From NCBI GenBank assembly GCA_017453465.1, contig JAFTEV010000043.1, positions 1-55,068 of the forward strand: a DNA stretch of 55,068 nt, read 5' to 3'. The notes below the pieces were generated by a model. It was not told where the DNA came from. It did no database searches and saw only the letters and a list, made by a program, of their open reading frames with translations. Source of the stretch: Bacteroidaceae bacterium. Lineage in GTDB: Bacteria > Bacteroidota > Bacteroidia > Bacteroidales > Bacteroidaceae. This document shows, piece by piece, positions 1-55,068 of this stretch; within the stretch, counting starts at the first letter, position 1, and each line of letters starts with the position of its first letter. The translations under genes were made by a program, and so were the position numbers.

Positions 1-60
1 GAGGCACTTTGTGAACCGCTGTTTCGCACGTGGCATTTCTTCTGGCGGCTGTGGCGTTGA
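1..60 (+). CDS. C-terminal end of an upstream gene (partial)
   Basis: Frame 1 is open from the window edge to a TGA at 58-60 and encodes 19 residues rich in Trp, Phe and Arg (ending FFWRLWR). It stops 26 bases before the helicase gene on the same strand, so it is plausibly the tail of the preceding gene. Too little is visible to name a family. Confidence 0.4.
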   Translation, partial: EALCEPLFRTWHFFWRLWR

Positions 61-86
61 GAGAAGATTGAAGATTGAAGATTGGA

Positions 87-1940
87 ATGAGGCTTCGCGA
101 TTATCAACAGGAAATGCTCGACAGGCTTTACAAGGCTTGGGGGCTTAGCCGGAGCGTGATGGTGCAGATGCCAACGGGTACAGGAAAGACCGTGCTGCTG
201 GCTGAAGCCATCAAGGGGGAGGGGCCGCATCATGTCTTGGTGGTAGCGCACCGGCGAGAATTGATTGAGCAAATAAAGGGGACGTTGGCGGACGTTATTG
301 GCGGGGATGAACAAGCGACCATTCGGGTGGAGAGCATCCAGAAGCTGGGAAGGCACACCTGCGAGGTGGAGTTCAATCCGTCGCTGGTAATTGTTGACGA
401 GGCACATCATGCGCTGGCAAAGACTTACCAGGCGTTGTGGAAACGCTGGCCGAAGGCACGGTTCCTGGGGCTGACTGCCACTCCGTGCAGGCTGAACGGG
501 TCGGCATTTACCGATTTGTTCGATGTGCTGTTGCAGTCGTGGAGCATTCAGGAGTTCATCGACAAGGGATATTTGTCGGACTTTGAATATGTGTCGGCAC
601 GGCCTGACAGCACCATGATGCGGCGGGTAAATCGCCTCCAGAAACGGGGTGCAGACGGAGACTACCAGACAAAGGAAATGGCCACAGTGCTGGATGTGCC
701 CGAAAGCATCGCACATCTGTACGACACGTACCGGACCTTTGCCCGTGGACGCAAGGGCATTGTCTATGCCATTGACCGTAGGCACGCAGGACACATTGCG
801 ATGTACTATCAGGAGAAAGGTGTGAAGTGTTGCGTCATAGAGAGTCAGACACCCGCCAGGGAGCGGAAGCAAATGGTGGAGGATTACCGTGCGGGACGAC
901 TGGATGTGCTGGTGAATGTGGACATCTTCTCCGAAGGTTTCGACTGCCCCGAAGTGGAGTTCATCCAATTGGCACGCCCCACCCTGTCGTTGGCCAAATA
1001 CTTGCAGCAAGTAGGGCGTGGAATGCGTGTTTCTGAGGGGAAGCCTCATGTGCTGATTCTCGACAATGTGGGACTTTACCAGACCTTTGGGCTGCCTACG
1101 GACGAAAGGGACTGGCGGCAAATGTTCTACGGCAAGTTGGCTGGAAAGGGCGCCGAGACAAAGGTGACACGCTGCATCGTGGCGGACGGCGGGCAGCAGG
1201 AAAAGGAACTGGTGAATCTGGAAATGGTCTATATCAAGAGCAGCGGCCAACGCAGAACAGGGCTGGAGGTTTTCCTGCAAGACGGACACTACGGCGTGAT
1301 GCGGAACGGACGAGTCACCTGCCCTGCCCGTTTCAAGCAGATTGACCGGCTGGAGAAACGGAGCGGCTTCTTTGCCCTGGCCATCTACACGGTGGGCACA
1401 GGAGGTGTGCTGACCACGGTGATAGACAACAAGGGGAAAGACATGCACGTCAAGCTGCCGGGAATTGTCTCGTGGGAAAACGGATATTTCTGTGGCGTGT
1501 ATGCTGGGGGCACGGGCGAATACGTGAACTGCTGGGACCCCGTGGGCAATTCATACTACTATGGTTTCTACCCAGAGTTTCGCACTGTGGCTGGGGTAGA
1601 AGTTGCATACGCCACGGAGCATCATTCCGACCTGACCTACTGCAACAAGCTGCGCTTCAGCACGGGCAAGGTCAGTCCGCGTTTCGACCTCTGGGAGATG
1701 TTCTACAATCGCTGGATCATTATAGCAAGGGACTATCTGGTCATCAAGAACGACCACAACCATTCCTACAGGATATGCGGGTACTTGGATGACAGCATCT
1801 TGGTGCAGGATGAAGACAAGTACGGCTACCAGCAGTTTTTCAAGAACGGCAGGAAGGGAATCTTCTTCACACGAATGCCGGCAGAAGCTACCCAGGTGTT
1901 CATACCGAACCGCTTGGGGCTGCAACGGGTAGAGGCGTAA
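87..1940 (+). CDS. SF2 DEAD/DEAH-box helicase
   Basis: Predicted ATP-dependent nucleic-acid helicase of superfamily 2, of the SSL2/ResIII-like type. From the ATG at 87 the protein starts MRLRDYQQ, a Q-tip-like motif. It then carries Walker A PTGTGKT (about residue 31), DEAH, the LTATP motif III, and the helicase-C motif QQVGRGMR near residue 320. The last ~280 residues are an uncharacterised extension. A TTG at 75 is in frame, but it lies in a simple GAAGATT-repeat spacer, so the ATG is preferred. The gene is followed directly by a strong hairpin terminator. The substrate (DNA or RNA) cannot be told from sequence; an orphan restriction-type or repair helicase are both possible. Confidence 0.85.
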   Translation: MRLRDYQQEMLDRLYKAWGLSRSVMVQMPTGTGKTVLLAEAIKGEGPHHVLVVAHRRELIEQIKGTLADVIGGDEQATIRVESIQKLGRHTCEVEFNPSLVIVDEAHHALAKTYQALWKRWPKARFLGLTATPCRLNGSAFTDLFDVLLQSWSIQEFIDKGYLSDFEYVSARPDSTMMRRVNRLQKRGADGDYQTKEMATVLDVPESIAHLYDTYRTFARGRKGIVYAIDRRHAGHIAMYYQEKGVKCCVIESQTPARERKQMVEDYRAGRLDVLVNVDIFSEGFDCPEVEFIQLARPTLSLAKYLQQVGRGMRVSEGKPHVLILDNVGLYQTFGLPTDERDWRQMFYGKLAGKGAETKVTRCIVADGGQQEKELVNLEMVYIKSSGQRRTGLEVFLQDGHYGVMRNGRVTCPARFKQIDRLEKRSGFFALAIYTVGTGGVLTTVIDNKGKDMHVKLPGIVSWENGYFCGVYAGGTGEYVNCWDPVGNSYYYGFYPEFRTVAGVEVAYATEHHSDLTYCNKLRFSTGKVSPRFDLWEMFYNRWIIIARDYLVIKNDHNHSYRICGYLDDSILVQDEDKYGYQQFFKNGRKGIFFTRMPAEATQVFIPNRLGLQRVEA

Positions 1941-1952
1941 AACCGCACAACC

Positions 1953-2006
1953 GCAACAAAAAAACGCACATTCCTCAACTTGAAGGAATGTGCGTTTTTT
2001 TGTTGC
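1953..2006. terminator. Bidirectional intrinsic terminator
   Basis: A perfect 23-bp stem (GCAACAAAAAAACGCACATT... and its complement) surrounds an 8-base loop, with A-run and T-run at the two feet. It can terminate the helicase transcript on the plus strand and any minus-strand transcript arriving from the tRNA side. Confidence 0.85.
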
Positions 2007-2131
2007 TACTTCTCGAAGGTTATCTTCACCACAGCTTCTGACTTCGTCATTGCGCCTCTCATAAATTCTTTTCTATAGGCTTGTGCCTCTTCATAGGCAT
2101 GGTTTTGATGAGGTGTTTCTTGTTCTGTAAC
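2006..2131 (-). pseudogene. Possible minus-strand gene remnant
   Basis: The minus frame ending at the TAG complementary to 2006-2008 encodes a protein-like stretch of at least 41 residues (VTEQETPHQNHAYEEAQAYR..., ending VVKITFEK). It ends exactly at the bidirectional terminator, as a real convergent gene would. No ATG, GTG or TTG opens it upstream, because the frame runs back into the tRNA promoter; the only internal Met leaves about 18 residues. It is therefore read as the surviving C-terminal end of a lost gene. Family not recognised. Confidence 0.25.
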
Positions 2132-2167
2132 TTTTGCGGGTAATTGTAAGAAAAAAAGGCTGGAAAG

Positions 2168-2199
2168 TTTTGCCGTTTCGTCAAAACATTCTAACTTTG
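2168..2199 (+). promoter_or_regulatory. Promoter of tRNA-Ser
   Basis: TTTTG at 2168-2172 and TAACTTTG at 2192-2199 are 19 bases apart. This matches the Bacteroidales -33/-7 consensus, 12 bases before the tRNA 5' end. Confidence 0.7.
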
Positions 2200-2211
2200 C
2201 ACCCGAATTTA

Positions 2212-2298
2212 GGAAAGTTGCCGGAGTGGTCGAACGGGGCGGACTCGAAATCCGCTATACGGCTTGCTGTATCGGGGGTTCGAATCCCTCACTTTCCG
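2212..2298 (+). tRNA. tRNA-Ser (anticodon CGA)
   Basis: The acceptor stem GGAAAGT pairs with ACTTTCC (2291-2297). The anticodon stem GCGGA/TCCGC presents loop CTCGAAA with anticodon CGA at 2246-2248, reading UCG. A long variable arm (TATACGG...) is typical of serine tRNAs, and the T-loop GTTCGAATC is intact. Base 2298 is the discriminator; the full CCA is not encoded. The 3' end is repeated downstream. Confidence 0.95.
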
Positions 2299-2402
2299 CA
2301 GCGAAGCAAGGAAAGCTGTAGGGATGAGAACCAATGGGTTCGTTATCGCGGAGCGCTTTCGTAAGAAAGAATCCCTCACTTTCCGCAGCGGAGCAAGGAA
2401 AG
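2282..2402 (+). repeat. Direct repeat of the tRNA-Ser 3' end
   Basis: A 34-base segment covering the T-arm and 3' acceptor strand of the tRNA plus 17 following bases (2282-2315) recurs at 2369-2402 with one mismatch. Duplication of a tRNA 3' end is what tyrosine-recombinase integration leaves as attL/attR. Only 53 bases separate the copies and there is no integrase between them, so this would be a scar or a tRNA-linked terminator duplication. Each copy can also fold a CTTTCC/GGAAAG hairpin. Confidence 0.6.
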
Positions 2403-2715
2403 TCGGCATTTGTGCAGTTTCTTTTTATACATTACACATTGTTTGTGCAAATCAAGACTTTCTTTATGAAATGTCCTAAATATATTCAGACTCTGAAGGA
2501 TGCCTTGAAAGACATCCTCATTCGTCTTGATGATAAATTGGGTGGACAAAGCAGCACGCAAACACACGCAGGGTATTGGAGCCGTGGCGCGGAATCGACA
2601 GGCAAACCTCATTGACAAATTTCTTTTTGTGGCAGTTTTCTTGTCTGTTCCGTGAAAAATCTTTACCTTTGCGGCAATTTTATAATACTTAAACAATAAC
2701 CTAATAATCTTTCTT
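2403..2715. other. Intergenic region with the promoter of the next gene
   Basis: No convincing gene lies here. An ATG at 2466 opens a 49-codon frame (MKCPKYIQTLKDALKDIL...) with an amphipathic start but no recognisable family, and I do not call it. A Bacteroidales promoter is clear: TTG at 2641-2643 and TACCTTTG at 2664-2671, giving a leader of about 40 bases before the gene at 2716. Confidence 0.6.
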
Positions 2716-5184
2716 ATGAAGAAATCTTTATTCTTTTTGGCTGCTATGGCGGCCTGGGCGGGTGTCTTTGCTGACGAATGGGTGCAGCCCACGTTCAGCG
2801 GAACATACCAGTCTCTGACGGTTGGTGACACAGTGTACATTTACAATCCGGAAGCCAAGCTGTTTTTGACAGAGGGCAACGACTATGGTACCCACGCTAC
2901 GGTTGGTGCACAGGGTTTGCGTTTTGTCATCCAGCAGAATGTGCAGGACGATTGGGATGGCAAGACTTATTGCATTTATGACGAGTCGGTGAAGAAGGCT
3001 GGCTGGTATAAGATGTTTATCGAAACCAGTGGCAACGTCTATGTGGACAATGCAAATCAGGCTGATACGCTGTGGCAATTTGTTAGCATGGGTGACAATG
3101 TCTATCACATCATCGGTGCAGATGGAAATCCCAATTGGCCTGGTTCGGGTGACATGGAAGGCTATATGCTGGGTCGCTACACAGGCTATGTGAATGGCCA
3201 AAACAGTGAGCAGACTGGTACAGGCGTTATCTATGACGATGCCAGCGAGGATGCATACGCTGCGGGCACATTCCAGACCAGCTGGGCTTTTGTGAGCCAG
3301 GCAGACTATACTGCTTACGGTTTGCAGGTGCAGACCTACGAAGCAGCCCTCCGTCTGGGTAAGCAGATTGCTGACGCTGAGGCAATGGGCGTGACTGGGC
3401 TTGACGAAGAAAAGGCCGTGTATGCTAACACTAACAGTACGTTGGAGGAAATCAGCGAGGCTGCGGCTTCAACAGAGAAGAAAGTGCTGGCTTACTATGA
3501 AATCAGTGTAACACCAGAGACACCCGTTAATATCCTCACAGACGATTGCAGCAGTGTGGAAGGTTGGGTGAATGGCGCAGGTGCCCAGACTTTGAATACA
3601 GGCACATGGGCTGGTGACAACTGGGAAGGCTTTGTAAATGGCGATACGTATGTGAACATCTGGGATGGCAGTCTTAGCGGTGCAATCTATCGTGAATGTG
3701 AGGGACTGCCCAACGGTATCTACGTGGTGACTATCAGCGCACAGGCTCAGAGTGCTCCAGGTGCAGTCTTTGCCAACGAGAACCGCAAGGCTGTTCCTGC
3801 CGATAATTGTGGACACATTTATAAGATTACCACCGAGGTGACTGACGGAAACTTGCAGTTTGGCTATGTGCAGGACGAAGCTGCTACCAACTGGGTAACG
3901 CTTGACAATGTTTCGGTTGACTACTATGGTTGTGGTACAGAGGCTTACCGTTTCTGGCTCAAGGGACTGCTGGAAAGTGCGCCTTCGTTTGATGACGTGA
4001 CGGTGATGGATTCACTCATCACGGAGTATGACGATGTGCTGGCTTCGGTGCAGACAGCCGAGACAAAGGAGGAAATCCTGGCCATCATTCCTGCCTACGA
4101 ATCCATTCTGAACGAAATCAATATCAACTTGACGGCTTATCAGAAGCTGATTGATGCTTGCAACACGGCTGAAGACATGGGCAATGCAGAGGGCATCAAT
4201 GAGTATTATGGTGCATTGCTCAGTGATTATGTGGGCGATGTGGCAGACCCCATCATCGACGACGCTGTTGCTGGCACAGACGCTGTGAACGAAGCAACAT
4301 CCAACTTGCAGGTTCTCATCGACGAAGCACAGAACTACATCTGGAAGTACCAGCAACTGGCCAGCGAAGTGGCTGTGGCTGACTCCCTGTATGAGCAGTA
4401 TAAAGACTCTTGCTCGCTGGAAGCATCTGAAGCATTCCTTGCGTGGCGAGAAGCGTATGAAGACATGGACTTCTCGCAGGCTACACTTAGCCAGGTGAAA
4501 GGCTTGCTCGACGAACTGTATAACCTTGAGTTTAACCTGACGAAGCCTGTGGATCCAGCCAGTGAAGAGAATCCTGTTGATTACACAGCCAAGATTCAGT
4601 ACCCCTCATTCGATGGTGGCGCAACAGGCTGGGTTAACGACGGCTGGAGCACTTGTGGCACGAATGATTGGAACAGCTTTGCTGACGGCGTTGTGCTCGA
4701 CAAGCTTTACCTCAACCTTTGGAACAACGGAAATGCACGTGTTTATCAGACTCTCACCAACTTGCCTGCTGGTAAATACACCATGCAGATAGGTGCATTT
4801 GCCGATGCAGAAGGCTTCCAGGTTTATGCTGGCGAAGATTTCCTGGACGTGAAGGTTGGCCAAAACGAAAATGGTGCAGCTTCTATCTACAGCAATGCTT
4901 CAGAAGAGCCTGAGGCACTTGGTGAGGGAATTTGGTATGGCAATCTCTACCAGATTAACACCATCGTCGGCGAAGACGGCACTCTGGAACTGGGTGCCCG
5001 CAATGTTGGCGGCGGCGAAGTGTGGGCCATGATTGACAATGTGAAATTGTTCTATAAAGGAGAAGCTGCGGCTGAAGTCAAGCTGAGCGACATCACTGCT
5101 TTGATTGACCTCTACCTCACACCAGACAGCGGTATTCAGCTGAACGAAATAACAGAACTGATTGACAAGTATCTTGCACAGTAA
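2716..5184 (+). CDS. Secreted protein with two carbohydrate-binding-like domains and a dockerin-like tail
   Basis: An 822-residue exported protein of unknown function. The N-terminus is a signal peptide (MKKSLFFLAAMAAWAGVFA). Two similar beta-sandwich-like segments, at roughly residues 270-400 and 620-770, share the pattern GWVN...W..F.(N/D)G......LN(I/L)W(D/N), followed by LP.G.Y....A.A. This resembles galactose-binding-like modules. Between them (about residues 405-610) lies an alpha-helical FIVAR-like region. The C-terminus has two degenerate dockerin-like helices (VKLSDITALIDLYL and LNEITELIDKYL), a tail shared with four other genes in this window. No catalytic motif was recognised. It has its own promoter and terminator, so it is probably monocistronic. 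Confidence 0.75.
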   Translation: MKKSLFFLAAMAAWAGVFADEWVQPTFSGTYQSLTVGDTVYIYNPEAKLFLTEGNDYGTHATVGAQGLRFVIQQNVQDDWDGKTYCIYDESVKKAGWYKMFIETSGNVYVDNANQADTLWQFVSMGDNVYHIIGADGNPNWPGSGDMEGYMLGRYTGYVNGQNSEQTGTGVIYDDASEDAYAAGTFQTSWAFVSQADYTAYGLQVQTYEAALRLGKQIADAEAMGVTGLDEEKAVYANTNSTLEEISEAAASTEKKVLAYYEISVTPETPVNILTDDCSSVEGWVNGAGAQTLNTGTWAGDNWEGFVNGDTYVNIWDGSLSGAIYRECEGLPNGIYVVTISAQAQSAPGAVFANENRKAVPADNCGHIYKITTEVTDGNLQFGYVQDEAATNWVTLDNVSVDYYGCGTEAYRFWLKGLLESAPSFDDVTVMDSLITEYDDVLASVQTAETKEEILAIIPAYESILNEININLTAYQKLIDACNTAEDMGNAEGINEYYGALLSDYVGDVADPIIDDAVAGTDAVNEATSNLQVLIDEAQNYIWKYQQLASEVAVADSLYEQYKDSCSLEASEAFLAWREAYEDMDFSQATLSQVKGLLDELYNLEFNLTKPVDPASEENPVDYTAKIQYPSFDGGATGWVNDGWSTCGTNDWNSFADGVVLDKLYLNLWNNGNARVYQTLTNLPAGKYTMQIGAFADAEGFQVYAGEDFLDVKVGQNENGAASIYSNASEEPEALGEGIWYGNLYQINTIVGEDGTLELGARNVGGGEVWAMIDNVKLFYKGEAAAEVKLSDITALIDLYLTPDSGIQLNEITELIDKYLAQ

Positions 5185-5218
5185 GTAAAAAAGTTACTTT
5201 TCATCACATTTTTAAGGG

Positions 5219-5254
5219 AAAAGGGCAAAATAAATTCGTTTGTTTTGCCCTTTT
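5219..5254 (+). terminator. Intrinsic terminator
   Basis: AAAAGGGCAAAA (5219-5230) pairs with TTTTGCCCTTTT (5243-5254) across a 12-base loop, ending in a T-run, 35 bases after the preceding stop codon. Confidence 0.8.
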
Positions 5255-5267
5255 CTGTATTTTTATG

Positions 5268-5275
5268 TACCTTTG
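5268..5275 (+). promoter_or_regulatory. Promoter -7 box of the lyase gene
   Basis: TACCTTTG matches the Bacteroidales TAnnTTTG box. TTTG/TTTTG words lie about 20-25 bases upstream, inside the terminator arm. The predicted leader is about 50 bases. Confidence 0.6.
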
Positions 5276-5327
5276 TCGCCAACTTTAACTGACACTATTA
5301 TTATTATTTCTTAACCCATTCAACATT

Positions 5328-8300
5328 ATGAAGAAGATTTTCTTAAGCATTCTTCTTGCCTGTGCAGCGACGACTGGGTTCGCCCAGCGTTTCACAGACA
5401 AGATTGATCGTGGACTCGTGGCTGTGCCTAGCGGCGGAGGTAACTTCGTGAGCTGGCATGTGTTTGGCGAAGAGTACTACGATGTGACTTACAACCTGTA
5501 TTGCAACGGTTCGCTGATTGCGCAGAACCTGAAGAACTCCAGCTACACCCACGCTTCGGGCAATGCCAACAGTCAGTATCAGGTGGCAGCCGTGGTGCGC
5601 GGCGTGGAGCAGGACAAGTGTGATGCTGTGAAGCGTTGGGAAAACGGAATGCTGAAAATTCCTGTAGCCCCTCCTACCGACCGTGACGGCAACGACGTGA
5701 GCAGCCACTACACGTTGAATGATGTCTCCATCGGCGACCTCGACGGTGACGGCATTGTGGAGTTTATTGTCAAGCGCAAGTGTGACGCAGTGACAGACTT
5801 GACCAACAAGAAGATGTTCCACCAGCTGGACTGCTACGACCACAAGGGCAACCGCTTGTGGTGGATAGACCTGGGGCCCAACATGCTGGCCGGTGCCGAC
5901 GAGCAGTGGGATTGTGTCTGCTACGACTGGGACCGGGACGGCAAGGCCGAGGTCTTGCTGCGCATTCAGGACAATGCTTACATCCACTATGCCGATGGCT
6001 CGACGCAGCTGATTGGCTCGGCCAATGTCGATACCCGTTGGAGCGGCATTGAATATACTTCTAGCGGCAACGAGTACCTGCTTTATCTGGAGGGTGCAAC
6101 AGGCAAGCCTTACGAGATTGGTCCTGCCAGTCATCCGCTCTGGATGGACTATCCGCTAACTCGTGAGTCGGATAGCTGGTGGGGTAGTGGCATTGTGGGC
6201 CACCGCTCAACGAAGCACTACTGGGGCGCGCCGTTCTTGGATGGCAGGAAGGCCAGCATCTTCCTGGGACGTGGTTGCTACACGAACCATAAGTTCATTG
6301 CGCTGGATGTTGACCCCGACACACACCAGCTCTCGCAGCGTTGGTATTGGCAGACGGACAACAGCGCCAGTCCTTGGTGGGGAAACGGCTACCACAACTT
6401 TGCCATTGGCGATGTCGATTGGGACGGACGCGACGAAATTATCTTTGGCTCGATGGTCATTGACGACAACGGTCTGGGTCTGAGCACCACAGCATACGGC
6501 CATGGCGATGCCCAGCACTGTTCTGATTTTGACCCCTACCGCAAGTATGAGGAGCAGTTTGCCTGTCTGGAGGAAGGGCGTGGCAACTTTGGTTGCAACT
6601 ATCGCAATGCCGCTACGGGTCAAATCTATGTGAAGCATGATGCTGGCGGCGATGACGGACGTGCCCTGATGGGCAACTTCACCAACGCCTATCCTGGCAG
6701 TGTGGGTCGCAGTGTTTCTTCGGGCTGGATTAGCTCGGTGGCCGACAAGTTTGTGGCAGAGCTGAATGGTGATGCCTTCATCAGCTGGGGCGACTTGAAC
6801 CAGCGTATCTATTGGGACGGCGACTTGCTGGACGAATATTTCGATAGCCCAGGCACCGAAGGCTACGGTGCCATCTATAAGCCGGCAGGTGCAGGCCGCT
6901 GGAACTTCACCGAATCGAAGTGCAACAACTGGTCGAAGAACAACCCCGGCGGCATTGCCGACATCTTTGGCGACTGGCGCGAGGAACTCATCATGCGCAG
7001 CGGTGACAATACGGCCATCCTGGTCTATACCACATCGATTCCCACAACTTATCGCATTCCTACACTCTGGCACGACCACCAGTATCGCAACGCTATGGTA
7101 TGGCAGTCGATGGGCTACAATCAGCCGCCTCACAAGTCTTACTTCCTTGGTGAACTGGAGGGCATCACCGTGGCTCCGCCACCATACACCATGACTGACC
7201 GCACGGAAATCGGTGACGGCGGAACCATTACCACGACGGACGAGCACTTGCTCATCTGTGAGACCAACGACACCCACATTTCTATTCAGGACGGTGCGAG
7301 TCCCTACATGGTGACATTCAATGTGCCTTCATGGGTGCAGGGCACAGCTCAGGGCAATACGACCGTGAAGAATACTCCCATTACTTACGATTATTATACT
7401 TGTACCGTCACTGGCGGTGCACTCACAGGCGGTACTCGTCTTGTGAAGCAGGGCGACGGCATCCTTACGCTCCCCGCTGCCGACATGACCTATACGGGCG
7501 AAACCAACATTTGGGCAGGAACGGTAAACTTCAATGGTTCGGTTCCCAATTCTCCTGTTTGGATTAACCGCTTCGGTGAACTTAATTCCTGTGCAAAAGT
7601 AGCTACCTTCAAGAGCATCAAGGCTGATTACGGCTCTGTGATTCGTCCTGGTGGCGCAGACTCTATTGGCACCATCCTTGTGGATTCTATCTACTACATG
7701 GGCTTCGGTAGCCGCCTGACACTCGACCTCTATTCCGACAGTCTGAAATCCGACATGCTGAGCACGCTGATTCTGCGTATCGAAAAGAAGAGCTGGAATT
7801 ACGGCCCCAAGTACCTGACTCCTGTTATTGAAGTTGTGGAACATACAGCTGACAGTGCCGCCACGCTGGAACCAGGTCGCTACCTCGTTGCACATGCCGA
7901 TTCGCTCGTTGGTTCTTTGGCCAACATCAAGATTGAAGGCGTGACGAGTCACAAGGCTGGTCTGGAGCGCGACGAAAAGGGTGACATTTATCTGGTGCTC
8001 GGCTCTGTTCGTGGTGCCAGCGAAATTGTCTGGACTGGCAATGCCTCTACCGTCTGGGACTATGCCACAACCGAGAACTTCTATGTCATGGGCGATGCTG
8101 AACAGACACCCGACATCTTCGTTGAGGGCGACATCGTGAACTTCACCGACAGTGCCAAGAGTTTCAATGTCACACTGAAGGCCGCCAACGAGTTCCCTGC
8201 TGATACTATCCGTTTCGACAACACCAAGGCTTACACGCTGAGTGGCACAGGTGTCATCACAAAGGGTGCCTTTGTCAAGGAGAACACGGGTACGGTGACC

Positions 8301-10007
8301 ATGGCTGGCGACAACACTTACACGGGCGGAAACTTCCTGCGCGGCGGTGTCGTGAAGGTCAGCAGCCTTTCCAGCAGCACACAGGCATACGGCAATCTGG
8401 GTGGCCTGACTACCGCCTCTACCAAGTTCGTGATGGAGAACGGTGCCGAACTTCAGACCTCTGGCACAGTCAAGATGGGTTCACCCATGCGTATGCAGAG
8501 CGAAGAAGGCGGTGTCATCAACAATGGCGGCCTTTTCACCATGGAGAAACTCATTGCTGGTACGAAGCTCACCAAGAAGGGTGGCGGAAAGCTTGACATG
8601 CAAGGTTCCCTCAGTGTGACATCCCTCACGGTAGCAGGCGGCACATTCCAGTACAATACAGCCAGTTATTCTCGCACAACCACACTGCAAGGCTCAGGTG
8701 TCTTGACAGGTACAGGTTTCTTGACAACCCCAATCAATGTAGAAAAGGGTGCCAAGGCGTCGCTCTACACCGTGAACCGTGCAACTTCTACTAACCGTAT
8801 CACCGGCGAGGGACAAATCACCATCTATTGTGCCACAGAGAAGGGCGGCAGCGGTAATAATGTTTACTATGCCACACGTTCTCCGATGCAGCTCAACCTC
8901 ACAGCCTTTGAGGGCACACTCGTCATTGGTGCTACCAACAACGAGTCTGCTGAAAACGGGGCTACAGGCCGTGTCTTTACACTCGACATTGCCACAGGTG
9001 CACCCAAGGCCACGTTCAACATTCCCGAAAACTTCATCCTGCTGAACACAGCCCGCACTTACCGCATCGGACAAGTGACCGGCAAGGGAGCACTGGGCGG
9101 CAACTGCTCGTTCTCCAACAATGGCGGTCCTTCGGGTGTCAACACATGGCAAGTTGGTAACGAAGGCGACTTCACCTTCGATGGCATTGTCAGCAGCAAC
9201 GCCAAGTTCGTCAAGATGGGTGAAGGCAAGATGACAGCCTCTGGCAAATGGACAACATCTGGCACCGTCACCGTGAGCGAAGGCGAACTCTTCTTGAAAT
9301 CGGGTGCAACCCTCGGCACAGGTGCTGTCACCGTGGCCAAGGGTGCCATCTTCTCCGGCACATCGGCTGCCACCAACTCTTCTGCCAACAAAGCCCCGAT
9401 GACCAACAGTTCTTACACCGTGAACGGCACACTCCACAGCGGAAACAGCCTCACAGCATCCAGTGGCTACTGGAACTTCGGCGGCAAAGACCTGACCTTC
9501 AACGATGGTGCCTGTCTCCTGGTAGGTCTCAATAAGTGTGCTACAGCTACCAATCCTGGATGTACCACCATCTACAACATTGGCACACTCACCATGAAGG
9601 ACGGTGTCACCATTTCGGCTTATCTGGGCAGCAGCACATACGTTCCCACAACGGACGAGGCTGTGCCCGACTCATTCCGCATCTTCCATACCTTCACAAC
9701 GGCAGAAATCGGCAACGTCAGGTTCGATTTGCCCGAACTGCCACGTGGCAACTACTGGGACACCAGCCGCATCAACGAAGGTCTGCTCTTTATTTATTAC
9801 AAATACACGCCGCTGCCAGGCGACATCGATGGCGACGACAAACTGACTATCGAGGACATCACCGCACTCATCTCCTTTTATCTGGGTGGAGGACAGGTTG
9901 ACATGACTCGCTGCGACCTCGACCACGACCAGCAGTTCACCATCGAAGACATCACCACACTCATCGAGATGTATCTGGCTACAGACACTTCAGAGAAAGA
10001 ACAATAG
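5328..10007 (+). CDS. Giant rhamnogalacturonan-lyase-like protein (PL11-type) with autotransporter-type repeats and dockerin-like tail
   Basis: A 1559-residue exported protein likely to cleave pectic rhamnogalacturonan I. After the signal peptide (MKKIFLSILLACAATTGFAQ), residues ~20-630 follow the PL11 rhamnogalacturonan lyase pattern: the opening DRGLVAVPSGGGNFVSWHVF, then Asp-rich propeller repeats such as GDLDGDGIVEFIVKR and DWDRDGKAEVL, and a late GDWREELI segment. Residues ~630-1480 are a long beta-strand repeat region with PATR-like units (LVKQGDGILTLPAADMTYTG; VKENTGTVTMAGDNTYTGG), a type usually found in autotransporter passengers. The last ~60 residues hold two EF-hand/dockerin-like units (GDIDGDDKLTIEDITALI and DLDHDQQFTIEDITTLI). 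PL11 enzymes are usually near 600 residues, so the long extension is unusual. Function is inferred from family resemblance. Confidence 0.8.
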   Translation: MKKIFLSILLACAATTGFAQRFTDKIDRGLVAVPSGGGNFVSWHVFGEEYYDVTYNLYCNGSLIAQNLKNSSYTHASGNANSQYQVAAVVRGVEQDKCDAVKRWENGMLKIPVAPPTDRDGNDVSSHYTLNDVSIGDLDGDGIVEFIVKRKCDAVTDLTNKKMFHQLDCYDHKGNRLWWIDLGPNMLAGADEQWDCVCYDWDRDGKAEVLLRIQDNAYIHYADGSTQLIGSANVDTRWSGIEYTSSGNEYLLYLEGATGKPYEIGPASHPLWMDYPLTRESDSWWGSGIVGHRSTKHYWGAPFLDGRKASIFLGRGCYTNHKFIALDVDPDTHQLSQRWYWQTDNSASPWWGNGYHNFAIGDVDWDGRDEIIFGSMVIDDNGLGLSTTAYGHGDAQHCSDFDPYRKYEEQFACLEEGRGNFGCNYRNAATGQIYVKHDAGGDDGRALMGNFTNAYPGSVGRSVSSGWISSVADKFVAELNGDAFISWGDLNQRIYWDGDLLDEYFDSPGTEGYGAIYKPAGAGRWNFTESKCNNWSKNNPGGIADIFGDWREELIMRSGDNTAILVYTTSIPTTYRIPTLWHDHQYRNAMVWQSMGYNQPPHKSYFLGELEGITVAPPPYTMTDRTEIGDGGTITTTDEHLLICETNDTHISIQDGASPYMVTFNVPSWVQGTAQGNTTVKNTPITYDYYTCTVTGGALTGGTRLVKQGDGILTLPAADMTYTGETNIWAGTVNFNGSVPNSPVWINRFGELNSCAKVATFKSIKADYGSVIRPGGADSIGTILVDSIYYMGFGSRLTLDLYSDSLKSDMLSTLILRIEKKSWNYGPKYLTPVIEVVEHTADSAATLEPGRYLVAHADSLVGSLANIKIEGVTSHKAGLERDEKGDIYLVLGSVRGASEIVWTGNASTVWDYATTENFYVMGDAEQTPDIFVEGDIVNFTDSAKSFNVTLKAANEFPADTIRFDNTKAYTLSGTGVITKGAFVKENTGTVTMAGDNTYTGGNFLRGGVVKVSSLSSSTQAYGNLGGLTTASTKFVMENGAELQTSGTVKMGSPMRMQSEEGGVINNGGLFTMEKLIAGTKLTKKGGGKLDMQGSLSVTSLTVAGGTFQYNTASYSRTTTLQGSGVLTGTGFLTTPINVEKGAKASLYTVNRATSTNRITGEGQITIYCATEKGGSGNNVYYATRSPMQLNLTAFEGTLVIGATNNESAENGATGRVFTLDIATGAPKATFNIPENFILLNTARTYRIGQVTGKGALGGNCSFSNNGGPSGVNTWQVGNEGDFTFDGIVSSNAKFVKMGEGKMTASGKWTTSGTVTVSEGELFLKSGATLGTGAVTVAKGAIFSGTSAATNSSANKAPMTNSSYTVNGTLHSGNSLTASSGYWNFGGKDLTFNDGACLLVGLNKCATATNPGCTTIYNIGTLTMKDGVTISAYLGSSTYVPTTDEAVPDSFRIFHTFTTAEIGNVRFDLPELPRGNYWDTSRINEGLLFIYYKYTPLPGDIDGDDKLTIEDITALISFYLGGGQVDMTRCDLDHDQQFTIEDITTLIEMYLATDTSEKEQ

Positions 10008-10022
10008 CGGATACACACACGC

Positions 10023-10079
10023 ATCTACCGAAAAAGGAGGCTTGGAACTCGCGGTTCCAAGCCTCCTTTTTCGGTAGAT
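10023..10079. terminator. Bidirectional terminator between convergent genes
   Basis: A perfect 26-bp stem beginning ATCTACCGAAAAAGGAGG, with a 5-base loop, sits between the plus-strand lyase gene and the minus-strand hsp20 gene. A5 and T5 runs lie within the arms, so it can serve both transcripts. Confidence 0.85.
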
Positions 10080-10095
10080 TTAGTGAATATTGCGA

Positions 10096-10521
10096 TTATG
10101 AAATTTCGATGTTGCGAGTGACCTTGGCCTCTTCCTTCTTCAGCTTGGGCAGGACTACGGTCAGAATGCCGTGCTCCACCTTGGCCGAAATCTGTTCCTT
10201 GGCCACATCCTCAGGCAGTGTGTAAGTCTGCTGGTAGTTGGTGTAAGAGAATTCGCGGCGCAGATAGTGCTGTTTCTTGTCCTCCTCCTTGTGCTCCAGC
10301 TTGTTCTCGATGGCGATGCTGAGGTTGCCGTCGTCATTGATGTTTACTCGGCAGAACTCCTTCTTGATGCCCGGAGCAGCCACCTCCATGGTGTAAGCAT
10401 TTTCATCTTCCTTCACGTTGACGGCTGGTGCGGTAGAATTGGCACGTGGCATCAAATCACTGCTAAAGAAATCATCGAATACTGTTGGGAACCAACTGTT
10501 TTTAAACATTACTGGTAACAT
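10096..10521 (-). CDS. Hsp20 / alpha-crystallin family small heat shock protein
   Basis: A 141-residue ATP-independent holdase that binds unfolding proteins in the cytoplasm. The N-terminal WFPTVFDDFF stretch is followed by the alpha-crystallin domain, from AVNVKEDENAYTMEVAAPGIKK to the conserved VEHGILTVVLPKL near the C-terminus, and a short tail. The start at 10521 is chosen because AGGAGG (complement of 10530-10535) stands about 8 bases upstream. Such a strong Shine-Dalgarno is unusual for this phylum. The frame is open further upstream, but that part lacks family similarity. It is monocistronic, with a sigma-54-like promoter upstream. Confidence 0.9.
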   Translation of the reverse strand: MLPVMFKNSWFPTVFDDFFSSDLMPRANSTAPAVNVKEDENAYTMEVAAPGIKKEFCRVNINDDGNLSIAIENKLEHKEEDKKQHYLRREFSYTNYQQTYTLPEDVAKEQISAKVEHGILTVVLPKLKKEEAKVTRNIEIS

Positions 10522-10619
10522 AGTTAATACCTCCTGATTGTTATTTGTTAATGGTTTGTGATTATTTGTTTTCTTCTCTCTGCGCCTCCACTTTCGTTTC
10601 AGCGTTTGCCCCTCTATAT

Positions 10620-10635
10620 CGCAATACATGTGCCA
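10620..10635 (-). promoter_or_regulatory. Candidate sigma-54 promoter of hsp20
   Basis: On the minus strand the bases read TGGCACATGTATTGCG. This matches the sigma-54 -24/-12 consensus TGGCAC-N5-TTGC, with correct GG to GC spacing. It would give a leader of about 85-90 bases before the hsp20 start. No clear TAnnTTTG box was found in this leader. This is a sequence match only. Confidence 0.4.
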
Positions 10636-10700
10636 CACCTCCAGAGCGTGCCAACTTGTCCCCTCCTGTGGACAAAATGTCCTTTTTGCGGACATTTTTT

Positions 10701-10827
10701 CGGTTGTGCGGTTTTTCGGTTGTACGGTTATGCGGTTATACGGTTTTTCGGTCGCTTCGCTTAACGGTTTTGCGGCTACACAACCGCCTAACCGTACAAC
10801 CGTCTAACCGTACAACCGCTCAACCGC
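10701..10827. repeat. CGGTT-type palindromic repeat element
   Basis: Tandem variants of CGGTTnTGCGG are followed by a core GGTCGCTTCGCTTAACGG and then by complementary AACCGTACAACCGT variants, so the whole can fold into a long imperfect hairpin. The same core recurs at 16077-16156 and, inverted, at 24501-24580. With the hsp20 promoter and the leader of the next gene, it accounts for the gene-free stretch 10522-11116. Confidence 0.75.
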
Positions 10828-10898
10828 AAAAATGTTAAAACTACTGAAAGGATGACAAAAAAAATGTCCTTTATAGTGATTGTATAAGTGGAATAACG

Positions 10899-11116
10899 TA
10901 CCTTTGTCGCATCGCTAATGTCTTCTTTGTGAAGATGTGAGTGGTCTTATATATAAGAAAGACGTTTCTTAACGTCTGTTGTGGAGATTTTTGCACTTCA
11001 CAAAAGCAGACAAGAGAACAGACACCTGCGTCCTTTTTGTATATCTGTGAAAACACTCATTACTGAAACAAGCCGAATCGGTGGTGTCTATAGGCGAACA
11101 AAAATAGAAAAACAGC
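10899..11116 (+). promoter_or_regulatory. Promoter and ~205-base leader of the beta-helix gene
   Basis: TACCTTTG at 10899-10906 is a good Bacteroidales -7 box. The leader from about 10913 to 11116 is long and can fold AGACGT/ACGTCT and CTTATATATAAG hairpins. It ends with AGCCGAATC.GTGG...TATAGGC at 11071-11095, a motif also found before the Cys-repeat peptide genes at 33719-33742. Confidence 0.55.
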
Positions 11117-12154
11117 ATGAAAAGAACTTTTCTTTTGTTCATTGTCTCTTTGATGAGTACAATGAGTATGTTTGCGCAAGACGACTTGGTGGCCACACTG
11201 AGTCATGGTTCCTCACTTAAAACCTACATGGGTGCAGATGCCTTGGCTACGGCATATACAGCTGCCGTGGCGGGCGATGTCATCACCCTTTCGCCTGGTG
11301 AGTTCAATGGTGTTACCATCGAAAAGGCCATTACCATCCGGGGAGCAGGAATGCAACAAATAGAGTCGGGTGGATACGTCTATACTCAGATTACAGGTGA
11401 TATGCCGATTAACGTGCCTACGACATCATCATCTTCTTCTGCTGTCGTTACAATAGAGGGTGTTCAGGTGCTTGGCCGCGTTGACATCGACGGTGACAAT
11501 CTGGCTCCAGTCAAGTTGCTCAAGAGCCGTTTCCAGAACACTGTTATGGGCAAGGGTGTTAGTTTGAATGCTTATTCCTGTATCTTTGACAACGGGTTAG
11601 ATGCCAATAATGAAGAAAACACAATCTTTAATTGCTTGAATTGCGTGATTAGGGGTGCATATTTTCGAGGCATTAGCGGGTCGTACAATGCCATAGCCAG
11701 GGTTGTAGCGACGAATTGTATTGTTTGTCTTAACTGTGACGTACCCAATAGTAATTTTACGAATTGTATCATAGTATCTAGTGACTGGCCTCTTAACCAG
11801 ACCTGTTCCGCTCAGAATTGCATTGGTATTAATAGTAATCGCTATGGTAATGTAGACGTGTTCGCAAATGTTGACGGCTCGTCGAATGTTATGATTGAAG
11901 GTGCTGAGATAGATGCTTTTACCAAGGTCTTCAAGACATTAACAACGACGTACTATTCTTTCAAATTCAATGAAACTTTTGAACTCACTCCAACTGCCGC
12001 CGCCGCATATCTTGGCGATGATGGCAAGCAGGTGGGCATCTATGGAGGTGTAACCCCCTTTGACCCAGCACCCACGAACCCTCAAATCAAGAAGCTTGCC
12101 GTGAGCAGCACCGCAGAAGGCGACAAACTGAAAGTGAAAATCGATGTGAAATAA
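11117..12154 (+). CDS. Secreted beta-helix-like protein
   Basis: A 345-residue exported protein of unknown function. The signal peptide (MKRTFLLFIVSLMSTMSMFAQ) is followed by a segment typical of right-handed beta-helix proteins: ALATAYTAAVAGDVITLSPGEFNGVTIEKAITIRGAG is the usual 'pectate-lyase-like' opening. Strand-turn repeats rich in Asn and Cys (NCLNCVIRG, NCIVCLNCD, NCIIVSS) follow to about residue 250. The C-terminal ~70 residues end GIYGGVTPFDPAPTNPQIKKL. No catalytic residues were recognised, so it may bind glycan or be structural. It is 18 bases upstream of the next gene and probably forms a two-gene operon with it. Confidence 0.75.
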   Translation: MKRTFLLFIVSLMSTMSMFAQDDLVATLSHGSSLKTYMGADALATAYTAAVAGDVITLSPGEFNGVTIEKAITIRGAGMQQIESGGYVYTQITGDMPINVPTTSSSSSAVVTIEGVQVLGRVDIDGDNLAPVKLLKSRFQNTVMGKGVSLNAYSCIFDNGLDANNEENTIFNCLNCVIRGAYFRGISGSYNAIARVVATNCIVCLNCDVPNSNFTNCIIVSSDWPLNQTCSAQNCIGINSNRYGNVDVFANVDGSSNVMIEGAEIDAFTKVFKTLTTTYYSFKFNETFELTPTAAAAYLGDDGKQVGIYGGVTPFDPAPTNPQIKKLAVSSTAEGDKLKVKIDVK

Positions 12155-12172
12155 CGAAACACCCGTAAACTT

Positions 12173-13435
12173 ATGCGAAGGACAATCGTATTATTCATGT
12201 TGTCAATGCTCATCTATGTGGGGTGGGGACAGTCCTACCGCTACCGCTATTGGATTGACAACAACGTAAGCGGCGCGGTGAGTGGCAGTGCCACAGGCGA
12301 GACGCAGTTCGACGTGAGTCTCTCCTCGCTGGCTGCTGGCTTCCATACCCTCCACCTACAGGCACAAAACGCTGCTGGTGTGTGGAGCAGTGTGCGCTCC
12401 CGCTATTTTTTGAAGGCGAACCAGGCTTCAGTGGCCAGCACAGCCCGCTACTGGTTCGACAACGACCTGACGACCCTCCACAGTGGGGTAGCTCCAAGCG
12501 GACTTATTGACTTGGATATTTCCCGCCTGGCTGTGGGCTTCCACACGGTACACTACCAGACATTCGACGAGCAGGGAACACCTTCTGCCGTGCGCACCCG
12601 CTACTTCATGGTCAATCAGATACAGGTTGGCACACTTTCAGCCAAAATTTGGTTCGACAGCGACGAAGCTGCCGCAGGAACTTACGAGTTGACTGAAGAG
12701 AACATCGTGCTGGATATTTCAGCACTGGAGGTAGGGATGCACGAAGTGCACGTAGCCCTCTATGATGCTGGGGGCAACTTCCTCGTGGCGGGCAGTTCGG
12801 CTTTTGAAAAGCCCATCCCCATGACGACTATCACGCTCAGCTCGGCTGGTTTGGGCACCTTCTGCTGGGATGTGGATTTGGACTTTAGCGAGACAGACGA
12901 CGTGAAAGCTTATATTGCTACAGGCTACAACAGCAAGACGGGCGAAGTGACCTTGGGACGTGTGAAGGATGTCCCTGCTGGCACAGGCGTTCTTCTGCTT
13001 GGCAACGAAGGTGACTATCAGGTGCCACAGCGTCCATCCTATTCTTACTTAATGAATATGTTCGTGGGCGTGAACGCTCCGACAGCCATCCGTGGCTATG
13101 CCGACGGCTATGCCAACTACATCTTGCAGACAGGTCAATATGGCATTGGTTTCTACCAGAACAACTACACGGTAGATGCCGGTACTGCTTACCTGCACGT
13201 GCCCAGCACACAGGCTGGCGCCAAGCAGCGCATCCGCATAGTCTTTGACGAGGATGTCATCAGCAACTTCGGTCGTGGGCGCATCATGCTCAGCAACATC
13301 ACATCACTCATCGACACTTATCTTGGTGAGAATGGCCTTCCAAGGAGTGTGGCCGACGTAGATGCCGATGGTGAAATCACCATTGAAGACATCACCCGCC
13401 TCATCAAGATGTATCTCGAATCGGAAGGGGAGTGA
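12173..13435 (+). CDS. Secreted repeat protein with dockerin-like tail
   Basis: A 420-residue exported protein of unknown function. After the signal peptide (MRRTIVLFMLSMLIYVGWGQ) come three ~60-residue repeats with the pattern (A/Y)RYW(I/F)DN ... DxSxLxxGFHTxHxQ...G..SxVR(S/T)RYF, the third more diverged. Next is a beta-rich domain, about residues 215-360, and then a C-terminal dockerin-like pair (ITSLIDTYL and DVDADGEITIEDITRLIKMYL). The repeats resemble a Bacteroidales surface/secreted family often found next to beta-helix proteins. Translational coupling with the upstream gene is likely. A hairpin repeat follows the stop codon. Confidence 0.75.
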   Translation: MRRTIVLFMLSMLIYVGWGQSYRYRYWIDNNVSGAVSGSATGETQFDVSLSSLAAGFHTLHLQAQNAAGVWSSVRSRYFLKANQASVASTARYWFDNDLTTLHSGVAPSGLIDLDISRLAVGFHTVHYQTFDEQGTPSAVRTRYFMVNQIQVGTLSAKIWFDSDEAAAGTYELTEENIVLDISALEVGMHEVHVALYDAGGNFLVAGSSAFEKPIPMTTITLSSAGLGTFCWDVDLDFSETDDVKAYIATGYNSKTGEVTLGRVKDVPAGTGVLLLGNEGDYQVPQRPSYSYLMNMFVGVNAPTAIRGYADGYANYILQTGQYGIGFYQNNYTVDAGTAYLHVPSTQAGAKQRIRIVFDEDVISNFGRGRIMLSNITSLIDTYLGENGLPRSVADVDADGEITIEDITRLIKMYLESEGE

Positions 13436-13438
13436 TTA

Positions 13439-13560
13439 GCAATTCACAATTAGACAATTCACAATTCACAATTTGAGTATGAAAACTTCGGCAGACACAA
13501 AAAGCCGTACATACTCAAATTGTGAATTGTCTAATTGTGAATTATGAATTGTGAATTGTC
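13439..13560. repeat. ATTCACAA-type hairpin element (copy 1)
   Basis: Tandem CAATTCACAATT words lead to CAATTTGAGTATG, a short loop, CATACTCAAATTG and complementary tandem words. This makes a hairpin with arms of roughly 45 bases directly after a stop codon. Related elements with the same CAATTTGAGTA core occur at 38617-38712 and 39958-40079. Confidence 0.75.
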
Positions 13561-13561
13561 T

Positions 13562-13769
13562 TTTCCAACTGATGGATAATATCTATAACGGTGGAAAGTG
13601 ACCTTCGTGCATTCCACACGAATGCAATTTGTAGCGTATTGACATCTTTGATGGAAAAGATTATTCAGTTCTTTATTATTTCCACTTGTTTGCTACCATA
13701 GTTCTCAAACGTATAGTCCAGGACTTCTTGCAGACTATACGTTGCAGCCTTAGACCAAAGAATTTCCAT
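13562..13769 (-). pseudogene. RelE/ParE-family toxin, internally deleted
   Basis: The minus frame starts at the ATG complementary to 13767-13769 and encodes MEILWSKAATYSLQEVLDYT, a typical ParE/RelE start. It hits TGA at 13665-13667 after 34 residues. The same frame then continues with IKDVNTLQIAFVWNARRS, which matches the C-terminal strand of such toxins. Intact family members have about 95 residues; the middle strand region appears to be missing. The start overlaps the antitoxin stop by 20 bases, the usual arrangement. The family assignment is my inference from pattern. Confidence 0.55.
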
Positions 13770-13995
13770 ATTGGTAGTGGTTGAGCATTTCTTTAACTTC
13801 TTGGTGGCTATAGACTCTTCCGGCAGCAAAATCAGCTTCGCTTTTAGCCAATATACTCCGAAGTTGGCTTAGTTCTTCTTCGTCAAGCTGTATGTTTTGC
13901 GTGTTGCCACGGCTTCTGTGGCTATTTGTTGAATAAGCTGCAATGGGTTCAGAGGCCATTGATGACGGCTCTCTGTTTTCTGGATGACATGTCAT
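13750..13995 (-). CDS. Antitoxin-like protein of a decayed toxin-antitoxin pair
   Basis: An 81-residue soluble protein. The N-terminal half is low-complexity (HPENREPSSMASEPIAAYST). The C-terminal half (LDEEELSQLRSILAKSEADFAAGRVYSHQEVKEML) is helical and matches RelB/addiction-module antitoxins, in which the GRVYSHEEV segment wraps the toxin. The overlapping downstream frame is a broken RelE/ParE toxin, which supports the call. It lies 20 bases downstream of the cotH gene on the same strand, so it may be co-transcribed with it. An unusually long N-terminal part could replace a lost DNA-binding domain. Confidence 0.5.
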   Translation of the reverse strand: MTCHPENREPSSMASEPIAAYSTNSHRSRGNTQNIQLDEEELSQLRSILAKSEADFAAGRVYSHQEVKEMLNHYQYGNSLV

Positions 13996-14015
13996 AATGA
14001 TGTGTGTTTACTGCT

Positions 14016-15911
14016 TTATTCCATGTTGAATGTCACCGCTACATTGACGGCCTTGTTCTTCAGGCGGTACTGCATGGTGACGGTGTGGGTGTCGTAGTAC
14101 CAGCAGTTGTCGGGGTGGCAGCCGAAGGACCAGCTGTAGAGGCTGTTGGCCTCGATGAAGACGTGGCCCTGTGCCCATGCAGCCGTGTTGCCGTTTTCGT
14201 CGAACCACGCCCCGTAGGTGCCGGCAGCCGTGTTGTTGCCCTCCGAACCGTCGGCGTTGAGGGGCACAAGGTCGGTAGGCGCACCACCGAGGATGGCTGA
14301 AATCTCGTTGCGGTTCAGGGTGATTTGGCTCGACTGATGGTAGCCGCCATTGTACGAAACGGCTTGCGTCTTGTTGATGGTGGCCAGCACCTTCACTTCA
14401 GTGTCAATGATTTCGTCATCACCAGCGGGATAGCCAGCAATGATGTCGTCGAGATACGCCTTTCGGTTCTTGAGCCAGTTCTTCATCTTCTGGATTTCCT
14501 CTTGTGTCTTGAAGACGGTCGTGGTCTGCGGTCCCCACCAGCCGCCCGATGTGCTCGTCATGGGCCAAACCTTGATGTCGCGCTCGTAAGCCCCCTCGTT
14601 CTGCAGAGCGTCAGCATATTTCTGGACTTCACTCCACACAGCCACTAAGATGGAGTCGCTCAGTGCGGCCCACGTCTCCTTGTAACGCTTCACGAAGTCG
14701 GCATTGCCGAAGAGGTCGCGCCAGAACTTGCTGATGTTGTAGGCAGCACCAGTTCCCTTCACGGGGTCAGTGCCGTAGATGAGTTCCCTGTAGTCCGTGA
14801 AGAAGGTGTGGCCCGTTGTCATGTCGCTCCAGTCGAAGTCGAAGCCTGCGTCCCAGTCCCACACGGGGCCGAAAGTGTATTTTCCGCCTGGGGCTTTAAA
14901 CATATAGAGGCTGCGCGGCGCGTCGATTTCCACATTATATAAATACTCGTGCAGCTGCAGGATGCCAATGAACGAAGCCACGTCCATCAGCGAATCGGCC
15001 AGCGCATAGTTGTGCGACTTGATGGCGGCTTCCACCCTGCCGAAGTCCTCCTTGATGCTGTCCAGCTGCTCCGTGGTCAGGTCTTCGGGCGACTTCACAC
15101 ACATGGGTAGGTTATACACCTTCGACCAGAAGTTGTCACCGTCGTAGGGCGAGAGTGAAGGCCCGTCGTCCTGGTCGAAACTCATCAGCAGGCTGCCAAC
15201 TTCAGGGATGTCGATGCGGTTCTTCTTAATTTCAATCTTCTCGGTCAACTGGTAGAGTCCGATGTACTCCTGGTTCAGGAACACCTCCACGTAGCGGCTG
15301 TGGTTGGTGTAGGGCATATCCATCCGGCGAGCCGTCTCGAAGGCCACGGTGTTCATCAGGTCGGTCACGTCGCGGTAGTTAGCCAGCAGGTTCCAGTTCT
15401 TCGCCTTGTCCAGTCCGAGCAGCTTCGACTTGCTGTCCAGCTTAAACTTGTACGGCTTCTTGTCGTACCACTCCCAGCTGGAGTTGCCGCGTCCGCGAAT
15501 GACTCCCGTGCCGTTGTAGTTCGAGTATTCTCCGCGTCCGTCGATGGCGATGTGGCACCGCAGCCACACCTCCTTCTCCACGATGTTCTCCTCACCCTCC
15601 GTTGTGATGTGCATGACGAAGGGGCGGTAGTGGTTGTGTCCCTTTTCTGCGTCGGACAGGGCTGGTGCAAAGTCGATGCTGTCAATGTCTGCAAGGCTGT
15701 AAGGCATGGTGAACTCCGTGTCGGTGTCCTTGCCGATGGCAGCATTGATGATGTTCTTGTTGTTGTCAAACTGCACTTCCGTGCCTTCCACCACACCGAT
15801 GGGCAGTTTCCAGTCCACGCCCTCGTAGTGATGGTGGATTTGCATCCACTCCTGAGCTGTGGCCATGCTTGCCGTGCAGCTCAGTGCCAAAGCAATGAGA
15901 TAGTTTTTCAT
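14016..15911 (-). CDS. Secreted CotH-kinase-family protein
   Basis: A 631-residue exported protein. Signal peptide MKNYLIALALSCTASMATAQ; an N-terminal ~110-residue domain; then a CotH kinase-like domain (about residues 110-430) with family hallmarks RGRGNSSWEW, KPYKFKLD, YIGLYQLTEKIE and GPVWDWDAGFDFDW. The ~130 C-terminal residues (from VKVLATINKTQAVSYNGG) form a beta-rich domain resembling DUF4859 modules. CotH proteins include atypical protein kinases of spore coats and many secreted Bacteroidales proteins of unknown role. It has its own promoter at 15938-15969. Confidence 0.85.
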   Translation of the reverse strand: MKNYLIALALSCTASMATAQEWMQIHHHYEGVDWKLPIGVVEGTEVQFDNNKNIINAAIGKDTDTEFTMPYSLADIDSIDFAPALSDAEKGHNHYRPFVMHITTEGEENIVEKEVWLRCHIAIDGRGEYSNYNGTGVIRGRGNSSWEWYDKKPYKFKLDSKSKLLGLDKAKNWNLLANYRDVTDLMNTVAFETARRMDMPYTNHSRYVEVFLNQEYIGLYQLTEKIEIKKNRIDIPEVGSLLMSFDQDDGPSLSPYDGDNFWSKVYNLPMCVKSPEDLTTEQLDSIKEDFGRVEAAIKSHNYALADSLMDVASFIGILQLHEYLYNVEIDAPRSLYMFKAPGGKYTFGPVWDWDAGFDFDWSDMTTGHTFFTDYRELIYGTDPVKGTGAAYNISKFWRDLFGNADFVKRYKETWAALSDSILVAVWSEVQKYADALQNEGAYERDIKVWPMTSTSGGWWGPQTTTVFKTQEEIQKMKNWLKNRKAYLDDIIAGYPAGDDEIIDTEVKVLATINKTQAVSYNGGYHQSSQITLNRNEISAILGGAPTDLVPLNADGSEGNNTAAGTYGAWFDENGNTAAWAQGHVFIEANSLYSWSFGCHPDNCWYYDTHTVTMQYRLKNKAVNVAVTFNME

Positions 15912-15937
15912 TTTTTGTTAGTTAGGCTTTTATGGCG

Positions 15938-15969
15938 CAAAAGTACGGCTTTTCTTCGACCCAAGCAAA
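15938..15969 (-). promoter_or_regulatory. Promoter of the cotH-family gene
   Basis: On the minus strand TTTG (complement of 15966-15969) and TACTTTTG (complement of 15938-15945) are 20 bases apart, matching the Bacteroidales promoter. The leader is about 20 bases. Confidence 0.7.
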
Positions 15970-16015
15970 TAGTTCCTTTGATTTAACGCAGTTTTTTCCG
16001 TCCAGAGCAAATAAA

Positions 16016-16043
16016 GGCGCAGCAAACCAATGTCTGCTGCGCC
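16016..16043 (-). terminator. Candidate terminator hairpin after gdhA
   Basis: GGCGCAGCA (16016-16024) pairs with TGCTGCGCC (16035-16043) across a 10-base loop. On the minus strand it is followed by TTTATTTG. It lies downstream of the minus-strand gdhA. Confidence 0.5.
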
Positions 16044-16076
16044 CGTCGTGTTCGTGTTTTATTTTGTGTTTTTTTT

Positions 16077-16156
16077 ACGGTTTTGCGGTCGCTTCGCTTA
16101 ACGGTTTTGTGGTTTTACGGTAATACAACCGCATAACCGTATAACCGCACAACCGA
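16077..16156. repeat. CGGTT-type palindromic repeat element
   Basis: ACGGTTTTGCGGTCGCTTCG continues into CTTAACGGTTTTGTGG and then into complementary AACCGCATAACCGTATAACC words, giving a long imperfect hairpin directly after the gdhA stop codon. It shares its core with the elements at 10701-10827 and 24501-24580. Confidence 0.75.
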
Positions 16157-16160
16157 GAAA

Positions 16161-17498
16161 TTATACAATTCCCTGTGCCATCATAGCCTTGGCAACCTTC
16201 ATGAAGCCTGCAACGTTGGCGCCCTTCACGTAGTTGACATAGCCATCGGCCTCTGTGCCGTACTTCACACAGTTCTCGTGGATGTTCTCCATGATCCAGA
16301 GCAGCTTGGCATCTACCTCTTCTGCGCTCCAGCTCAGACGCTCTGAGTTCTGGCTCATTTCGAGGCCCGATACCGATACACCGCCGGCGTTGCTGGCCTT
16401 GCCTGGAGAGTAGAGAATCTTGGCTTCCTGGAACACGCGGATAGCACCTGGAGTAGAAGGCATGTTGGCACCCTCAGCCACAGCAATCACGCCGTTGGCA
16501 ACGAGAGCCTTGGCAGCCTCTTCGTTCAGTTCGTTCTGCGTAGCGCATGGCAGGGCGATGTCGGCCTTCTCGAACCAAGGCTTTGCGTCGGCCACATACT
16601 TGGCAGTGGGGTACTTATCTACATATTCCTTGATGCGACCACGGTAAACGTTCTTCAGCTCCATGATGTAGTCGAGCTTCTCGCGTGTGATGCCGTCTGG
16701 GTCATAGATGTAACCGTTAGAGTCTGACATGGTCATTGGGATGCCACCGAGCTGCAACACCTTCTCGGCTGCATACTGAGCCACGTTGCCTGCACCGGAG
16801 ATGAGCACCTTCTTGCCTTCCACGGTCTGACCCTTGGTCTTCAGCATGGCGCGGAGGAAATAGACTGTGCCGTAGCCTGTAGCTTCGGGACGGATGAGCG
16901 AACCGCCGAACTCGATGCCCTTGCCGGTGAGCACACCGCTGTACTCGCGAGTGAGCTTCTTGTACATGCCGAACATGTAGCCTACTTCGCGGCCACCTAC
17001 GCCAATGTCGCCTGCGGGCACGTCAACGTCGGGTCCGATGTGGCGAGTGAGTTCCAGCATGAAAGCCTGGCAGAAACGCATTACCTCAGCGTTGCTCTTG
17101 CCACGTGGAGAGAAGTCTGAGCCGCCCTTGCCGCCACCCATTGGCAGTGTGGTGAGCGAGTTCTTGAAGGTCTGCTCGAAGGCGAGGAACTTCAGGATGC
17201 CCAGGTTCACAGAGCTGTGGAAACGGATACCGCCCTTGTACGGGCCAATGGCGTTGTTGTGCTGAATGCGGTAGCCCATGTTCGTCTGAATCTGTCCCTT
17301 GTCGTCCATCCAAGTGACGCGGAACTGATACACGCGGTCTGGAATGCAGAGACGCTCGATGAGGTTCACCTTGTCGAACTCTGGGTGCTTGTTGTACTCT
17401 TCCTCGATGGTTCCGAGAACTTCTTCTACTGCCTGATGATACTCTGGCTCGTTAGGAAAACGGCGCTTCAGGTCTTCTAATACTTTTTTTGCGTCCAT
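16161..17498 (-). CDS. gdhA: NADP-type glutamate dehydrogenase
   Basis: A 445-residue cytoplasmic enzyme for reductive amination of 2-oxoglutarate with ammonia, a main ammonium-assimilation route in Bacteroidales. The sequence is full length. Substrate-binding and catalytic segments include YKGGIRFHSSVN, the catalytic-lysine motif PMGGGKGGSDF, DVDVPAGDIGVGGREVGYM and the Rossmann motif SGAGNVAQYAAEKV. The ATG at 17498 is chosen because family similarity begins there (MDAKKVLEDLKRRF); the frame is open upstream, but across the promoter. It is monocistronic. Confidence 0.95.
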   Translation of the reverse strand: MDAKKVLEDLKRRFPNEPEYHQAVEEVLGTIEEEYNKHPEFDKVNLIERLCIPDRVYQFRVTWMDDKGQIQTNMGYRIQHNNAIGPYKGGIRFHSSVNLGILKFLAFEQTFKNSLTTLPMGGGKGGSDFSPRGKSNAEVMRFCQAFMLELTRHIGPDVDVPAGDIGVGGREVGYMFGMYKKLTREYSGVLTGKGIEFGGSLIRPEATGYGTVYFLRAMLKTKGQTVEGKKVLISGAGNVAQYAAEKVLQLGGIPMTMSDSNGYIYDPDGITREKLDYIMELKNVYRGRIKEYVDKYPTAKYVADAKPWFEKADIALPCATQNELNEEAAKALVANGVIAVAEGANMPSTPGAIRVFQEAKILYSPGKASNAGGVSVSGLEMSQNSERLSWSAEEVDAKLLWIMENIHENCVKYGTEADGYVNYVKGANVAGFMKVAKAMMAQGIV

Positions 17499-17621
17499 GT
17501 GTTGAAACGTTTGTTTAAGTGTTTTGTTTCTATTATTTATTAAATATGTATAGGTCTTTTGGGCGGATTTTCGGGTGAAAGTTTCAGCCCGGCTGGGGAC
17601 TGTCGTTCCTGAAATCCGCTG

Positions 17622-17658
17622 CAAAGTTATGGATTTCTTCTAAAACTCACAAGCAAAA
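17622..17658 (-). promoter_or_regulatory. Promoter of gdhA
   Basis: Minus-strand TTTTG (complement of 17654-17658) and TAACTTTG (complement of 17622-17629) are about 24 bases apart, slightly wide for the Bacteroidales consensus. The leader to the gdhA start is about 115 bases. Confidence 0.6.
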
Positions 17659-17925
17659 GTGTAAAAAAAATAGCAAAACACTGCAAAAAGTTGCTTTTTT
17701 ATACAAAATTCTACTTTTCTTTGACTTTTTTCTTGCTTTTCTTTGCTTTTTAAACAATTTGACAAGAATCAAATTTCTGCTTGTTTGCGGTAACACACCG
17801 CGTGCGACAGGGCTTTGATTCCGCGCAGCGGGCACATCAACTCCACACCGCCGGGAGTGAACTTCCCCGCTATTCCCTATGCACTGGAATCTCAGCCCCG
17901 CTTCAAGCAGAAACCGCCCTTAGTG

Positions 17926-18075
17926 CACACTAAACGCAGCGAGATAGGCAATAAAACTAAGAATCATTGTTTGATTCTTGTAAATCATTGTTTGATTCTT
18001 AAGAATCATTGTGCGATTCTTAAGAATCAAACAATGATTTATAGAATAATTGCCTATCTCGTTGCGTTTGCTGTG
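17926..18075. repeat. Palindromic MITE-like element with tandem 21-base inner repeats
   Basis: Imperfect inverted arms of about 50 bases (left CACACTAAACGCAGCGAGAT..., right end complementary) enclose about three tandem copies of a 21-base unit, itself palindromic, of the form AAGAATCATTGTTTGATTCT(T). The remaining gene-free sequence from 17625 to 17925 is AT-rich and then GC-richer DNA in which I see nothing else. Sequence 18076-18240 holds only a small TGAGACT/AGTCTCA hairpin. Confidence 0.7.
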
Positions 18076-18240
18076 TAGTCTGACTGGTTTGGTGGGCTGA
18101 TGTGGCGGAAGCGGCGGCGCAGTGTGGGCGGGGTGAGACTAAAGTCTCAGCGGAATTGCAGTTCAGCCTTGGCAGATTTTGACGTATTTTTACTTAAAAT
18201 GGCCTTTTTGTTGTCAAAAAGTCGGTTTTCTTTTGCTCGG

Positions 18241-18273
18241 TTGTGAATATTTGTTGTTTTTTGACTAACTTTG
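18241..18273 (+). promoter_or_regulatory. Promoter of the susC operon
   Basis: TTG at 18241-18243 and TAACTTTG at 18266-18273 fit the Bacteroidales promoter. Transcription would start near 18280, so translation must start at the ATG at 18297 rather than further upstream. Confidence 0.65.
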
Positions 18274-18296
18274 CAGGTCAAAATGGAATTTTGCCG

Positions 18297-21200
18297 ATGA
18301 AAAGAAATCTACTCTTCGGTTCGCTGCTGTTGCTGTCCCTGTGGGCCAGTGGGCAGTCTGCGGACAAAAAGCCCCAATATGTGGAGGCGGACACGATAGA
18401 ACTGGACAATGTCATTGTGACGGGCTATCAGAAGATAGACAAGCGTTACACCACCAGCTCGGTGACGACCATCAAGATGGAGGAGCTGCAGTTGCCTGGC
18501 TTCAGCAGCATTGACCAGATGATGGAGGGAAAGATTCCCGACCTGGTGCTCTCGACGAACTCCGGCGAAATCATGGCCACGCCGAGGCTGCGCATCCGTG
18601 GAACCTCGACGCTGATAGGAAACCGCGAGCCGCTGTGGGTGCTGGACGGCATTGTGCTGACCGACCCTATCGACCTCTCGCCCGACGTATTGAACGACCC
18701 TGACTACGTGAACCGTGTGGGCAATGCCATCAGTGGCATCAACCCGCAGGACATCCTCCGCATCGACGTGCTGAAGGACGCTGCTGCCACGGCACTGTAT
18801 GGCACACGCGCTGCCAACGGCGTGATTGTCATCACGACCAAGAGCGGACGTGTGGGCAAGCCTATCATTTCGTACAGCGCAAACTTTACGGCTCGCCGCC
18901 GCCCCCACTACACGGACGGGAAGATTAACCTGATGGACTCTGGCGAGCGCATTCAGTTCTCGCAGTTCCTGGTTGACCAGCACTACCTCTATCCAAGCGG
19001 AATGCCGCTTGTGGGCTATGAGTATGCGCTGCAAAAGCTCTATGCGGGCAACTACACACAGGAGCAGTTCGATGCGGCTGTGAACAAGATGGCGGGGCAG
19101 AACACCGACTGGTTCGACGTGCTGCTGCACAACTCCTTCTCCCACGACCATAGTGCCAGTGTCTCTGGTGGTTCCGAGTCGGTGCGCTACTATGTGTCGC
19201 TGGGCTATACGGGGCAGGACGATGTCATCAAGAACACGACCAACCGCCGCTACACGGGCATGGCGAAGGTGAACGTGAAGTTTACGCGCAAGTTTGATTT
19301 GGAGTTCAACATCAATGGTTATCAGAACGACCGCAAGTATAACGCCAGCGAAATCAATCCGACGGACTATGCCTACAACACGAGCCGTGCCATTCCTGCC
19401 TACAACGACGATGGCTCTTACTATTATTACAAGAAATTGTCGAGCCGCTCTGACTACCTGAACTACAACATCCTCAATGAGCTGGACAATTCGTTCCAGA
19501 AGCAGTCGGTGAACAACCTGATGGCCACGCTCAACCTGCACTACAAGCCGCTGTCGTGGATGCACCTGACGGGTATTCTGTCTATGAACACGTCGTCGTC
19601 GAACAGTGAGACACACTACGGCGAGAGCACCTTCCACTCCTCGTCGCTCCGTCGCTCGGAGGTGGGCGTACTGCCCGACAATGCCAGCGAAATGCCCTAC
19701 GGCGGCGAGTACACCAAGCAGACCACCAGCACAAAGGGCTATACGGCCCGTGTGCAAATGGACATCAACAAGTATTTTGGCGAGAACGAGGAGCACATCA
19801 TCAACTTCTCGCTGGGTGGCGAAGCCAGCAGCACGCTCTACAAGGGTTATGACCGCACGGACCGGGGCTTCTACCTGGACCGTGGCGAAACGTTTGTGGT
19901 GAACGTGCCGACCAGTTTCACTTCCTACTACACGTGGTTGTCGGGCAATGTGCCTACGATTCGCGACCAGAAGACCAATCTGCTGTCGGCCTACGCCACA
20001 CTGTCGTACACCTACGACAACCTCTTCACGCTGAACGCCAACACGCGCTACGACGGCTCAAACAAGTTTGGCAGCCGCAGCAACGAGAAGATCCTGCCCA
20101 TCTGGTCGGTGTCGGGCAATGCCAACATCATGAACATTGCGAAGATAGACAAGGACTGGCTGGACAACCTCCTGTTCAAGGTGAGCTACGGTGAACAGGG
20201 AAACATGCTGGACGACCAGACGCCCGTGATGGTCATCAAGAAGGGCACGATGGATGCCTATTACGGCGAAATGGTGACTACGGCGAAGTATTTTGCCAAC
20301 CCCGACCTGAAGTGGGAGAAGACCCACTCGGTGAACCTGGGACTGGAGTCGAGCTTCTTCGGCGGTAGGCTGCAATTCGGCGCAGAGTTCTACCACAAGC
20401 GCACGACCGATGCCTTCATGTCGAAGACCATCAGTGACGTGAACGGCTACACCAGCTACATCGTCAACAGCGGCACGGTCATCAACAAGGGCTTCAACTT
20501 CACGCTGTCGGCTACGCCTGTGAAGCTGCGCCATTTCTACTGGATTCTGTCGGGCAACTTCTCGAAGATATACAACAAGGTGACTACCACTCCGGGTGGC
20601 GAGACCTACGAGCTGGAGGACTTCCTCGCGGGACGCGCCGTGGTGGAAGGCCAGTCGGTGGGCACTTTCTACAGCTACAAGTTTGTGGGCCTGAGCAGTG
20701 AGGACGGCGGCCCCGTCTTTGAAGACTGGGAAGACCGTCAGAACGAGCTGGTGAACCTGAACAATTACGATGCCTACACCAAGGTGCTGGTGCCGAGCGG
20801 CAAGCGTGAGGCCGACATCACGGGAAGCATCAACAACACGTTTACCTACAAGCAGTGGCGACTGGGCATTACGCTGACGTATGCCTTTGGAGCCAAGACC
20901 CGCCTGTTCCGCCTGTTCGACGGATTCACGGGAGGCTACTCCAGCGAGGCCAATGTCAGTCGCGACCTGCTGAACCGCTGGATGCGTCCGGGCGACGAAG
21001 CCTATACCGACATCCCCTCTATCATGGGCAGCGGCAACCCCAGCTACTACCAGTATGCTAACCACTGGAGCAGTGGAGGTCTGTATAAGGGTCCGGTGTT
21101 CTCAAGCAATGCGTGGACCATGTACGACTACTCGACGGCCCGCGTGGTGAGTGCCGACTATGTGAAGTTGCAAAACCTTTCGCTCACCTACGAGTTTGAC

Positions 21201-21377
21201 AAGAAGCTGCTGCGCAAGATGCACCTGGGGCGTCTGGCACTGACACTCTCGGCCACCAACCTGCACACGTGGTGCGACAAGCGACTGCGCGGCCAGACTC
21301 CTACACAGGGCGGCTTCTCGGAGATTCAGCTGAGCGACTGCCCGGTTTACACGATGGGTATTAACGTAGAGTTTTAA
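18297..21377 (+). CDS. SusC-family TonB-dependent outer-membrane transporter
   Basis: A 1026-residue outer-membrane barrel that imports an oligomer captured by its SusD partner, powered by TonB. Signal peptide MKRNLLFGSLLLLSLWASGQ; a TonB-box-like stretch DTIELDNVIVTGYQ; a plug domain with the SusC hallmarks RIRGTST, PLWVLDGIVL, DPYD-like DVLKDAAATALYGTRAANGVI; then the barrel, ending in a C-terminal aromatic (YTMGINVEF). It lacks the N-terminal carboxypeptidase-regulatory-like domain common in SusC proteins, so the TonB box follows the signal peptide almost directly. It is the first gene of an eight-gene run and susD follows after 5 bases. The substrate is unknown. Confidence 0.93.
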   Translation: MKRNLLFGSLLLLSLWASGQSADKKPQYVEADTIELDNVIVTGYQKIDKRYTTSSVTTIKMEELQLPGFSSIDQMMEGKIPDLVLSTNSGEIMATPRLRIRGTSTLIGNREPLWVLDGIVLTDPIDLSPDVLNDPDYVNRVGNAISGINPQDILRIDVLKDAAATALYGTRAANGVIVITTKSGRVGKPIISYSANFTARRRPHYTDGKINLMDSGERIQFSQFLVDQHYLYPSGMPLVGYEYALQKLYAGNYTQEQFDAAVNKMAGQNTDWFDVLLHNSFSHDHSASVSGGSESVRYYVSLGYTGQDDVIKNTTNRRYTGMAKVNVKFTRKFDLEFNINGYQNDRKYNASEINPTDYAYNTSRAIPAYNDDGSYYYYKKLSSRSDYLNYNILNELDNSFQKQSVNNLMATLNLHYKPLSWMHLTGILSMNTSSSNSETHYGESTFHSSSLRRSEVGVLPDNASEMPYGGEYTKQTTSTKGYTARVQMDINKYFGENEEHIINFSLGGEASSTLYKGYDRTDRGFYLDRGETFVVNVPTSFTSYYTWLSGNVPTIRDQKTNLLSAYATLSYTYDNLFTLNANTRYDGSNKFGSRSNEKILPIWSVSGNANIMNIAKIDKDWLDNLLFKVSYGEQGNMLDDQTPVMVIKKGTMDAYYGEMVTTAKYFANPDLKWEKTHSVNLGLESSFFGGRLQFGAEFYHKRTTDAFMSKTISDVNGYTSYIVNSGTVINKGFNFTLSATPVKLRHFYWILSGNFSKIYNKVTTTPGGETYELEDFLAGRAVVEGQSVGTFYSYKFVGLSSEDGGPVFEDWEDRQNELVNLNNYDAYTKVLVPSGKREADITGSINNTFTYKQWRLGITLTYAFGAKTRLFRLFDGFTGGYSSEANVSRDLLNRWMRPGDEAYTDIPSIMGSGNPSYYQYANHWSSGGLYKGPVFSSNAWTMYDYSTARVVSADYVKLQNLSLTYEFDKKLLRKMHLGRLALTLSATNLHTWCDKRLRGQTPTQGGFSEIQLSDCPVYTMGINVEF

Positions 21378-21382
21378 GAAAG

Positions 21383-22963
21383 ATGAAGCATACACATATT
21401 TATATATTAGGATGCCTTGCCCTGTTGCTGCAGGGCTGTGGCAAGTTTCTGGAGGAATACAGCCAGGACACCGACTATGTGCGCACCTGGAAGGACCTGG
21501 ACGAACTGCTGATTGGCGACTGCTACTTGCCGGTGAAAAATTCCAACTACCTGAATCTGACCGAGAACATAGGCTCATGGCTGCATGTGCTGGCCGACGA
21601 GGTGGAGGAATGTCAATCTTCCTACTCCAGCAATGCAGGGGCAGACGGCGACCGCCGAGAGCGCACCTTTGGTTACTTTACGTGGCAGCAGAGGGTGGGG
21701 CAGAACGAGTCGTTCACCGACTACTATGCCGAGAATGAAGCATGGACTAAAATTTACTATTGCATCAATGTGGCCAACAACATCCTCTCCAGTGTGGACG
21801 ATGTGCCACAGAGCAGCGAGACCGACGAGCAGGGTGCCCACAAGGTGCAGGGCGAAGCCTACTTCCTGCGTGCGTTCTACTACTTCTGGCTGGCCAACCT
21901 GTATGGCAAACCCTACAATGCAGCCACGGCTGCCACCGACCTCTGTGTGCCGCTGAAGACCAGCGACGTGGTGGAGGACAGGAAGTTCAGCCGCCAGAGC
22001 GTGGCAGAGGTGTATGCGCAGGTGCTCAGCGACCTGGACGATGCGGAGTATCATCTTACTGAGTACAAGGGCAAGAAGCCGAGCATCTACCGTGCTGACC
22101 TGACGGCTTGTCACCTCCTTCAGAGCCGTGTCTATCTGTATATGCAGAACTGGGAAAAGGCTGCTGAGTATGCCCAGAAGGTAATGAACGAGCACCCCGC
22201 ACTGGTCAACCTGAACACGGCTACAGGCAAGTTCCTGGTGAAGGACAATGCCGAGAACATCTTCTCGATGGGTGGCAACGATGTGCCCAACCTGTTCAAC
22301 TACGTCTATCAGTCCTACAGCGTGAGCCGCGAACTCTATGCGGCCTACACTTCGTCCGACTTGCGCAAGAGCCAGTGGTACTGGCAGCGCGGCAATTTTG
22401 TGGGTCCTGTGCGTACCAAGGTGAACTCCATGTACTTCTCCTACGACCAGACCGCTGGCGACTACTACACACGGGCCTATTCCGAGATACAGGTTCAGCA
22501 AGAAGTCTCTGGGCTGTTCCTGCTCCGTTCAGCCGAAGCCTACCTCAATTATGCCGAGGCCAAGGCTTACCTGGGACAGGAGGGTGAAGCACTGGAGGCA
22601 CTCAACACGCTGCGCAAGAACCGCATCAGCACGTCGGCCAACTATCAGGTGACGGCCACAGGCTCTGCCCTCGTCAGTGCCATCCGCCGTGAACGCCGGC
22701 TGGAGCTTGCGCTGGAGGGACACCGTTGGTTTGACCTCCGTCGCTACATGGTTTGCTCGGTGCAGCCCGAAAGCATTTCCATCACGCACGAATGGACTTA
22801 CTACTCCAGCCACACTTCTACCAAGATGACTGAACGCCGCCGCTTTGTGCTGGAAGAGAACGATGCCGCCTACACACTGCCCATTCCGCAGGAGGTCATC
22901 AACTTCAACACTGGCATGGAAAACAATCTGCGCCCCTGGCGTGAATACACCGTAGTACAATGA
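21383..22963 (+). CDS. SusD/RagB-family nutrient-binding lipoprotein
   Basis: A 526-residue surface lipoprotein that acts as the lid of the SusC transporter. The lipobox is LLLQGC (MKHTHIYILGCLALLLQGCGKF). The N-terminal SusD helices contain GEAYFLRAFYYFWLANLYGKPY, the classic TPR-like segment. The C-terminal part has LRSAEAYLNYAEAKAYLGQ and IRRERRLELALEGHRWFDLRRY, both SusD signatures. Its stop codon overlaps the start of the next gene (ATGA). Confidence 0.95.
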   Translation: MKHTHIYILGCLALLLQGCGKFLEEYSQDTDYVRTWKDLDELLIGDCYLPVKNSNYLNLTENIGSWLHVLADEVEECQSSYSSNAGADGDRRERTFGYFTWQQRVGQNESFTDYYAENEAWTKIYYCINVANNILSSVDDVPQSSETDEQGAHKVQGEAYFLRAFYYFWLANLYGKPYNAATAATDLCVPLKTSDVVEDRKFSRQSVAEVYAQVLSDLDDAEYHLTEYKGKKPSIYRADLTACHLLQSRVYLYMQNWEKAAEYAQKVMNEHPALVNLNTATGKFLVKDNAENIFSMGGNDVPNLFNYVYQSYSVSRELYAAYTSSDLRKSQWYWQRGNFVGPVRTKVNSMYFSYDQTAGDYYTRAYSEIQVQQEVSGLFLLRSAEAYLNYAEAKAYLGQEGEALEALNTLRKNRISTSANYQVTATGSALVSAIRRERRLELALEGHRWFDLRRYMVCSVQPESISITHEWTYYSSHTSTKMTERRRFVLEENDAAYTLPIPQEVINFNTGMENNLRPWREYTVVQ

Positions 22964-23859
22964 AAAGACTTTTTTACATAGCTTTGGCCTTTCTGCTCCT
23001 GGCGTTAGGCTCCTGCAAGAAAGACGAGGTTACGCCCGACTTGAAGGATGTGACCACACCGTTCCTGCCCGCCGTCTCGGACAACAGCGAGGAGGCTCAG
23101 CTGCGCCGTGACTTTTACGCTGCGCACGGCTCGTTCCTGCTCTTCAACGACACGTTGCAGCGGTATGAGACAGGGAAGGACATCAACGGCGAACAGCATT
23201 ACTTCACCGAGACGCTCGACCTGACTTACGACATCGGCATGAGCACGTATTCCAACAACAAGTACAGCTACACGCTCTTGACCGACACGGAGCGCAAGCG
23301 CGAGGCTGTGCAGTATGTGGAAGAATATCTGCTCACCCACATCACGGGCAAGCTGATGCCCTATTCGTGGTTGCTGGTCGATAAGATTTCGCGTGAGTTC
23401 CTGGGTGCTGTTTCTTCGCCATACGCCGCTACGGGCCAGCGTGCCGTGGTGGTGGCGTGCAACCTGCTTCCCCGACTGACCGACGCACAGAAGGTGCAAT
23501 ACACACGGCAGGTAATGAACACCATCATTGCGAAACTGGCAGCCGACAACACCGAAGCCTTTGCCGACTTCTTTGCCGTGAGCGCAGCCCACTACGACGG
23601 TTCGTTTACCGACCCGAAGACCACAGCCGCCAACACCGCTATCCTGAACGAGGCTGGCTTCATCTGTCGCGGACAGAGCTTCGGCTCGGACACCAACGGA
23701 CTTTACCCCAGTCAGGAACTGGACCTGAATGCATACGCACGTCAGGTGGCAGCCACAACGCCCGAAGCTTTTAACAAGAAATATGCTGACTATCCGCTTG
23801 TGCTGAAGAAGTTTGAAATCATGCGCAGGATATTATTAGATTTAGGTTACAAGGAATGA
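22960..23859 (+). CDS. Lipoprotein of a SusCD locus, metallopeptidase-like family without HExxH
   Basis: A 299-residue lipoprotein (lipobox ALGSC, MKRLFYIALAFLLLALGSCKKD). Its position after susD, the LTYDIG...PYSWLLVDKIS segment, and the C-terminal LDLNAYARQVAATTPEAF...KKFEIMRRIL resemble the putative zinc-binding metallopeptidases (Peptidase_Mx1-like) often encoded in SusCD operons. The expected HExxH is not present; the corresponding stretch may be FFAVSAAHYDG. It is therefore either a catalytically dead relative or a different family. It overlaps both neighbours by 4 bases, so translation is coupled. Confidence 0.6.
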   Translation: MKRLFYIALAFLLLALGSCKKDEVTPDLKDVTTPFLPAVSDNSEEAQLRRDFYAAHGSFLLFNDTLQRYETGKDINGEQHYFTETLDLTYDIGMSTYSNNKYSYTLLTDTERKREAVQYVEEYLLTHITGKLMPYSWLLVDKISREFLGAVSSPYAATGQRAVVVACNLLPRLTDAQKVQYTRQVMNTIIAKLAADNTEAFADFFAVSAAHYDGSFTDPKTTAANTAILNEAGFICRGQSFGSDTNGLYPSQELDLNAYARQVAATTPEAFNKKYADYPLVLKKFEIMRRILLDLGYKE

Positions 23860-24500
23860 ATACATTAGCCAATTACTTTTTGCGGTTGTGCGGTTGTGCG
23901 GTTATCGGGTTATGCAGTTGTATGGTCGCTTCGTGTTCGAAGGACGACAGCAGCAGCATCACGGAGCCGTCGGCCACGGGCACGTTTACGGATGAACGTG
24001 ACGGAACAGTATATCACTACGTCACCATTGGTCAGCAGGACTGGATGGTGGAAAACCTGCGTTACGACCTGGGCAACCGTGACCTTTGCCGTATTTACCA
24101 GAGTGCGGATGCCGACAACGGGCAGGTTTATTCTACGGATTATCGTGAACGCTTCGGAATGCTCTATACCCATAGTGCCGCTATGCAGGCGGTGCCAGAG
24201 GGTTGGCAAGTGCCAACGGACGAAATGTGGAGCGAACTGGAGCAGAACCACGGCTACCTCTCTACGGCCTTCGGTTTGCTCTACGGCGGCTACTTCACCA
24301 AGAATACATACGCCGACGCAGCCAACGGCAACCGCTTCATGGGCAGCTGGGCCTACTTCTGGACCAGCACCAAGGACGAGAGCAAGAGTGGCGAATACTA
24401 CTTTGCCCGCAAGAAGTTTTATAGCGAACAGGACATGGTGCGCCTCAGCATCGAGCCTGAAGCATACTTCCTGAGTGTGCGCGCCGTGCGGAAGCGTTAG
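23856..24500 (+). CDS. FISUMP-domain lipoprotein
   Basis: A 214-residue lipoprotein. The signal sequence MNTLANYFLRLCGCAVIGLC ends in the lipobox VASC. Residues ~40-210 are a Fibrobacter succinogenes major paralogous (FISUMP) domain: DERDGTVYHYVTIGQQDWMVENLRY, then FGMLYTHSAAMQAVPEGWQVPTDEMW, then a C-terminal YFLSVRAVRK. FISUMP proteins are surface lipoproteins, many of unknown ligand. The signal peptide is encoded by the same CGGTTnTGCGG words that form intergenic repeats elsewhere in the window, so the leader may have grown out of a repeat element. It is coupled to the preceding gene by an ATGA overlap. Confidence 0.85.
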   Translation: MNTLANYFLRLCGCAVIGLCSCMVASCSKDDSSSITEPSATGTFTDERDGTVYHYVTIGQQDWMVENLRYDLGNRDLCRIYQSADADNGQVYSTDYRERFGMLYTHSAAMQAVPEGWQVPTDEMWSELEQNHGYLSTAFGLLYGGYFTKNTYADAANGNRFMGSWAYFWTSTKDESKSGEYYFARKKFYSEQDMVRLSIEPEAYFLSVRAVRKR

Positions 24501-24580
24501 ACGATTGTACGGTTAGACGGTTATACGATTTGTTACCGCAAAACCGCTAAGCAAAGCGACCGCAAGACCGTAAAACCGAA
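24501..24580. repeat. CGGTT-type palindromic repeat element (inverted copy)
   Basis: ACGATTGTACGGTTAGACGG is followed by the complement of the shared core (CCGCTAAGCAAAGCGACCGC) and AAGACCGTAAAACCG. It is the reverse orientation of the elements at 10701-10827 and 16077-16156, and lies immediately after a stop codon. Confidence 0.7.
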
Positions 24581-24613
24581 TTATAAACACAAATTGTAAA
24601 ATTGTAAAATAAT

Positions 24614-26026
24614 ATGATGCTAAGACTTTTTACTTTTCTCCTTTCTCTGTGTATGCTGTCTTCTCTGTGTGCTCAGAGCCTTTTCACAGGCAAGATTGAC
24701 AAGTATCTTCCTACCGACACATTATATATATATGTGCAGGGTGGAGAGAAAGAGGGCTACGACACACTGGCCATTGACAAGAAAGGCCAATTCACCTATA
24801 CGACAACGGTGAAAGAAATGTCGGAAGGACTCGTTTTCACGGCAGGGCAGGACGCAGCCTTCTGTGTGTTGCTTCAGCCAGGCAAGAAAATCCATGCAGA
24901 CATCCAGCTGCGCCCCTTCTCTGTGAAATTTTCGGGCGATGAGGCTGAGAAATCTACCTATGCCAATCAGTATTACCAGGCGTATTCCCGTTCCTCCATG
25001 TTGCAGGGCGACACGCTGGCTGCAAACTATCAGACCTTTGCAGCGGCCAAACGCTTCATCGACACCGAGATTGGCAAGATGGAAAAGACGCTGAAGTCCG
25101 TCAAGGACAAGACTTTTGCAGAGCAGGCACAGGCTGCACTCGACGACCAGCGCACCAACTCCTACTTCGGCTACGCCATCGGTAGCGAGAAACTGGGACG
25201 CAGTACACAGGGCGATGCTGACTTCATGGCCATTACCTCCAAGCTGAACCCCAACGACACGTTGCAGGTAGGGAAAATCTACAACTATTTGGAGTGGTAC
25301 TATGCTGCCCACCCAGGGCTTTACAATCCCATGTCAGCCGAAGGCGCAAAGATTAAATATCTGGCCGAGTACAGCCAGAATCAGGATGTGCGCAACGAGG
25401 TGGCCAACATCTATCTGATGAACATCCTCTTCCTTGCCTCGTGGGGCATGGACACGGCCAGCAGCAACCTGAAAGACCTCTATGAGCAGTATTTGGCTGT
25501 ATCTACCGACACGACCTACACGGCTTTCTGCAAAGAGAACCTTGCACGCATGGCTGCACAGGCACCAGGCGAAGACCCTATAGACTTCACGCTGGAGGGA
25601 GCCGACGGCCAGCAAGTCCAGTTTGCAGCCCTTATGGGTGGCGGCCATGTCACATACATTGACTTCTGGGCTACGTGGTGTGGTCCCTGCAAGGCAGAAA
25701 TCCCACACCTCGACAAGCTGACTGCTGCCTATAAGGAGAAGGGTTTGCTCTACAGCAAGGACAATCCGCAGGGCAAGGTGCGCATTATCTCTATCTCCAT
25801 TGATAGCGACCGCACGGCGTGGCTCAACAAGCTGGAGAAGGACAACCCGCAGTGGGAGCAATACATCGTGCCCGACCTGCAGAACTGCGCTGGGCTGACG
25901 GGCTACAACATCCAGAGCATTCCCCGCTTCATGCTCTTTGACCAGAACGGCAAGCTGTTCAAGTCGGCAGCTCCACGTCCCAGCGACATCGAAACGCCAA
26001 CCCTCATTGATAGCTTAATAAAATAG
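24614..26026 (+). CDS. Secreted thioredoxin-fold protein (TlpA-like)
   Basis: A 470-residue exported thiol-disulfide oxidoreductase-like protein. Signal peptide MMLRLFTFLLSLCMLSSLCAQ; an N-terminal DUF4369-like beta domain (about residues 20-110); a helical middle; then a TlpA/AhpC-type thioredoxin domain from about residue 320 with active site WATWCGPC and the cis-Pro region SIPRFMLFDQNG. It probably reduces or isomerises disulfides in the periplasm or at the surface, acting for the neighbouring lipoproteins. The following gene starts 3 bases after its stop codon. Confidence 0.88.
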   Translation: MMLRLFTFLLSLCMLSSLCAQSLFTGKIDKYLPTDTLYIYVQGGEKEGYDTLAIDKKGQFTYTTTVKEMSEGLVFTAGQDAAFCVLLQPGKKIHADIQLRPFSVKFSGDEAEKSTYANQYYQAYSRSSMLQGDTLAANYQTFAAAKRFIDTEIGKMEKTLKSVKDKTFAEQAQAALDDQRTNSYFGYAIGSEKLGRSTQGDADFMAITSKLNPNDTLQVGKIYNYLEWYYAAHPGLYNPMSAEGAKIKYLAEYSQNQDVRNEVANIYLMNILFLASWGMDTASSNLKDLYEQYLAVSTDTTYTAFCKENLARMAAQAPGEDPIDFTLEGADGQQVQFAALMGGGHVTYIDFWATWCGPCKAEIPHLDKLTAAYKEKGLLYSKDNPQGKVRIISISIDSDRTAWLNKLEKDNPQWEQYIVPDLQNCAGLTGYNIQSIPRFMLFDQNGKLFKSAAPRPSDIETPTLIDSLIK

Positions 26027-26028
26027 TC

Positions 26029-27168
26029 TTGAAACGTCTCACGGCATACCTGCTGACCTTGTTTCTTGCCCTTGTTGCCATGGCACAGGGCACCGAGGCT
26101 GACAGTGCAGAAACGGCACTGCCCACCGACGTGTATGCCTACTACGTGGTCGTTACGCCAGGCAACACCTTCACCAGCATGATGGGCCATGCAGCCATTC
26201 GTATGCAATGCCCTTCGGCGGGGCTTGACTACTGCTTCACGGTGAAGTCGCCAGAGATAGGCAATGAGTTTACAGCCATGACGTTGCGAACCCTGCGCGC
26301 AGGGCTTGTGCCCGAAAAGACACCGCAATTCCGCGCCGACTATGAGAGCGAGGGCAGGGGACTGACAGCCTACAGGTTAAACCTGACCCTCGACGAAGTG
26401 CGTACACTCTGGAAGTTGCTCGACAACAGGGTGTCGCAGGGGCTGTACCGCAACATCGACTACATCCACAACGGCTGTGCGCAGGAAATGATTAGTCTGC
26501 TCACCGCAGCCGCAGGGGAACATTCCGTTGATTTTGATTCCATCGCCAACGAGTTGCTGCCCTACGAGAATCGCCGCCAGATACTGGCTCGCTATATGGA
26601 CGCAAGCCAATGGAAAGGTTTCATAGGCCACAGCCTCTACGGTGGTTCGCCCGACGAACCCGTGTGGGGTGTCAGCAAGTTGATTATGCCGATGGACGTG
26701 GCAACGGCACTTCAGCAGGCAGGACTGGCCAGCCAGCCCGAAGTGCTCTCGGAGCCAACACTGGCCGACGCACCTACGACTTTCAGCCCACAGCTGTGTT
26801 CACTCCTCTTCCTCCTGCTGTGTCTTGTGCCTGTCAGTGTGCGGCCTTTCCACCACGTGCTTTGGGCACTCCATTTCCTTGCGGGACTCTTTCTTGTGTG
26901 GCTGGTGTTCATCTCGAAAACTCCTGGCACAGAATGGAACTGGTTCGTCATCCCCTTCTGCCCCCTTCCGTTCCTCCTTCGCCACTGGGCTGGGCGGCGT
27001 ATTTACTTCTGCTATTCGCTCATCCTGCTGGGCTTTCTGCTGTTCATGGTTGCTGGCCTGGACAGGTTGTTCTTTGTCGAACAGCTGCCCGTCGTGGCAG
27101 GTATTTTTATCCGAACTACATACAAATCACTTAATATTAACCTTCTTAAAAAACAAAAACAAAGATGA
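26029..27168 (+). CDS. DUF4105-like membrane protein
   Basis: A 379-residue membrane protein. Translation appears to start at TTG (26029), because only this start retains a signal peptide (KRLTAYLLTLFLALVAMAQ) and it sits 3 bases after the previous stop. The soluble part resembles DUF4105: VTPGNTFTSMMGHAAIRM, YCFTVKSPEIG, YRNIDYIHNGCAQEM, with a conserved His and Cys suggesting a papain-like (NlpC/P60-related) fold. Four hydrophobic segments follow from about residue 255. A protease or amidase role is possible but not shown. The end overlaps the next start by 4 bases. Confidence 0.7.
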   Translation: MKRLTAYLLTLFLALVAMAQGTEADSAETALPTDVYAYYVVVTPGNTFTSMMGHAAIRMQCPSAGLDYCFTVKSPEIGNEFTAMTLRTLRAGLVPEKTPQFRADYESEGRGLTAYRLNLTLDEVRTLWKLLDNRVSQGLYRNIDYIHNGCAQEMISLLTAAAGEHSVDFDSIANELLPYENRRQILARYMDASQWKGFIGHSLYGGSPDEPVWGVSKLIMPMDVATALQQAGLASQPEVLSEPTLADAPTTFSPQLCSLLFLLLCLVPVSVRPFHHVLWALHFLAGLFLVWLVFISKTPGTEWNWFVIPFCPLPFLLRHWAGRRIYFCYSLILLGFLLFMVAGLDRLFFVEQLPVVAGIFIRTTYKSLNINLLKKQKQR

Positions 27169-28496
27169 AGAAGATTTATTCACTCATTCTCTTTGCTGCC
27201 GCAGGACTCTCTGCATACGCAGAAGGCGACGGCAATTACTATTGGTTCTACAATCAGGTGGAAGCTGCACCCACAGGCAAGGGTGTCATCTATGCTTCTG
27301 ATGGCAACACAACGCCAGAAACAGCCGATGACTACACCTCATCGATGGAAGTCAAGTTTGAATCTCAGGGATTCAACACGGGTTCCCTCTACGTGTGGGC
27401 ACAGCCCGCAGCCGGCTACCAGTTCGCTGGCTGGTTCACTTCAGCTACCGACGAAACCACGATGGCAGAGTGTGTTGCTACCGACGAAACTGCCGCTATC
27501 TCTGTTGCCACAGAACAAATGACTGAAGACGAGACCGTGGAAGGCTACGGCTTCGAGCCAGACGCCACTTACTACGGCATCTTCACCAAGGCAAAAGTTC
27601 AGTACGTGCCAGGTCAGTCAAGCGTTGGTTTGCTCGACATCAGCAAGGTGGCCAACGACACAGGCGATGCTGTCACCATCACAGCCACTCCTATCGACGA
27701 GACCGTGAAGTTCGACTACTGGACAGACACTCAGGGCAACAAGATTGCCGACAACCCCTACAGTTTCACTGTTTCAGGCATTGAGACCTACACGGCTCAC
27801 TTCTCTGGCGACTCCATTATTACTTTCGACTTCGGTGAAGAAGGCACAACCTTCATCCCATTCTCCAGTGCCTACAGCGGTGTGATGGCTCAAGGCATGA
27901 CTGGCTACAAGGTGGTTCCTGTAGAAAAGATCTTCTATGACGAAAACTACAACCAGATTTCTTTCGACGAGTCGGAAGGCAACTGGGGCTATTGGGCGTA
28001 TGAGTACGATGATGAAGGCAATGTCACTTCCTCCAATTTTGTTAAGTACGAAGGCGAAATACCATCCTTCGATGCTTCCTACAAGCTGGACACTTACGGC
28101 TACAACTACACTGCCACCGACGGCACCATCCTTACGGGTAAAGGCGAAATGTCTATAGTGCTTTATGCCGATGAAGAAGCAACTCCATGGGGCAACTACA
28201 TTGTTGGTACAGCCGATGCTCCTGTTGACATCGCTTCACTTCCCAGCACCGACCTTGATGGCAATGCTATCACTTACTACACTTTCGATGGCAAGGACTT
28301 CGTGAAGGCTACCTCTGGCACCGTAGCCCAGGGTGAATGCTACCTCGCACTCGATGCCACACAGTATCCGCTTGCCAACAAGATTGCCATAGCTCCATCC
28401 AAGGTGAAGGGCGACATCGACGGCGACGGCATTGTCACTGTCAGCGACATCACACGTCTCATCGAAATCTACCTCACGCAGGGTAGCGAAGAATAA
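27165..28496 (+). CDS. Secreted InlB-repeat-like protein with dockerin-like tail
   Basis: A 443-residue exported protein of unknown function. Signal peptide MKKIYSLILFAAAGLSAYAE. Residues ~30-210 hold two segments ending in GYQFAGWFTS and VKFDYWTDTQGN...YTAHF, like the Listeria-Bacteroides (Flg_new/InlB-type) repeat. A beta-rich region to about residue 410 follows. The C-terminus is a clear dockerin-like motif, GDIDGDGIVTVSDITRLIEI. It is co-transcribed within the SusCD operon (ATGA overlap upstream, 16 bases to the next gene). Confidence 0.75.
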   Translation: MKKIYSLILFAAAGLSAYAEGDGNYYWFYNQVEAAPTGKGVIYASDGNTTPETADDYTSSMEVKFESQGFNTGSLYVWAQPAAGYQFAGWFTSATDETTMAECVATDETAAISVATEQMTEDETVEGYGFEPDATYYGIFTKAKVQYVPGQSSVGLLDISKVANDTGDAVTITATPIDETVKFDYWTDTQGNKIADNPYSFTVSGIETYTAHFSGDSIITFDFGEEGTTFIPFSSAYSGVMAQGMTGYKVVPVEKIFYDENYNQISFDESEGNWGYWAYEYDDEGNVTSSNFVKYEGEIPSFDASYKLDTYGYNYTATDGTILTGKGEMSIVLYADEEATPWGNYIVGTADAPVDIASLPSTDLDGNAITYYTFDGKDFVKATSGTVAQGECYLALDATQYPLANKIAIAPSKVKGDIDGDGIVTVSDITRLIEIYLTQGSEE

Positions 28497-28512
28497 TCAC
28501 ACACACACCGAT

Positions 28513-29595
28513 ATGCGGAAAACATTCCCCTTATTGATTCTGCTGGCTTGCTGTGTCTCTTGCACGACACAGCAAGCCTTTACCATTCGTGGCACCATCC
28601 CCGGACTGCCCGCTGGCGTAGAGATTGGCCTCCTGTCTGCTGAAGGCCAGCCTTCCGACGAAATTGCTGCCGCCACCGTGACCAAGGACGGCGAGTTCTT
28701 CATCACGGGGCAGATAGACCACCCCACGCTCTGCACGCTGACCACCAACAACCTCGCCATGATTAACGACGAAGTCACGGCTGGCAACTACGAGCACGTC
28801 CGCTGGACCTACACCCCCGTCTTCCTCGACAATGTCGATATGGAGATACAGGTGCCCAGCTACGACCTTGTGCCCGATGCACCCCAGAGCAAAGACTTCC
28901 ACATCGTGGGCAACGACGTGCACGACGAATACTGCGAATACCTTTCCCAGGTGGGCGACCGTCCCACCAGCAGTAAGGTGCTTGAGTTCATCGAGCAGCA
29001 CCCCACGTCAGTAGTTTCCCTTTATGCCGCCAACAAAATCCTGACCAACGGCTACAACCTCTCCTTCGACTACATCCAGCGTCTGGAGCAAGTCATCACA
29101 GGCTGTCCCAAGGACACAGCCCGCTACAGCGAGTTCCTGCGCCGTGCACAGCTGGCCGAAAAGACCGCCGTGGGCAGTACCATTATTGACCTCGACATGC
29201 TCACGCCCGACGGCACCCGCTGCCAGCTTGCCGACATCGTGGCGCAACACAAGGGCAAATATCTGCTCATCGACTTCTGGGCCAGCTGGTGCGGCATCTG
29301 TCGTGCAGGCACACCGCGCATCAAGGAATACTACGCCCAGTATCCACGCGAGCAGTTTGAAGTCATCTCCGTCTCTTCCGACGAGAAAGACGACCTCTGG
29401 CGCGCAGCCATGGAGAAGGACGACATGCCCTGGGCGCAATACTGCCTCACGCCCCAAGGCATGAAAGACTTCTACGAGAAATACCAGACCATCGGCGTGC
29501 CCTACTACCTCCTTGTTGCCCCCGACGGCACCGTCCTCGCCAACCCCGGCGGTGTGGAGAACGTAGGCGAAATGCTGGAAAACATACTAAATTAA
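28513..29595 (+). CDS. Thioredoxin-fold lipoprotein (TlpA-like)
   Basis: A 360-residue lipoprotein. The start at 28513 is the ATG giving MRKTFPLLILLACCVSCTTQ with a lipobox-like CVSC. The in-frame extension upstream would overlap the previous gene and lack a signal. An N-terminal DUF4369-like domain is followed by a helical part and a thioredoxin domain, with active site WASWCGIC and the cis-Pro segment IGVPYYLLVAPDG. It is the second thioredoxin of the operon; the different CxxC dipeptide (GI versus GP) suggests a different redox potential. It is the last gene of the susC run. Confidence 0.87.
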   Translation: MRKTFPLLILLACCVSCTTQQAFTIRGTIPGLPAGVEIGLLSAEGQPSDEIAAATVTKDGEFFITGQIDHPTLCTLTTNNLAMINDEVTAGNYEHVRWTYTPVFLDNVDMEIQVPSYDLVPDAPQSKDFHIVGNDVHDEYCEYLSQVGDRPTSSKVLEFIEQHPTSVVSLYAANKILTNGYNLSFDYIQRLEQVITGCPKDTARYSEFLRRAQLAEKTAVGSTIIDLDMLTPDGTRCQLADIVAQHKGKYLLIDFWASWCGICRAGTPRIKEYYAQYPREQFEVISVSSDEKDDLWRAAMEKDDMPWAQYCLTPQGMKDFYEKYQTIGVPYYLLVAPDGTVLANPGGVENVGEMLENILN

Positions 29596-29719
29596 GTGAA
29601 AAGTGAAGAGTGAAAAGTGAAAAATCTGAATTTCAGTTTAGCTTGTATTAGGCTGCGTTTAGCCTTTGTAACTTAGATTTTTCACTTTTCACTATTCACT
29701 ATTCACTTTTCACTTTTCA
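29594..29719. repeat. AAGTGAA-type hairpin element
   Basis: Tandem AAGTGAA/AGTGAAA words (29594-29627) are complementary to tandem TTTTCACTTTTCAC words (29674-29719), giving a long imperfect hairpin that could end the susC operon. Same architecture as the ATTCACAA and GGAGTTAA elements but with a different word. Confidence 0.7.
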
Positions 29720-29728
29720 ATCTCCCTC

Positions 29729-31414
29729 ATGGACGACAAAAAAGTCATATTCTCAATGGTCGGAGTGAGCAAGACCATTCAGCAGAATCAAAAGCAAGTG
29801 CTCAAAAACATCTACCTCTCCTTCTTCTACGGTGCCAAGATTGGCATTGTCGGCCTGAACGGAGCAGGTAAATCTACCCTGATGAAAATCATTGCCGGCA
29901 TAGACCAGCAATACCAGGGCGAAGTGGTCTGGGCACCCGGCTACAGCGTGGGCTACCTGCCACAAGACCCGCCCCTCAACGAGGAGAAGACCGTCAAGGA
30001 AAACGTCATGGAGGGCGTGCAGCACATCTACGACACCCTGCAGGAGTACAACGAAATCAACGACAAGTTTGGGCTGGAGGAATACTACAGCGACCCCGAC
30101 AAGATGGAGAAACTCATGAACCGTCAGGCCGAATTGCAAGACACCATCGACGCCACCGATGCCTGGAACATCGACTCCAAGCTCGACCGCGCCATGGATG
30201 CCCTCCACTGTCCGCCAGCCGACTGGAGCGTGAAGAACCTTTCGGGCGGTGAACGTCGCCGCGTCGCCCTCTGCCGGCTCCTCCTTCAGCAGCCCGACGT
30301 GCTCCTGCTCGACGAGCCTACCAACCACCTCGATGCCGAGAGCATCGACTGGCTGGAGCAGCACCTCCAGCAGTACCCCGGCACCGTCATTGCCGTCACC
30401 CACGACCGCTACTTCCTCGACGACGTGTCGCAGTGGATTCTGGAGCTCGACCGTGGCGAAGGCATACCCTGGAAAGGCAACTACTCCAGCTGGCTCGACC
30501 AGAAGGCTACCCGCATGGCGCAGGAGGAGAAGACTGCCTCCAAGCGGCGCAAGGCTCTGGAGCGCGAACTGGAGTGGGTGCGCATGGCACCCAAGGCTCG
30601 CCAGGCCAAGGGCAAAGCCCGTCTGAACTCCTACGACCGTATGCTCAACGAGGAACAGAAGGAGAAAGAAGAGAAACTCGAAATCTTCATTCCCAATGGT
30701 CCGCGCCTCGGCAACAAAGTCATTGAGGCACAGCACGTGGCCAAATCCTTCGGCGAAAAGACACTCTACACCGACCTCAACTTCACCCTGCCGCCCAACG
30801 GCATTGTCGGAGTCATCGGTCCCAACGGAGCAGGAAAGACCACCCTCTTCCGCCTCATCATGGGACTCGACACCCCCGACAGCGGCACCTTCGAGGTGGG
30901 CGAGACCGTCCGTCTGGCCTACGTGGACCAGCAGCACAAGGACATCGACCCCGCCAAGACCGTCTATCAGGTAGTCAGCGGCGGCAACGAAACCATTCGC
31001 ATGGGCGGACGCGACATCAACGTCAGAGCCTACCTCAGCAAGTTCAACTTCAGCGGAGCCGACCAGGAGAAACTCTGCGGAGTCCTCTCAGGCGGCGAGC
31101 GCAACCGCCTCCAGCTCGCTCTCGCCCTCAAGCAGGAAGGCAACGTGCTCCTGCTCGACGAACCCACCAACGACATTGATGTCAACACCCTTCGTGCCCT
31201 CGAAGAAGGTCTCGACAACTTTGCCGGCTGTGCCGTCGTCATCAGCCACGACCGCTGGTTCCTCGACCGCATCTGCACCCACATTCTCGCCTTCGAAGGC
31301 AACGGCCAAGTTTTCTACTTCGAGGGCAGCTACACCGAGTACGAAGTCAACAAAGCCCAGCGTCTCGGCCTCGAAGAGCCCAAGCGCATCAAGTACCGCA
31401 AACTGATGGAATAA
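29729..31414 (+). CDS. ettA: ABC-F protein EttA (energy-dependent translational throttle)
   Basis: A 561-residue cytoplasmic ATPase that binds the ribosomal E site and gates early elongation according to the ATP/ADP level. It has two ABC domains. The first has Walker A GLNGAGKST (about residue 43), signature LSGGERRR and Walker B VLLLDEPTNHLD. Next is the interdomain arm/linker rich in Lys and Glu (about residues 240-325). The second has GPNGAGKTT, LSGGERNR and LLLDEPTNDID. Length and the closing YTEYEVNKAQRLG match EttA. It carries no transmembrane part, so it is not a transporter. Confidence 0.93.
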   Translation: MDDKKVIFSMVGVSKTIQQNQKQVLKNIYLSFFYGAKIGIVGLNGAGKSTLMKIIAGIDQQYQGEVVWAPGYSVGYLPQDPPLNEEKTVKENVMEGVQHIYDTLQEYNEINDKFGLEEYYSDPDKMEKLMNRQAELQDTIDATDAWNIDSKLDRAMDALHCPPADWSVKNLSGGERRRVALCRLLLQQPDVLLLDEPTNHLDAESIDWLEQHLQQYPGTVIAVTHDRYFLDDVSQWILELDRGEGIPWKGNYSSWLDQKATRMAQEEKTASKRRKALERELEWVRMAPKARQAKGKARLNSYDRMLNEEQKEKEEKLEIFIPNGPRLGNKVIEAQHVAKSFGEKTLYTDLNFTLPPNGIVGVIGPNGAGKTTLFRLIMGLDTPDSGTFEVGETVRLAYVDQQHKDIDPAKTVYQVVSGGNETIRMGGRDINVRAYLSKFNFSGADQEKLCGVLSGGERNRLQLALALKQEGNVLLLDEPTNDIDVNTLRALEEGLDNFAGCAVVISHDRWFLDRICTHILAFEGNGQVFYFEGSYTEYEVNKAQRLGLEEPKRIKYRKLME

Positions 31415-31451
31415 GCCCCCACCACGGGAGGCACAGACCCCACAGCGAAGA

Positions 31452-31496
31452 CAGGGGGCACAGGGAAAAGCAATAAGCCTTTCTCTGTGCCCCCTG
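31452..31496 (+). terminator. Intrinsic terminator after ettA
   Basis: CAGGGGGCACAGGGAAAG pairs with CTTTCTCTGTGCCCCCTG with one mismatch across a 9-base loop, 37 bases after the ettA stop codon. Confidence 0.75.
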
Positions 31497-31550
31497 CATT
31501 CTATACCTTTTCCCCCTCTCTAAAGACGGAAATCATTCGGTGTAGCTTAC

Positions 31551-31645
31551 AAAGTTGACGCAACGGCGTTGTTTTTATAAACATCGCCGTTGTTTCCAAG
31601 AACAACGTACATTGTTTTTACAAACAACGCCGTTGCGTCAACTTT
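31551..31645. repeat. Palindromic MITE-like element with 24-bp perfect arms
   Basis: AAAGTTGACGCAACGGCGTT(GTTT) at the left is perfectly complementary to the right end (31622-31645). Inside, the word CGCCGTTGTTT/AACAACG recurs. It marks the left edge of the accessory stretch. With the ettA terminator and the antitoxin promoter it accounts for 31415-31907; I see nothing else there. Confidence 0.7.
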
Positions 31646-31836
31646 CTTTGCGGACAAGAGATTTTTCGGAACCGCGTACCGCCCATTTCCATTCACCACC
31701 ACAGCTGCTTTTGACTTCATTACCAGGCAGATTTCACTACTTTCCCCACCTTCTACATCTGCACTACCATCATGGGCAGAACCTTTCAATTTTGCATACA
31801 ATAAAATCTTTTTGGTAGAAAAACTTTCCGTTTTGC

Positions 31837-31868
31837 TTGTTTTATTCAGCAAGAAAAGCGTACCTTTG
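31837..31868 (+). promoter_or_regulatory. Promoter of the antitoxin/PIN pair
   Basis: TTG at 31837-31839 and TACCTTTG at 31861-31868 fit the Bacteroidales promoter. The leader is about 35 bases. Confidence 0.65.
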
Positions 31869-31907
31869 CAGTGGATATACTTTGTAATTTATAAAACAGA
31901 CCGCAGT

Positions 31908-32189
31908 ATGACACTTACATTAAATCTGGATAATATCACCCAGCGGCGTTTGTCCTCTTATTCTCGCAGAGAAAAACTCTCGGAAGCGAAAGCTGTGCAA
32001 ATACTGCTGCAAATGGCACTTGACAGAGAGTTGGAAACAAAATGCACTCCTGTCGGTTCCAAGTCCGTTTACCCCAAAGAGGTCATTGTTGGTCCTTGTG
32101 TTAAAGCCCTTTCCAATGTGCCCTCTGTTCAGGACGATTCTGACTACAAGGATTCATTTGTAGCCCTGACTGAAAATAAATATGTTTAA
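31908..32189 (+). CDS. Antitoxin-like partner of a PIN-domain toxin
   Basis: A 93-residue soluble protein starting at the ATG at 31908, just after a promoter. The N-terminal 45 residues (MTLTLNLDNITQRRLSSYSR..., then KLSEAKAVQILLQMALDREL) look like a strand followed by two helices, as in ribbon-helix-helix antitoxins. The rest is presumably the toxin-neutralising tail. It is followed 3 bases later by a broken PIN-domain gene, which supports the call. No specific antitoxin family was recognised. Confidence 0.55.
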   Translation: MTLTLNLDNITQRRLSSYSRREKLSEAKAVQILLQMALDRELETKCTPVGSKSVYPKEVIVGPCVKALSNVPSVQDDSDYKDSFVALTENKYV

Positions 32190-32192
32190 AAT

Positions 32193-32613
32193 ATGGCTGT
32201 GAAAATCTTTTAGATGCCAATGTGCTGATAGATGTGCTCCAAAACCGTAAGGACTTTGTGGAGTATTCGCAGAAAGTATTGCAGTTGGGTATAGATGGCG
32301 CGTGTGAACTGTGGGTGAGCGATGTAACAATGGTGACAGCATCGTTCTATGCCAAAAAGAATGAACCATAAGGGAGCTTTACGATGTCATGCGTGAGTTA
32401 CGTTCTATGGTTCATATCGTGTCTTGTGGCGCAGCTGCTATTAACTGGGCATTGCAGCAAGGCAATCGGGATTTTGAAGATTCCGTGCAATATTATGCAG
32501 CCATGCAATGTGGTGCGGAGTATATTATTACCCGTAATGAACGGGACTATCCATACACGGACATTCCAGCCTGTTTTCCAGCAAAATTTCTTGACCTCAT
32601 GAATGTGGTATGA
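32193..32613 (+). pseudogene. PIN-domain toxin (VapC-like), two frameshifts
   Basis: The ATG at 32193 begins MAVKIF and then meets TAG. Skipping to another frame restores LDANVLIDVLQNRKDFVEYS, the PIN-domain opening with its first catalytic Asp. This continues to YAKKNEP and a second stop near 32370. A further frame change gives IRELYDVMRELRSMVHIVSC, then a PIN-like C-terminal half with YYAAMQCGAEYIITRNERDY, ending at 32613. All PIN segments are present in order, so the gene is recently broken, or two single-base sequence errors exist. Intact, it would be a ~140-residue ribonuclease. Confidence 0.7.
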
Positions 32614-32679
32614 ATCTTCAGCCCCATATCACTCTCAAAAAGATTAAGATTTGCCTTTCCTCTAAGGCAAGATAATCAT

Positions 32680-32749
32680 AAAAATGAAGAAGTCCCTAAA
32701 GATTTCTTCATTTTTGTTGTTTAATTTTGGACAGAAAGACGTATCTTTG
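32680..32749 (+). promoter_or_regulatory. Terminator-plus-promoter cassette, copy 1
   Basis: The hairpin AAAAATGAAGAA...TTTCTTCATTTTT (32680-32715) is followed by a -33 TTG (32717-32719) and TATCTTTG (32742-32749). A second copy of the same 70-base block lies at 33227-33296. This copy drives the nucleotidyltransferase gene with a leader of about 25 bases. Confidence 0.75.
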
Positions 32750-32778
32750 CGACAAATTCATACACAAATCGTTGTTAC

Positions 32779-33096
32779 ATGAAACCCAAAAACGTGCTTG
32801 AGAGCATCAAACTAATGGCGGGAGAAATATTGCCCAAAGGCAGTTCTCTCTATCTTTATGGTTCCCGTGCTCGTGGAGATTATCACGATGACAGTGACTG
32901 GGATCTGCTTCTGTTGCTTGACAAACCCACGCTGGAACACGATGACTTTAGAAAATACTCCTATCCATTTGTGGAAATGGGGTGGAGCATGGGTGAGGAC
33001 ATTCGTCCACACGCCTATACAAAAAACGAATGGTACAACGGCCCACATTCCATGTTTTATTATAATGTGGAAGAAGACAAAAAGTTGATTGCATGA
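32779..33096 (+). CDS. MNT-type nucleotidyltransferase (antitoxin of an MNT/HEPN pair)
   Basis: A 105-residue minimal nucleotidyltransferase. The active-site pattern is clear: YGSRARGDYHDDSDWDLLLL, with GSxARG followed by DxD. In MNT/HEPN toxin-antitoxin systems this enzyme AMPylates and silences the HEPN ribonuclease. The stop codon overlaps the next start (ATGA), the normal arrangement. Here the partner is truncated, so the enzyme is probably an orphan. Length is normal for the family. Confidence 0.8.
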   Translation: MKPKNVLESIKLMAGEILPKGSSLYLYGSRARGDYHDDSDWDLLLLLDKPTLEHDDFRKYSYPFVEMGWSMGEDIRPHAYTKNEWYNGPHSMFYYNVEEDKKLIA

Positions 33097-33209
33097 GTCT
33101 AACGGAAGATGAACGCCAAATCATTGTTGGCATGGAATTAGAGAAGGCTCTGAAAACTTTCGGTTTGAAAAATGAATACGTAGCTTGTGAAAAGGCAGAA
33201 ACGCCATAA
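33093..33209 (+). pseudogene. HEPN-domain toxin, truncated
   Basis: A 38-codon frame overlapping the MNT stop by 4 bases. MSLTEDERQIIVGMELEKAL matches the first helix of HEPN toxins. The remaining residues (KTFGLKNEYVACEKAETP) are unrelated or out of register, and the catalytic RxxxxH helix is absent. Intact HEPN proteins have about 120-130 residues. The terminator cassette copy 2 begins 17 bases later, so most of the gene was probably lost by deletion. Confidence 0.6.
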
Positions 33210-33226
33210 ACTGAATGTTGAATGAA

Positions 33227-33296
33227 AAAAATGAAGAAGTCCCTAAAGATTTCTTCATTTTTGTTTGTTTAATTCAAGGGAAAATGCGTATCTTTG
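33227..33296 (+). promoter_or_regulatory. Terminator-plus-promoter cassette, copy 2
   Basis: The first ~38 bases are identical to 32680-32717 (hairpin AAAAATGAAGAAG...CTTCATTTTTG). A diverged spacer follows and then the same GCGTATCTTTGCG box (TATCTTTG at 33289-33296; TTTG at 33264-33267). It ends the truncated HEPN gene and would start the structured RNA that follows at about 33300. Confidence 0.75.
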
Positions 33297-33299
33297 CGG

Positions 33300-33687
33300 C
33301 AACTTCACGCCGAAGGCAGTTTGTTGTGCGGGTAAAACCTCTTTGCCACACAGCCCTGCCAGGAAAGGCAGACTCATCGCGATGAGCCTTGTGCCGTGGG
33401 GAACCATATATGGAAAAGGCGTTTATTCACGCTTTGTTCTTGACTCTCTGAAAGCGTAGGAAACTCTCAAATTCGTCAAAGGACATGGCAACGATAGATG
33501 CCACGGGTATGATTTATACCTTGTACTTTAATTGAATTAGTTGCCAGTTAATGGTAACTATATGGTTATGGTACAACTATATATTCATATCGGCGTGGGG
33601 TCTTAGGTTGCTCGTTCTGACGAATTGGGCAATTCCTACGGCCTCAGAGGGTGGGACGAGCAAAGATACAGGTCCTACGCTTTTTTT
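33300..33687 (+). ncRNA. Candidate structured non-coding RNA, family not recognised
   Basis: Between a strong promoter (TATCTTTG, 33289-33296) and a T-run (33681-33687) no credible protein is encoded, but hairpins follow one another. Stems: CTGCC/GGCAG (33356-33371), CTCAT/ATGAG (33373-33386), ACGCTTT/AAAGCGT (33429-33457), TGGCA/TGCCA (33486-33503), GGTAT/ATACC (33506-33520), AGTTGCCA/TGGTAACT (33539-33559), ATATGGTT/AACTATAT (33560-33582), TTGCTCGT/ACGAGCAA (33608-33663), GAATT/AATTC (33622-33635), and a closing GCGTGGGG/TCCTACGC (33593-33680) directly before the T-run. Three stems contain G-U pairs, which pair as RNA but not as a DNA palindrome. I looked for tmRNA (GGGGCTGA.., TTCGAC) and RNase P (GAGGAAAGTCC) landmarks and found neither. 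It could be an independent RNA or an attenuating leader of the downstream peptide operon. Confidence 0.55.
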
Positions 33688-33718
33688 GTATCATGACCAG
33701 AGTGAATCAACTTAAATT

Positions 33719-33742
33719 AGCCGAATCCGTGGACTTATAGGC
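33719..33742 (+). promoter_or_regulatory. Leader motif shared with the gene at 11117
   Basis: AGCCGAATCCGTGG...TATAGGC ends 27 bases before the ATG at 33770. Nearly the same motif ends 21 bases before the ATG at 11117. It can fold AGCC/GGCT. TATAGGCTTTG here also resembles a poor -7 box, so it could instead be part of a promoter. Confidence 0.35.
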
Positions 33743-33769
33743 TTTGTCTTAATCTCAAATAAAACTATT

Positions 33770-34169
33770 ATGGAGAAAAAGATGAGCAGCGAAGAACTTC
33801 AATCAAGACGTGAGTTCTCGTAATTGTAAGGATTGTAATAATTCATGCAAAGAAACATGTAAAGGGCAATGCAAAACATCATGTACAGGTGGATGCAAAA
33901 CAGGTTGTTCTTCAACATGCAAAGATACGTGCTCTACAGGATGTAAAGATTCTTGTTATACCGGTTGTCAAGAAACTTGTACAACAGGATGCAAAGGAAC
34001 CTGCAAAACAGGATGTCAAAACAGCTGTACTACAGGATGTAAAGAAGGGTGCAAGGGGTTTTGCAAAGGAAGCTGTGGAAATAATTGTACTTCTTGTTTC
34101 GGTTCATGTATAGGAGAGTGTTATTTGAGTTGCATGGTTGGATGTAGAGGATGGGCATACCTTTTCTAA
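33770..34169 (+). pseudogene. CXXX-repeat peptide 1, Tat leader out of frame with the Cys-rich core
   Basis: The ATG at 33770 opens MEKKMSSEELQSRREFS and stops at 33821-33823. This is the n-region and RR of a twin-arginine leader like that of the next gene. The core lies in a different frame, open from 33786 and usable only from a GTG at 33810. It is 119 residues with 28 Cys, nearly all at every fourth position (CKDTCSTGCKDSCYTGC), ending GWAYLF. The leader's hydrophobic region is missing, and the core begins where the second Cys block of the next gene begins (NC.DC.NSCK). A deletion therefore probably fused leader to core out of frame. Either the gene is dead, or GTG initiation makes an unexported cytoplasmic peptide that the enzymes could still modify. 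Confidence 0.65.
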
Positions 34170-34212
34170 TTCTAAAATATCTCTATTATTTTTTATAACA
34201 ACAATTTAACAA

Positions 34213-35109
34213 ATGTATATGAAAAACAAATTAAACGAAGAACTTCAGACAAGACGTGAGTTCTTTAAGAAAGCGACAAAACGTTCTTTGCCATTTATTG
34301 GTGCAATAATAGTAGCTCCATCTATCATAATGACAACTCTTTCTTCTTGCGGATGTGATGATTGCGAAAACAGTTGTCAAGATAGTTGCAATGACACATG
34401 CAGCGAAGCATGTACGACTTCATGCTATGGTACGTGCGAAGGTTCTACTACAGCAGATCTGAATTGTTCCGATTGTACAAATTCATGTAAAGACACATGC
34501 AATGTTACCTGTACGGAAAGTTGTGGAAGTGATTGTACTGAAGGTTGCAAGGAGTCATGTAAAGACGGATGTTCGTCAACTTGTACTGGCGAATGTAAAG
34601 GTGGATGTTCAACAACATGCACAGGTGAATGCACAACAACTTGCACAAGTGGATGCAAGGGCGGATGTTCAACTTCGTGTACTGGTGGATGCGGTAGCAG
34701 TTGTTCTTCTAATTGTACAGGCGAATGCAAAGGTGAGTGTTCAACAACGTGTACTGGTGGATGCAAAGGCGGATGCTCAACATCATGTTCTGGCGGATGT
34801 ACGGGCGGATGCTCTACGGGATGCACGGGCGGATGCTCTGGTGGATGCTCTACGGGATGTTCGGGCGGATGCAAAGGTGGATGTTCAACAACATGTACCA
34901 GTACTTGTGCAGACGGATGTGATTATAGATGTACACGAAGTTGTGCTGATGATTGCTATTACGATTGTACAGGACAATGTACAACCACATGCTACTATTC
35001 TTGTACACGAAGTTGTGCTGATGATTGCACCTATAAATGTGATCAAGCTTGTCAAAATGCATGTGTTTATCATTGTGGCGCAAGTTGTAAGGGGGTAGCC
35101 TGGAGTTAA
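34213..35109 (+). CDS. CXXX-repeat peptide 2: Tat-targeted Cys-rich precursor
   Basis: A 298-residue precursor with 62 cysteines. Residues 1-45 form a twin-arginine leader: [14 protein letters not shown] (RR at 14-15), then the hydrophobic [19 protein letters not shown] at 43-46 resembles a lipobox, so Cys46 may be lipidated. A first Cys block (residues 46-73, Asp/Glu/Ser-rich), a short Cys-free spacer (EGSTTADL), and a second block of more than 200 residues follow. Cys occurs at nearly every fourth position, separated by small residues, Gly, Ser, Thr and Lys ([24 protein letters not shown]). Such spacing puts all Cys on one face of a helix or at regular intervals for cross-links or metal binding. 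It is followed 16 bases later by a radical SAM gene. Likely a RiPP-type substrate; the modification is unknown. Confidence 0.85.
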
Positions 35110-35125
35110 ATTGAATACTAAATAT

Positions 35126-36376
35126 ATGGCTAATATAAAAGAACATAGTTTAGGATGGCAATTAGGAATGGCGAAAAGCATTACCTTTATTGTCACCAAA
35201 GATTGTCAACTTGCTTGCAAATATTGTTATCTTGTAGGTAAAAACACAAAAGAACGAATGTCATGGGAAGTGGCAAAGCAAGCTATTGACTATATTCTTG
35301 ATAGAGAGGACGAATTCCGAGAAGAGTCTGTTACATGGGATTTCATAGGTGGAGAGCCTTTTTTAGAGATTGATTTGATTGATAAGATTTGTGACTATTT
35401 AAAGATTGAGATGTATCGTAGAGGGCATCATTGGTTTAACTCCTATCGTTTCTCTTTCTCTACCAATGGCATTAACTACCACACGGAAAAGGTACAGCAA
35501 TTCATTGAAAAGAATCATCGACATCTAAGCATAGGCATTACCATTGACGGAACGGAACGCAAGCACGACTTGAATCGTATCTGGAAAACTCCAGAGATGG
35601 AACTAGGCATTATGCCAAAGCCAGAAGAAGAACGCGGCTCTTATAAAGATGTGGTAAAGAACATTCCGTTTTGGCTGGAGCAGTTTCCTGGTGGTAGCAC
35701 GAAAGTAACCATCAGTTCGGCAGATATTCCTTATATCAAGGAAAGTGTATTGCACCTGTATTCTTTGGGCATCCATGAAGTGAATATCAATTGCGTATTT
35801 GAAGATGTATGGAAAGAGGGTGATGACAAGTTGTTTGAAGATCAACTGACAGAACTTGCCGATGCAATTATAGACAACAATCTTTATGAGGATAATGCTT
35901 GCTCGTTCTTCACGGAACATATAGGCAAGCCACAAGACCGCATTCGTGACAATCAGAACTGGTGCGGTGCAGGTAAGATGTTGGCTGTTGATGCCGCTGG
36001 CAACTTTTATCCTTGTACACGTTTTGCACAATATTCATTAAGAAGTAAACCTGCGTGGATTATTGGTAATATACATGATGGCATTGACCAAAACAAACTA
36101 CGACCGTTCTTGACCCTTGACCGCTGCACACAAAGCACAACAGAATGTATTGACTGCGAAGTAGCCAGTGGCTGTGCTTGGTGTCAAGGTGAAAACTACG
36201 ATGCTGCTGATACGCATACGGTTTACCAACGCTCTACCGCTATCTGCAAGATGCACAAAGCTCGTGTCCGTGCCAACAATTACTACTGGAACAAATTGTT
36301 CCGAAAACTAGAATTGGAAGGCAAGCAGGAAGAGTATGAGAGACAGAAAGCAAAAGTAAAAGACCCAACCTGTTGA
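35126..36376 (+). CDS. Radical SAM/SPASM peptide maturase for the CXXX-repeat peptide
   Basis: A 416-residue cytoplasmic enzyme expected to modify the Cys-rich precursor by radical chemistry. From the ATG at 35126, the 4Fe-4S/SAM motif CxxxCxxC is at Cys27, 31 and 34 (DCQLACKYCYL) and the GGEP motif at 75-78. A SPASM-type region follows, with Cys280, 297, 334, 341, 344, 350, 353 and 374 (WCGAGKMLAVDAAGNFYPCTRF; CIDCEVASGCAWC), enough for two auxiliary clusters. A TTG 15 bases upstream is in frame but leaves no room after the peptide stop. From memory this corresponds to the family 'radical SAM peptide maturase, CXXX-repeat target'. Thioether, C-C or epimerising chemistry are all possible. Confidence 0.9.
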   Translation: MANIKEHSLGWQLGMAKSITFIVTKDCQLACKYCYLVGKNTKERMSWEVAKQAIDYILDREDEFREESVTWDFIGGEPFLEIDLIDKICDYLKIEMYRRGHHWFNSYRFSFSTNGINYHTEKVQQFIEKNHRHLSIGITIDGTERKHDLNRIWKTPEMELGIMPKPEEERGSYKDVVKNIPFWLEQFPGGSTKVTISSADIPYIKESVLHLYSLGIHEVNINCVFEDVWKEGDDKLFEDQLTELADAIIDNNLYEDNACSFFTEHIGKPQDRIRDNQNWCGAGKMLAVDAAGNFYPCTRFAQYSLRSKPAWIIGNIHDGIDQNKLRPFLTLDRCTQSTTECIDCEVASGCAWCQGENYDAADTHTVYQRSTAICKMHKARVRANNYYWNKLFRKLELEGKQEEYERQKAKVKDPTC

Positions 36377-36380
36377 CATT

Positions 36381-37343
36381 ATGCTTACACACCTTATTAT
36401 ATTATTAGATGATACGAGTGTTTCGTATTGCCATTATAACCCCACACCAACCCTCCCCATAAAGAAGGGGGCAGAAACGAGAATGCCGTTGGATATTTTA
36501 CGAAAAGGTATTCTGTTTGCCATGAAGGAGAATCTGAATATTCAGTTTGTTTACCCTGACTATAATCTGCCGGCAACGTATGATGAGGTCATAGAATCTA
36601 TTGACCACACGAAGATAAAGCCTCAGGCACAAAGCAAAGATGCGGATGTCGTTGTATTGACAGATTGGAAGCAGAAGGATGTTGATGTGCAGGAAAATGT
36701 CGCATATGTTCTGCGTACTAGCAAGAATGAATTAAAAGAGAATCTGACTGCCATCAATTCTCTGTTAGAAAAGGTTCATCGATTGAACATTGTCATCACA
36801 GACGTGGCAGATTTTCAAGATGTAGATATGGATGATTATAATGCCATATTGGCAGAGCTTAGCGATTGCTTATTAGAACAATATAAAAAAGGGCGAGCTG
36901 TGCAGTTGAATTTACTGACTGACCGCATGATGTTGTCAGAAATGAACAACTGCAATGCGGGCGTAAACAACATCACGCTGGCTCCTAACGGCAAATTTTA
37001 TGTGTGTCCCGCATATTATTATGAGGATGTTGCAAATGATATTGGTAATTTGGAGAATGGGCCAAACATCAAGAATGCACAACTGTACAAACTTGACTAT
37101 GCGCCAATTTGTCGAATTTGTGATGCTTTCCATTGCAAGCGCTGTGTTTGGCAAAATCAACAGCTGACATTGGATTGCAATACGCCATCACATCAGCAAT
37201 GCGTGATGGCACATCTGGAACGTAATGCTTCACGCAAATTGTTGCAGCGAATGAAAGAAAGTGGTATCCGATTAAATGGTTACCAAGAAATTAAAGAAAT
37301 AGATTATTTAGACCCTTTTAATATAGTAAACAAATGGAAGTAA
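36381..37343 (+). CDS. SPASM-only partner protein ('CXXX repeat peptide maturase'-like)
   Basis: A 320-residue protein that starts 4 bases after the radical SAM gene. Its C-terminal half reads like a SPASM domain: Cys191 and 209 (NNCNAGVNNITLAPNGKFYVCP), then Cys244, 247, 252, 255, 266 and 274 (ICRICDAFHCKRC). The N-terminal half has no CxxxCxxC, so it cannot bind the radical SAM cluster and is probably a partner or scaffold that binds the substrate or auxiliary iron-sulfur clusters. Residues ~20-34 (NPTPTLPIKKGAETR) are encoded by a CCCTCCCC...GGGGG palindrome typical of intergenic repeats and may be an in-frame insertion. It overlaps the next gene by 10 bases. Confidence 0.8.
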   Translation: MLTHLIILLDDTSVSYCHYNPTPTLPIKKGAETRMPLDILRKGILFAMKENLNIQFVYPDYNLPATYDEVIESIDHTKIKPQAQSKDADVVVLTDWKQKDVDVQENVAYVLRTSKNELKENLTAINSLLEKVHRLNIVITDVADFQDVDMDDYNAILAELSDCLLEQYKKGRAVQLNLLTDRMMLSEMNNCNAGVNNITLAPNGKFYVCPAYYYEDVANDIGNLENGPNIKNAQLYKLDYAPICRICDAFHCKRCVWQNQQLTLDCNTPSHQQCVMAHLERNASRKLLQRMKESGIRLNGYQEIKEIDYLDPFNIVNKWK

Positions 37344-37618
37344 AAAAAATTGTCGGGCAAGTAACGCCCGAAGAACGTGCCGAGATTCAGGCATTGTTTG
37401 AACGTAAGAATGGTTTGACAGAGTTGGCAAAGATTGTAACGGCTGACAATGGTGAGCTATATGAAAAACTGGTGAAAGACATGGGTGAGACAGGCACCAA
37501 GTTTCAAGCATGGTGGGACGAAAAAGCCAAGAAATATGGTTGGGAAAGCCACCCCAAAGGAAACTGGGAGATTAATTTTCAAACAGCAGAAATTTCATTG
37601 GTTGTAAACGAAGCATAA
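37334..37618 (+). CDS. Small accessory protein of the CXXX-repeat system
   Basis: A 94-residue soluble, largely helical protein (MEVKKIVGQVTPEERAEIQA..., then WWDEKAKKYGWE). It has no cysteine and no membrane segment. Its place between the maturases and tatA, with overlaps at both ends, ties it to the same pathway. From memory it matches the family named 'CXXX repeat peptide modification system protein'. A role as a leader-binding or chaperone subunit, replacing the RRE domain of other RiPP systems, is only a guess. Confidence 0.7.
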   Translation: MEVKKIVGQVTPEERAEIQALFERKNGLTELAKIVTADNGELYEKLVKDMGETGTKFQAWWDEKAKKYGWESHPKGNWEINFQTAEISLVVNEA

Positions 37619-37860
37619 TGATGATTCCTCTATTCATTGGAACAACAGAATTGATGCTTATTGCAGGTATGGCATTACTGCTGTTTGGTGGCAAGAAGCT
37701 ACCCGAAATGATGCGTGGCATGGGTAAAGGTGTGAATGAGTTCAAAAAGGGAATGCGTGAAGTGTCTGAACCTATCTCTGAAGTAAAAGAAGTAATCAAG
37801 GAAGTCACAGATTTATCTTCAGAGGACGAAACTCGTACACCAGAAACGAATGCCCAGTAA
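37618..37860 (+). CDS. tatA: Twin-arginine translocase subunit TatA
   Basis: An 80-residue pore-forming subunit of the Tat system. It has one N-terminal membrane helix (FIGTTELMLIAGMALLLFGG), the conserved hinge and amphipathic helix FGGKKLPEMMRGMGKGVNEF, and an acidic C-terminal tail. The start codon overlaps the previous stop (TAATG) and the stop overlaps the tatC start by 11 bases. Its position in the operon suggests that it serves the Cys-rich peptide directly. No separate tatB is present, which is common outside proteobacteria. Confidence 0.93.
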   Translation: MMIPLFIGTTELMLIAGMALLLFGGKKLPEMMRGMGKGVNEFKKGMREVSEPISEVKEVIKEVTDLSSEDETRTPETNAQ

Positions 37861-38632
37861 CAAATCCAACAATGAGTTGCTCACATTTGGCGGACACCTT
37901 GAAGTGCTCCGCCAAATGTTGTTCCGCATTATCGTGGTGGCAGGTGCGATTACCATAGTTGTGTTCTGCTTCAAAGACACGACATGGCAGTTGCTGCTGG
38001 CTCCCAGTGAATGGGACTTTGTGACTTATCGGCTGCTGGAGGATGTGATGCAGGCGATGGGGTTTGACTTCCGTTTTGAGGAATATCATGTGGAGTTGAT
38101 TGCTACCGACCTGTCGAGCCAGTTCATGACGCACGTCACCACGGCGGTGTATTTAGGACTGCTTGGGGCATCGCCCTACATCCTGTATGAGCTGTTCAGG
38201 TTTATCTCTCCTGCTTTGTACGAGAATGAGCGGAAGTATTCGGTACAGGTGGCTGGAGTGATTTATGTGCTCTTTATCGTGGGCGTACTGATGTCGTACT
38301 ATGTGCTGTTCCCCATTTCGTTTCGGTTTCTCGGCACTTACAGCGTGGCGGAGCGTGTACACAGCACCATCACATTAGATTCATATATCAGCACCTTCAC
38401 ATCCCTGACACTCATCATGGGCGTGGTGTTCCAGTTGCCTGTTATTGCGTTTTTCTTGGGAAAGATGGGTGTGGTCACGGCAGAAATGTTGTCGCAGTAC
38501 CGCAAACACGCCCTGGTTGTCATCATGTTGGTGGCTGCCATCATTACGCCACCCGACCTGATGACGTTGGTGCTGGTGACGGTTCCGCTTTACTTGCTTT
38601 ATGAGGTCAGCATCTTGACAATTAATAATTAG
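37850..38632 (+). CDS. tatC: Twin-arginine translocase subunit TatC
   Basis: A 260-residue polytopic membrane protein that recognises twin-arginine leaders. The conserved cytoplasmic FGGHLEVLRQMLFR start and ASPYILYELFRFISPALYENERK loop are present, with six membrane segments. The last residues (ILTINN) are encoded by the left edge of an ATTCACAA-type hairpin repeat, so the repeat has supplied or trimmed the C-terminus. Base composition returns towards that of the flanking genome within this gene. That suggests tatC may be native while the peptide and maturase genes are acquired; this is by eye only. Confidence 0.93.
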   Translation: MPSNKSNNELLTFGGHLEVLRQMLFRIIVVAGAITIVVFCFKDTTWQLLLAPSEWDFVTYRLLEDVMQAMGFDFRFEEYHVELIATDLSSQFMTHVTTAVYLGLLGASPYILYELFRFISPALYENERKYSVQVAGVIYVLFIVGVLMSYYVLFPISFRFLGTYSVAERVHSTITLDSYISTFTSLTLIMGVVFQLPVIAFFLGKMGVVTAEMLSQYRKHALVVIMLVAAIITPPDLMTLVLVTVPLYLLYEVSILTINN

Positions 38633-38712
38633 CAATTCACAATTCACAATTTGAGTATCAAGCTCTGCATCCCATTGTTACTCAAATTGTGAATTGTGAA
38701 TTGTCAATTGCC
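38617..38712. repeat. ATTCACAA-type hairpin element (copy 2)
   Basis: Left arm TTGACAATTAATAATTAGCA... to CAATTTGAGTA; right arm TACTCAAATTGTGAATTG to GTCAATTG. It lies between convergent tatC and the acetyltransferase-like gene and may terminate both. The left arm overlaps the tatC stop codon. Confidence 0.75.
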
Positions 38713-38713
38713 A

Positions 38714-39853
38714 TCATGAAATTTCTTTCTTGAAGCATCGTCTGCGTTTGACTATTTGGGCATCGAGGTATTGCCATTGGCTTTGGGTCTTGAAGTTGGT
38801 TTCGAGGATGCAGTTGGTTTCGGCCCACTTGAAGCCCATTTGCTGATAGACGGGGATGAGGTCGGTGAAGAGGAGGGCGTTGATGCCACGGTTTTGCCAG
38901 TCGGGATGGACGGCGATGAGGAGGAGTTCTACGCCGTCTTCGTGCTTGAACTTGAGAGATTTCAGGAGGTGGAACCAGCCGAAGGGGAGGAGTTTGCCGC
39001 GTGACTTCTGGAGGGCGCGGACGATGGAGGGCATGGAGATGCCTACGCTGACGAGCTGGTGGGTGTCGTCGGTCTCGACGAGGGTGACCATGCGGAGGTC
39101 GAGCAGGGGGAGGTACATCTTGATGTACTGGTCGATTTGGCGTTCTGTCATGCGTGAGTAGCCGAAGAGGGGGCTGTAGGCGTCGTTGATGAGGTTGAAG
39201 ATTTTTTGTCCGTAGCCTCGGTGGAAGATGTCGTTTCTGCCGTCCAGTTTCTTGATGTGCACTTTTTCGCGCTGCATGACGATGCGGCCTACTTTGGAGT
39301 ATTTTTCAGGTATCTTTTCGGGTACGTCCATGCGCAGTTCTGTCCATTCTGCTTCTTTCTGGTAGCCCAGGCGTTCCAGGTATTCGGGGTAGTAGGGATA
39401 GTTGTAGAGGGTGGCCATGGTGCCGAGCCGGTCGAATCCCTCGGTGAGCATTCCTTCCTTGTCCATGTCGGTGATGCCCATGGGTCCCTGGCAGTGGGTC
39501 ATGCCGCGCTCCTTGCCCCACTGCTCCACGGTGTCGAGCAGGGCTTTGGCCACGTCGATGTCTTCGATAAAGTCTATCCAGCCGAAGCGCACGTTCTTCA
39601 CGTTCCAGGTCTTGTTGGAGCGGTGGTTGATGATGGCTACGACACGGCCTGCCACCTTGCCGTCTTTCAGGGCGAGGAAGAGCTGCATTTCGCTAAATTC
39701 CAATCCGGGGTTTTTCTTTTTGTTGAAGGTGTCGCGCAGGTCGAAGGCCAAATCGGGTACGGCGTAGGGGTGTCCTTTGTAGAGCCAGTAGTTGAAGTTG
39801 ATGAACTGGTCGAGTTCTTTACGCGAATTGACGGGCTTGATTTCTATGCTCAT
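38714..39853 (-). CDS. GNAT-like N-acetyltransferase family protein
   Basis: A 379-residue cytoplasmic protein. From the ATG at 39853 it begins MSIEIKPVNSRKELDQFINF. Segments such as FLALKDGKVAGRVVAIINHR and a C-terminal VELLLIAVHPDWQNRGINALLFTDLIP (beta-strand plus the R/Q-x-x-G-x-A acetyl-CoA loop) indicate a GNAT fold, with QMGFKWAETNCILETN following. It is a Bacteroidetes family usually listed as hypothetical or N-acetyltransferase; the substrate is unknown. An upstream in-frame extension crosses the promoter, so it is not used. Confidence 0.75.
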   Translation of the reverse strand: MSIEIKPVNSRKELDQFINFNYWLYKGHPYAVPDLAFDLRDTFNKKKNPGLEFSEMQLFLALKDGKVAGRVVAIINHRSNKTWNVKNVRFGWIDFIEDIDVAKALLDTVEQWGKERGMTHCQGPMGITDMDKEGMLTEGFDRLGTMATLYNYPYYPEYLERLGYQKEAEWTELRMDVPEKIPEKYSKVGRIVMQREKVHIKKLDGRNDIFHRGYGQKIFNLINDAYSPLFGYSRMTERQIDQYIKMYLPLLDLRMVTLVETDDTHQLVSVGISMPSIVRALQKSRGKLLPFGWFHLLKSLKFKHEDGVELLLIAVHPDWQNRGINALLFTDLIPVYQQMGFKWAETNCILETNFKTQSQWQYLDAQIVKRRRCFKKEIS

Positions 39854-39922
39854 AATTGCATTTTTTATGGTTTTACGGTTACAGAACCGCTGAACCATAC
39901 AATCGTTTTTTGAAAATATCTG

Positions 39923-39954
39923 CAAAAGTACGGCCTTTTTCGTTAATTAACAAA
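39923..39954 (-). promoter_or_regulatory. Promoter of the acetyltransferase-like gene
   Basis: Minus-strand TTTG (complement of 39951-39954) and TACTTTTG (complement of 39923-39930) are 20 bases apart. The leader to 39853 is about 65 bases and contains CGGTT/AACCG words (39872-39905). Confidence 0.7.
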
Positions 39955-39957
39955 AAA

Positions 39958-40079
39958 ACGATGCACAATTCACGATGCACAATTAACAATTAACAATTTG
40001 AGTATGAAACTTCGATTGTGATAAAGCAAGCCACAGATACTCAAATTGCGCATCGTTAATTGTGCATGATGCATTATGT
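39958..40079. repeat. ATTCACAA-type hairpin element (copy 3)
   Basis: ACGATGCACAATTCACGATGCAC... to CAATTTGAGTATG, a ~35-base loop, then GATACTCAAATTGCGCATCG and complementary words (GTGCATGATGCAT). It lies directly after the stop codon of the minus-strand gene at 40089. Confidence 0.7.
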
Positions 40080-40088
40080 ATTACTCAA

Positions 40089-41177
40089 TTACTTTACCTG
40101 CTCATACCATTCATCGGTCACAGGTTCCAGCCATTCGTTGCTGGCTCCTTCCTGCACGTCCTTGTGATAAGTCAGATGTTGGAACCACGAATCGCGGGCT
40201 GCTCCGTGCCAGTGTTTTGTCTCGGCAGGGATGGCAATGACAGTGCCTGGAGTCATCTCCACTGCTGGCTTGCCCCATTCCTGATACCAGCCACGGCCAG
40301 CCACACAGATGAGCACCTGCACTGCCTTGTGGTGAACGTGCCAGTTGTTGCGGCAACGAGGCTCGAAGGTGACATTCGTCACGGCTCCCATCTCGGCGAG
40401 GTAGCTTTGGCCTGTGAAGTATTGTCCGTAGGGATTCTTCACACCTTTAGGCCAGATGCTGAAATCTACCGGCTCTGCAGCTTGGCAGGTTTCGCCAAAT
40501 ACGTCTGCCACAGCCTGTTCGCAGCGCACAGCTTCGGCCTCGCCCACTTTGCGACGCAGTACGGCTGGAATCTCGTGTAGCTGAGCATCCGTCACCCCCA
40601 TGTTGCGTGCGCCGCTGACGTGTGCCTTCAACTGCGGTTCGCAGCCTGGCAGGGCGGCAATGGCAGAGATGGTGACGATTTCGCGGTCGGCAAACGAGAG
40701 GTTGTTGCGAGCAAAGATGTCGCCGAAAAGGTGAGCCTTCAGGTAGTAGTCGGTCTGCGGGGCAAAGGCGTAGTTGAAGGGTTGGCCACCAACCAGTCGG
40801 GTCTGCACCTCTGTGCCCTGCTTCAAAGCATTGTAACTGGCTGGCAGTGGGTCAGCCTCGCGACCAGCCTCTGTCTTCAGTCCAGCCTCAGTGCGTTCCC
40901 CGATGACCTGCTGCAGGGCACCGAGGGCATTCAAACTTCGTGGAAATCCCGTGTAGGCATAGAGCTGAGAAAGAGCCTCCTTCACTTCACTGATGCTCAG
41001 TCCGGCCTCAAATCCCTTGTGTACCTCTTTCTTCAGGGCCTCGATGTCACCCTTGGCCTCGTCTGCGGCTATGCTTACGAGTGCCTGTTGCTTTTCTGTT
41101 AAATTCATGACGTTTTGCGCTTTTAGTTGAATGCCAGCCAGTATCATGGCACTGGCGATGAGGATTGTTTTCATCAT
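40089..41177 (-). CDS. Secreted carboxymuconolactone decarboxylase-like / cupin fusion
   Basis: A 362-residue exported protein (signal MMKTILIASAMILAGIQLKA). Two CMD-like helical segments follow: about residues 25-100 (GFEAGLSISEVKEALSQLYAYTGFPRSLNAL) and 135-220 (LSFADREIVTISAIAALPGCEPQLKAHVSGARNMG). The second lacks the usual CxxC; a single Cys remains. A C-terminal cupin barrel (about residues 255-345) has metal-ligand-type motifs RNNWHVHHKA, then PAETKHWHG. The fusion is common in Bacteroidales and probably detoxifies or isomerises a small organic compound; the substrate is unknown. An AraC-type gene lies divergently 61 bases away. Confidence 0.8.
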   Translation of the reverse strand: MMKTILIASAMILAGIQLKAQNVMNLTEKQQALVSIAADEAKGDIEALKKEVHKGFEAGLSISEVKEALSQLYAYTGFPRSLNALGALQQVIGERTEAGLKTEAGREADPLPASYNALKQGTEVQTRLVGGQPFNYAFAPQTDYYLKAHLFGDIFARNNLSFADREIVTISAIAALPGCEPQLKAHVSGARNMGVTDAQLHEIPAVLRRKVGEAEAVRCEQAVADVFGETCQAAEPVDFSIWPKGVKNPYGQYFTGQSYLAEMGAVTNVTFEPRCRNNWHVHHKAVQVLICVAGRGWYQEWGKPAVEMTPGTVIAIPAETKHWHGAARDSWFQHLTYHKDVQEGASNEWLEPVTDEWYEQVK

Positions 41178-41238
41178 TTTTACTTAATGTTGTTTTCTGA
41201 ATAAACACTTCATTGTTTCTGGGTCGAGCGGCTGCATC

Positions 41239-41907
41239 GTGGGGAGTTTCAGACTCTTCACCATGTGCAGTGTCCACTGGGCACTGCTCTTCGACCCCGA
41301 ACTTTTGCACGGCACGGACCTGGAGCGCAGGATGACGACCTACACTTACTTCTCTTATAATACCAGTGAAGCCTTGTTGATGACAGACGAACAGCGGCAA
41401 ACTATCGTCACGTTGATGGAGGAGATTCGCTGTGAAACGGCTCATGCTGCTGACGGACACAGCCGCCCGATATTGGTGTTTCGCATAGGGCTGATATTGG
41501 AATATGTAGCCCGTTTCTATGCCCTGCAACTGGCTACGCCCACGGCAGCCAGTGCCGATTTGCTCACTCGTTTCGAGAATCTGTTGACGCGCTATTATCG
41601 CGACGGACTCCAGCTGCAACACGGCCTACCCACAGTTCGCTACTGTGCCCAAGAGCTGTTTCTGTCGCCCAACTACTTCGGCGACCTCATCAGGCAACTG
41701 ACGGGCGACACGGCTACGGGCATCATCCGCCGCTTCGTCATGCAGCGAGCCCAGGAACTGCTTGCTGGCGGCATACCCATTACTGAAACAGCAGAGCAAC
41801 TGGGGTTTGGCTATCCGCAGCATTTTACCCGTCTGTTCAAGACCTACTATGGCGCAACTCCCACCGAGTTCTTGAAGAAAAGGCACCAGAAGTCTGCCTC
41901 CATCTGA
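41239..41907 (+). pseudogene. AraC-family transcriptional regulator, 5'-truncated
   Basis: The frame opens only at GTG 41239 and encodes 222 residues. Residues ~10-90 (HWALLFDPELLHGTDLERRM, YTYFSYNTSEALLMTDEQRQ) match the end of the sensor domain of ~300-residue Bacteroidales AraC regulators. The C-terminal ~100 residues form the double helix-turn-helix (SPNYFGDLIRQLTGDTATG; ITETAEQLGFGYPQHFTRLFKTYYGATPTEFLKK). About 80 N-terminal residues, the cupin ligand pocket, are missing. The DNA-binding half is intact, so it may still bind, but ligand sensing should be lost. It is divergent from the CMD/cupin gene, its likely former target. Confidence 0.7.
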
Positions 41908-41941
41908 AAATCAATGTAGTGATATGACTGTCCGCTAAACC

Positions 41942-42514
41942 TTAGAATCGGCTGGCAACGACATCCCAGTCAATGATGTCCCAGAGGGCTGCGAGGTGGG
42001 CAGGACGGCGGTTCTGGTAGTCAAGGTAGTAGGCGTGTTCCCATACGTCGAAGGTGAGCAGCGGAGTGAGGCCGCGTGTGATGGGGTTGCCTGCGTTAGG
42101 CTCCTGGGTGATGTGAAGTTTTCCGTCTTTGTCGGCGGAGAGCCATACCCAGCCTGAGCCGAAGAGGGTGGTGCCTTTCTTTTCAAATTCTGCCTTGAAG
42201 GTTTCAAAGGAGCCGAATTGCTGGTCGATGGCTTGGGCCAATGGACCAGTGGGATGGTTGGCTGCTTTGGGGGCTGTGAACTGGGTGAAGTAGAGGTTGT
42301 GGTTGAGAATCTGTCCGGCGTTGTTGAAGATGCCGCCGTCACTTTGGCGGACGATGTCTTCGAGGGGCAGGTGCTCAAATGGTGTGCCTGGCAGCAGGGC
42401 ATTGAGGTTGTTGACGTAGGCTTGAAGGTGTTTGCCGTGATGGAAACTGAGGGTTTCGGCACTGATGACGGGGCTGAGTGCATCGAGTGCGTAGGGGAGT
42501 TGGATGAGGGTCAT
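41942..42514 (-). CDS. sodB: Fe/Mn superoxide dismutase
   Basis: A 190-residue cytoplasmic enzyme that dismutates superoxide. Metal ligands are in place: His25 (FHHGKHL), His72 (NHNLYF), and Asp156 and His160 (DVWEHAYYLDY). Length and the start (MTLIQLPYALDALSPVIS) match iron-type SODs of anaerobes; the cambialistic form known in this order cannot be separated by eye. It lies 46 bases downstream of purN on the same strand and ends 34 bases from the convergent AraC remnant. Confidence 0.94.
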   Translation of the reverse strand: MTLIQLPYALDALSPVISAETLSFHHGKHLQAYVNNLNALLPGTPFEHLPLEDIVRQSDGGIFNNAGQILNHNLYFTQFTAPKAANHPTGPLAQAIDQQFGSFETFKAEFEKKGTTLFGSGWVWLSADKDGKLHITQEPNAGNPITRGLTPLLTFDVWEHAYYLDYQNRRPAHLAALWDIIDWDVVASRF

Positions 42515-42560
42515 GGGGGTAAAAAATGAAGATTAAAGATTGGAAATTGAAGATTGAAGA

Positions 42561-43136
42561 TTAAAAATTAAAATGTTCTTTGAGTACCTGTTCTACAACG
42601 GCGGGGAAGTGTTGCATTTCCAGCAGGTGTTCTTTTTCGGCGATGTCTTCGGCGCTGTCGGTGGGGGTAAGGGGGGTGCGGAACTGGGCGATGATTTCGC
42701 CGCCGTCGCAGACGGGGCTGACATAGTGGACGGTCATGCCTGTCTCGGTTTCGCCAGCGGCTTTGACGGCTTCGTGTACGTGGTGTCCCCACATGCCTTT
42801 GCCGCCGAACTTGGGCAGCAGGGCGGGGTGGAGGTTGATGATGCGGCGGGGGAATGCCTCAATGAGGTAGTCGGGGATGAGGGGCAGGAAGCCTGCCAGG
42901 ACAATGAATTGAATGTCGTGCTGGCGAAGGATGGGCAGCACGTTGGCAGGGTCTGCCAGCTGTGTCTTGGTGATGATGGCGGTGGGTACGTTTAGTTTTT
43001 CGGCTCGCACGAGTGCGTAAGCGTCGGGGCGGTTGCTGACGACGAGTGCGCTGTGGATGGTGGTGGAGCCTTGGAAGTGGCGGATGAGGTTTTCACAGTT
43101 GGTGCCACTGCCAGAAACAAAAATGGCTATGTTCAT
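42561..43136 (-). CDS. purN: Phosphoribosylglycinamide formyltransferase
   Basis: A 191-residue cytoplasmic enzyme of purine synthesis that transfers a formyl group from 10-formyl-THF to GAR. It has the N-terminal FVSGSGTNCENLI loop and catalytic residues in NLHPALLPKFGGKG (Asn/His pair) and VSPVCDGGEII (Asp). Full length. It is separated from the upstream peptidase gene by a hairpin repeat. Confidence 0.94.
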   Translation of the reverse strand: MNIAIFVSGSGTNCENLIRHFQGSTTIHSALVVSNRPDAYALVRAEKLNVPTAIITKTQLADPANVLPILRQHDIQFIVLAGFLPLIPDYLIEAFPRRIINLHPALLPKFGGKGMWGHHVHEAVKAAGETETGMTVHYVSPVCDGGEIIAQFRTPLTPTDSAEDIAEKEHLLEMQHFPAVVEQVLKEHFNF

Positions 43137-43160
43137 GGTTAAATTGACATTTTTTTTCTG

Positions 43161-43273
43161 GGAGTTAAGGAGTTAAAGGAGTTAAGGAGTTAAGCCAATA
43201 CAGAATGTTAGTAACGGTTTAACTCCTGTCTGAAGGACGAGCGAAGCGATAACTACTTAACACCTTAACTTCC
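43161..43273. repeat. GGAGTTAA-type hairpin element
   Basis: Four tandem GGAGTTAA(A) words (43161-43194) are answered by GGTTTAACTCC (43216-43226) and CTTAACACCTTAACTTCC further right, giving an imperfect hairpin in the spacer between dipeptidyl peptidase and purN. Confidence 0.65.
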
Positions 43274-43293
43274 ATTTCAATTTTCATTCTTTT

Positions 43294-45420
43294 TTATAGA
43301 TTCTTGTTGAAGAAGTCGAGGATTTGGTGGCGGAGGTGGAGGCTGGTGCCTGGACGCTCGCTGATGCTATGGGTGCGCATGGGGTAGGAGATCTGGTAGA
43401 AGGTTTTGCCCTCCTCGATGAGGCGGTTGACGAGCATTTCGCAGTTTTGGTAGTGCACGTTGTCGTCGCCTGTGCCGTGGATGAGCAGGAGGTTGCCTCT
43501 GAGTCCGCTGGCGTAGTTGATGGGGGAGCCTCGGTGATAGCCATCGGGGTTCTGCTGGGGCGTGTTCATGTAGCGTTCCTGATAGATGGTATCGTATAGG
43601 CGTTGGTCGCTGACAAAGGCGATGGCCACGCCTGTCTTGAACACGTCGGGGTAGCGGAACATGCAGTTGAGGGTCTGGCTGCCTCCGCCGCTCCAGCCTG
43701 TGATGCCGATGCGTGTGGAGTCCATCCACTCGAATTGGCGGCAAAGTGACTGGATGCCACGTGCCTGGTCTTCGCTGGCTGCAACGCCTACTTCGCCGTA
43801 GATGCATTTGCGCCACTGGCGACCACGGGGGCTGTTGGCTCCACGGTTTTCGATGGACACGACGACGTAGCCTTGCTGGGCGAGGTATTGCCAGAAGAGA
43901 CTGCTCTCCCAGCGGTCCTGTACGGTGGCTGAGGCGGGTTCGCCATAGACATAATCAATAACGGGGTATTTCTTGCCAGCGTCAAAGTCTTTGGGCTTGA
44001 TAATCCAGGCATCGAGCTGGAGGTCTCCACTTTGCACCTTGATGATTTCTTTGTTCAGGCCGAGGCTGCTGGCTCGTTCTGCGGCTTCGCTGTTGAGTTC
44101 CAGCACTTCCTTCACGACCCATTTGCCAGCTTTGTTCATTTGCAGCAGACGGTATTGGGGCGGCGTGTTGGCGTTGCTGTAGGTCTGCACAGCATAGTCG
44201 CAGGTGGGCGACAGTTCATAGCTGTATTGCCCAGGGCGGTCTTGGGTGGGAATTTTTTCCACTTTGCCGTCTTTGCTGTAGAGGTTGGCGCGGTAGAGGT
44301 AACGCTCGGTGGCGTGGTCGGGTGGGGTGGCCATGAAGTAGAGGTAGCCGCGCTTTTCATCGAGACCGACTTCTTCAATGACATCCAACGGAGCACGGGT
44401 GATGCAGGTCCATTGTTTGCCGTCGGCTGTGACGCGGTAGATGTGTCGCCAGCCGTCGCGTTCACTGGTGAAGGTGAAGTATTTGCCCCCCTTCAGAAAG
44501 TGGATGTTGTCGTTGGTCTCTACCCAGGCAGAGTCTGTGTCGGTGCAGAGCAGGGAGAGGGTCTGCTGCTTGTACTGCCACAGCTTGTTGGTGTTCTGGG
44601 CGCGGTTCATCTGCTGAATGAGCAGTGTGTTGGTGCCAGGGATGTAGTCCATGCGTGGCAGGTAGTTTTCTCGTGCATCGCCGGGGATGGGTATCCACTG
44701 TGTCTCTGCGGTGGCTACATCGACAATGCCGATGCGGACGGCGGAGTTCAGTGTGCCAGCCTTGGGGTAGGGAAAGTGTTGCACGGTGGGGTAGATGCTG
44801 TCCACATTATTTATAATGTCGAACCAGCCTGTGCCGCTGGGGTCGGACTGCCAGTAGGCTATCTCTCGGCTGTCGCCGCTCCAGCGGAAGCCGTCGCGAC
44901 AGTCAAATTCTTCTTCATAGACCCAGTCGAAAGTGCCGTTGATGAGGTTTTCGTCAGGAGATAATCTTTGGGGACTGAGCGTGGTCACGGTGGAGTCGGT
45001 CAGTGATACGCGCTCTACTTTCAGTTCGTTTTGGCTCACGTATGCTACCAACTGGCTATTGGGCGAGAATTTGGCAAATTGTAGGGAGGCTTCAGGCAGA
45101 CCTTTGCCCAGTCTGCGGTGTTCTCCGCTCTGGAGGTCAATAAGGTAGAAGTCGCCACGGGTTTCGTATCGCCACACACGTTTGCGGTTGGTGAAGTCGA
45201 GGGCAAAGCGACCATCGTTGCTGATGGCATAGTAGTCGCTGGATGTTGTCTGACTGGATTCCTCGTAGGGCATTCCGTCTGCGTTCCATGCAGTGTTGGC
45301 AGGGCGTTTGATGGGGATGACTTGCCAGGGGTGCATGGCTTCCTCCAGTGTGAAGCGGGGTTGAGCCTGAAGCAAGAAGGCTGTGACTGCAACCAGTGTC
45401 AGCATAATGAATCTTTTCAT
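43294..45420 (-). CDS. Dipeptidyl peptidase IV-type serine peptidase (S9)
   Basis: A 708-residue exported exopeptidase that removes Xaa-Pro (or similar) dipeptides. Signal peptide MKRFIMLTLVAVTAFLLQAQ; a DPP4-type beta-propeller with the substrate-clamping Glu motif DWVYEEEF; then the alpha/beta hydrolase domain with nucleophile Ser577 (GWSGGG, where DPP4 enzymes usually have GWSYGG), an Asp at 652-653 (HGTGDDNVHY) and His684 (RTHSI). It overlaps the upstream membrane-protein gene by 4 bases and is the last gene of the trmB run. Confidence 0.9.
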   Translation of the reverse strand: MKRFIMLTLVAVTAFLLQAQPRFTLEEAMHPWQVIPIKRPANTAWNADGMPYEESSQTTSSDYYAISNDGRFALDFTNRKRVWRYETRGDFYLIDLQSGEHRRLGKGLPEASLQFAKFSPNSQLVAYVSQNELKVERVSLTDSTVTTLSPQRLSPDENLINGTFDWVYEEEFDCRDGFRWSGDSREIAYWQSDPSGTGWFDIINNVDSIYPTVQHFPYPKAGTLNSAVRIGIVDVATAETQWIPIPGDARENYLPRMDYIPGTNTLLIQQMNRAQNTNKLWQYKQQTLSLLCTDTDSAWVETNDNIHFLKGGKYFTFTSERDGWRHIYRVTADGKQWTCITRAPLDVIEEVGLDEKRGYLYFMATPPDHATERYLYRANLYSKDGKVEKIPTQDRPGQYSYELSPTCDYAVQTYSNANTPPQYRLLQMNKAGKWVVKEVLELNSEAAERASSLGLNKEIIKVQSGDLQLDAWIIKPKDFDAGKKYPVIDYVYGEPASATVQDRWESSLFWQYLAQQGYVVVSIENRGANSPRGRQWRKCIYGEVGVAASEDQARGIQSLCRQFEWMDSTRIGITGWSGGGSQTLNCMFRYPDVFKTGVAIAFVSDQRLYDTIYQERYMNTPQQNPDGYHRGSPINYASGLRGNLLLIHGTGDDNVHYQNCEMLVNRLIEEGKTFYQISYPMRTHSISERPGTSLHLRHQILDFFNKNL

Positions 45421-47984
45421 GGGTGGAGGGTGCTGTGGCGGAGTGTGAAGAAACAGGCCATACCGCAGAGCAACAGCAACAGAGCCAGTGATGTGTAGGC
45501 GATGTTCTCCGTGGTGTGTACCGATTGCGGATCATAAGTGAAGACAACTTCGTGTTTTCCAGCTGGCACGTTGAGTGCACGCAGGACATAGTTGGCACGG
45601 CCAATCTCGGCGGGCTGTCCGTCGATGGTGGCTGTCCAGCCTGGGTAATAAACCTCGGAGAAGACAACCAGTCCGCCCTGTTTGCTTTCTGTGGTGTACT
45701 TGGCTTCTACAGGGCCATAGCTGGTGAGCTGCACGGTGCCTGTGCCGCCAGCCTTCAGGAAGCCAAAGTCGTTCTGGGCTACGATGGCTGTCTGCTTTAG
45801 GTTCGACTTGCCGAGTTCGTCTATTTCCTCGTTGGCATTGTTTACGTATTTCACGTTGGAGACAAACCACGCATTGCCGTTGGCTGTACTGTTTTCAACA
45901 GGCATCTTGACCTTGCCGCCTTCGCCCGCACCGAGGATGAACCACTGTGTGTTGAGCATGTTGATGACGGGGAAGAGCGAATCGGTGTTCACTGCGGAGA
46001 AGTCATAGATGGGGTACTGTGTGTGTTGAACCATCATGGCTACGGTGTCGAGTGGAGCCGTGCGCAGTGCTTCATACACCTTGCTCATTTCGGGAACGAT
46101 ACGCGCTTCGATGAGTTCCTGATAACGGCGAAGTTTGGCGGCATGATAACCGCCTACACTGCTGTAGAACGCACTGGTGGTGTTATCGTTGAACGTGGAG
46201 ACGGTGAAGTTCAGCACGCGGTAGTCTCTGCCTGTGCCGCTCTTTGCCAAGATGTATTCATCAGCTTCTGTCTTCTGGATGCGCGCTACGCCTTGTGGAT
46301 AGACAAACATAGCGTCGTAGAGGTAACGCTTATTCACTTGCCACATGTCGATGAGGCAAAATGCCAGTAGCGAACAGCACAGCACGGTTACCTTTGTGGC
46401 CGAAGGAGAATCCTGCTTTTGGGTATAGCCATACCAGCAGAGTGCGGCAGCCCCCAAGAGGACAAAGATGATGCTGCGCCAACCGTCGCTGGTGAGCATG
46501 GCCAGTCGCATCTGGCTGATGCTGGAGAGAATTTGCTGTCCTGTTGTGGCATCGAAGTAGCCTTGCCCCACGTAGGAACTGATGGCACTCCGGTCGTGAG
46601 TGCTCAGGCAGTCGCCTCCTGTGAACATCAGCAGCAGACACACAACCACAGTGATACTTGTAGCAATCAGCAGGGCTTTCAGGTTGGGCTTCTCGGCAAA
46701 CAGTTTGAGGCCCCACAGTGCCATGAGCGGCACCGTGAATTCCACTACGACCAGGATGCTGGCTACGGTGCGGAACTTGGCATACATCGGCACATGGTCG
46801 ATGGCAAAGTCTGTAAAGCCAATGAAGTTGTGCCCCCAGCTGAGCATCAGCGTGATGGCGGTGGCAATGAGCAGTGCCCACTTCATCGGACTTCGGTTGG
46901 GAATGAGGATGAGGCTCAACACGAACAGCATACACACGATGGCACCCAAATAGACCGGGCCGCTGGTGCCAGGCTGTTCGCCCCAGTACTGTGTGAATGC
47001 ACCGTAAATGCCAGCCTGATTGAATCGTGGGTCAGCCTTCTTCATGGCAGTCTCGTTCATGCTGAGCGGCATACTGGCTCCACCTCGGTAGTTGGGGATG
47101 AGCAGTGTCATCGTTTCGTCGATGCCATAACTCCAAGCCGTGATGTAGCTGCGCTCCAGTCCCGTGTCGGTCTGGTCGTCAGTCTTGTTCTGCTTCACCA
47201 GTTCCGACTTTCCGCGCATGGTCTCCTTCTGGTACTCATACGTGTGGTACAGATTCGGCAGGTTGAGGCAGACAGCCAGGAGACAGGCCACGGCAATGGC
47301 CGCTGTCCCCTTGCAGAATGCGGCAAGCTGCTTCTTGCAGACGGCATCAATCAGGAAGGCCACAGCCATCAGTGCTTCTGGCAGAATGAAGTAATATGTC
47401 ATCTGCACATGGTTACCCTGGATTTGGAGGGCTGCAAAGATGGCCAGTACCACGCAGCCCCACATATAATTCTTGCGATAGCACATCACCATGCCCGCAA
47501 TGGTGGGCGGAATGTAGGCCAAGGTCATCACCTTCCAGATGTGGCCAGCCGCAATGATGATGAAGAAATAGCTGGAGAAAGCCCAGACAATGGCTCCCAG
47601 GGCTGCCATCCATTGGCGGAAGTCGAAGGCTCTCAGCAGGATGTAAAAGCCGAGCATGGAAGCAAAGATGTACCACACGTAGTCGGGAAACCACAAGTGG
47701 TAAGCCTTTTCCACGAAAGCCATCGGCTTCGTGGAGTCGTATGAAGGCGCAATCTGATAGGTGGGCATACCACAAAAGAGCGATGTGTTCCAGCGTGGCG
47801 TTTCGCCATTGTGCGCCTCTCGATACTGTTTTATTTCCACATTGATGCCATCGTTTGCACCGCTATCGTGTTGTTCCAGCCGACGACCCTCGAAGGTGGC
47901 AGGATAGAAATAAGCAAAGCTGATGATGGCAAACAGCAAGATGCACAGTGCATCAGGCAAAAGTTTTTTGAAGTCAAATTTCAT
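45417..47984 (-). CDS. YfhO-family membrane protein
   Basis: An 855-residue polytopic membrane protein. The N-terminal half has about a dozen hydrophobic helices with family features (YFYPATFEGRRLEQHDSG near residue 30, GAIVWAFSSYFFIIIAAGHIWK). A soluble beta-rich C-terminal part (PGWTATIDGQPAEIGRANYVLRALNVPAGKHEVVFTYDP) and a last helix follow. YfhO proteins resemble glycosyltransferase-C enzymes and are linked to lipoteichoic acid glycosylation in firmicutes; the role in Bacteroidales is unknown. It begins 2 bases before the mrp-type gene stop region, in one operon. Confidence 0.85.
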   Translation of the reverse strand: MKFDFKKLLPDALCILLFAIISFAYFYPATFEGRRLEQHDSGANDGINVEIKQYREAHNGETPRWNTSLFCGMPTYQIAPSYDSTKPMAFVEKAYHLWFPDYVWYIFASMLGFYILLRAFDFRQWMAALGAIVWAFSSYFFIIIAAGHIWKVMTLAYIPPTIAGMVMCYRKNYMWGCVVLAIFAALQIQGNHVQMTYYFILPEALMAVAFLIDAVCKKQLAAFCKGTAAIAVACLLAVCLNLPNLYHTYEYQKETMRGKSELVKQNKTDDQTDTGLERSYITAWSYGIDETMTLLIPNYRGGASMPLSMNETAMKKADPRFNQAGIYGAFTQYWGEQPGTSGPVYLGAIVCMLFVLSLILIPNRSPMKWALLIATAITLMLSWGHNFIGFTDFAIDHVPMYAKFRTVASILVVVEFTVPLMALWGLKLFAEKPNLKALLIATSITVVVCLLLMFTGGDCLSTHDRSAISSYVGQGYFDATTGQQILSSISQMRLAMLTSDGWRSIIFVLLGAAALCWYGYTQKQDSPSATKVTVLCCSLLAFCLIDMWQVNKRYLYDAMFVYPQGVARIQKTEADEYILAKSGTGRDYRVLNFTVSTFNDNTTSAFYSSVGGYHAAKLRRYQELIEARIVPEMSKVYEALRTAPLDTVAMMVQHTQYPIYDFSAVNTDSLFPVINMLNTQWFILGAGEGGKVKMPVENSTANGNAWFVSNVKYVNNANEEIDELGKSNLKQTAIVAQNDFGFLKAGGTGTVQLTSYGPVEAKYTTESKQGGLVVFSEVYYPGWTATIDGQPAEIGRANYVLRALNVPAGKHEVVFTYDPQSVHTTENIAYTSLALLLLLCGMACFFTLRHSTLHP

Positions 47985-47985
47985 A

Positions 47986-49089
47986 TTAGTGCTGTATTTT
48001 TACGCGCTCTGTAGGAGCTTGTTCCACATTTCGTTTATCTACCTGGGTAACAATCTTGGCTGCCATGCTCATGAAGGCTATGCCCTGGGGCGAAGCTGGG
48101 TCAAGCACGGCTGGCGTGCCCTTGTCGCCACTTTCGCAGATGTCCTGCACCAGCGGAATCTGCCCCACCAGTGGCACACCCAGTTCTTCTGCCAGTTGCT
48201 TGGCTCCGTCTTTCCCGAAGATGTAGTATCTTTCGTCAGGATGTTGGGCGGGGGTAAACCACGCCATGTTCTCCACCAGTCCGAGGATGGGCACATTCAC
48301 CTTGTCGTTCATGTACATATTTACTCCCTTTCGGGCATCGGCCAGAGCCACCTGCTGCGGGGTGGAAACAATCACCGCCCCCGTTATGCCCAGGGTCTGA
48401 ATCAGCGTCAGGTGAATGTCGCTGGTGCCAGGCGGCGTGTCGAGAACGAGGTAGTCCAGCTCGCCCCATTTTGTGTCGCCAATCAGCTGCTTCAGCGCAT
48501 TGCAAGCCATGCCGCCACGCCACAGCGTTGCCTGGCTGGGGTCAACAAAGAAGCCGATGGAGAGCAGCTTGATGCCATACTTCTCAATCGGCACAATCAG
48601 GTCGCGTCCATCAACCTGTTCGGCGTATGGACGTTCATCTTCCACCTGGAACATCTTCGGCACAGAAGGGCCAAAGATGTCGCAGTCGAGCAGTCCCACA
48701 CGGTAGCCCAGCTTGGCCAGTCCCACAGCCAGATTAGCCGTGACGGTACTTTTGCCCACACCGCCCTTGCCCGAACTGACGGCAATGATGTTCTTCACGC
48801 CTGGCAGCAACTTGTCGGGTTCGGGTGGCAAGGCCGTGGCCGACTTCTCCTGGATAGTCACCTCGCAGTCCTTGTCCACATACATCTTGATAGCAGCCTC
48901 AGCCGCCTTCATCACCGACTTGCGGAAAGGGTCTGTCGGTTTCGGAAATATAATAGAAAAACTCACCTTCAGTCCGTCAATGCGAAGGTCATCCTCCAGC
49001 ATTTCGGCCTCAATCAGGTTTTGTCCGTTGCCGGGATAGCGCACCGTCTTCAGTGCGTCAAAAATCAGTTGCGGATATATCGTTGTCAT
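47986..49089 (-). CDS. Mrp/NBP35-family P-loop iron-sulfur carrier ATPase
   Basis: A 367-residue cytoplasmic protein thought to transfer Fe-S clusters. An N-terminal MIP18/DUF59-like domain (about residues 1-90) precedes the P-loop domain, with the deviant Walker A SSGKGGVGKST and LDCDIFGPSVP, and LVLDTPPGTSD. The region where many homologues carry CxxC reads ENMAWFTPAQHPDERYYIFG here; the change to a form without Cys is, from memory, typical of Bacteroidetes. Its start overlaps the stop of the restriction-modification gene by one base (TAATG). Confidence 0.92.
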   Translation of the reverse strand: MTTIYPQLIFDALKTVRYPGNGQNLIEAEMLEDDLRIDGLKVSFSIIFPKPTDPFRKSVMKAAEAAIKMYVDKDCEVTIQEKSATALPPEPDKLLPGVKNIIAVSSGKGGVGKSTVTANLAVGLAKLGYRVGLLDCDIFGPSVPKMFQVEDERPYAEQVDGRDLIVPIEKYGIKLLSIGFFVDPSQATLWRGGMACNALKQLIGDTKWGELDYLVLDTPPGTSDIHLTLIQTLGITGAVIVSTPQQVALADARKGVNMYMNDKVNVPILGLVENMAWFTPAQHPDERYYIFGKDGAKQLAEELGVPLVGQIPLVQDICESGDKGTPAVLDPASPQGIAFMSMAAKIVTQVDKRNVEQAPTERVKIQH

Positions 49090-52000
49090 TATGGTTTATA
49101 GATGTTATCGATTTGTTCCATGATGTGTATCGTTTCTGTGATGGCATAGACCATCTTTATGTAGTGGTTTAAGTCCTCAAATTTAAGTGTTTCTCCCTTC
49201 CTGTCCTTTAGCCATTTTTGTAATGGTTGATAGCCTCCGATATGGAATTGGTAGGCAATCTTGGGAACGTTGCAGAAGGCTTCTTCTTCATTGATGTGTA
49301 CACAGCCAGCTCCTTCTTCTTCTTCGATAAAATGGAAGTTTCCTACTTTCCCGTCTCCATTTCCCCTATACGTCACTGTGGGCTTCCATGTATTTGTTTG
49401 CCGCATTAAATGGATGTCTGTCAGTTGTTTGCCAAGTGCTGCCAATTGGTGGTATGTTGCTTTGTTGGGGTATGGGACGTGTGGAAAATTATAGTCCAAG
49501 AAGGGCTTAAAGGTTGTACGATAGTTGTTGGAGTATAAAATAGCATAGATATAGTATAACAGTTCGTGCGGCTCTATGCTTTCTTCCAATTTTGTTTCTA
49601 TTTCTTGTAGGATAGCAGGCTTGATGTTGAGTCGCACTTCCATTTTGTCACCAATTTGTTCTGTCACATAAAGTGGATAGACGTATCCACCTCCACGGTA
49701 GAACACATTGAGGTCTGTAATGCTGTCAGTGATAAATGCAAGATTCCAAGGCATATTGCCAACCACTTGACCTTGCTGGCCGATGATAAGGCCAAGGTTA
49801 TCGGTGTCAACAAAGTGGTGCATGGTTTCAAAAACAGGATAGGCAATAAATCCCTTAGATTTGTTCGTGAAGTAGGTGTATCGTTTGTCAAAGGGGCGAT
49901 AGGTGGCTGGCTGGATGTACTCATCCTTTATTCCATAGTCCTTTACGTGATTTTGTGCAAAGCTGACTTTTTGGTCACGGCTCTCTTTTTCTATGCTATA
50001 AGTCTGCTTCAATTCTGTCTCAGTCATGTCCATGAAATCCGCCAATACACGTTTGAGTGCATTTGGAGTGTACTGGTATGCAATGCCGTCTCGTTTTGTG
50101 CATATCCCTAAACCTCCAGCCTCAAACATATTGGGCAGGTTGATTCCGCTGAAAAACACTTCCTCCCTGCTATAGTCCATTGGAATAAAATAGTAGCGTG
50201 GAGCCTTAGGGGTAACTTCTGTGAAATCCAAGTTGGCAATGGATGATACTTTCAGAAAGTCTAACTTCTGTCGCTTCTTGCCCCACACGTCAGCATAATA
50301 TACTTTTGCAAATTCTCCATCCTGCTTTTTCCCCGTCTTAATGAAGATGTTGATACATACCCCCTGCAATATGTTGAACACATTTTCATCTTTACTTCCG
50401 TCTGGGCACAACTCTTTCTTCTTGCTATTGCCGTGCAGATTCACAATTCTGATTTCATCGAAAGCCTTGAGCAGTTCGTAGCGCATACCCCGGAATGTGG
50501 GGGAGTCAAGATAACCGTGTGGGTTGATGTAGGCCACAATCCCCTTCCCGCCACGCTCAATATAGTTCTGTGCCAGACGGATAAACTTGACGTAATCATC
50601 GTTTACCCATTTTGTGTCTTCAATATTATAGTTTTTACCTGGTTCGCGCTTGTATTGTTCCAGCTTTTGCATAATCCATTCCCCCTTATTGATGCTCTCG
50701 CCGTTATAGGGAGGATTGCCAATCATCACCATGATGGGCTTGTCACGTTTGATGCGGTTTGCTTTTTTGATTTCTCGCGACAGCTTGTAGGCAAAGTTTG
50801 TGGTGATGGGGTTGCTGTTCGGCTTTTTCAATGAGTCTGCCAGATAGATATTCAGGCGTTTCTTTCCTGTGTGCTTATAGCCTGTTTCTGCCAATAGCAA
50901 GTCCAGTTTGATGTGGGCGATGGAGTAAGGAGCCATCATAAACTCAAAGCCATTCAAGCGTGGAAAGAGTGCTTCTTCGACGTATGTTTGCCATAGCCTT
51001 GGTTGGTCTTGATATTTACTATAAATGGCTTTCACGATTTCTGCCAAGAAAGTACCTGTGCCTGTGGCGGGGTCAAGAATCTGCACACGATGAAATTCTT
51101 TTACTTTTCGTCCCAGTCCATCTGGTGTGTTCGGGTCTGTGTGCTTCACATCCACCACCTCATGCTTAATGGTGCTGGAGTCAGCCAATCCCAAAGGCAA
51201 ATCAAAATGACTTTGCAAGATTTCATCTACGCTCTTCACCATGAAATCTACCACCTGTTCGGGGGTGTAATAGACACCACAAAGGTCTTTCTTCGTGGGG
51301 TCGTAGGCTTTCAGGAAATCTTCGTAGAAGCGAATCATGGGGTCGTTTCTGCGCGTGTTATTATAGTAACTTTCAAGCAGCCCCTTCACGTCAGATACAC
51401 GGAACAGAGCCACTAAATCATCAATAATCCAGGCAAAGCTTTCGTCCACGTATGATGAAGCCAACGACTGGAATATCTGTCTGAGCAACGGGTATGTCTT
51501 GGGTATGAAAATGCCAGCCGTAAGGCGTGAAAACTCTTTGTACTCATCATTGTTCTGAAGTCTGGCAGCAAATAGTCCGTATGTAACCGTCTGGGCATAA
51601 AGGTCGGCAAAGATTTTGGTGTTCAGCCCTTCGTTTAATACACATTTGAATGCTTCGTAGAGGTCCATCAAGTCTTCCGACGGTTCTATTTCTTCGCTCT
51701 CTTCATCTTCATCATAATAAGTCCGACTCTTGAACGCACGTTCAATGGTCTGAAAAATCACATTTTCCAAAAGTCTGGCTTTATCGGCCATGCGTTCAGC
51801 CAAAGCTGTGGCAGAACGGAGCGGTGCTGGTGTAGCTGTGCCCCAAGAGGCCATAAGTGATTCAAATCGTGGAAGGCTGTCCTTTTTTAGAAAGAAGTCT
51901 TTTCCTTTCTTTTCTATGAGTACAACCGTTTCGGAGTATAGCCCTTCAATATAGAAATGAAATTCCAGAAAGTCAGTGAAGATAATATAGCTCAGCGACT

Positions 52001-52280
52001 TCTTGTAGCGGTCAAACTGCTCCTTGTTGTGTGTCTTGCCGTCCAGGTCATTGTCGCCGGGTTGCTTCGTTTCTATATAGAAAACAGGCAGGCGGTTGGC
52101 CTTCTCTATTACCTGAAAATCTGGTGCACCACATTCCGCCCTTTTCCCATCGTTAATGACAATCACGTTGGAAAGCATTGAACTGATGAGTTGCTGTAAT
52201 GTCAGGCGATAGCTGTGCTCTTGAGCTATGCCTGTATTATACAGTTCGTTTATCTGGAAGAAGTATTGTTCAATAGTCAT
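49089..52280 (-). CDS. Single-chain restriction-modification enzyme (type IIG/ISP-like)
   Basis: A 1063-residue protein combining nuclease and adenine-N6 methyltransferase. The N-terminus has a PD-(D/E)xK-like site: Asp54 (GAPDF), Glu70 and Lys72 (FYIETKQPG). A helical linker runs to ~residue 330. The methyltransferase follows with GVYYTP (335-340), SAM motif [10 protein letters not shown] (402-411) and catalytic NPPY (522-525). The last ~450 residues are presumably the target-recognition part. There is no helicase, unlike full type ISP enzymes. The start overlaps the trmB stop by 4 bases, and its stop overlaps mrp by 1 base. Confidence 0.85.
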
Positions 52281-53038
52281 TTGCTTGTCGTTTTTGTGCT
52301 GACCACCTCGTGCCCATACGAGCGGTAGCCATCGACGGGGATTTCTATGTCGGGTTCGGCAAGTGTTCCTGCGTGGGGGAGGGAGAATCGCAGGTACTTG
52401 ATGGGGATGCCGCGCTCCAGCCACATGCCTTCGTAGTAGGTGCGGATTTCGGTCAGCGACGGGTCGGCATTCGGTTCGTTGTACAGGTCAAACGTGCATT
52501 CCTGCAAGGGCAATCCGTTCTTCTCGGCCATGCACTTTGTGTAGGTGGCCAGAAAGTTGGAGTCTGTCTTCACATGGATGATGCCGCCATCCACAAGGAA
52601 GCGGCGATAGCGTTCCATGAAGAACGTGGAAGTGAGGCGTTTCGAGGGTTTCTTCATCTGCGGGTCTGAAAAAGTGAGCCACAGTTCGTTCACCTCGTTT
52701 TCGGCGAACAACCCGCTGGTACACTCAATGTTGGTGCGCAGAAATCCCACGTTCTTCATGCCCTCTTCCAGTGCCTGCTTTGCACCATGCCAGAGGCGTG
52801 CGCCCTTGATGTCAACGCCGATGAAGTTCATGTCGGGAAAACGCTTCGCCAGCCCGACGGTGTATTCGCCACGCCCGCAGCCCAACTCCAACACGATGGG
52901 GTTGTCATTTCTGAAGAAGTCTGTTTTCCACTTGCCGCGCAGCGCAAATCCCTCCTGTTGCAACTGCCAAAAAGGACATTCCACAACCAGCGGATTGGCT
53001 GCCACATCTGCAAATTTTGCGAGTTTGCCTTTTCCCAT
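52277..53038 (-). CDS. trmB: tRNA (guanine-N7)-methyltransferase
   Basis: A 253-residue cytoplasmic enzyme that methylates G46 of tRNAs. The Rossmann SAM site reads [20 protein letters not shown], and the TrmB hallmarks [16 protein letters not shown] and [14 protein letters not shown] are present. The start at 53038 is chosen because the -7 box lies at 53055-53062, so longer frames would begin upstream of transcription. It is first in a run of five overlapping or nearly abutting genes. Confidence 0.92.
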
Positions 53039-53054
53039 ACATTCAAATTTGGCG

Positions 53055-53062
53055 CAAAGATA
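53055..53062 (-). promoter_or_regulatory. Promoter -7 box of the trmB operon
   Basis: The minus strand reads TATCTTTG, matching TAnnTTTG; TTGG lies about 20 bases upstream. The leader would be about 10-15 bases, fixing the trmB start at 53038. Confidence 0.65.
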
Positions 53063-53173
53063 AGTATTATTCGGCAAATAGCCAACCTCCCTTTTTACAA
53101 ATTTATTGCACAAAGGTGATTTCCATGAATTTTAGGGCGAATCCTGCTGCAAGCCGATTCCCCTCCGACAACA

Positions 53174-53202
53174 GCAAAAGAGGACTGCCAGCCCTCTTTT
53201 GC
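53174..53202 (-). terminator. Terminator hairpin after the Big2/dockerin gene
   Basis: GCAAAAGAGG (53174-53183) pairs with CCTCTTTTGC (53193-53202). On the minus strand this is a stem with a T-run in its descending arm, about 50 bases after the stop codon of the gene at 53250. Confidence 0.6.
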
Positions 53203-53249
53203 CTTCCTATAAATAAATGTACAATGCGGATGAGTCAATAACGCCCCCG

Positions 53250-54653
53250 TTATTCACCGTTTCCTTCCAGGTAAATGTCAATCACTCTGGTGACATCGCT
53301 GACCGTCACATGGCCGTCGCCGTCCATGTCGCCCAGCGTGGCGTTTTGGTTTTCGTCAATGGTGATGTTGGCAATGACCTTCTCGCCCGCAGCCATGCTG
53401 CCATTGGTGGGTACAAACGACACGCCGTCAAACAAGGCCGAGTAGTTGCCGGGAGCCACACTTCCGTCGAGGGTCAATGGCAGTTGCATCAACACGCCGT
53501 CACCGCTTGCCAGCGGCTGGCCGTTCAGCGACATCACATTGAACATCTTGCAGTTCGTCTTCCCTGTCACGTCCGACATGTTCACAAACAGGTTCTGTCC
53601 GCGCTCCGTCAACACAGGCGTTGCAACCCCGAAGCCTTCGGGCAGGGTCAGTTGGAACTGCAAGACGGCAATATCGCTCTTGTTCACCACCCTCACATTC
53701 AGCCTTGGTTGAACGCCCTTGCTGACCACCACATCATTGACGGCCAGCTTGTCACTGCTGGGTGCAGGTACAGTCACTAGGCAACTGGCACTCAGATTGC
53801 TGCCGTCCGTGGTCGTTGCCGTAATGGTACAAGTACCAGCCGACACACCCACCACATTGCCAGCGGCATCCACCGTGGCTACACCTGCATTGGAGCTTTC
53901 CCAACGAACCCCCTTATTGGTCGCATTTTCTGGCAGCACTGTCGCTGTCAGCTGCACCATTTCATCCTTTGGCAGTTCGTAGGTATTGTAATTCAAAGAA
54001 ATGCTGGAAGCTAAGACTGAATTTACTGTAACGGTGCATTGGGCTGAAACGCCATTGTATGCGGTGCATGTAATGGTCGTCACTCCTGCACTATTAGCAT
54101 ATAAATGACCATTAGCATCCACTGTTGCAACAGCTGTATTGCTGCTATGCCATGTCAAATTTGCTTGTGCCTCTGGCTGAACAATGATTGGAGAAAAGGT
54201 ATAATTTTCGCCAGGAGATAAAACAAGCGAATTTGGAATACTGATTGAAGTTACTTCATAAACATGAATGGTGTATGTCACGAAAGTTCTTGCTGTAGAA
54301 CCGCCATTAGTTGTAGTCGATTGATACAACACGTTTGCCTTAAATACGAATGTTCCCGATTTATGTGGGGTCAAGTTGTATATTTTTGTGGTTCTTTCTT
54401 CCCATCCAGCATTGGTATAAGATGTTATTTTTATGCCATCAGTGGTAAAAACTGTCATTTCAGAATCATTAAAAGTTGCAGAATAACCACAGGAAATGAA
54501 GCCGCTCTTCACACCAGAATCAGTGTAGGGGTCAAGAGAAATAGTATTGCCCAATAACATTGTTACTGTCTTTTCTTGATTGGGATAAGTGACTGCAATA
54601 GCAATGTTGTTTACAAAGAAGCACAACAACGAAAATAAGAATAATTTTTTCAT
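53250..54653 (-). CDS. Secreted Big2-domain protein with cohesin-like domain and dockerin-like tail
   Basis: A 467-residue exported protein. Signal peptide MKKLFLFSLLCFFVNNIAIA; an N-terminal ~110-residue beta domain; two bacterial Ig-like Big2 domains (about residues 130-215 and 215-295; TWHSSNTAVATVDANGHLYA and RWESSNAGVATVDAAGNVVG); then a cohesin-like segment (RLNVRVVNKSDIAVLQFQLT, LPEGFGVATP) to about residue 430; and a C-terminal dockerin motif GDMDGDGHVTVSDVTRVIDI. A cohesin-like and a dockerin-like module on one chain, with other dockerin-tailed proteins nearby, could allow a surface assembly, but the cohesin call is by pattern only. It ends 29 bases after its last dockerin helix with no sorting signal. 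Confidence 0.75.
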   Translation of the reverse strand: MKKLFLFSLLCFFVNNIAIAVTYPNQEKTVTMLLGNTISLDPYTDSGVKSGFISCGYSATFNDSEMTVFTTDGIKITSYTNAGWEERTTKIYNLTPHKSGTFVFKANVLYQSTTTNGGSTARTFVTYTIHVYEVTSISIPNSLVLSPGENYTFSPIIVQPEAQANLTWHSSNTAVATVDANGHLYANSAGVTTITCTAYNGVSAQCTVTVNSVLASSISLNYNTYELPKDEMVQLTATVLPENATNKGVRWESSNAGVATVDAAGNVVGVSAGTCTITATTTDGSNLSASCLVTVPAPSSDKLAVNDVVVSKGVQPRLNVRVVNKSDIAVLQFQLTLPEGFGVATPVLTERGQNLFVNMSDVTGKTNCKMFNVMSLNGQPLASGDGVLMQLPLTLDGSVAPGNYSALFDGVSFVPTNGSMAAGEKVIANITIDENQNATLGDMDGDGHVTVSDVTRVIDIYLEGNGE

Positions 54654-55068
54654 AATATGATTTATTTGTGTCCCTCCAGTCCCAAAGAGACATTATTATA
54701 ATACAAGAAGCGTGGAACTGAAATACCACATCTTTAGTTGGAGGTCGTGAGAAAAACCTTTGATAGAAGATACAGTAATCAGCCCACGCTATACACGTGA
54801 ACCATTACACCTTCTTGCTATCATTGAAAGTTTCTCACGTTTCCAACTACAAGAAAAGCATAACGCTTCATTAACTATGTCACGGCACCGAAGTGTCGCC
54901 GAAAGAGTGTTGCCACTCAATCGGCTGGCAAAGATACAACAAAAAAACGAGATATGGTGAAAAATGGGGTTAAATCACTAAAAATAAAGGGATTTTTATG
55001 ATTTGGGTCTGATGCGGAAAAGGACAGGTGAAGCCACAAAAAAGACAGGTTAGGACAGAGTTTCGTTA
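54654..55068. other. Upstream region of the Big2 gene, no gene recognised
   Basis: The minus strand reads TATCTTTG at 54929-54936. This is a possible -7 box that would give the Big2 gene a ~270-base leader, but no -33 box is evident. A plus-strand frame at 54760-54960 (66 codons) has no protein-like features. The final 110 bases are AT-rich with no signal that I can support. Confidence 0.4.

Follow-up and report, generated by a model that had tools for sequence, protein, structure and literature searches.

The question raised by this locus is what becomes of a long protein chain with a cysteine at every fourth residue that is encoded together with a radical SAM enzyme and a Tat translocase. 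The window analyzed here comprises positions 1 to 55,068 of contig JAFTEV010000043.1 of a gut-type Bacteroidaceae bacterium (assembly GCA_017453465.1), the genome of which was also searched for a 16S rRNA gene and yielded none. Positions 33770..38632 hold a complete CXXX-repeat system whose genes, order and spacing match those described earlier from the letters alone (the sequence-only reading). On the plus strand, a precursor gene (34213..35109) is followed by genes for a radical SAM/SPASM maturase (35126..36376), a SPASM-only partner (36381..37343), a helper of 94 aa (37334..37618), TatA (37618..37860) and TatC (37850..38632), with successive gaps or overlaps of 16, 4, 10, 1 and 11 bases. 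The maturase frame starts at ATG 35126 and stops at 36376, and a TTG at 35111 is an alternative start upstream. Curated family cut-offs were exceeded by the maturase (TIGR04115, 627.1 bits, cut-off 350), the partner (TIGR04119, 240.4 bits, cut-off 150), the helper (TIGR04116, 89.5 bits, cut-off 50), TatA (TIGR01411, 60.6 bits, cut-off 53.9; also PF02416) and TatC (TIGR00945, 162.9 bits, cut-off 132.7), which confirms the gene identities of the sequence-only reading as well as the three TIGR numbers that it had given for maturase, helper and partner. The CXXX-repeat system of NCBIfam (TIGR04114, TIGR04115, TIGR04116, TIGR04117 and TIGR04119) shares these three enzymes and accessory proteins with the window and also covers its first array, whereas TatA and TatC are absent from its five models and the long precursor scores below both target models (TIGR04117, 40.7 bits, cut-off 50; TIGR04114, 17.0 bits, cut-off 20). 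In a literature search, no publication naming the TIGR041xx CXXX families or a 'CXXX repeat' and no published experiment was found, and the terms Tat, CXXX, Cys-rich and TIGR041 do not occur in the accessible part of an article on Bacteroidales RiPPs (PMC10352776). The gene families are already known to databases; the mechanism proposed below would be new.

The precursor encoded at 34213..35109 comprises 298 residues with a Tat-type leader, a lipobox-like site and 62 Cys in a CXXX array of two runs. Of its 61 Cys-Cys spacings 57 are four residues long, whereas 20,000 shuffles of its core yielded 14.8 such pairs on average and never more than 26; a chance origin of the repeat was therefore ruled out, and this chain is as it had first been described. 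The other peptide gene of the sequence-only reading did not hold up as an intact gene: the frame opened by ATG 33770 encodes MEKKMSSEELQSRREFS and stops at 33823, leaving a leader remnant (33770..33823, plus strand) with the twin Arg and without a hydrophobic stretch, and the following plus-strand array of 28 Cys (33810..34169; 25 of 27 spacings equal to four; TIGR04114, 29.1 bits, cut-off 20) is in a different frame and likewise lacks a hydrophobic signal, so that the first peptide gene is broken as assembled. Within the array, Cys is the sole invariant residue, the X positions are filled with G/S/T, and no acceptor position is fixed, acidic residues (Asp plus Glu) accounting for 6.9, 7.9 and 6.3% at C+1, C+2 and C+3. 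In three pairs of ortholog precursors none of 77 aligned Cys columns had changed as compared to 55 of 400 other columns, and one indel corresponded to exactly four repeats. dN/dS was not computable because synonymous sites were saturated in 15 of 16 comparisons. An internal stop suspected in the precursor of the congener G412 was dropped, as it precedes the start codon of the 172-aa frame, which is intact.

The maturase carries the CX3CX2C motif and seven SPASM cysteines (Cys 285, 302, 346, 349, 355, 358 and 379) that are each present in 86 of 86 alignment rows. Cys264 occurs in 84 of these rows, hence the eight SPASM-type cysteines counted previously reduce to seven invariant ones. Its best solved relative is PDB 5wgg (E 2e-20; see also 5why), which we take to be CteB: residues 19-387 align over the barrel and the SPASM domain with all seven SPASM Cys matched, whereas 93 residues precede the aligned part in the solved chain and only 18 in the window maturase. 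The substrate of CteB is a small peptide. The next NCBIfam match is PapB (NF047865, 189.3 bits, under the cut-off of 340). CefB (NF038107), a Cys-every-fifth maturase whose substrate is by its name array-like with a different spacing, is matched weakly by the window maturase (50.9 bits, far below its cut-off of 600). PapB forms six thioethers in CX3D/E motifs of its substrate PapA and can also form in-line links, and neither a SPASM-only partner nor Tat is mentioned in the accessible part of that article (PMC9413430). While PapB links Cys to Asp or Glu, the array of the window has Cys at C+4 and acidic residues are rare, so that CX3D/E motifs were not found as its pattern; with no fixed acceptor and only 6-8% Asp plus Glu per X position, the Cys-Asp rule of PapB does not carry over. 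The homology to thioether-forming maturases suggests that the array may be cross-linked.

Partner and helper were compared via sequence profiles with solved structures and by profile-profile comparison. The partner keeps its seven SPASM Cys together with Cys17 in 65 of 65 rows and the CX3CX2C motif in none, in agreement with its earlier description as a protein with only SPASM cysteines. The helper is fused to the partner C-terminus in two genomes of another family, and its profile found no convincing relative among solved structures (best E 0.34).

The leader of the window precursor has the features of a Tat substrate. Tat leaders follow an SRRxFLK-like consensus; here, Arg14 and Arg15 lie in TRREFFKK ahead of a hydrophobic stretch, and Leu-Pro is found at positions 26-27. 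Among 164 Cys-rich ORFs from a loose selection, 137 begin with an RRx[FL][FLI] leader, covering 80 of 86 loci, and, as judged by eye, only a minority of the remaining 27 are arrays. In the 137 leaders, Leu occupies RR+12 in 85% and Pro RR+13 in 91%. In three relatives a short 5-Cys precursor is paired with an ABC transporter, and in all three the RR is missing while KTLPG is retained. Since Leu-Pro is kept where RR is lost, a single leader may be recognized by the maturase as well as by Tat; against this, Leu-Pro conservation could reflect common ancestry, and the control set consisted of three Tat-like leaders with one genuine-looking Tat leader by eye. The retention of Leu-Pro without RR yields a sharp and cheap prediction of the leader part that is read by the enzyme. 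A search of 65 genomes from one genus for further relatives of this non-Tat type recovered only the same three.

Moreover, the window precursor has a lipobox-like LSSC ending at Cys46, followed by GCDDCE with Asp at +4 and +5. Similar patterns were found in 73 of the 137 leaders, and in many precursors acidic residues directly follow the lipobox Cys, thus many precursors look like lipoproteins; the 64 leaders without a lipobox by the simple pattern make it likely that some products are periplasmic. Acidic residues after the lipobox Cys are shared with the Bacteroidetes surface lipoproteins that carry an LES, for which Tat export and radical SAM modification are not described in the accessible part of the report (PMC5080379). 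A FISUMP-like domain of about 200 residues is inserted between Cys arrays in four of the 137 precursors, and it is homologous to a domain in proteins encoded at most 124 bases from the operon genes in seven other loci and further away in two more. The surface product supposed in the sequence-only reading gains support as to its location from the lipobox-like sites, the export-signal-like acidic residues and these mosaic precursors. For the metal loading or redox activity that it also supposed, no evidence emerged. Following the accessible part of PMC4159848, diversity-generating retroelements were considered as a possible associate of the FISUMP-like domain; among the larger ORFs of five loci, no reverse transcriptase was recognized by eye.

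All of the 60 testable loci have partner and helper, and 44 of them TatA and TatC as well. An adjacent TatC is absent from the other 16, three of which keep TatA, and the precursors of these relatives carry RR where the leader is complete. The window genome encodes a second, different TatC elsewhere, by which the possibility that the operon TatAC is its sole Tat system was rejected. In a TatC tree, 51 of 56 operon copies, that of the window being of this lineage, form, along with one orphan copy, a branch (support 100/98) separate from the housekeeping copies of the same genus, with five outside it and long-branch warnings attached to the tree. The notion of a private TatAC is thus supported by the second TatC and the separate branch, but not for the relatives without adjacent TatC, nor for the congener G412, which has the system; neither the 8 kb that follow it nor the rest of the 77%-complete assembly yielded a TatC. 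Likewise, the fused-partner loci L033 and L034 have RR leaders and no Tat genes nearby, and a search of 13 genomes of that other family recovered only these two systems.

As for distribution, one scan of genome contigs detected 371 related stretches, mostly under Bacteroidales titles, of which 80 were retained. One of the shorter precursors, with 110 aa and 13 Cys, belongs to Bacteroides congonensis. Across 55 loci, the five operon proteins show correlated distances (r 0.27-0.69), and at most 1 of 2000 permutations gave a value as high. Precursor matches (E <= 0.001, all under the model's own cut-off) occurred in three of 41 near genomes, exactly those three that pass the partner family cut-off, and in none of the 38 others. 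The sequence-only reading had named wide occurrence of the peptide without the radical SAM gene as evidence against maturation; in these genomes, no precursor match was seen apart from the partner family.

Following this, we propose cytoplasmic thioether stapling and subsequent Tat export of a surface-anchored rod, i.e., a system for a surface protein rather than a small secreted antibiotic, a reading to which we assign a probability of about 0.5. Recognition of the leader would take place in the cytoplasm, where the Leu-Pro segment would be the point of docking; helper and partner probably mediate it, given that the solved relative has an N-terminal extension which is missing from the maturase. 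Working along the array, the maturase would then remove hydrogen from the intervening residues and bond the sulphur of every Cys to a carbon close by, with a loss of 2 Da for each thioether, and the SPASM-only partner might hold the substrate or return electrons between turnovers. The stapled, pre-folded chain would leave via the operon's own TatAC, guided by the RRxFFK of the same leader, be lipidated at the lipobox Cys and, to judge from the acidic residues that follow this Cys, be transferred to the outer surface, where the rigid array could serve as stalk or coat and hold the FISUMP-like domains in some relatives. If so, RiPP-type radical chemistry would build long surface structures and not only small peptides, and export of a folded, cross-linked chain would explain the second Tat translocase in these bacteria. 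A bolder version, which we regard as doubtful, has the signal peptide read twice (Leu-Pro by the maturase, RRxFFK by a co-inherited private Tat), the catalytically dead, cluster-bearing twin acting as electron shuttle, and up to 61 Cys per chain stapled before export into thioether rods of genetically tunable length that anchor ligand-binding domains on the surface of gut Bacteroidales, a scaffold cross-linked by RiPP enzymes.

It is possible, if rather unlikely, that thioether-type modification and Tat export are correct and that, in the manner of classical RiPPs, a protease sets free a bioactive peptide acting as bacteriocin or signal. Radical SAM/SPASM maturases beside Cys-rich precursors do make sactipeptides and ranthipeptides, according to the accessible parts of PMC9413430 and PMC10352776, the three 5-Cys precursors adjoin an ABC transporter, and many precursors are only about 95-140 aa long. 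However, the window precursor has 298 residues with a lipobox-like site in an operon without a protease gene, the arrays of one pair differ in length by whole repeats, four precursors have a domain of some 200 residues between their arrays, and no protease or immunity gene was recognized, by eye and five Pfam scans, in the seven neighbor clusters recurring in at least four loci (ORFs of at least 80 aa). Equally improbable in our estimate is a different modification of the cysteines, e.g., epimerization, alpha-carbon links, oxidation or Cys-Cys links, with Tat export and surface role unchanged: SPASM enzymes catalyze many reactions and the invariance of Cys alone would suit such chemistry, but PapB and CteB, by score the nearest relatives of known chemistry, form Cys thioethers. 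That the array thiols stay unmodified and coordinate metal or Fe-S clusters while still in the cytoplasm, the radical SAM enzyme acting elsewhere and Tat serving the metal-loaded fold, appears very unlikely, for despite a metallothionein-like Cys density and the classical role of Tat in exporting cofactor-loaded proteins, we know of no metal motif of the CXXX type with G/S/T filling, no metal-related gene was recognized by eye and five Pfam scans in the seven neighbor clusters, and in the 41 near genomes the array is found together with the partner family. The system described here is directly accessible to experiment, since its carriers include strain entries not labeled as MAG, namely Bacteroides congonensis, Xylanibacter rarus, Xylanibacter caecicola and Leyella stercorea.

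The operon at 33770-38632 (forward strand) truly belongs to a system defined in databases, its proposed mechanism is coherent and testable, and we put at about 0.8 the probability that the Cys array is a substrate of its enzymes and is exported by Tat. The NCBIfam models named in the sequence-only reading were all recovered above their cut-offs by profile search, the maturase reaching 627 bits for TIGR04115 (cut-off 350), the helper 89.5 bits for TIGR04116 (cut-off 50) and the partner 240 bits for TIGR04119 (cut-off 150); TatA and TatC passed their own models, and PapB, the next family for the maturase, scored 189 bits, below its cut-off of 340. Gene order and spacing agreed with that reading after corrections: maturase, partner, helper, TatA and TatC follow the long precursor (34213-35109; 298 residues, 62 Cys), with 1-16 bases of gap or overlap between neighbours. 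The first 46 residues of this precursor form a Tat-type leader with a lipobox-like site at its end. The spacing equals four in 57 of its 61 Cys-Cys steps; when the core was shuffled 20,000 times, such pairs averaged 14.8 and never exceeded 26. The first peptide gene is disrupted in the assembly: translation from the ATG at 33770 stops at 33823, after RREFS, and the 28-Cys array lies in a different frame and without a hydrophobic segment. TIGR04114 was passed by this broken array, and the intact long precursor stayed below both TIGR04117 (40.7 bits, cut-off 50) and TIGR04114 (17.0 bits, cut-off 20). The window is part of contig 21 in a 3.16-Mb assembly with 85% completeness and 6% contamination. 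In Xylanibacter rarus, a mosaic precursor (locus L072, 7739-8922) is likewise split over two separate frames in the assembly and looks broken like the first peptide; slippage or misassembly may be promoted by the repeats. Just upstream of the operon, at 32779-33096, lies a small nucleotidyltransferase with a weak MntA-type antitoxin match (30.8 bits, cut-off 60).

The TIGR04115 cut-off was passed in six of 395 genomes of the phylum, own genome included. Scanning of named genome contigs found 371 stretches related to the operon, the best 80 of which were kept as loci L040-L119. Among these 80, nearly all titles name Bacteroidales or its sub-groups, and many mention the ruminant gut as sample source; three (L053, L083 and L099) are MAG titles with Clostridium, Clostridia or Lachnospiraceae, and in a few others the title says only Bacteroidia or bacterium. 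Peptide homologues without the enzymes, which would have spoken against maturation, were looked for in 41 near genomes: precursor matches (TIGR04117, all sub-cut-off) occurred in G000, G396 and G412 and in none of the other 38, and the partner family was above its cut-off in the same three, a match in G418 lying below it. Precursor and enzymes thus go together, with a patchy distribution within the genus. The maturase adjoins the precursor in G396 and G412. Two CXXX systems are present in the congener G396 (L161 and L162); TatAC was seen with only one of them, the second being on a contig that stops after the helper. Among the open-access papers searched, which lack most subscription journals, none was found that describes the system, and an earlier description elsewhere is possible, for example by Haft and Basu (2011). 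The passages on Bacteroidales RiPPs in PMC10352776 do not describe the system.

The expected co-occurrence with tatAC was found in part. Sixty of the best 80 of 371 loci extended at least 2.5 kb beyond the last of partner and helper (61 with L062, left out as its sequence runs out shortly beyond the maturase), and partner and helper were present in all 60, TatA in 47, TatC in 44 and both Tat genes in 44. TatC was missing from 16, with TatA alone in L040, L041 and L050 and neither gene in 13; the twin Arg is still present in the precursors of 12 of these 13, the precursor of L057 being cut. Likewise, the congener G412 has the system with a twin-Arg leader and 8 kb of sequence after it, and no adjacent Tat genes were detected, nor any TatC in its 77%-complete assembly. 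The window genome encodes one further TatC elsewhere. In a tree of 87 TatCs, which carried a long-branch warning and a bootstrap that had not settled, 51 operon copies and the orphan second TatC of the congener G414 formed one branch (support 100/98), separate from 18 housekeeping copies of the genus (100/99), and five operon copies (L081, L095, L103, L111 and L114) fell outside it. A second full-length or nearly full-length TatC occurred in three of the 41 near genomes, namely G000 and G396 (operon) and G414 (no partner-family match), and G407 had only a 32-residue fragment. The orphan of G414 (L164, 7432-8106), an operon-type TatC in a genome without a TIGR04119 match, may be left over from a system that has since disappeared. 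Pairwise distances among the five operon proteins correlate across the 55 loci with all five; a jointly inherited unit would show this, though so would common species history.

A loose rule yielded 164 Cys-rich ORFs, of which 137 have RRx[FL][FLI]; the other 27 are by eye mostly unrelated frames, but seven are true arrays with a missing, truncated or altered leader (the first peptide of the window, L045, L057, L072, L085, L089 and L118). Counted from the twin Arg, the 137 leaders have Phe at +3 and +4 in 96% each, partly owing to the selection rule, Lys or Arg at +5 in 97% and, unexpectedly, Leu at +12 in 85% and Pro at +13 in 91%. In a further set, built in a different way, 116 of 127 CXXX leaders had Pro at +13 versus none of three other Tat-like leaders, but so small a control counts for little. 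Three relatives (L006-L008, covered more widely as L035-L037) have five-Cys precursors adjoining a gene whose product has ABC_membrane and ABC_tran domains, with neither Tat nor a detectable helper; their precursors lack the twin Arg but keep (R/K)KTLPG. The simplest reading of these motifs is that RRxFFK would be used by Tat and the Leu-Pro segment by the maturase. The best solved relative of the maturase is PDB 5wgg, with seven SPASM Cys in register; as the alignment pairs query residues 19-387 with chain residues 94-443, the maturase lacks about 90 residues ahead of the barrel, the part that we take to be the leader-binding domain of CteB, the protein of that structure.

The 2684 CXXXC units, drawn from all 164 ORFs including some unrelated ones, most often have Ser, Thr or Lys after the Cys (49% combined), Gly next in 35% and Ser, Gly, Thr, Asn or Ala third in about 81%, with Asp and Glu together at 6-8% at each position, and a CXXC step often opens runs. 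In three ortholog pairs above 60% identity (four locus pairs compared), none of 77 Cys columns had changed, as against 55 of the 400 remaining columns. The members of one pair differed in length by 16 residues, exactly four repeats; therefore, length may vary with every Cys kept, as expected for a structural rod, although the sample is small. For thioether chemistry of the array we see even odds. CX3CX2C was found in none of 65 partner sequences, all of which share Cys 17, 191, 209, 244, 247, 252, 255 and 274. Over partner residues 119-259, the profiles of partner and maturase align (E 1.6e-6, probability 90), which makes the partner look like a degenerate paralogue that retains the domain of the auxiliary clusters. 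Fusion of the helper to the partner C-terminus, in a single 510-aa frame each, occurs in two genomes of another family and argues for joint action of the two. A study of PapB (PMC10470005) concluded that electrons return between its clusters by an intermolecular route that may involve redox proteins, and by analogy the partner could be an electron shuttle of this kind; alternatively, it may hold the substrate. In L092 (12138-12984), partner, helper and TatA are partly duplicated between TatA and TatC, and a further precursor follows.

Of the 137 leaders, 73 contain a lipobox-like pattern. Acidic residues frequently come next (SKDDE, EIDEP, GGDDDD; GCDDCE in the window precursor), resembling the surface lipoprotein export signals K-(D/E)2 and SDDDD given in PMC5080379. 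Furthermore, four of the 137 precursors (L040, L041, L043 and L087) carry mutually homologous inserts of 217-232 residues between two arrays, with homologues in proteins of nine other loci, at most 124 bases from an operon gene in L042, L044, L050, L055, L070, L095 and L113 and 4-6 kb off in L059 and L073; six of these 11 proteins have the lipobox-like pattern. The lipobox-like sites, acidic residues and inserts speak for a surface scaffold, and a stalk role of the product is a tentative proposal, short of an even chance. The L040 insert matched Fib_succ_major or Lcl_C weakly (21.8 bits, cut-off 33.9), the inserts of L041, L043 and L087 gave no such Pfam call, and the L113 neighbour passed Lcl_C (35.2, cut-off 34.9). 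Fib_succ_major and the related DUF1566 appear among diversity-generating retroelement targets, one a lipoprotein, in PMC4159848. A precursor in G396 carries a different insert, to which the Pfam scan gave no name. Separately, 14 loci (e.g., L076 6965-8521 and L067 8083-8631) encode, near the operon and on its strand, proteins of one similarity cluster. Several members have in common a C-terminal motif resembling (E)FGPGxR(Y/W)KxF, and an SH3_3 domain was identified in the one representative that was scanned.
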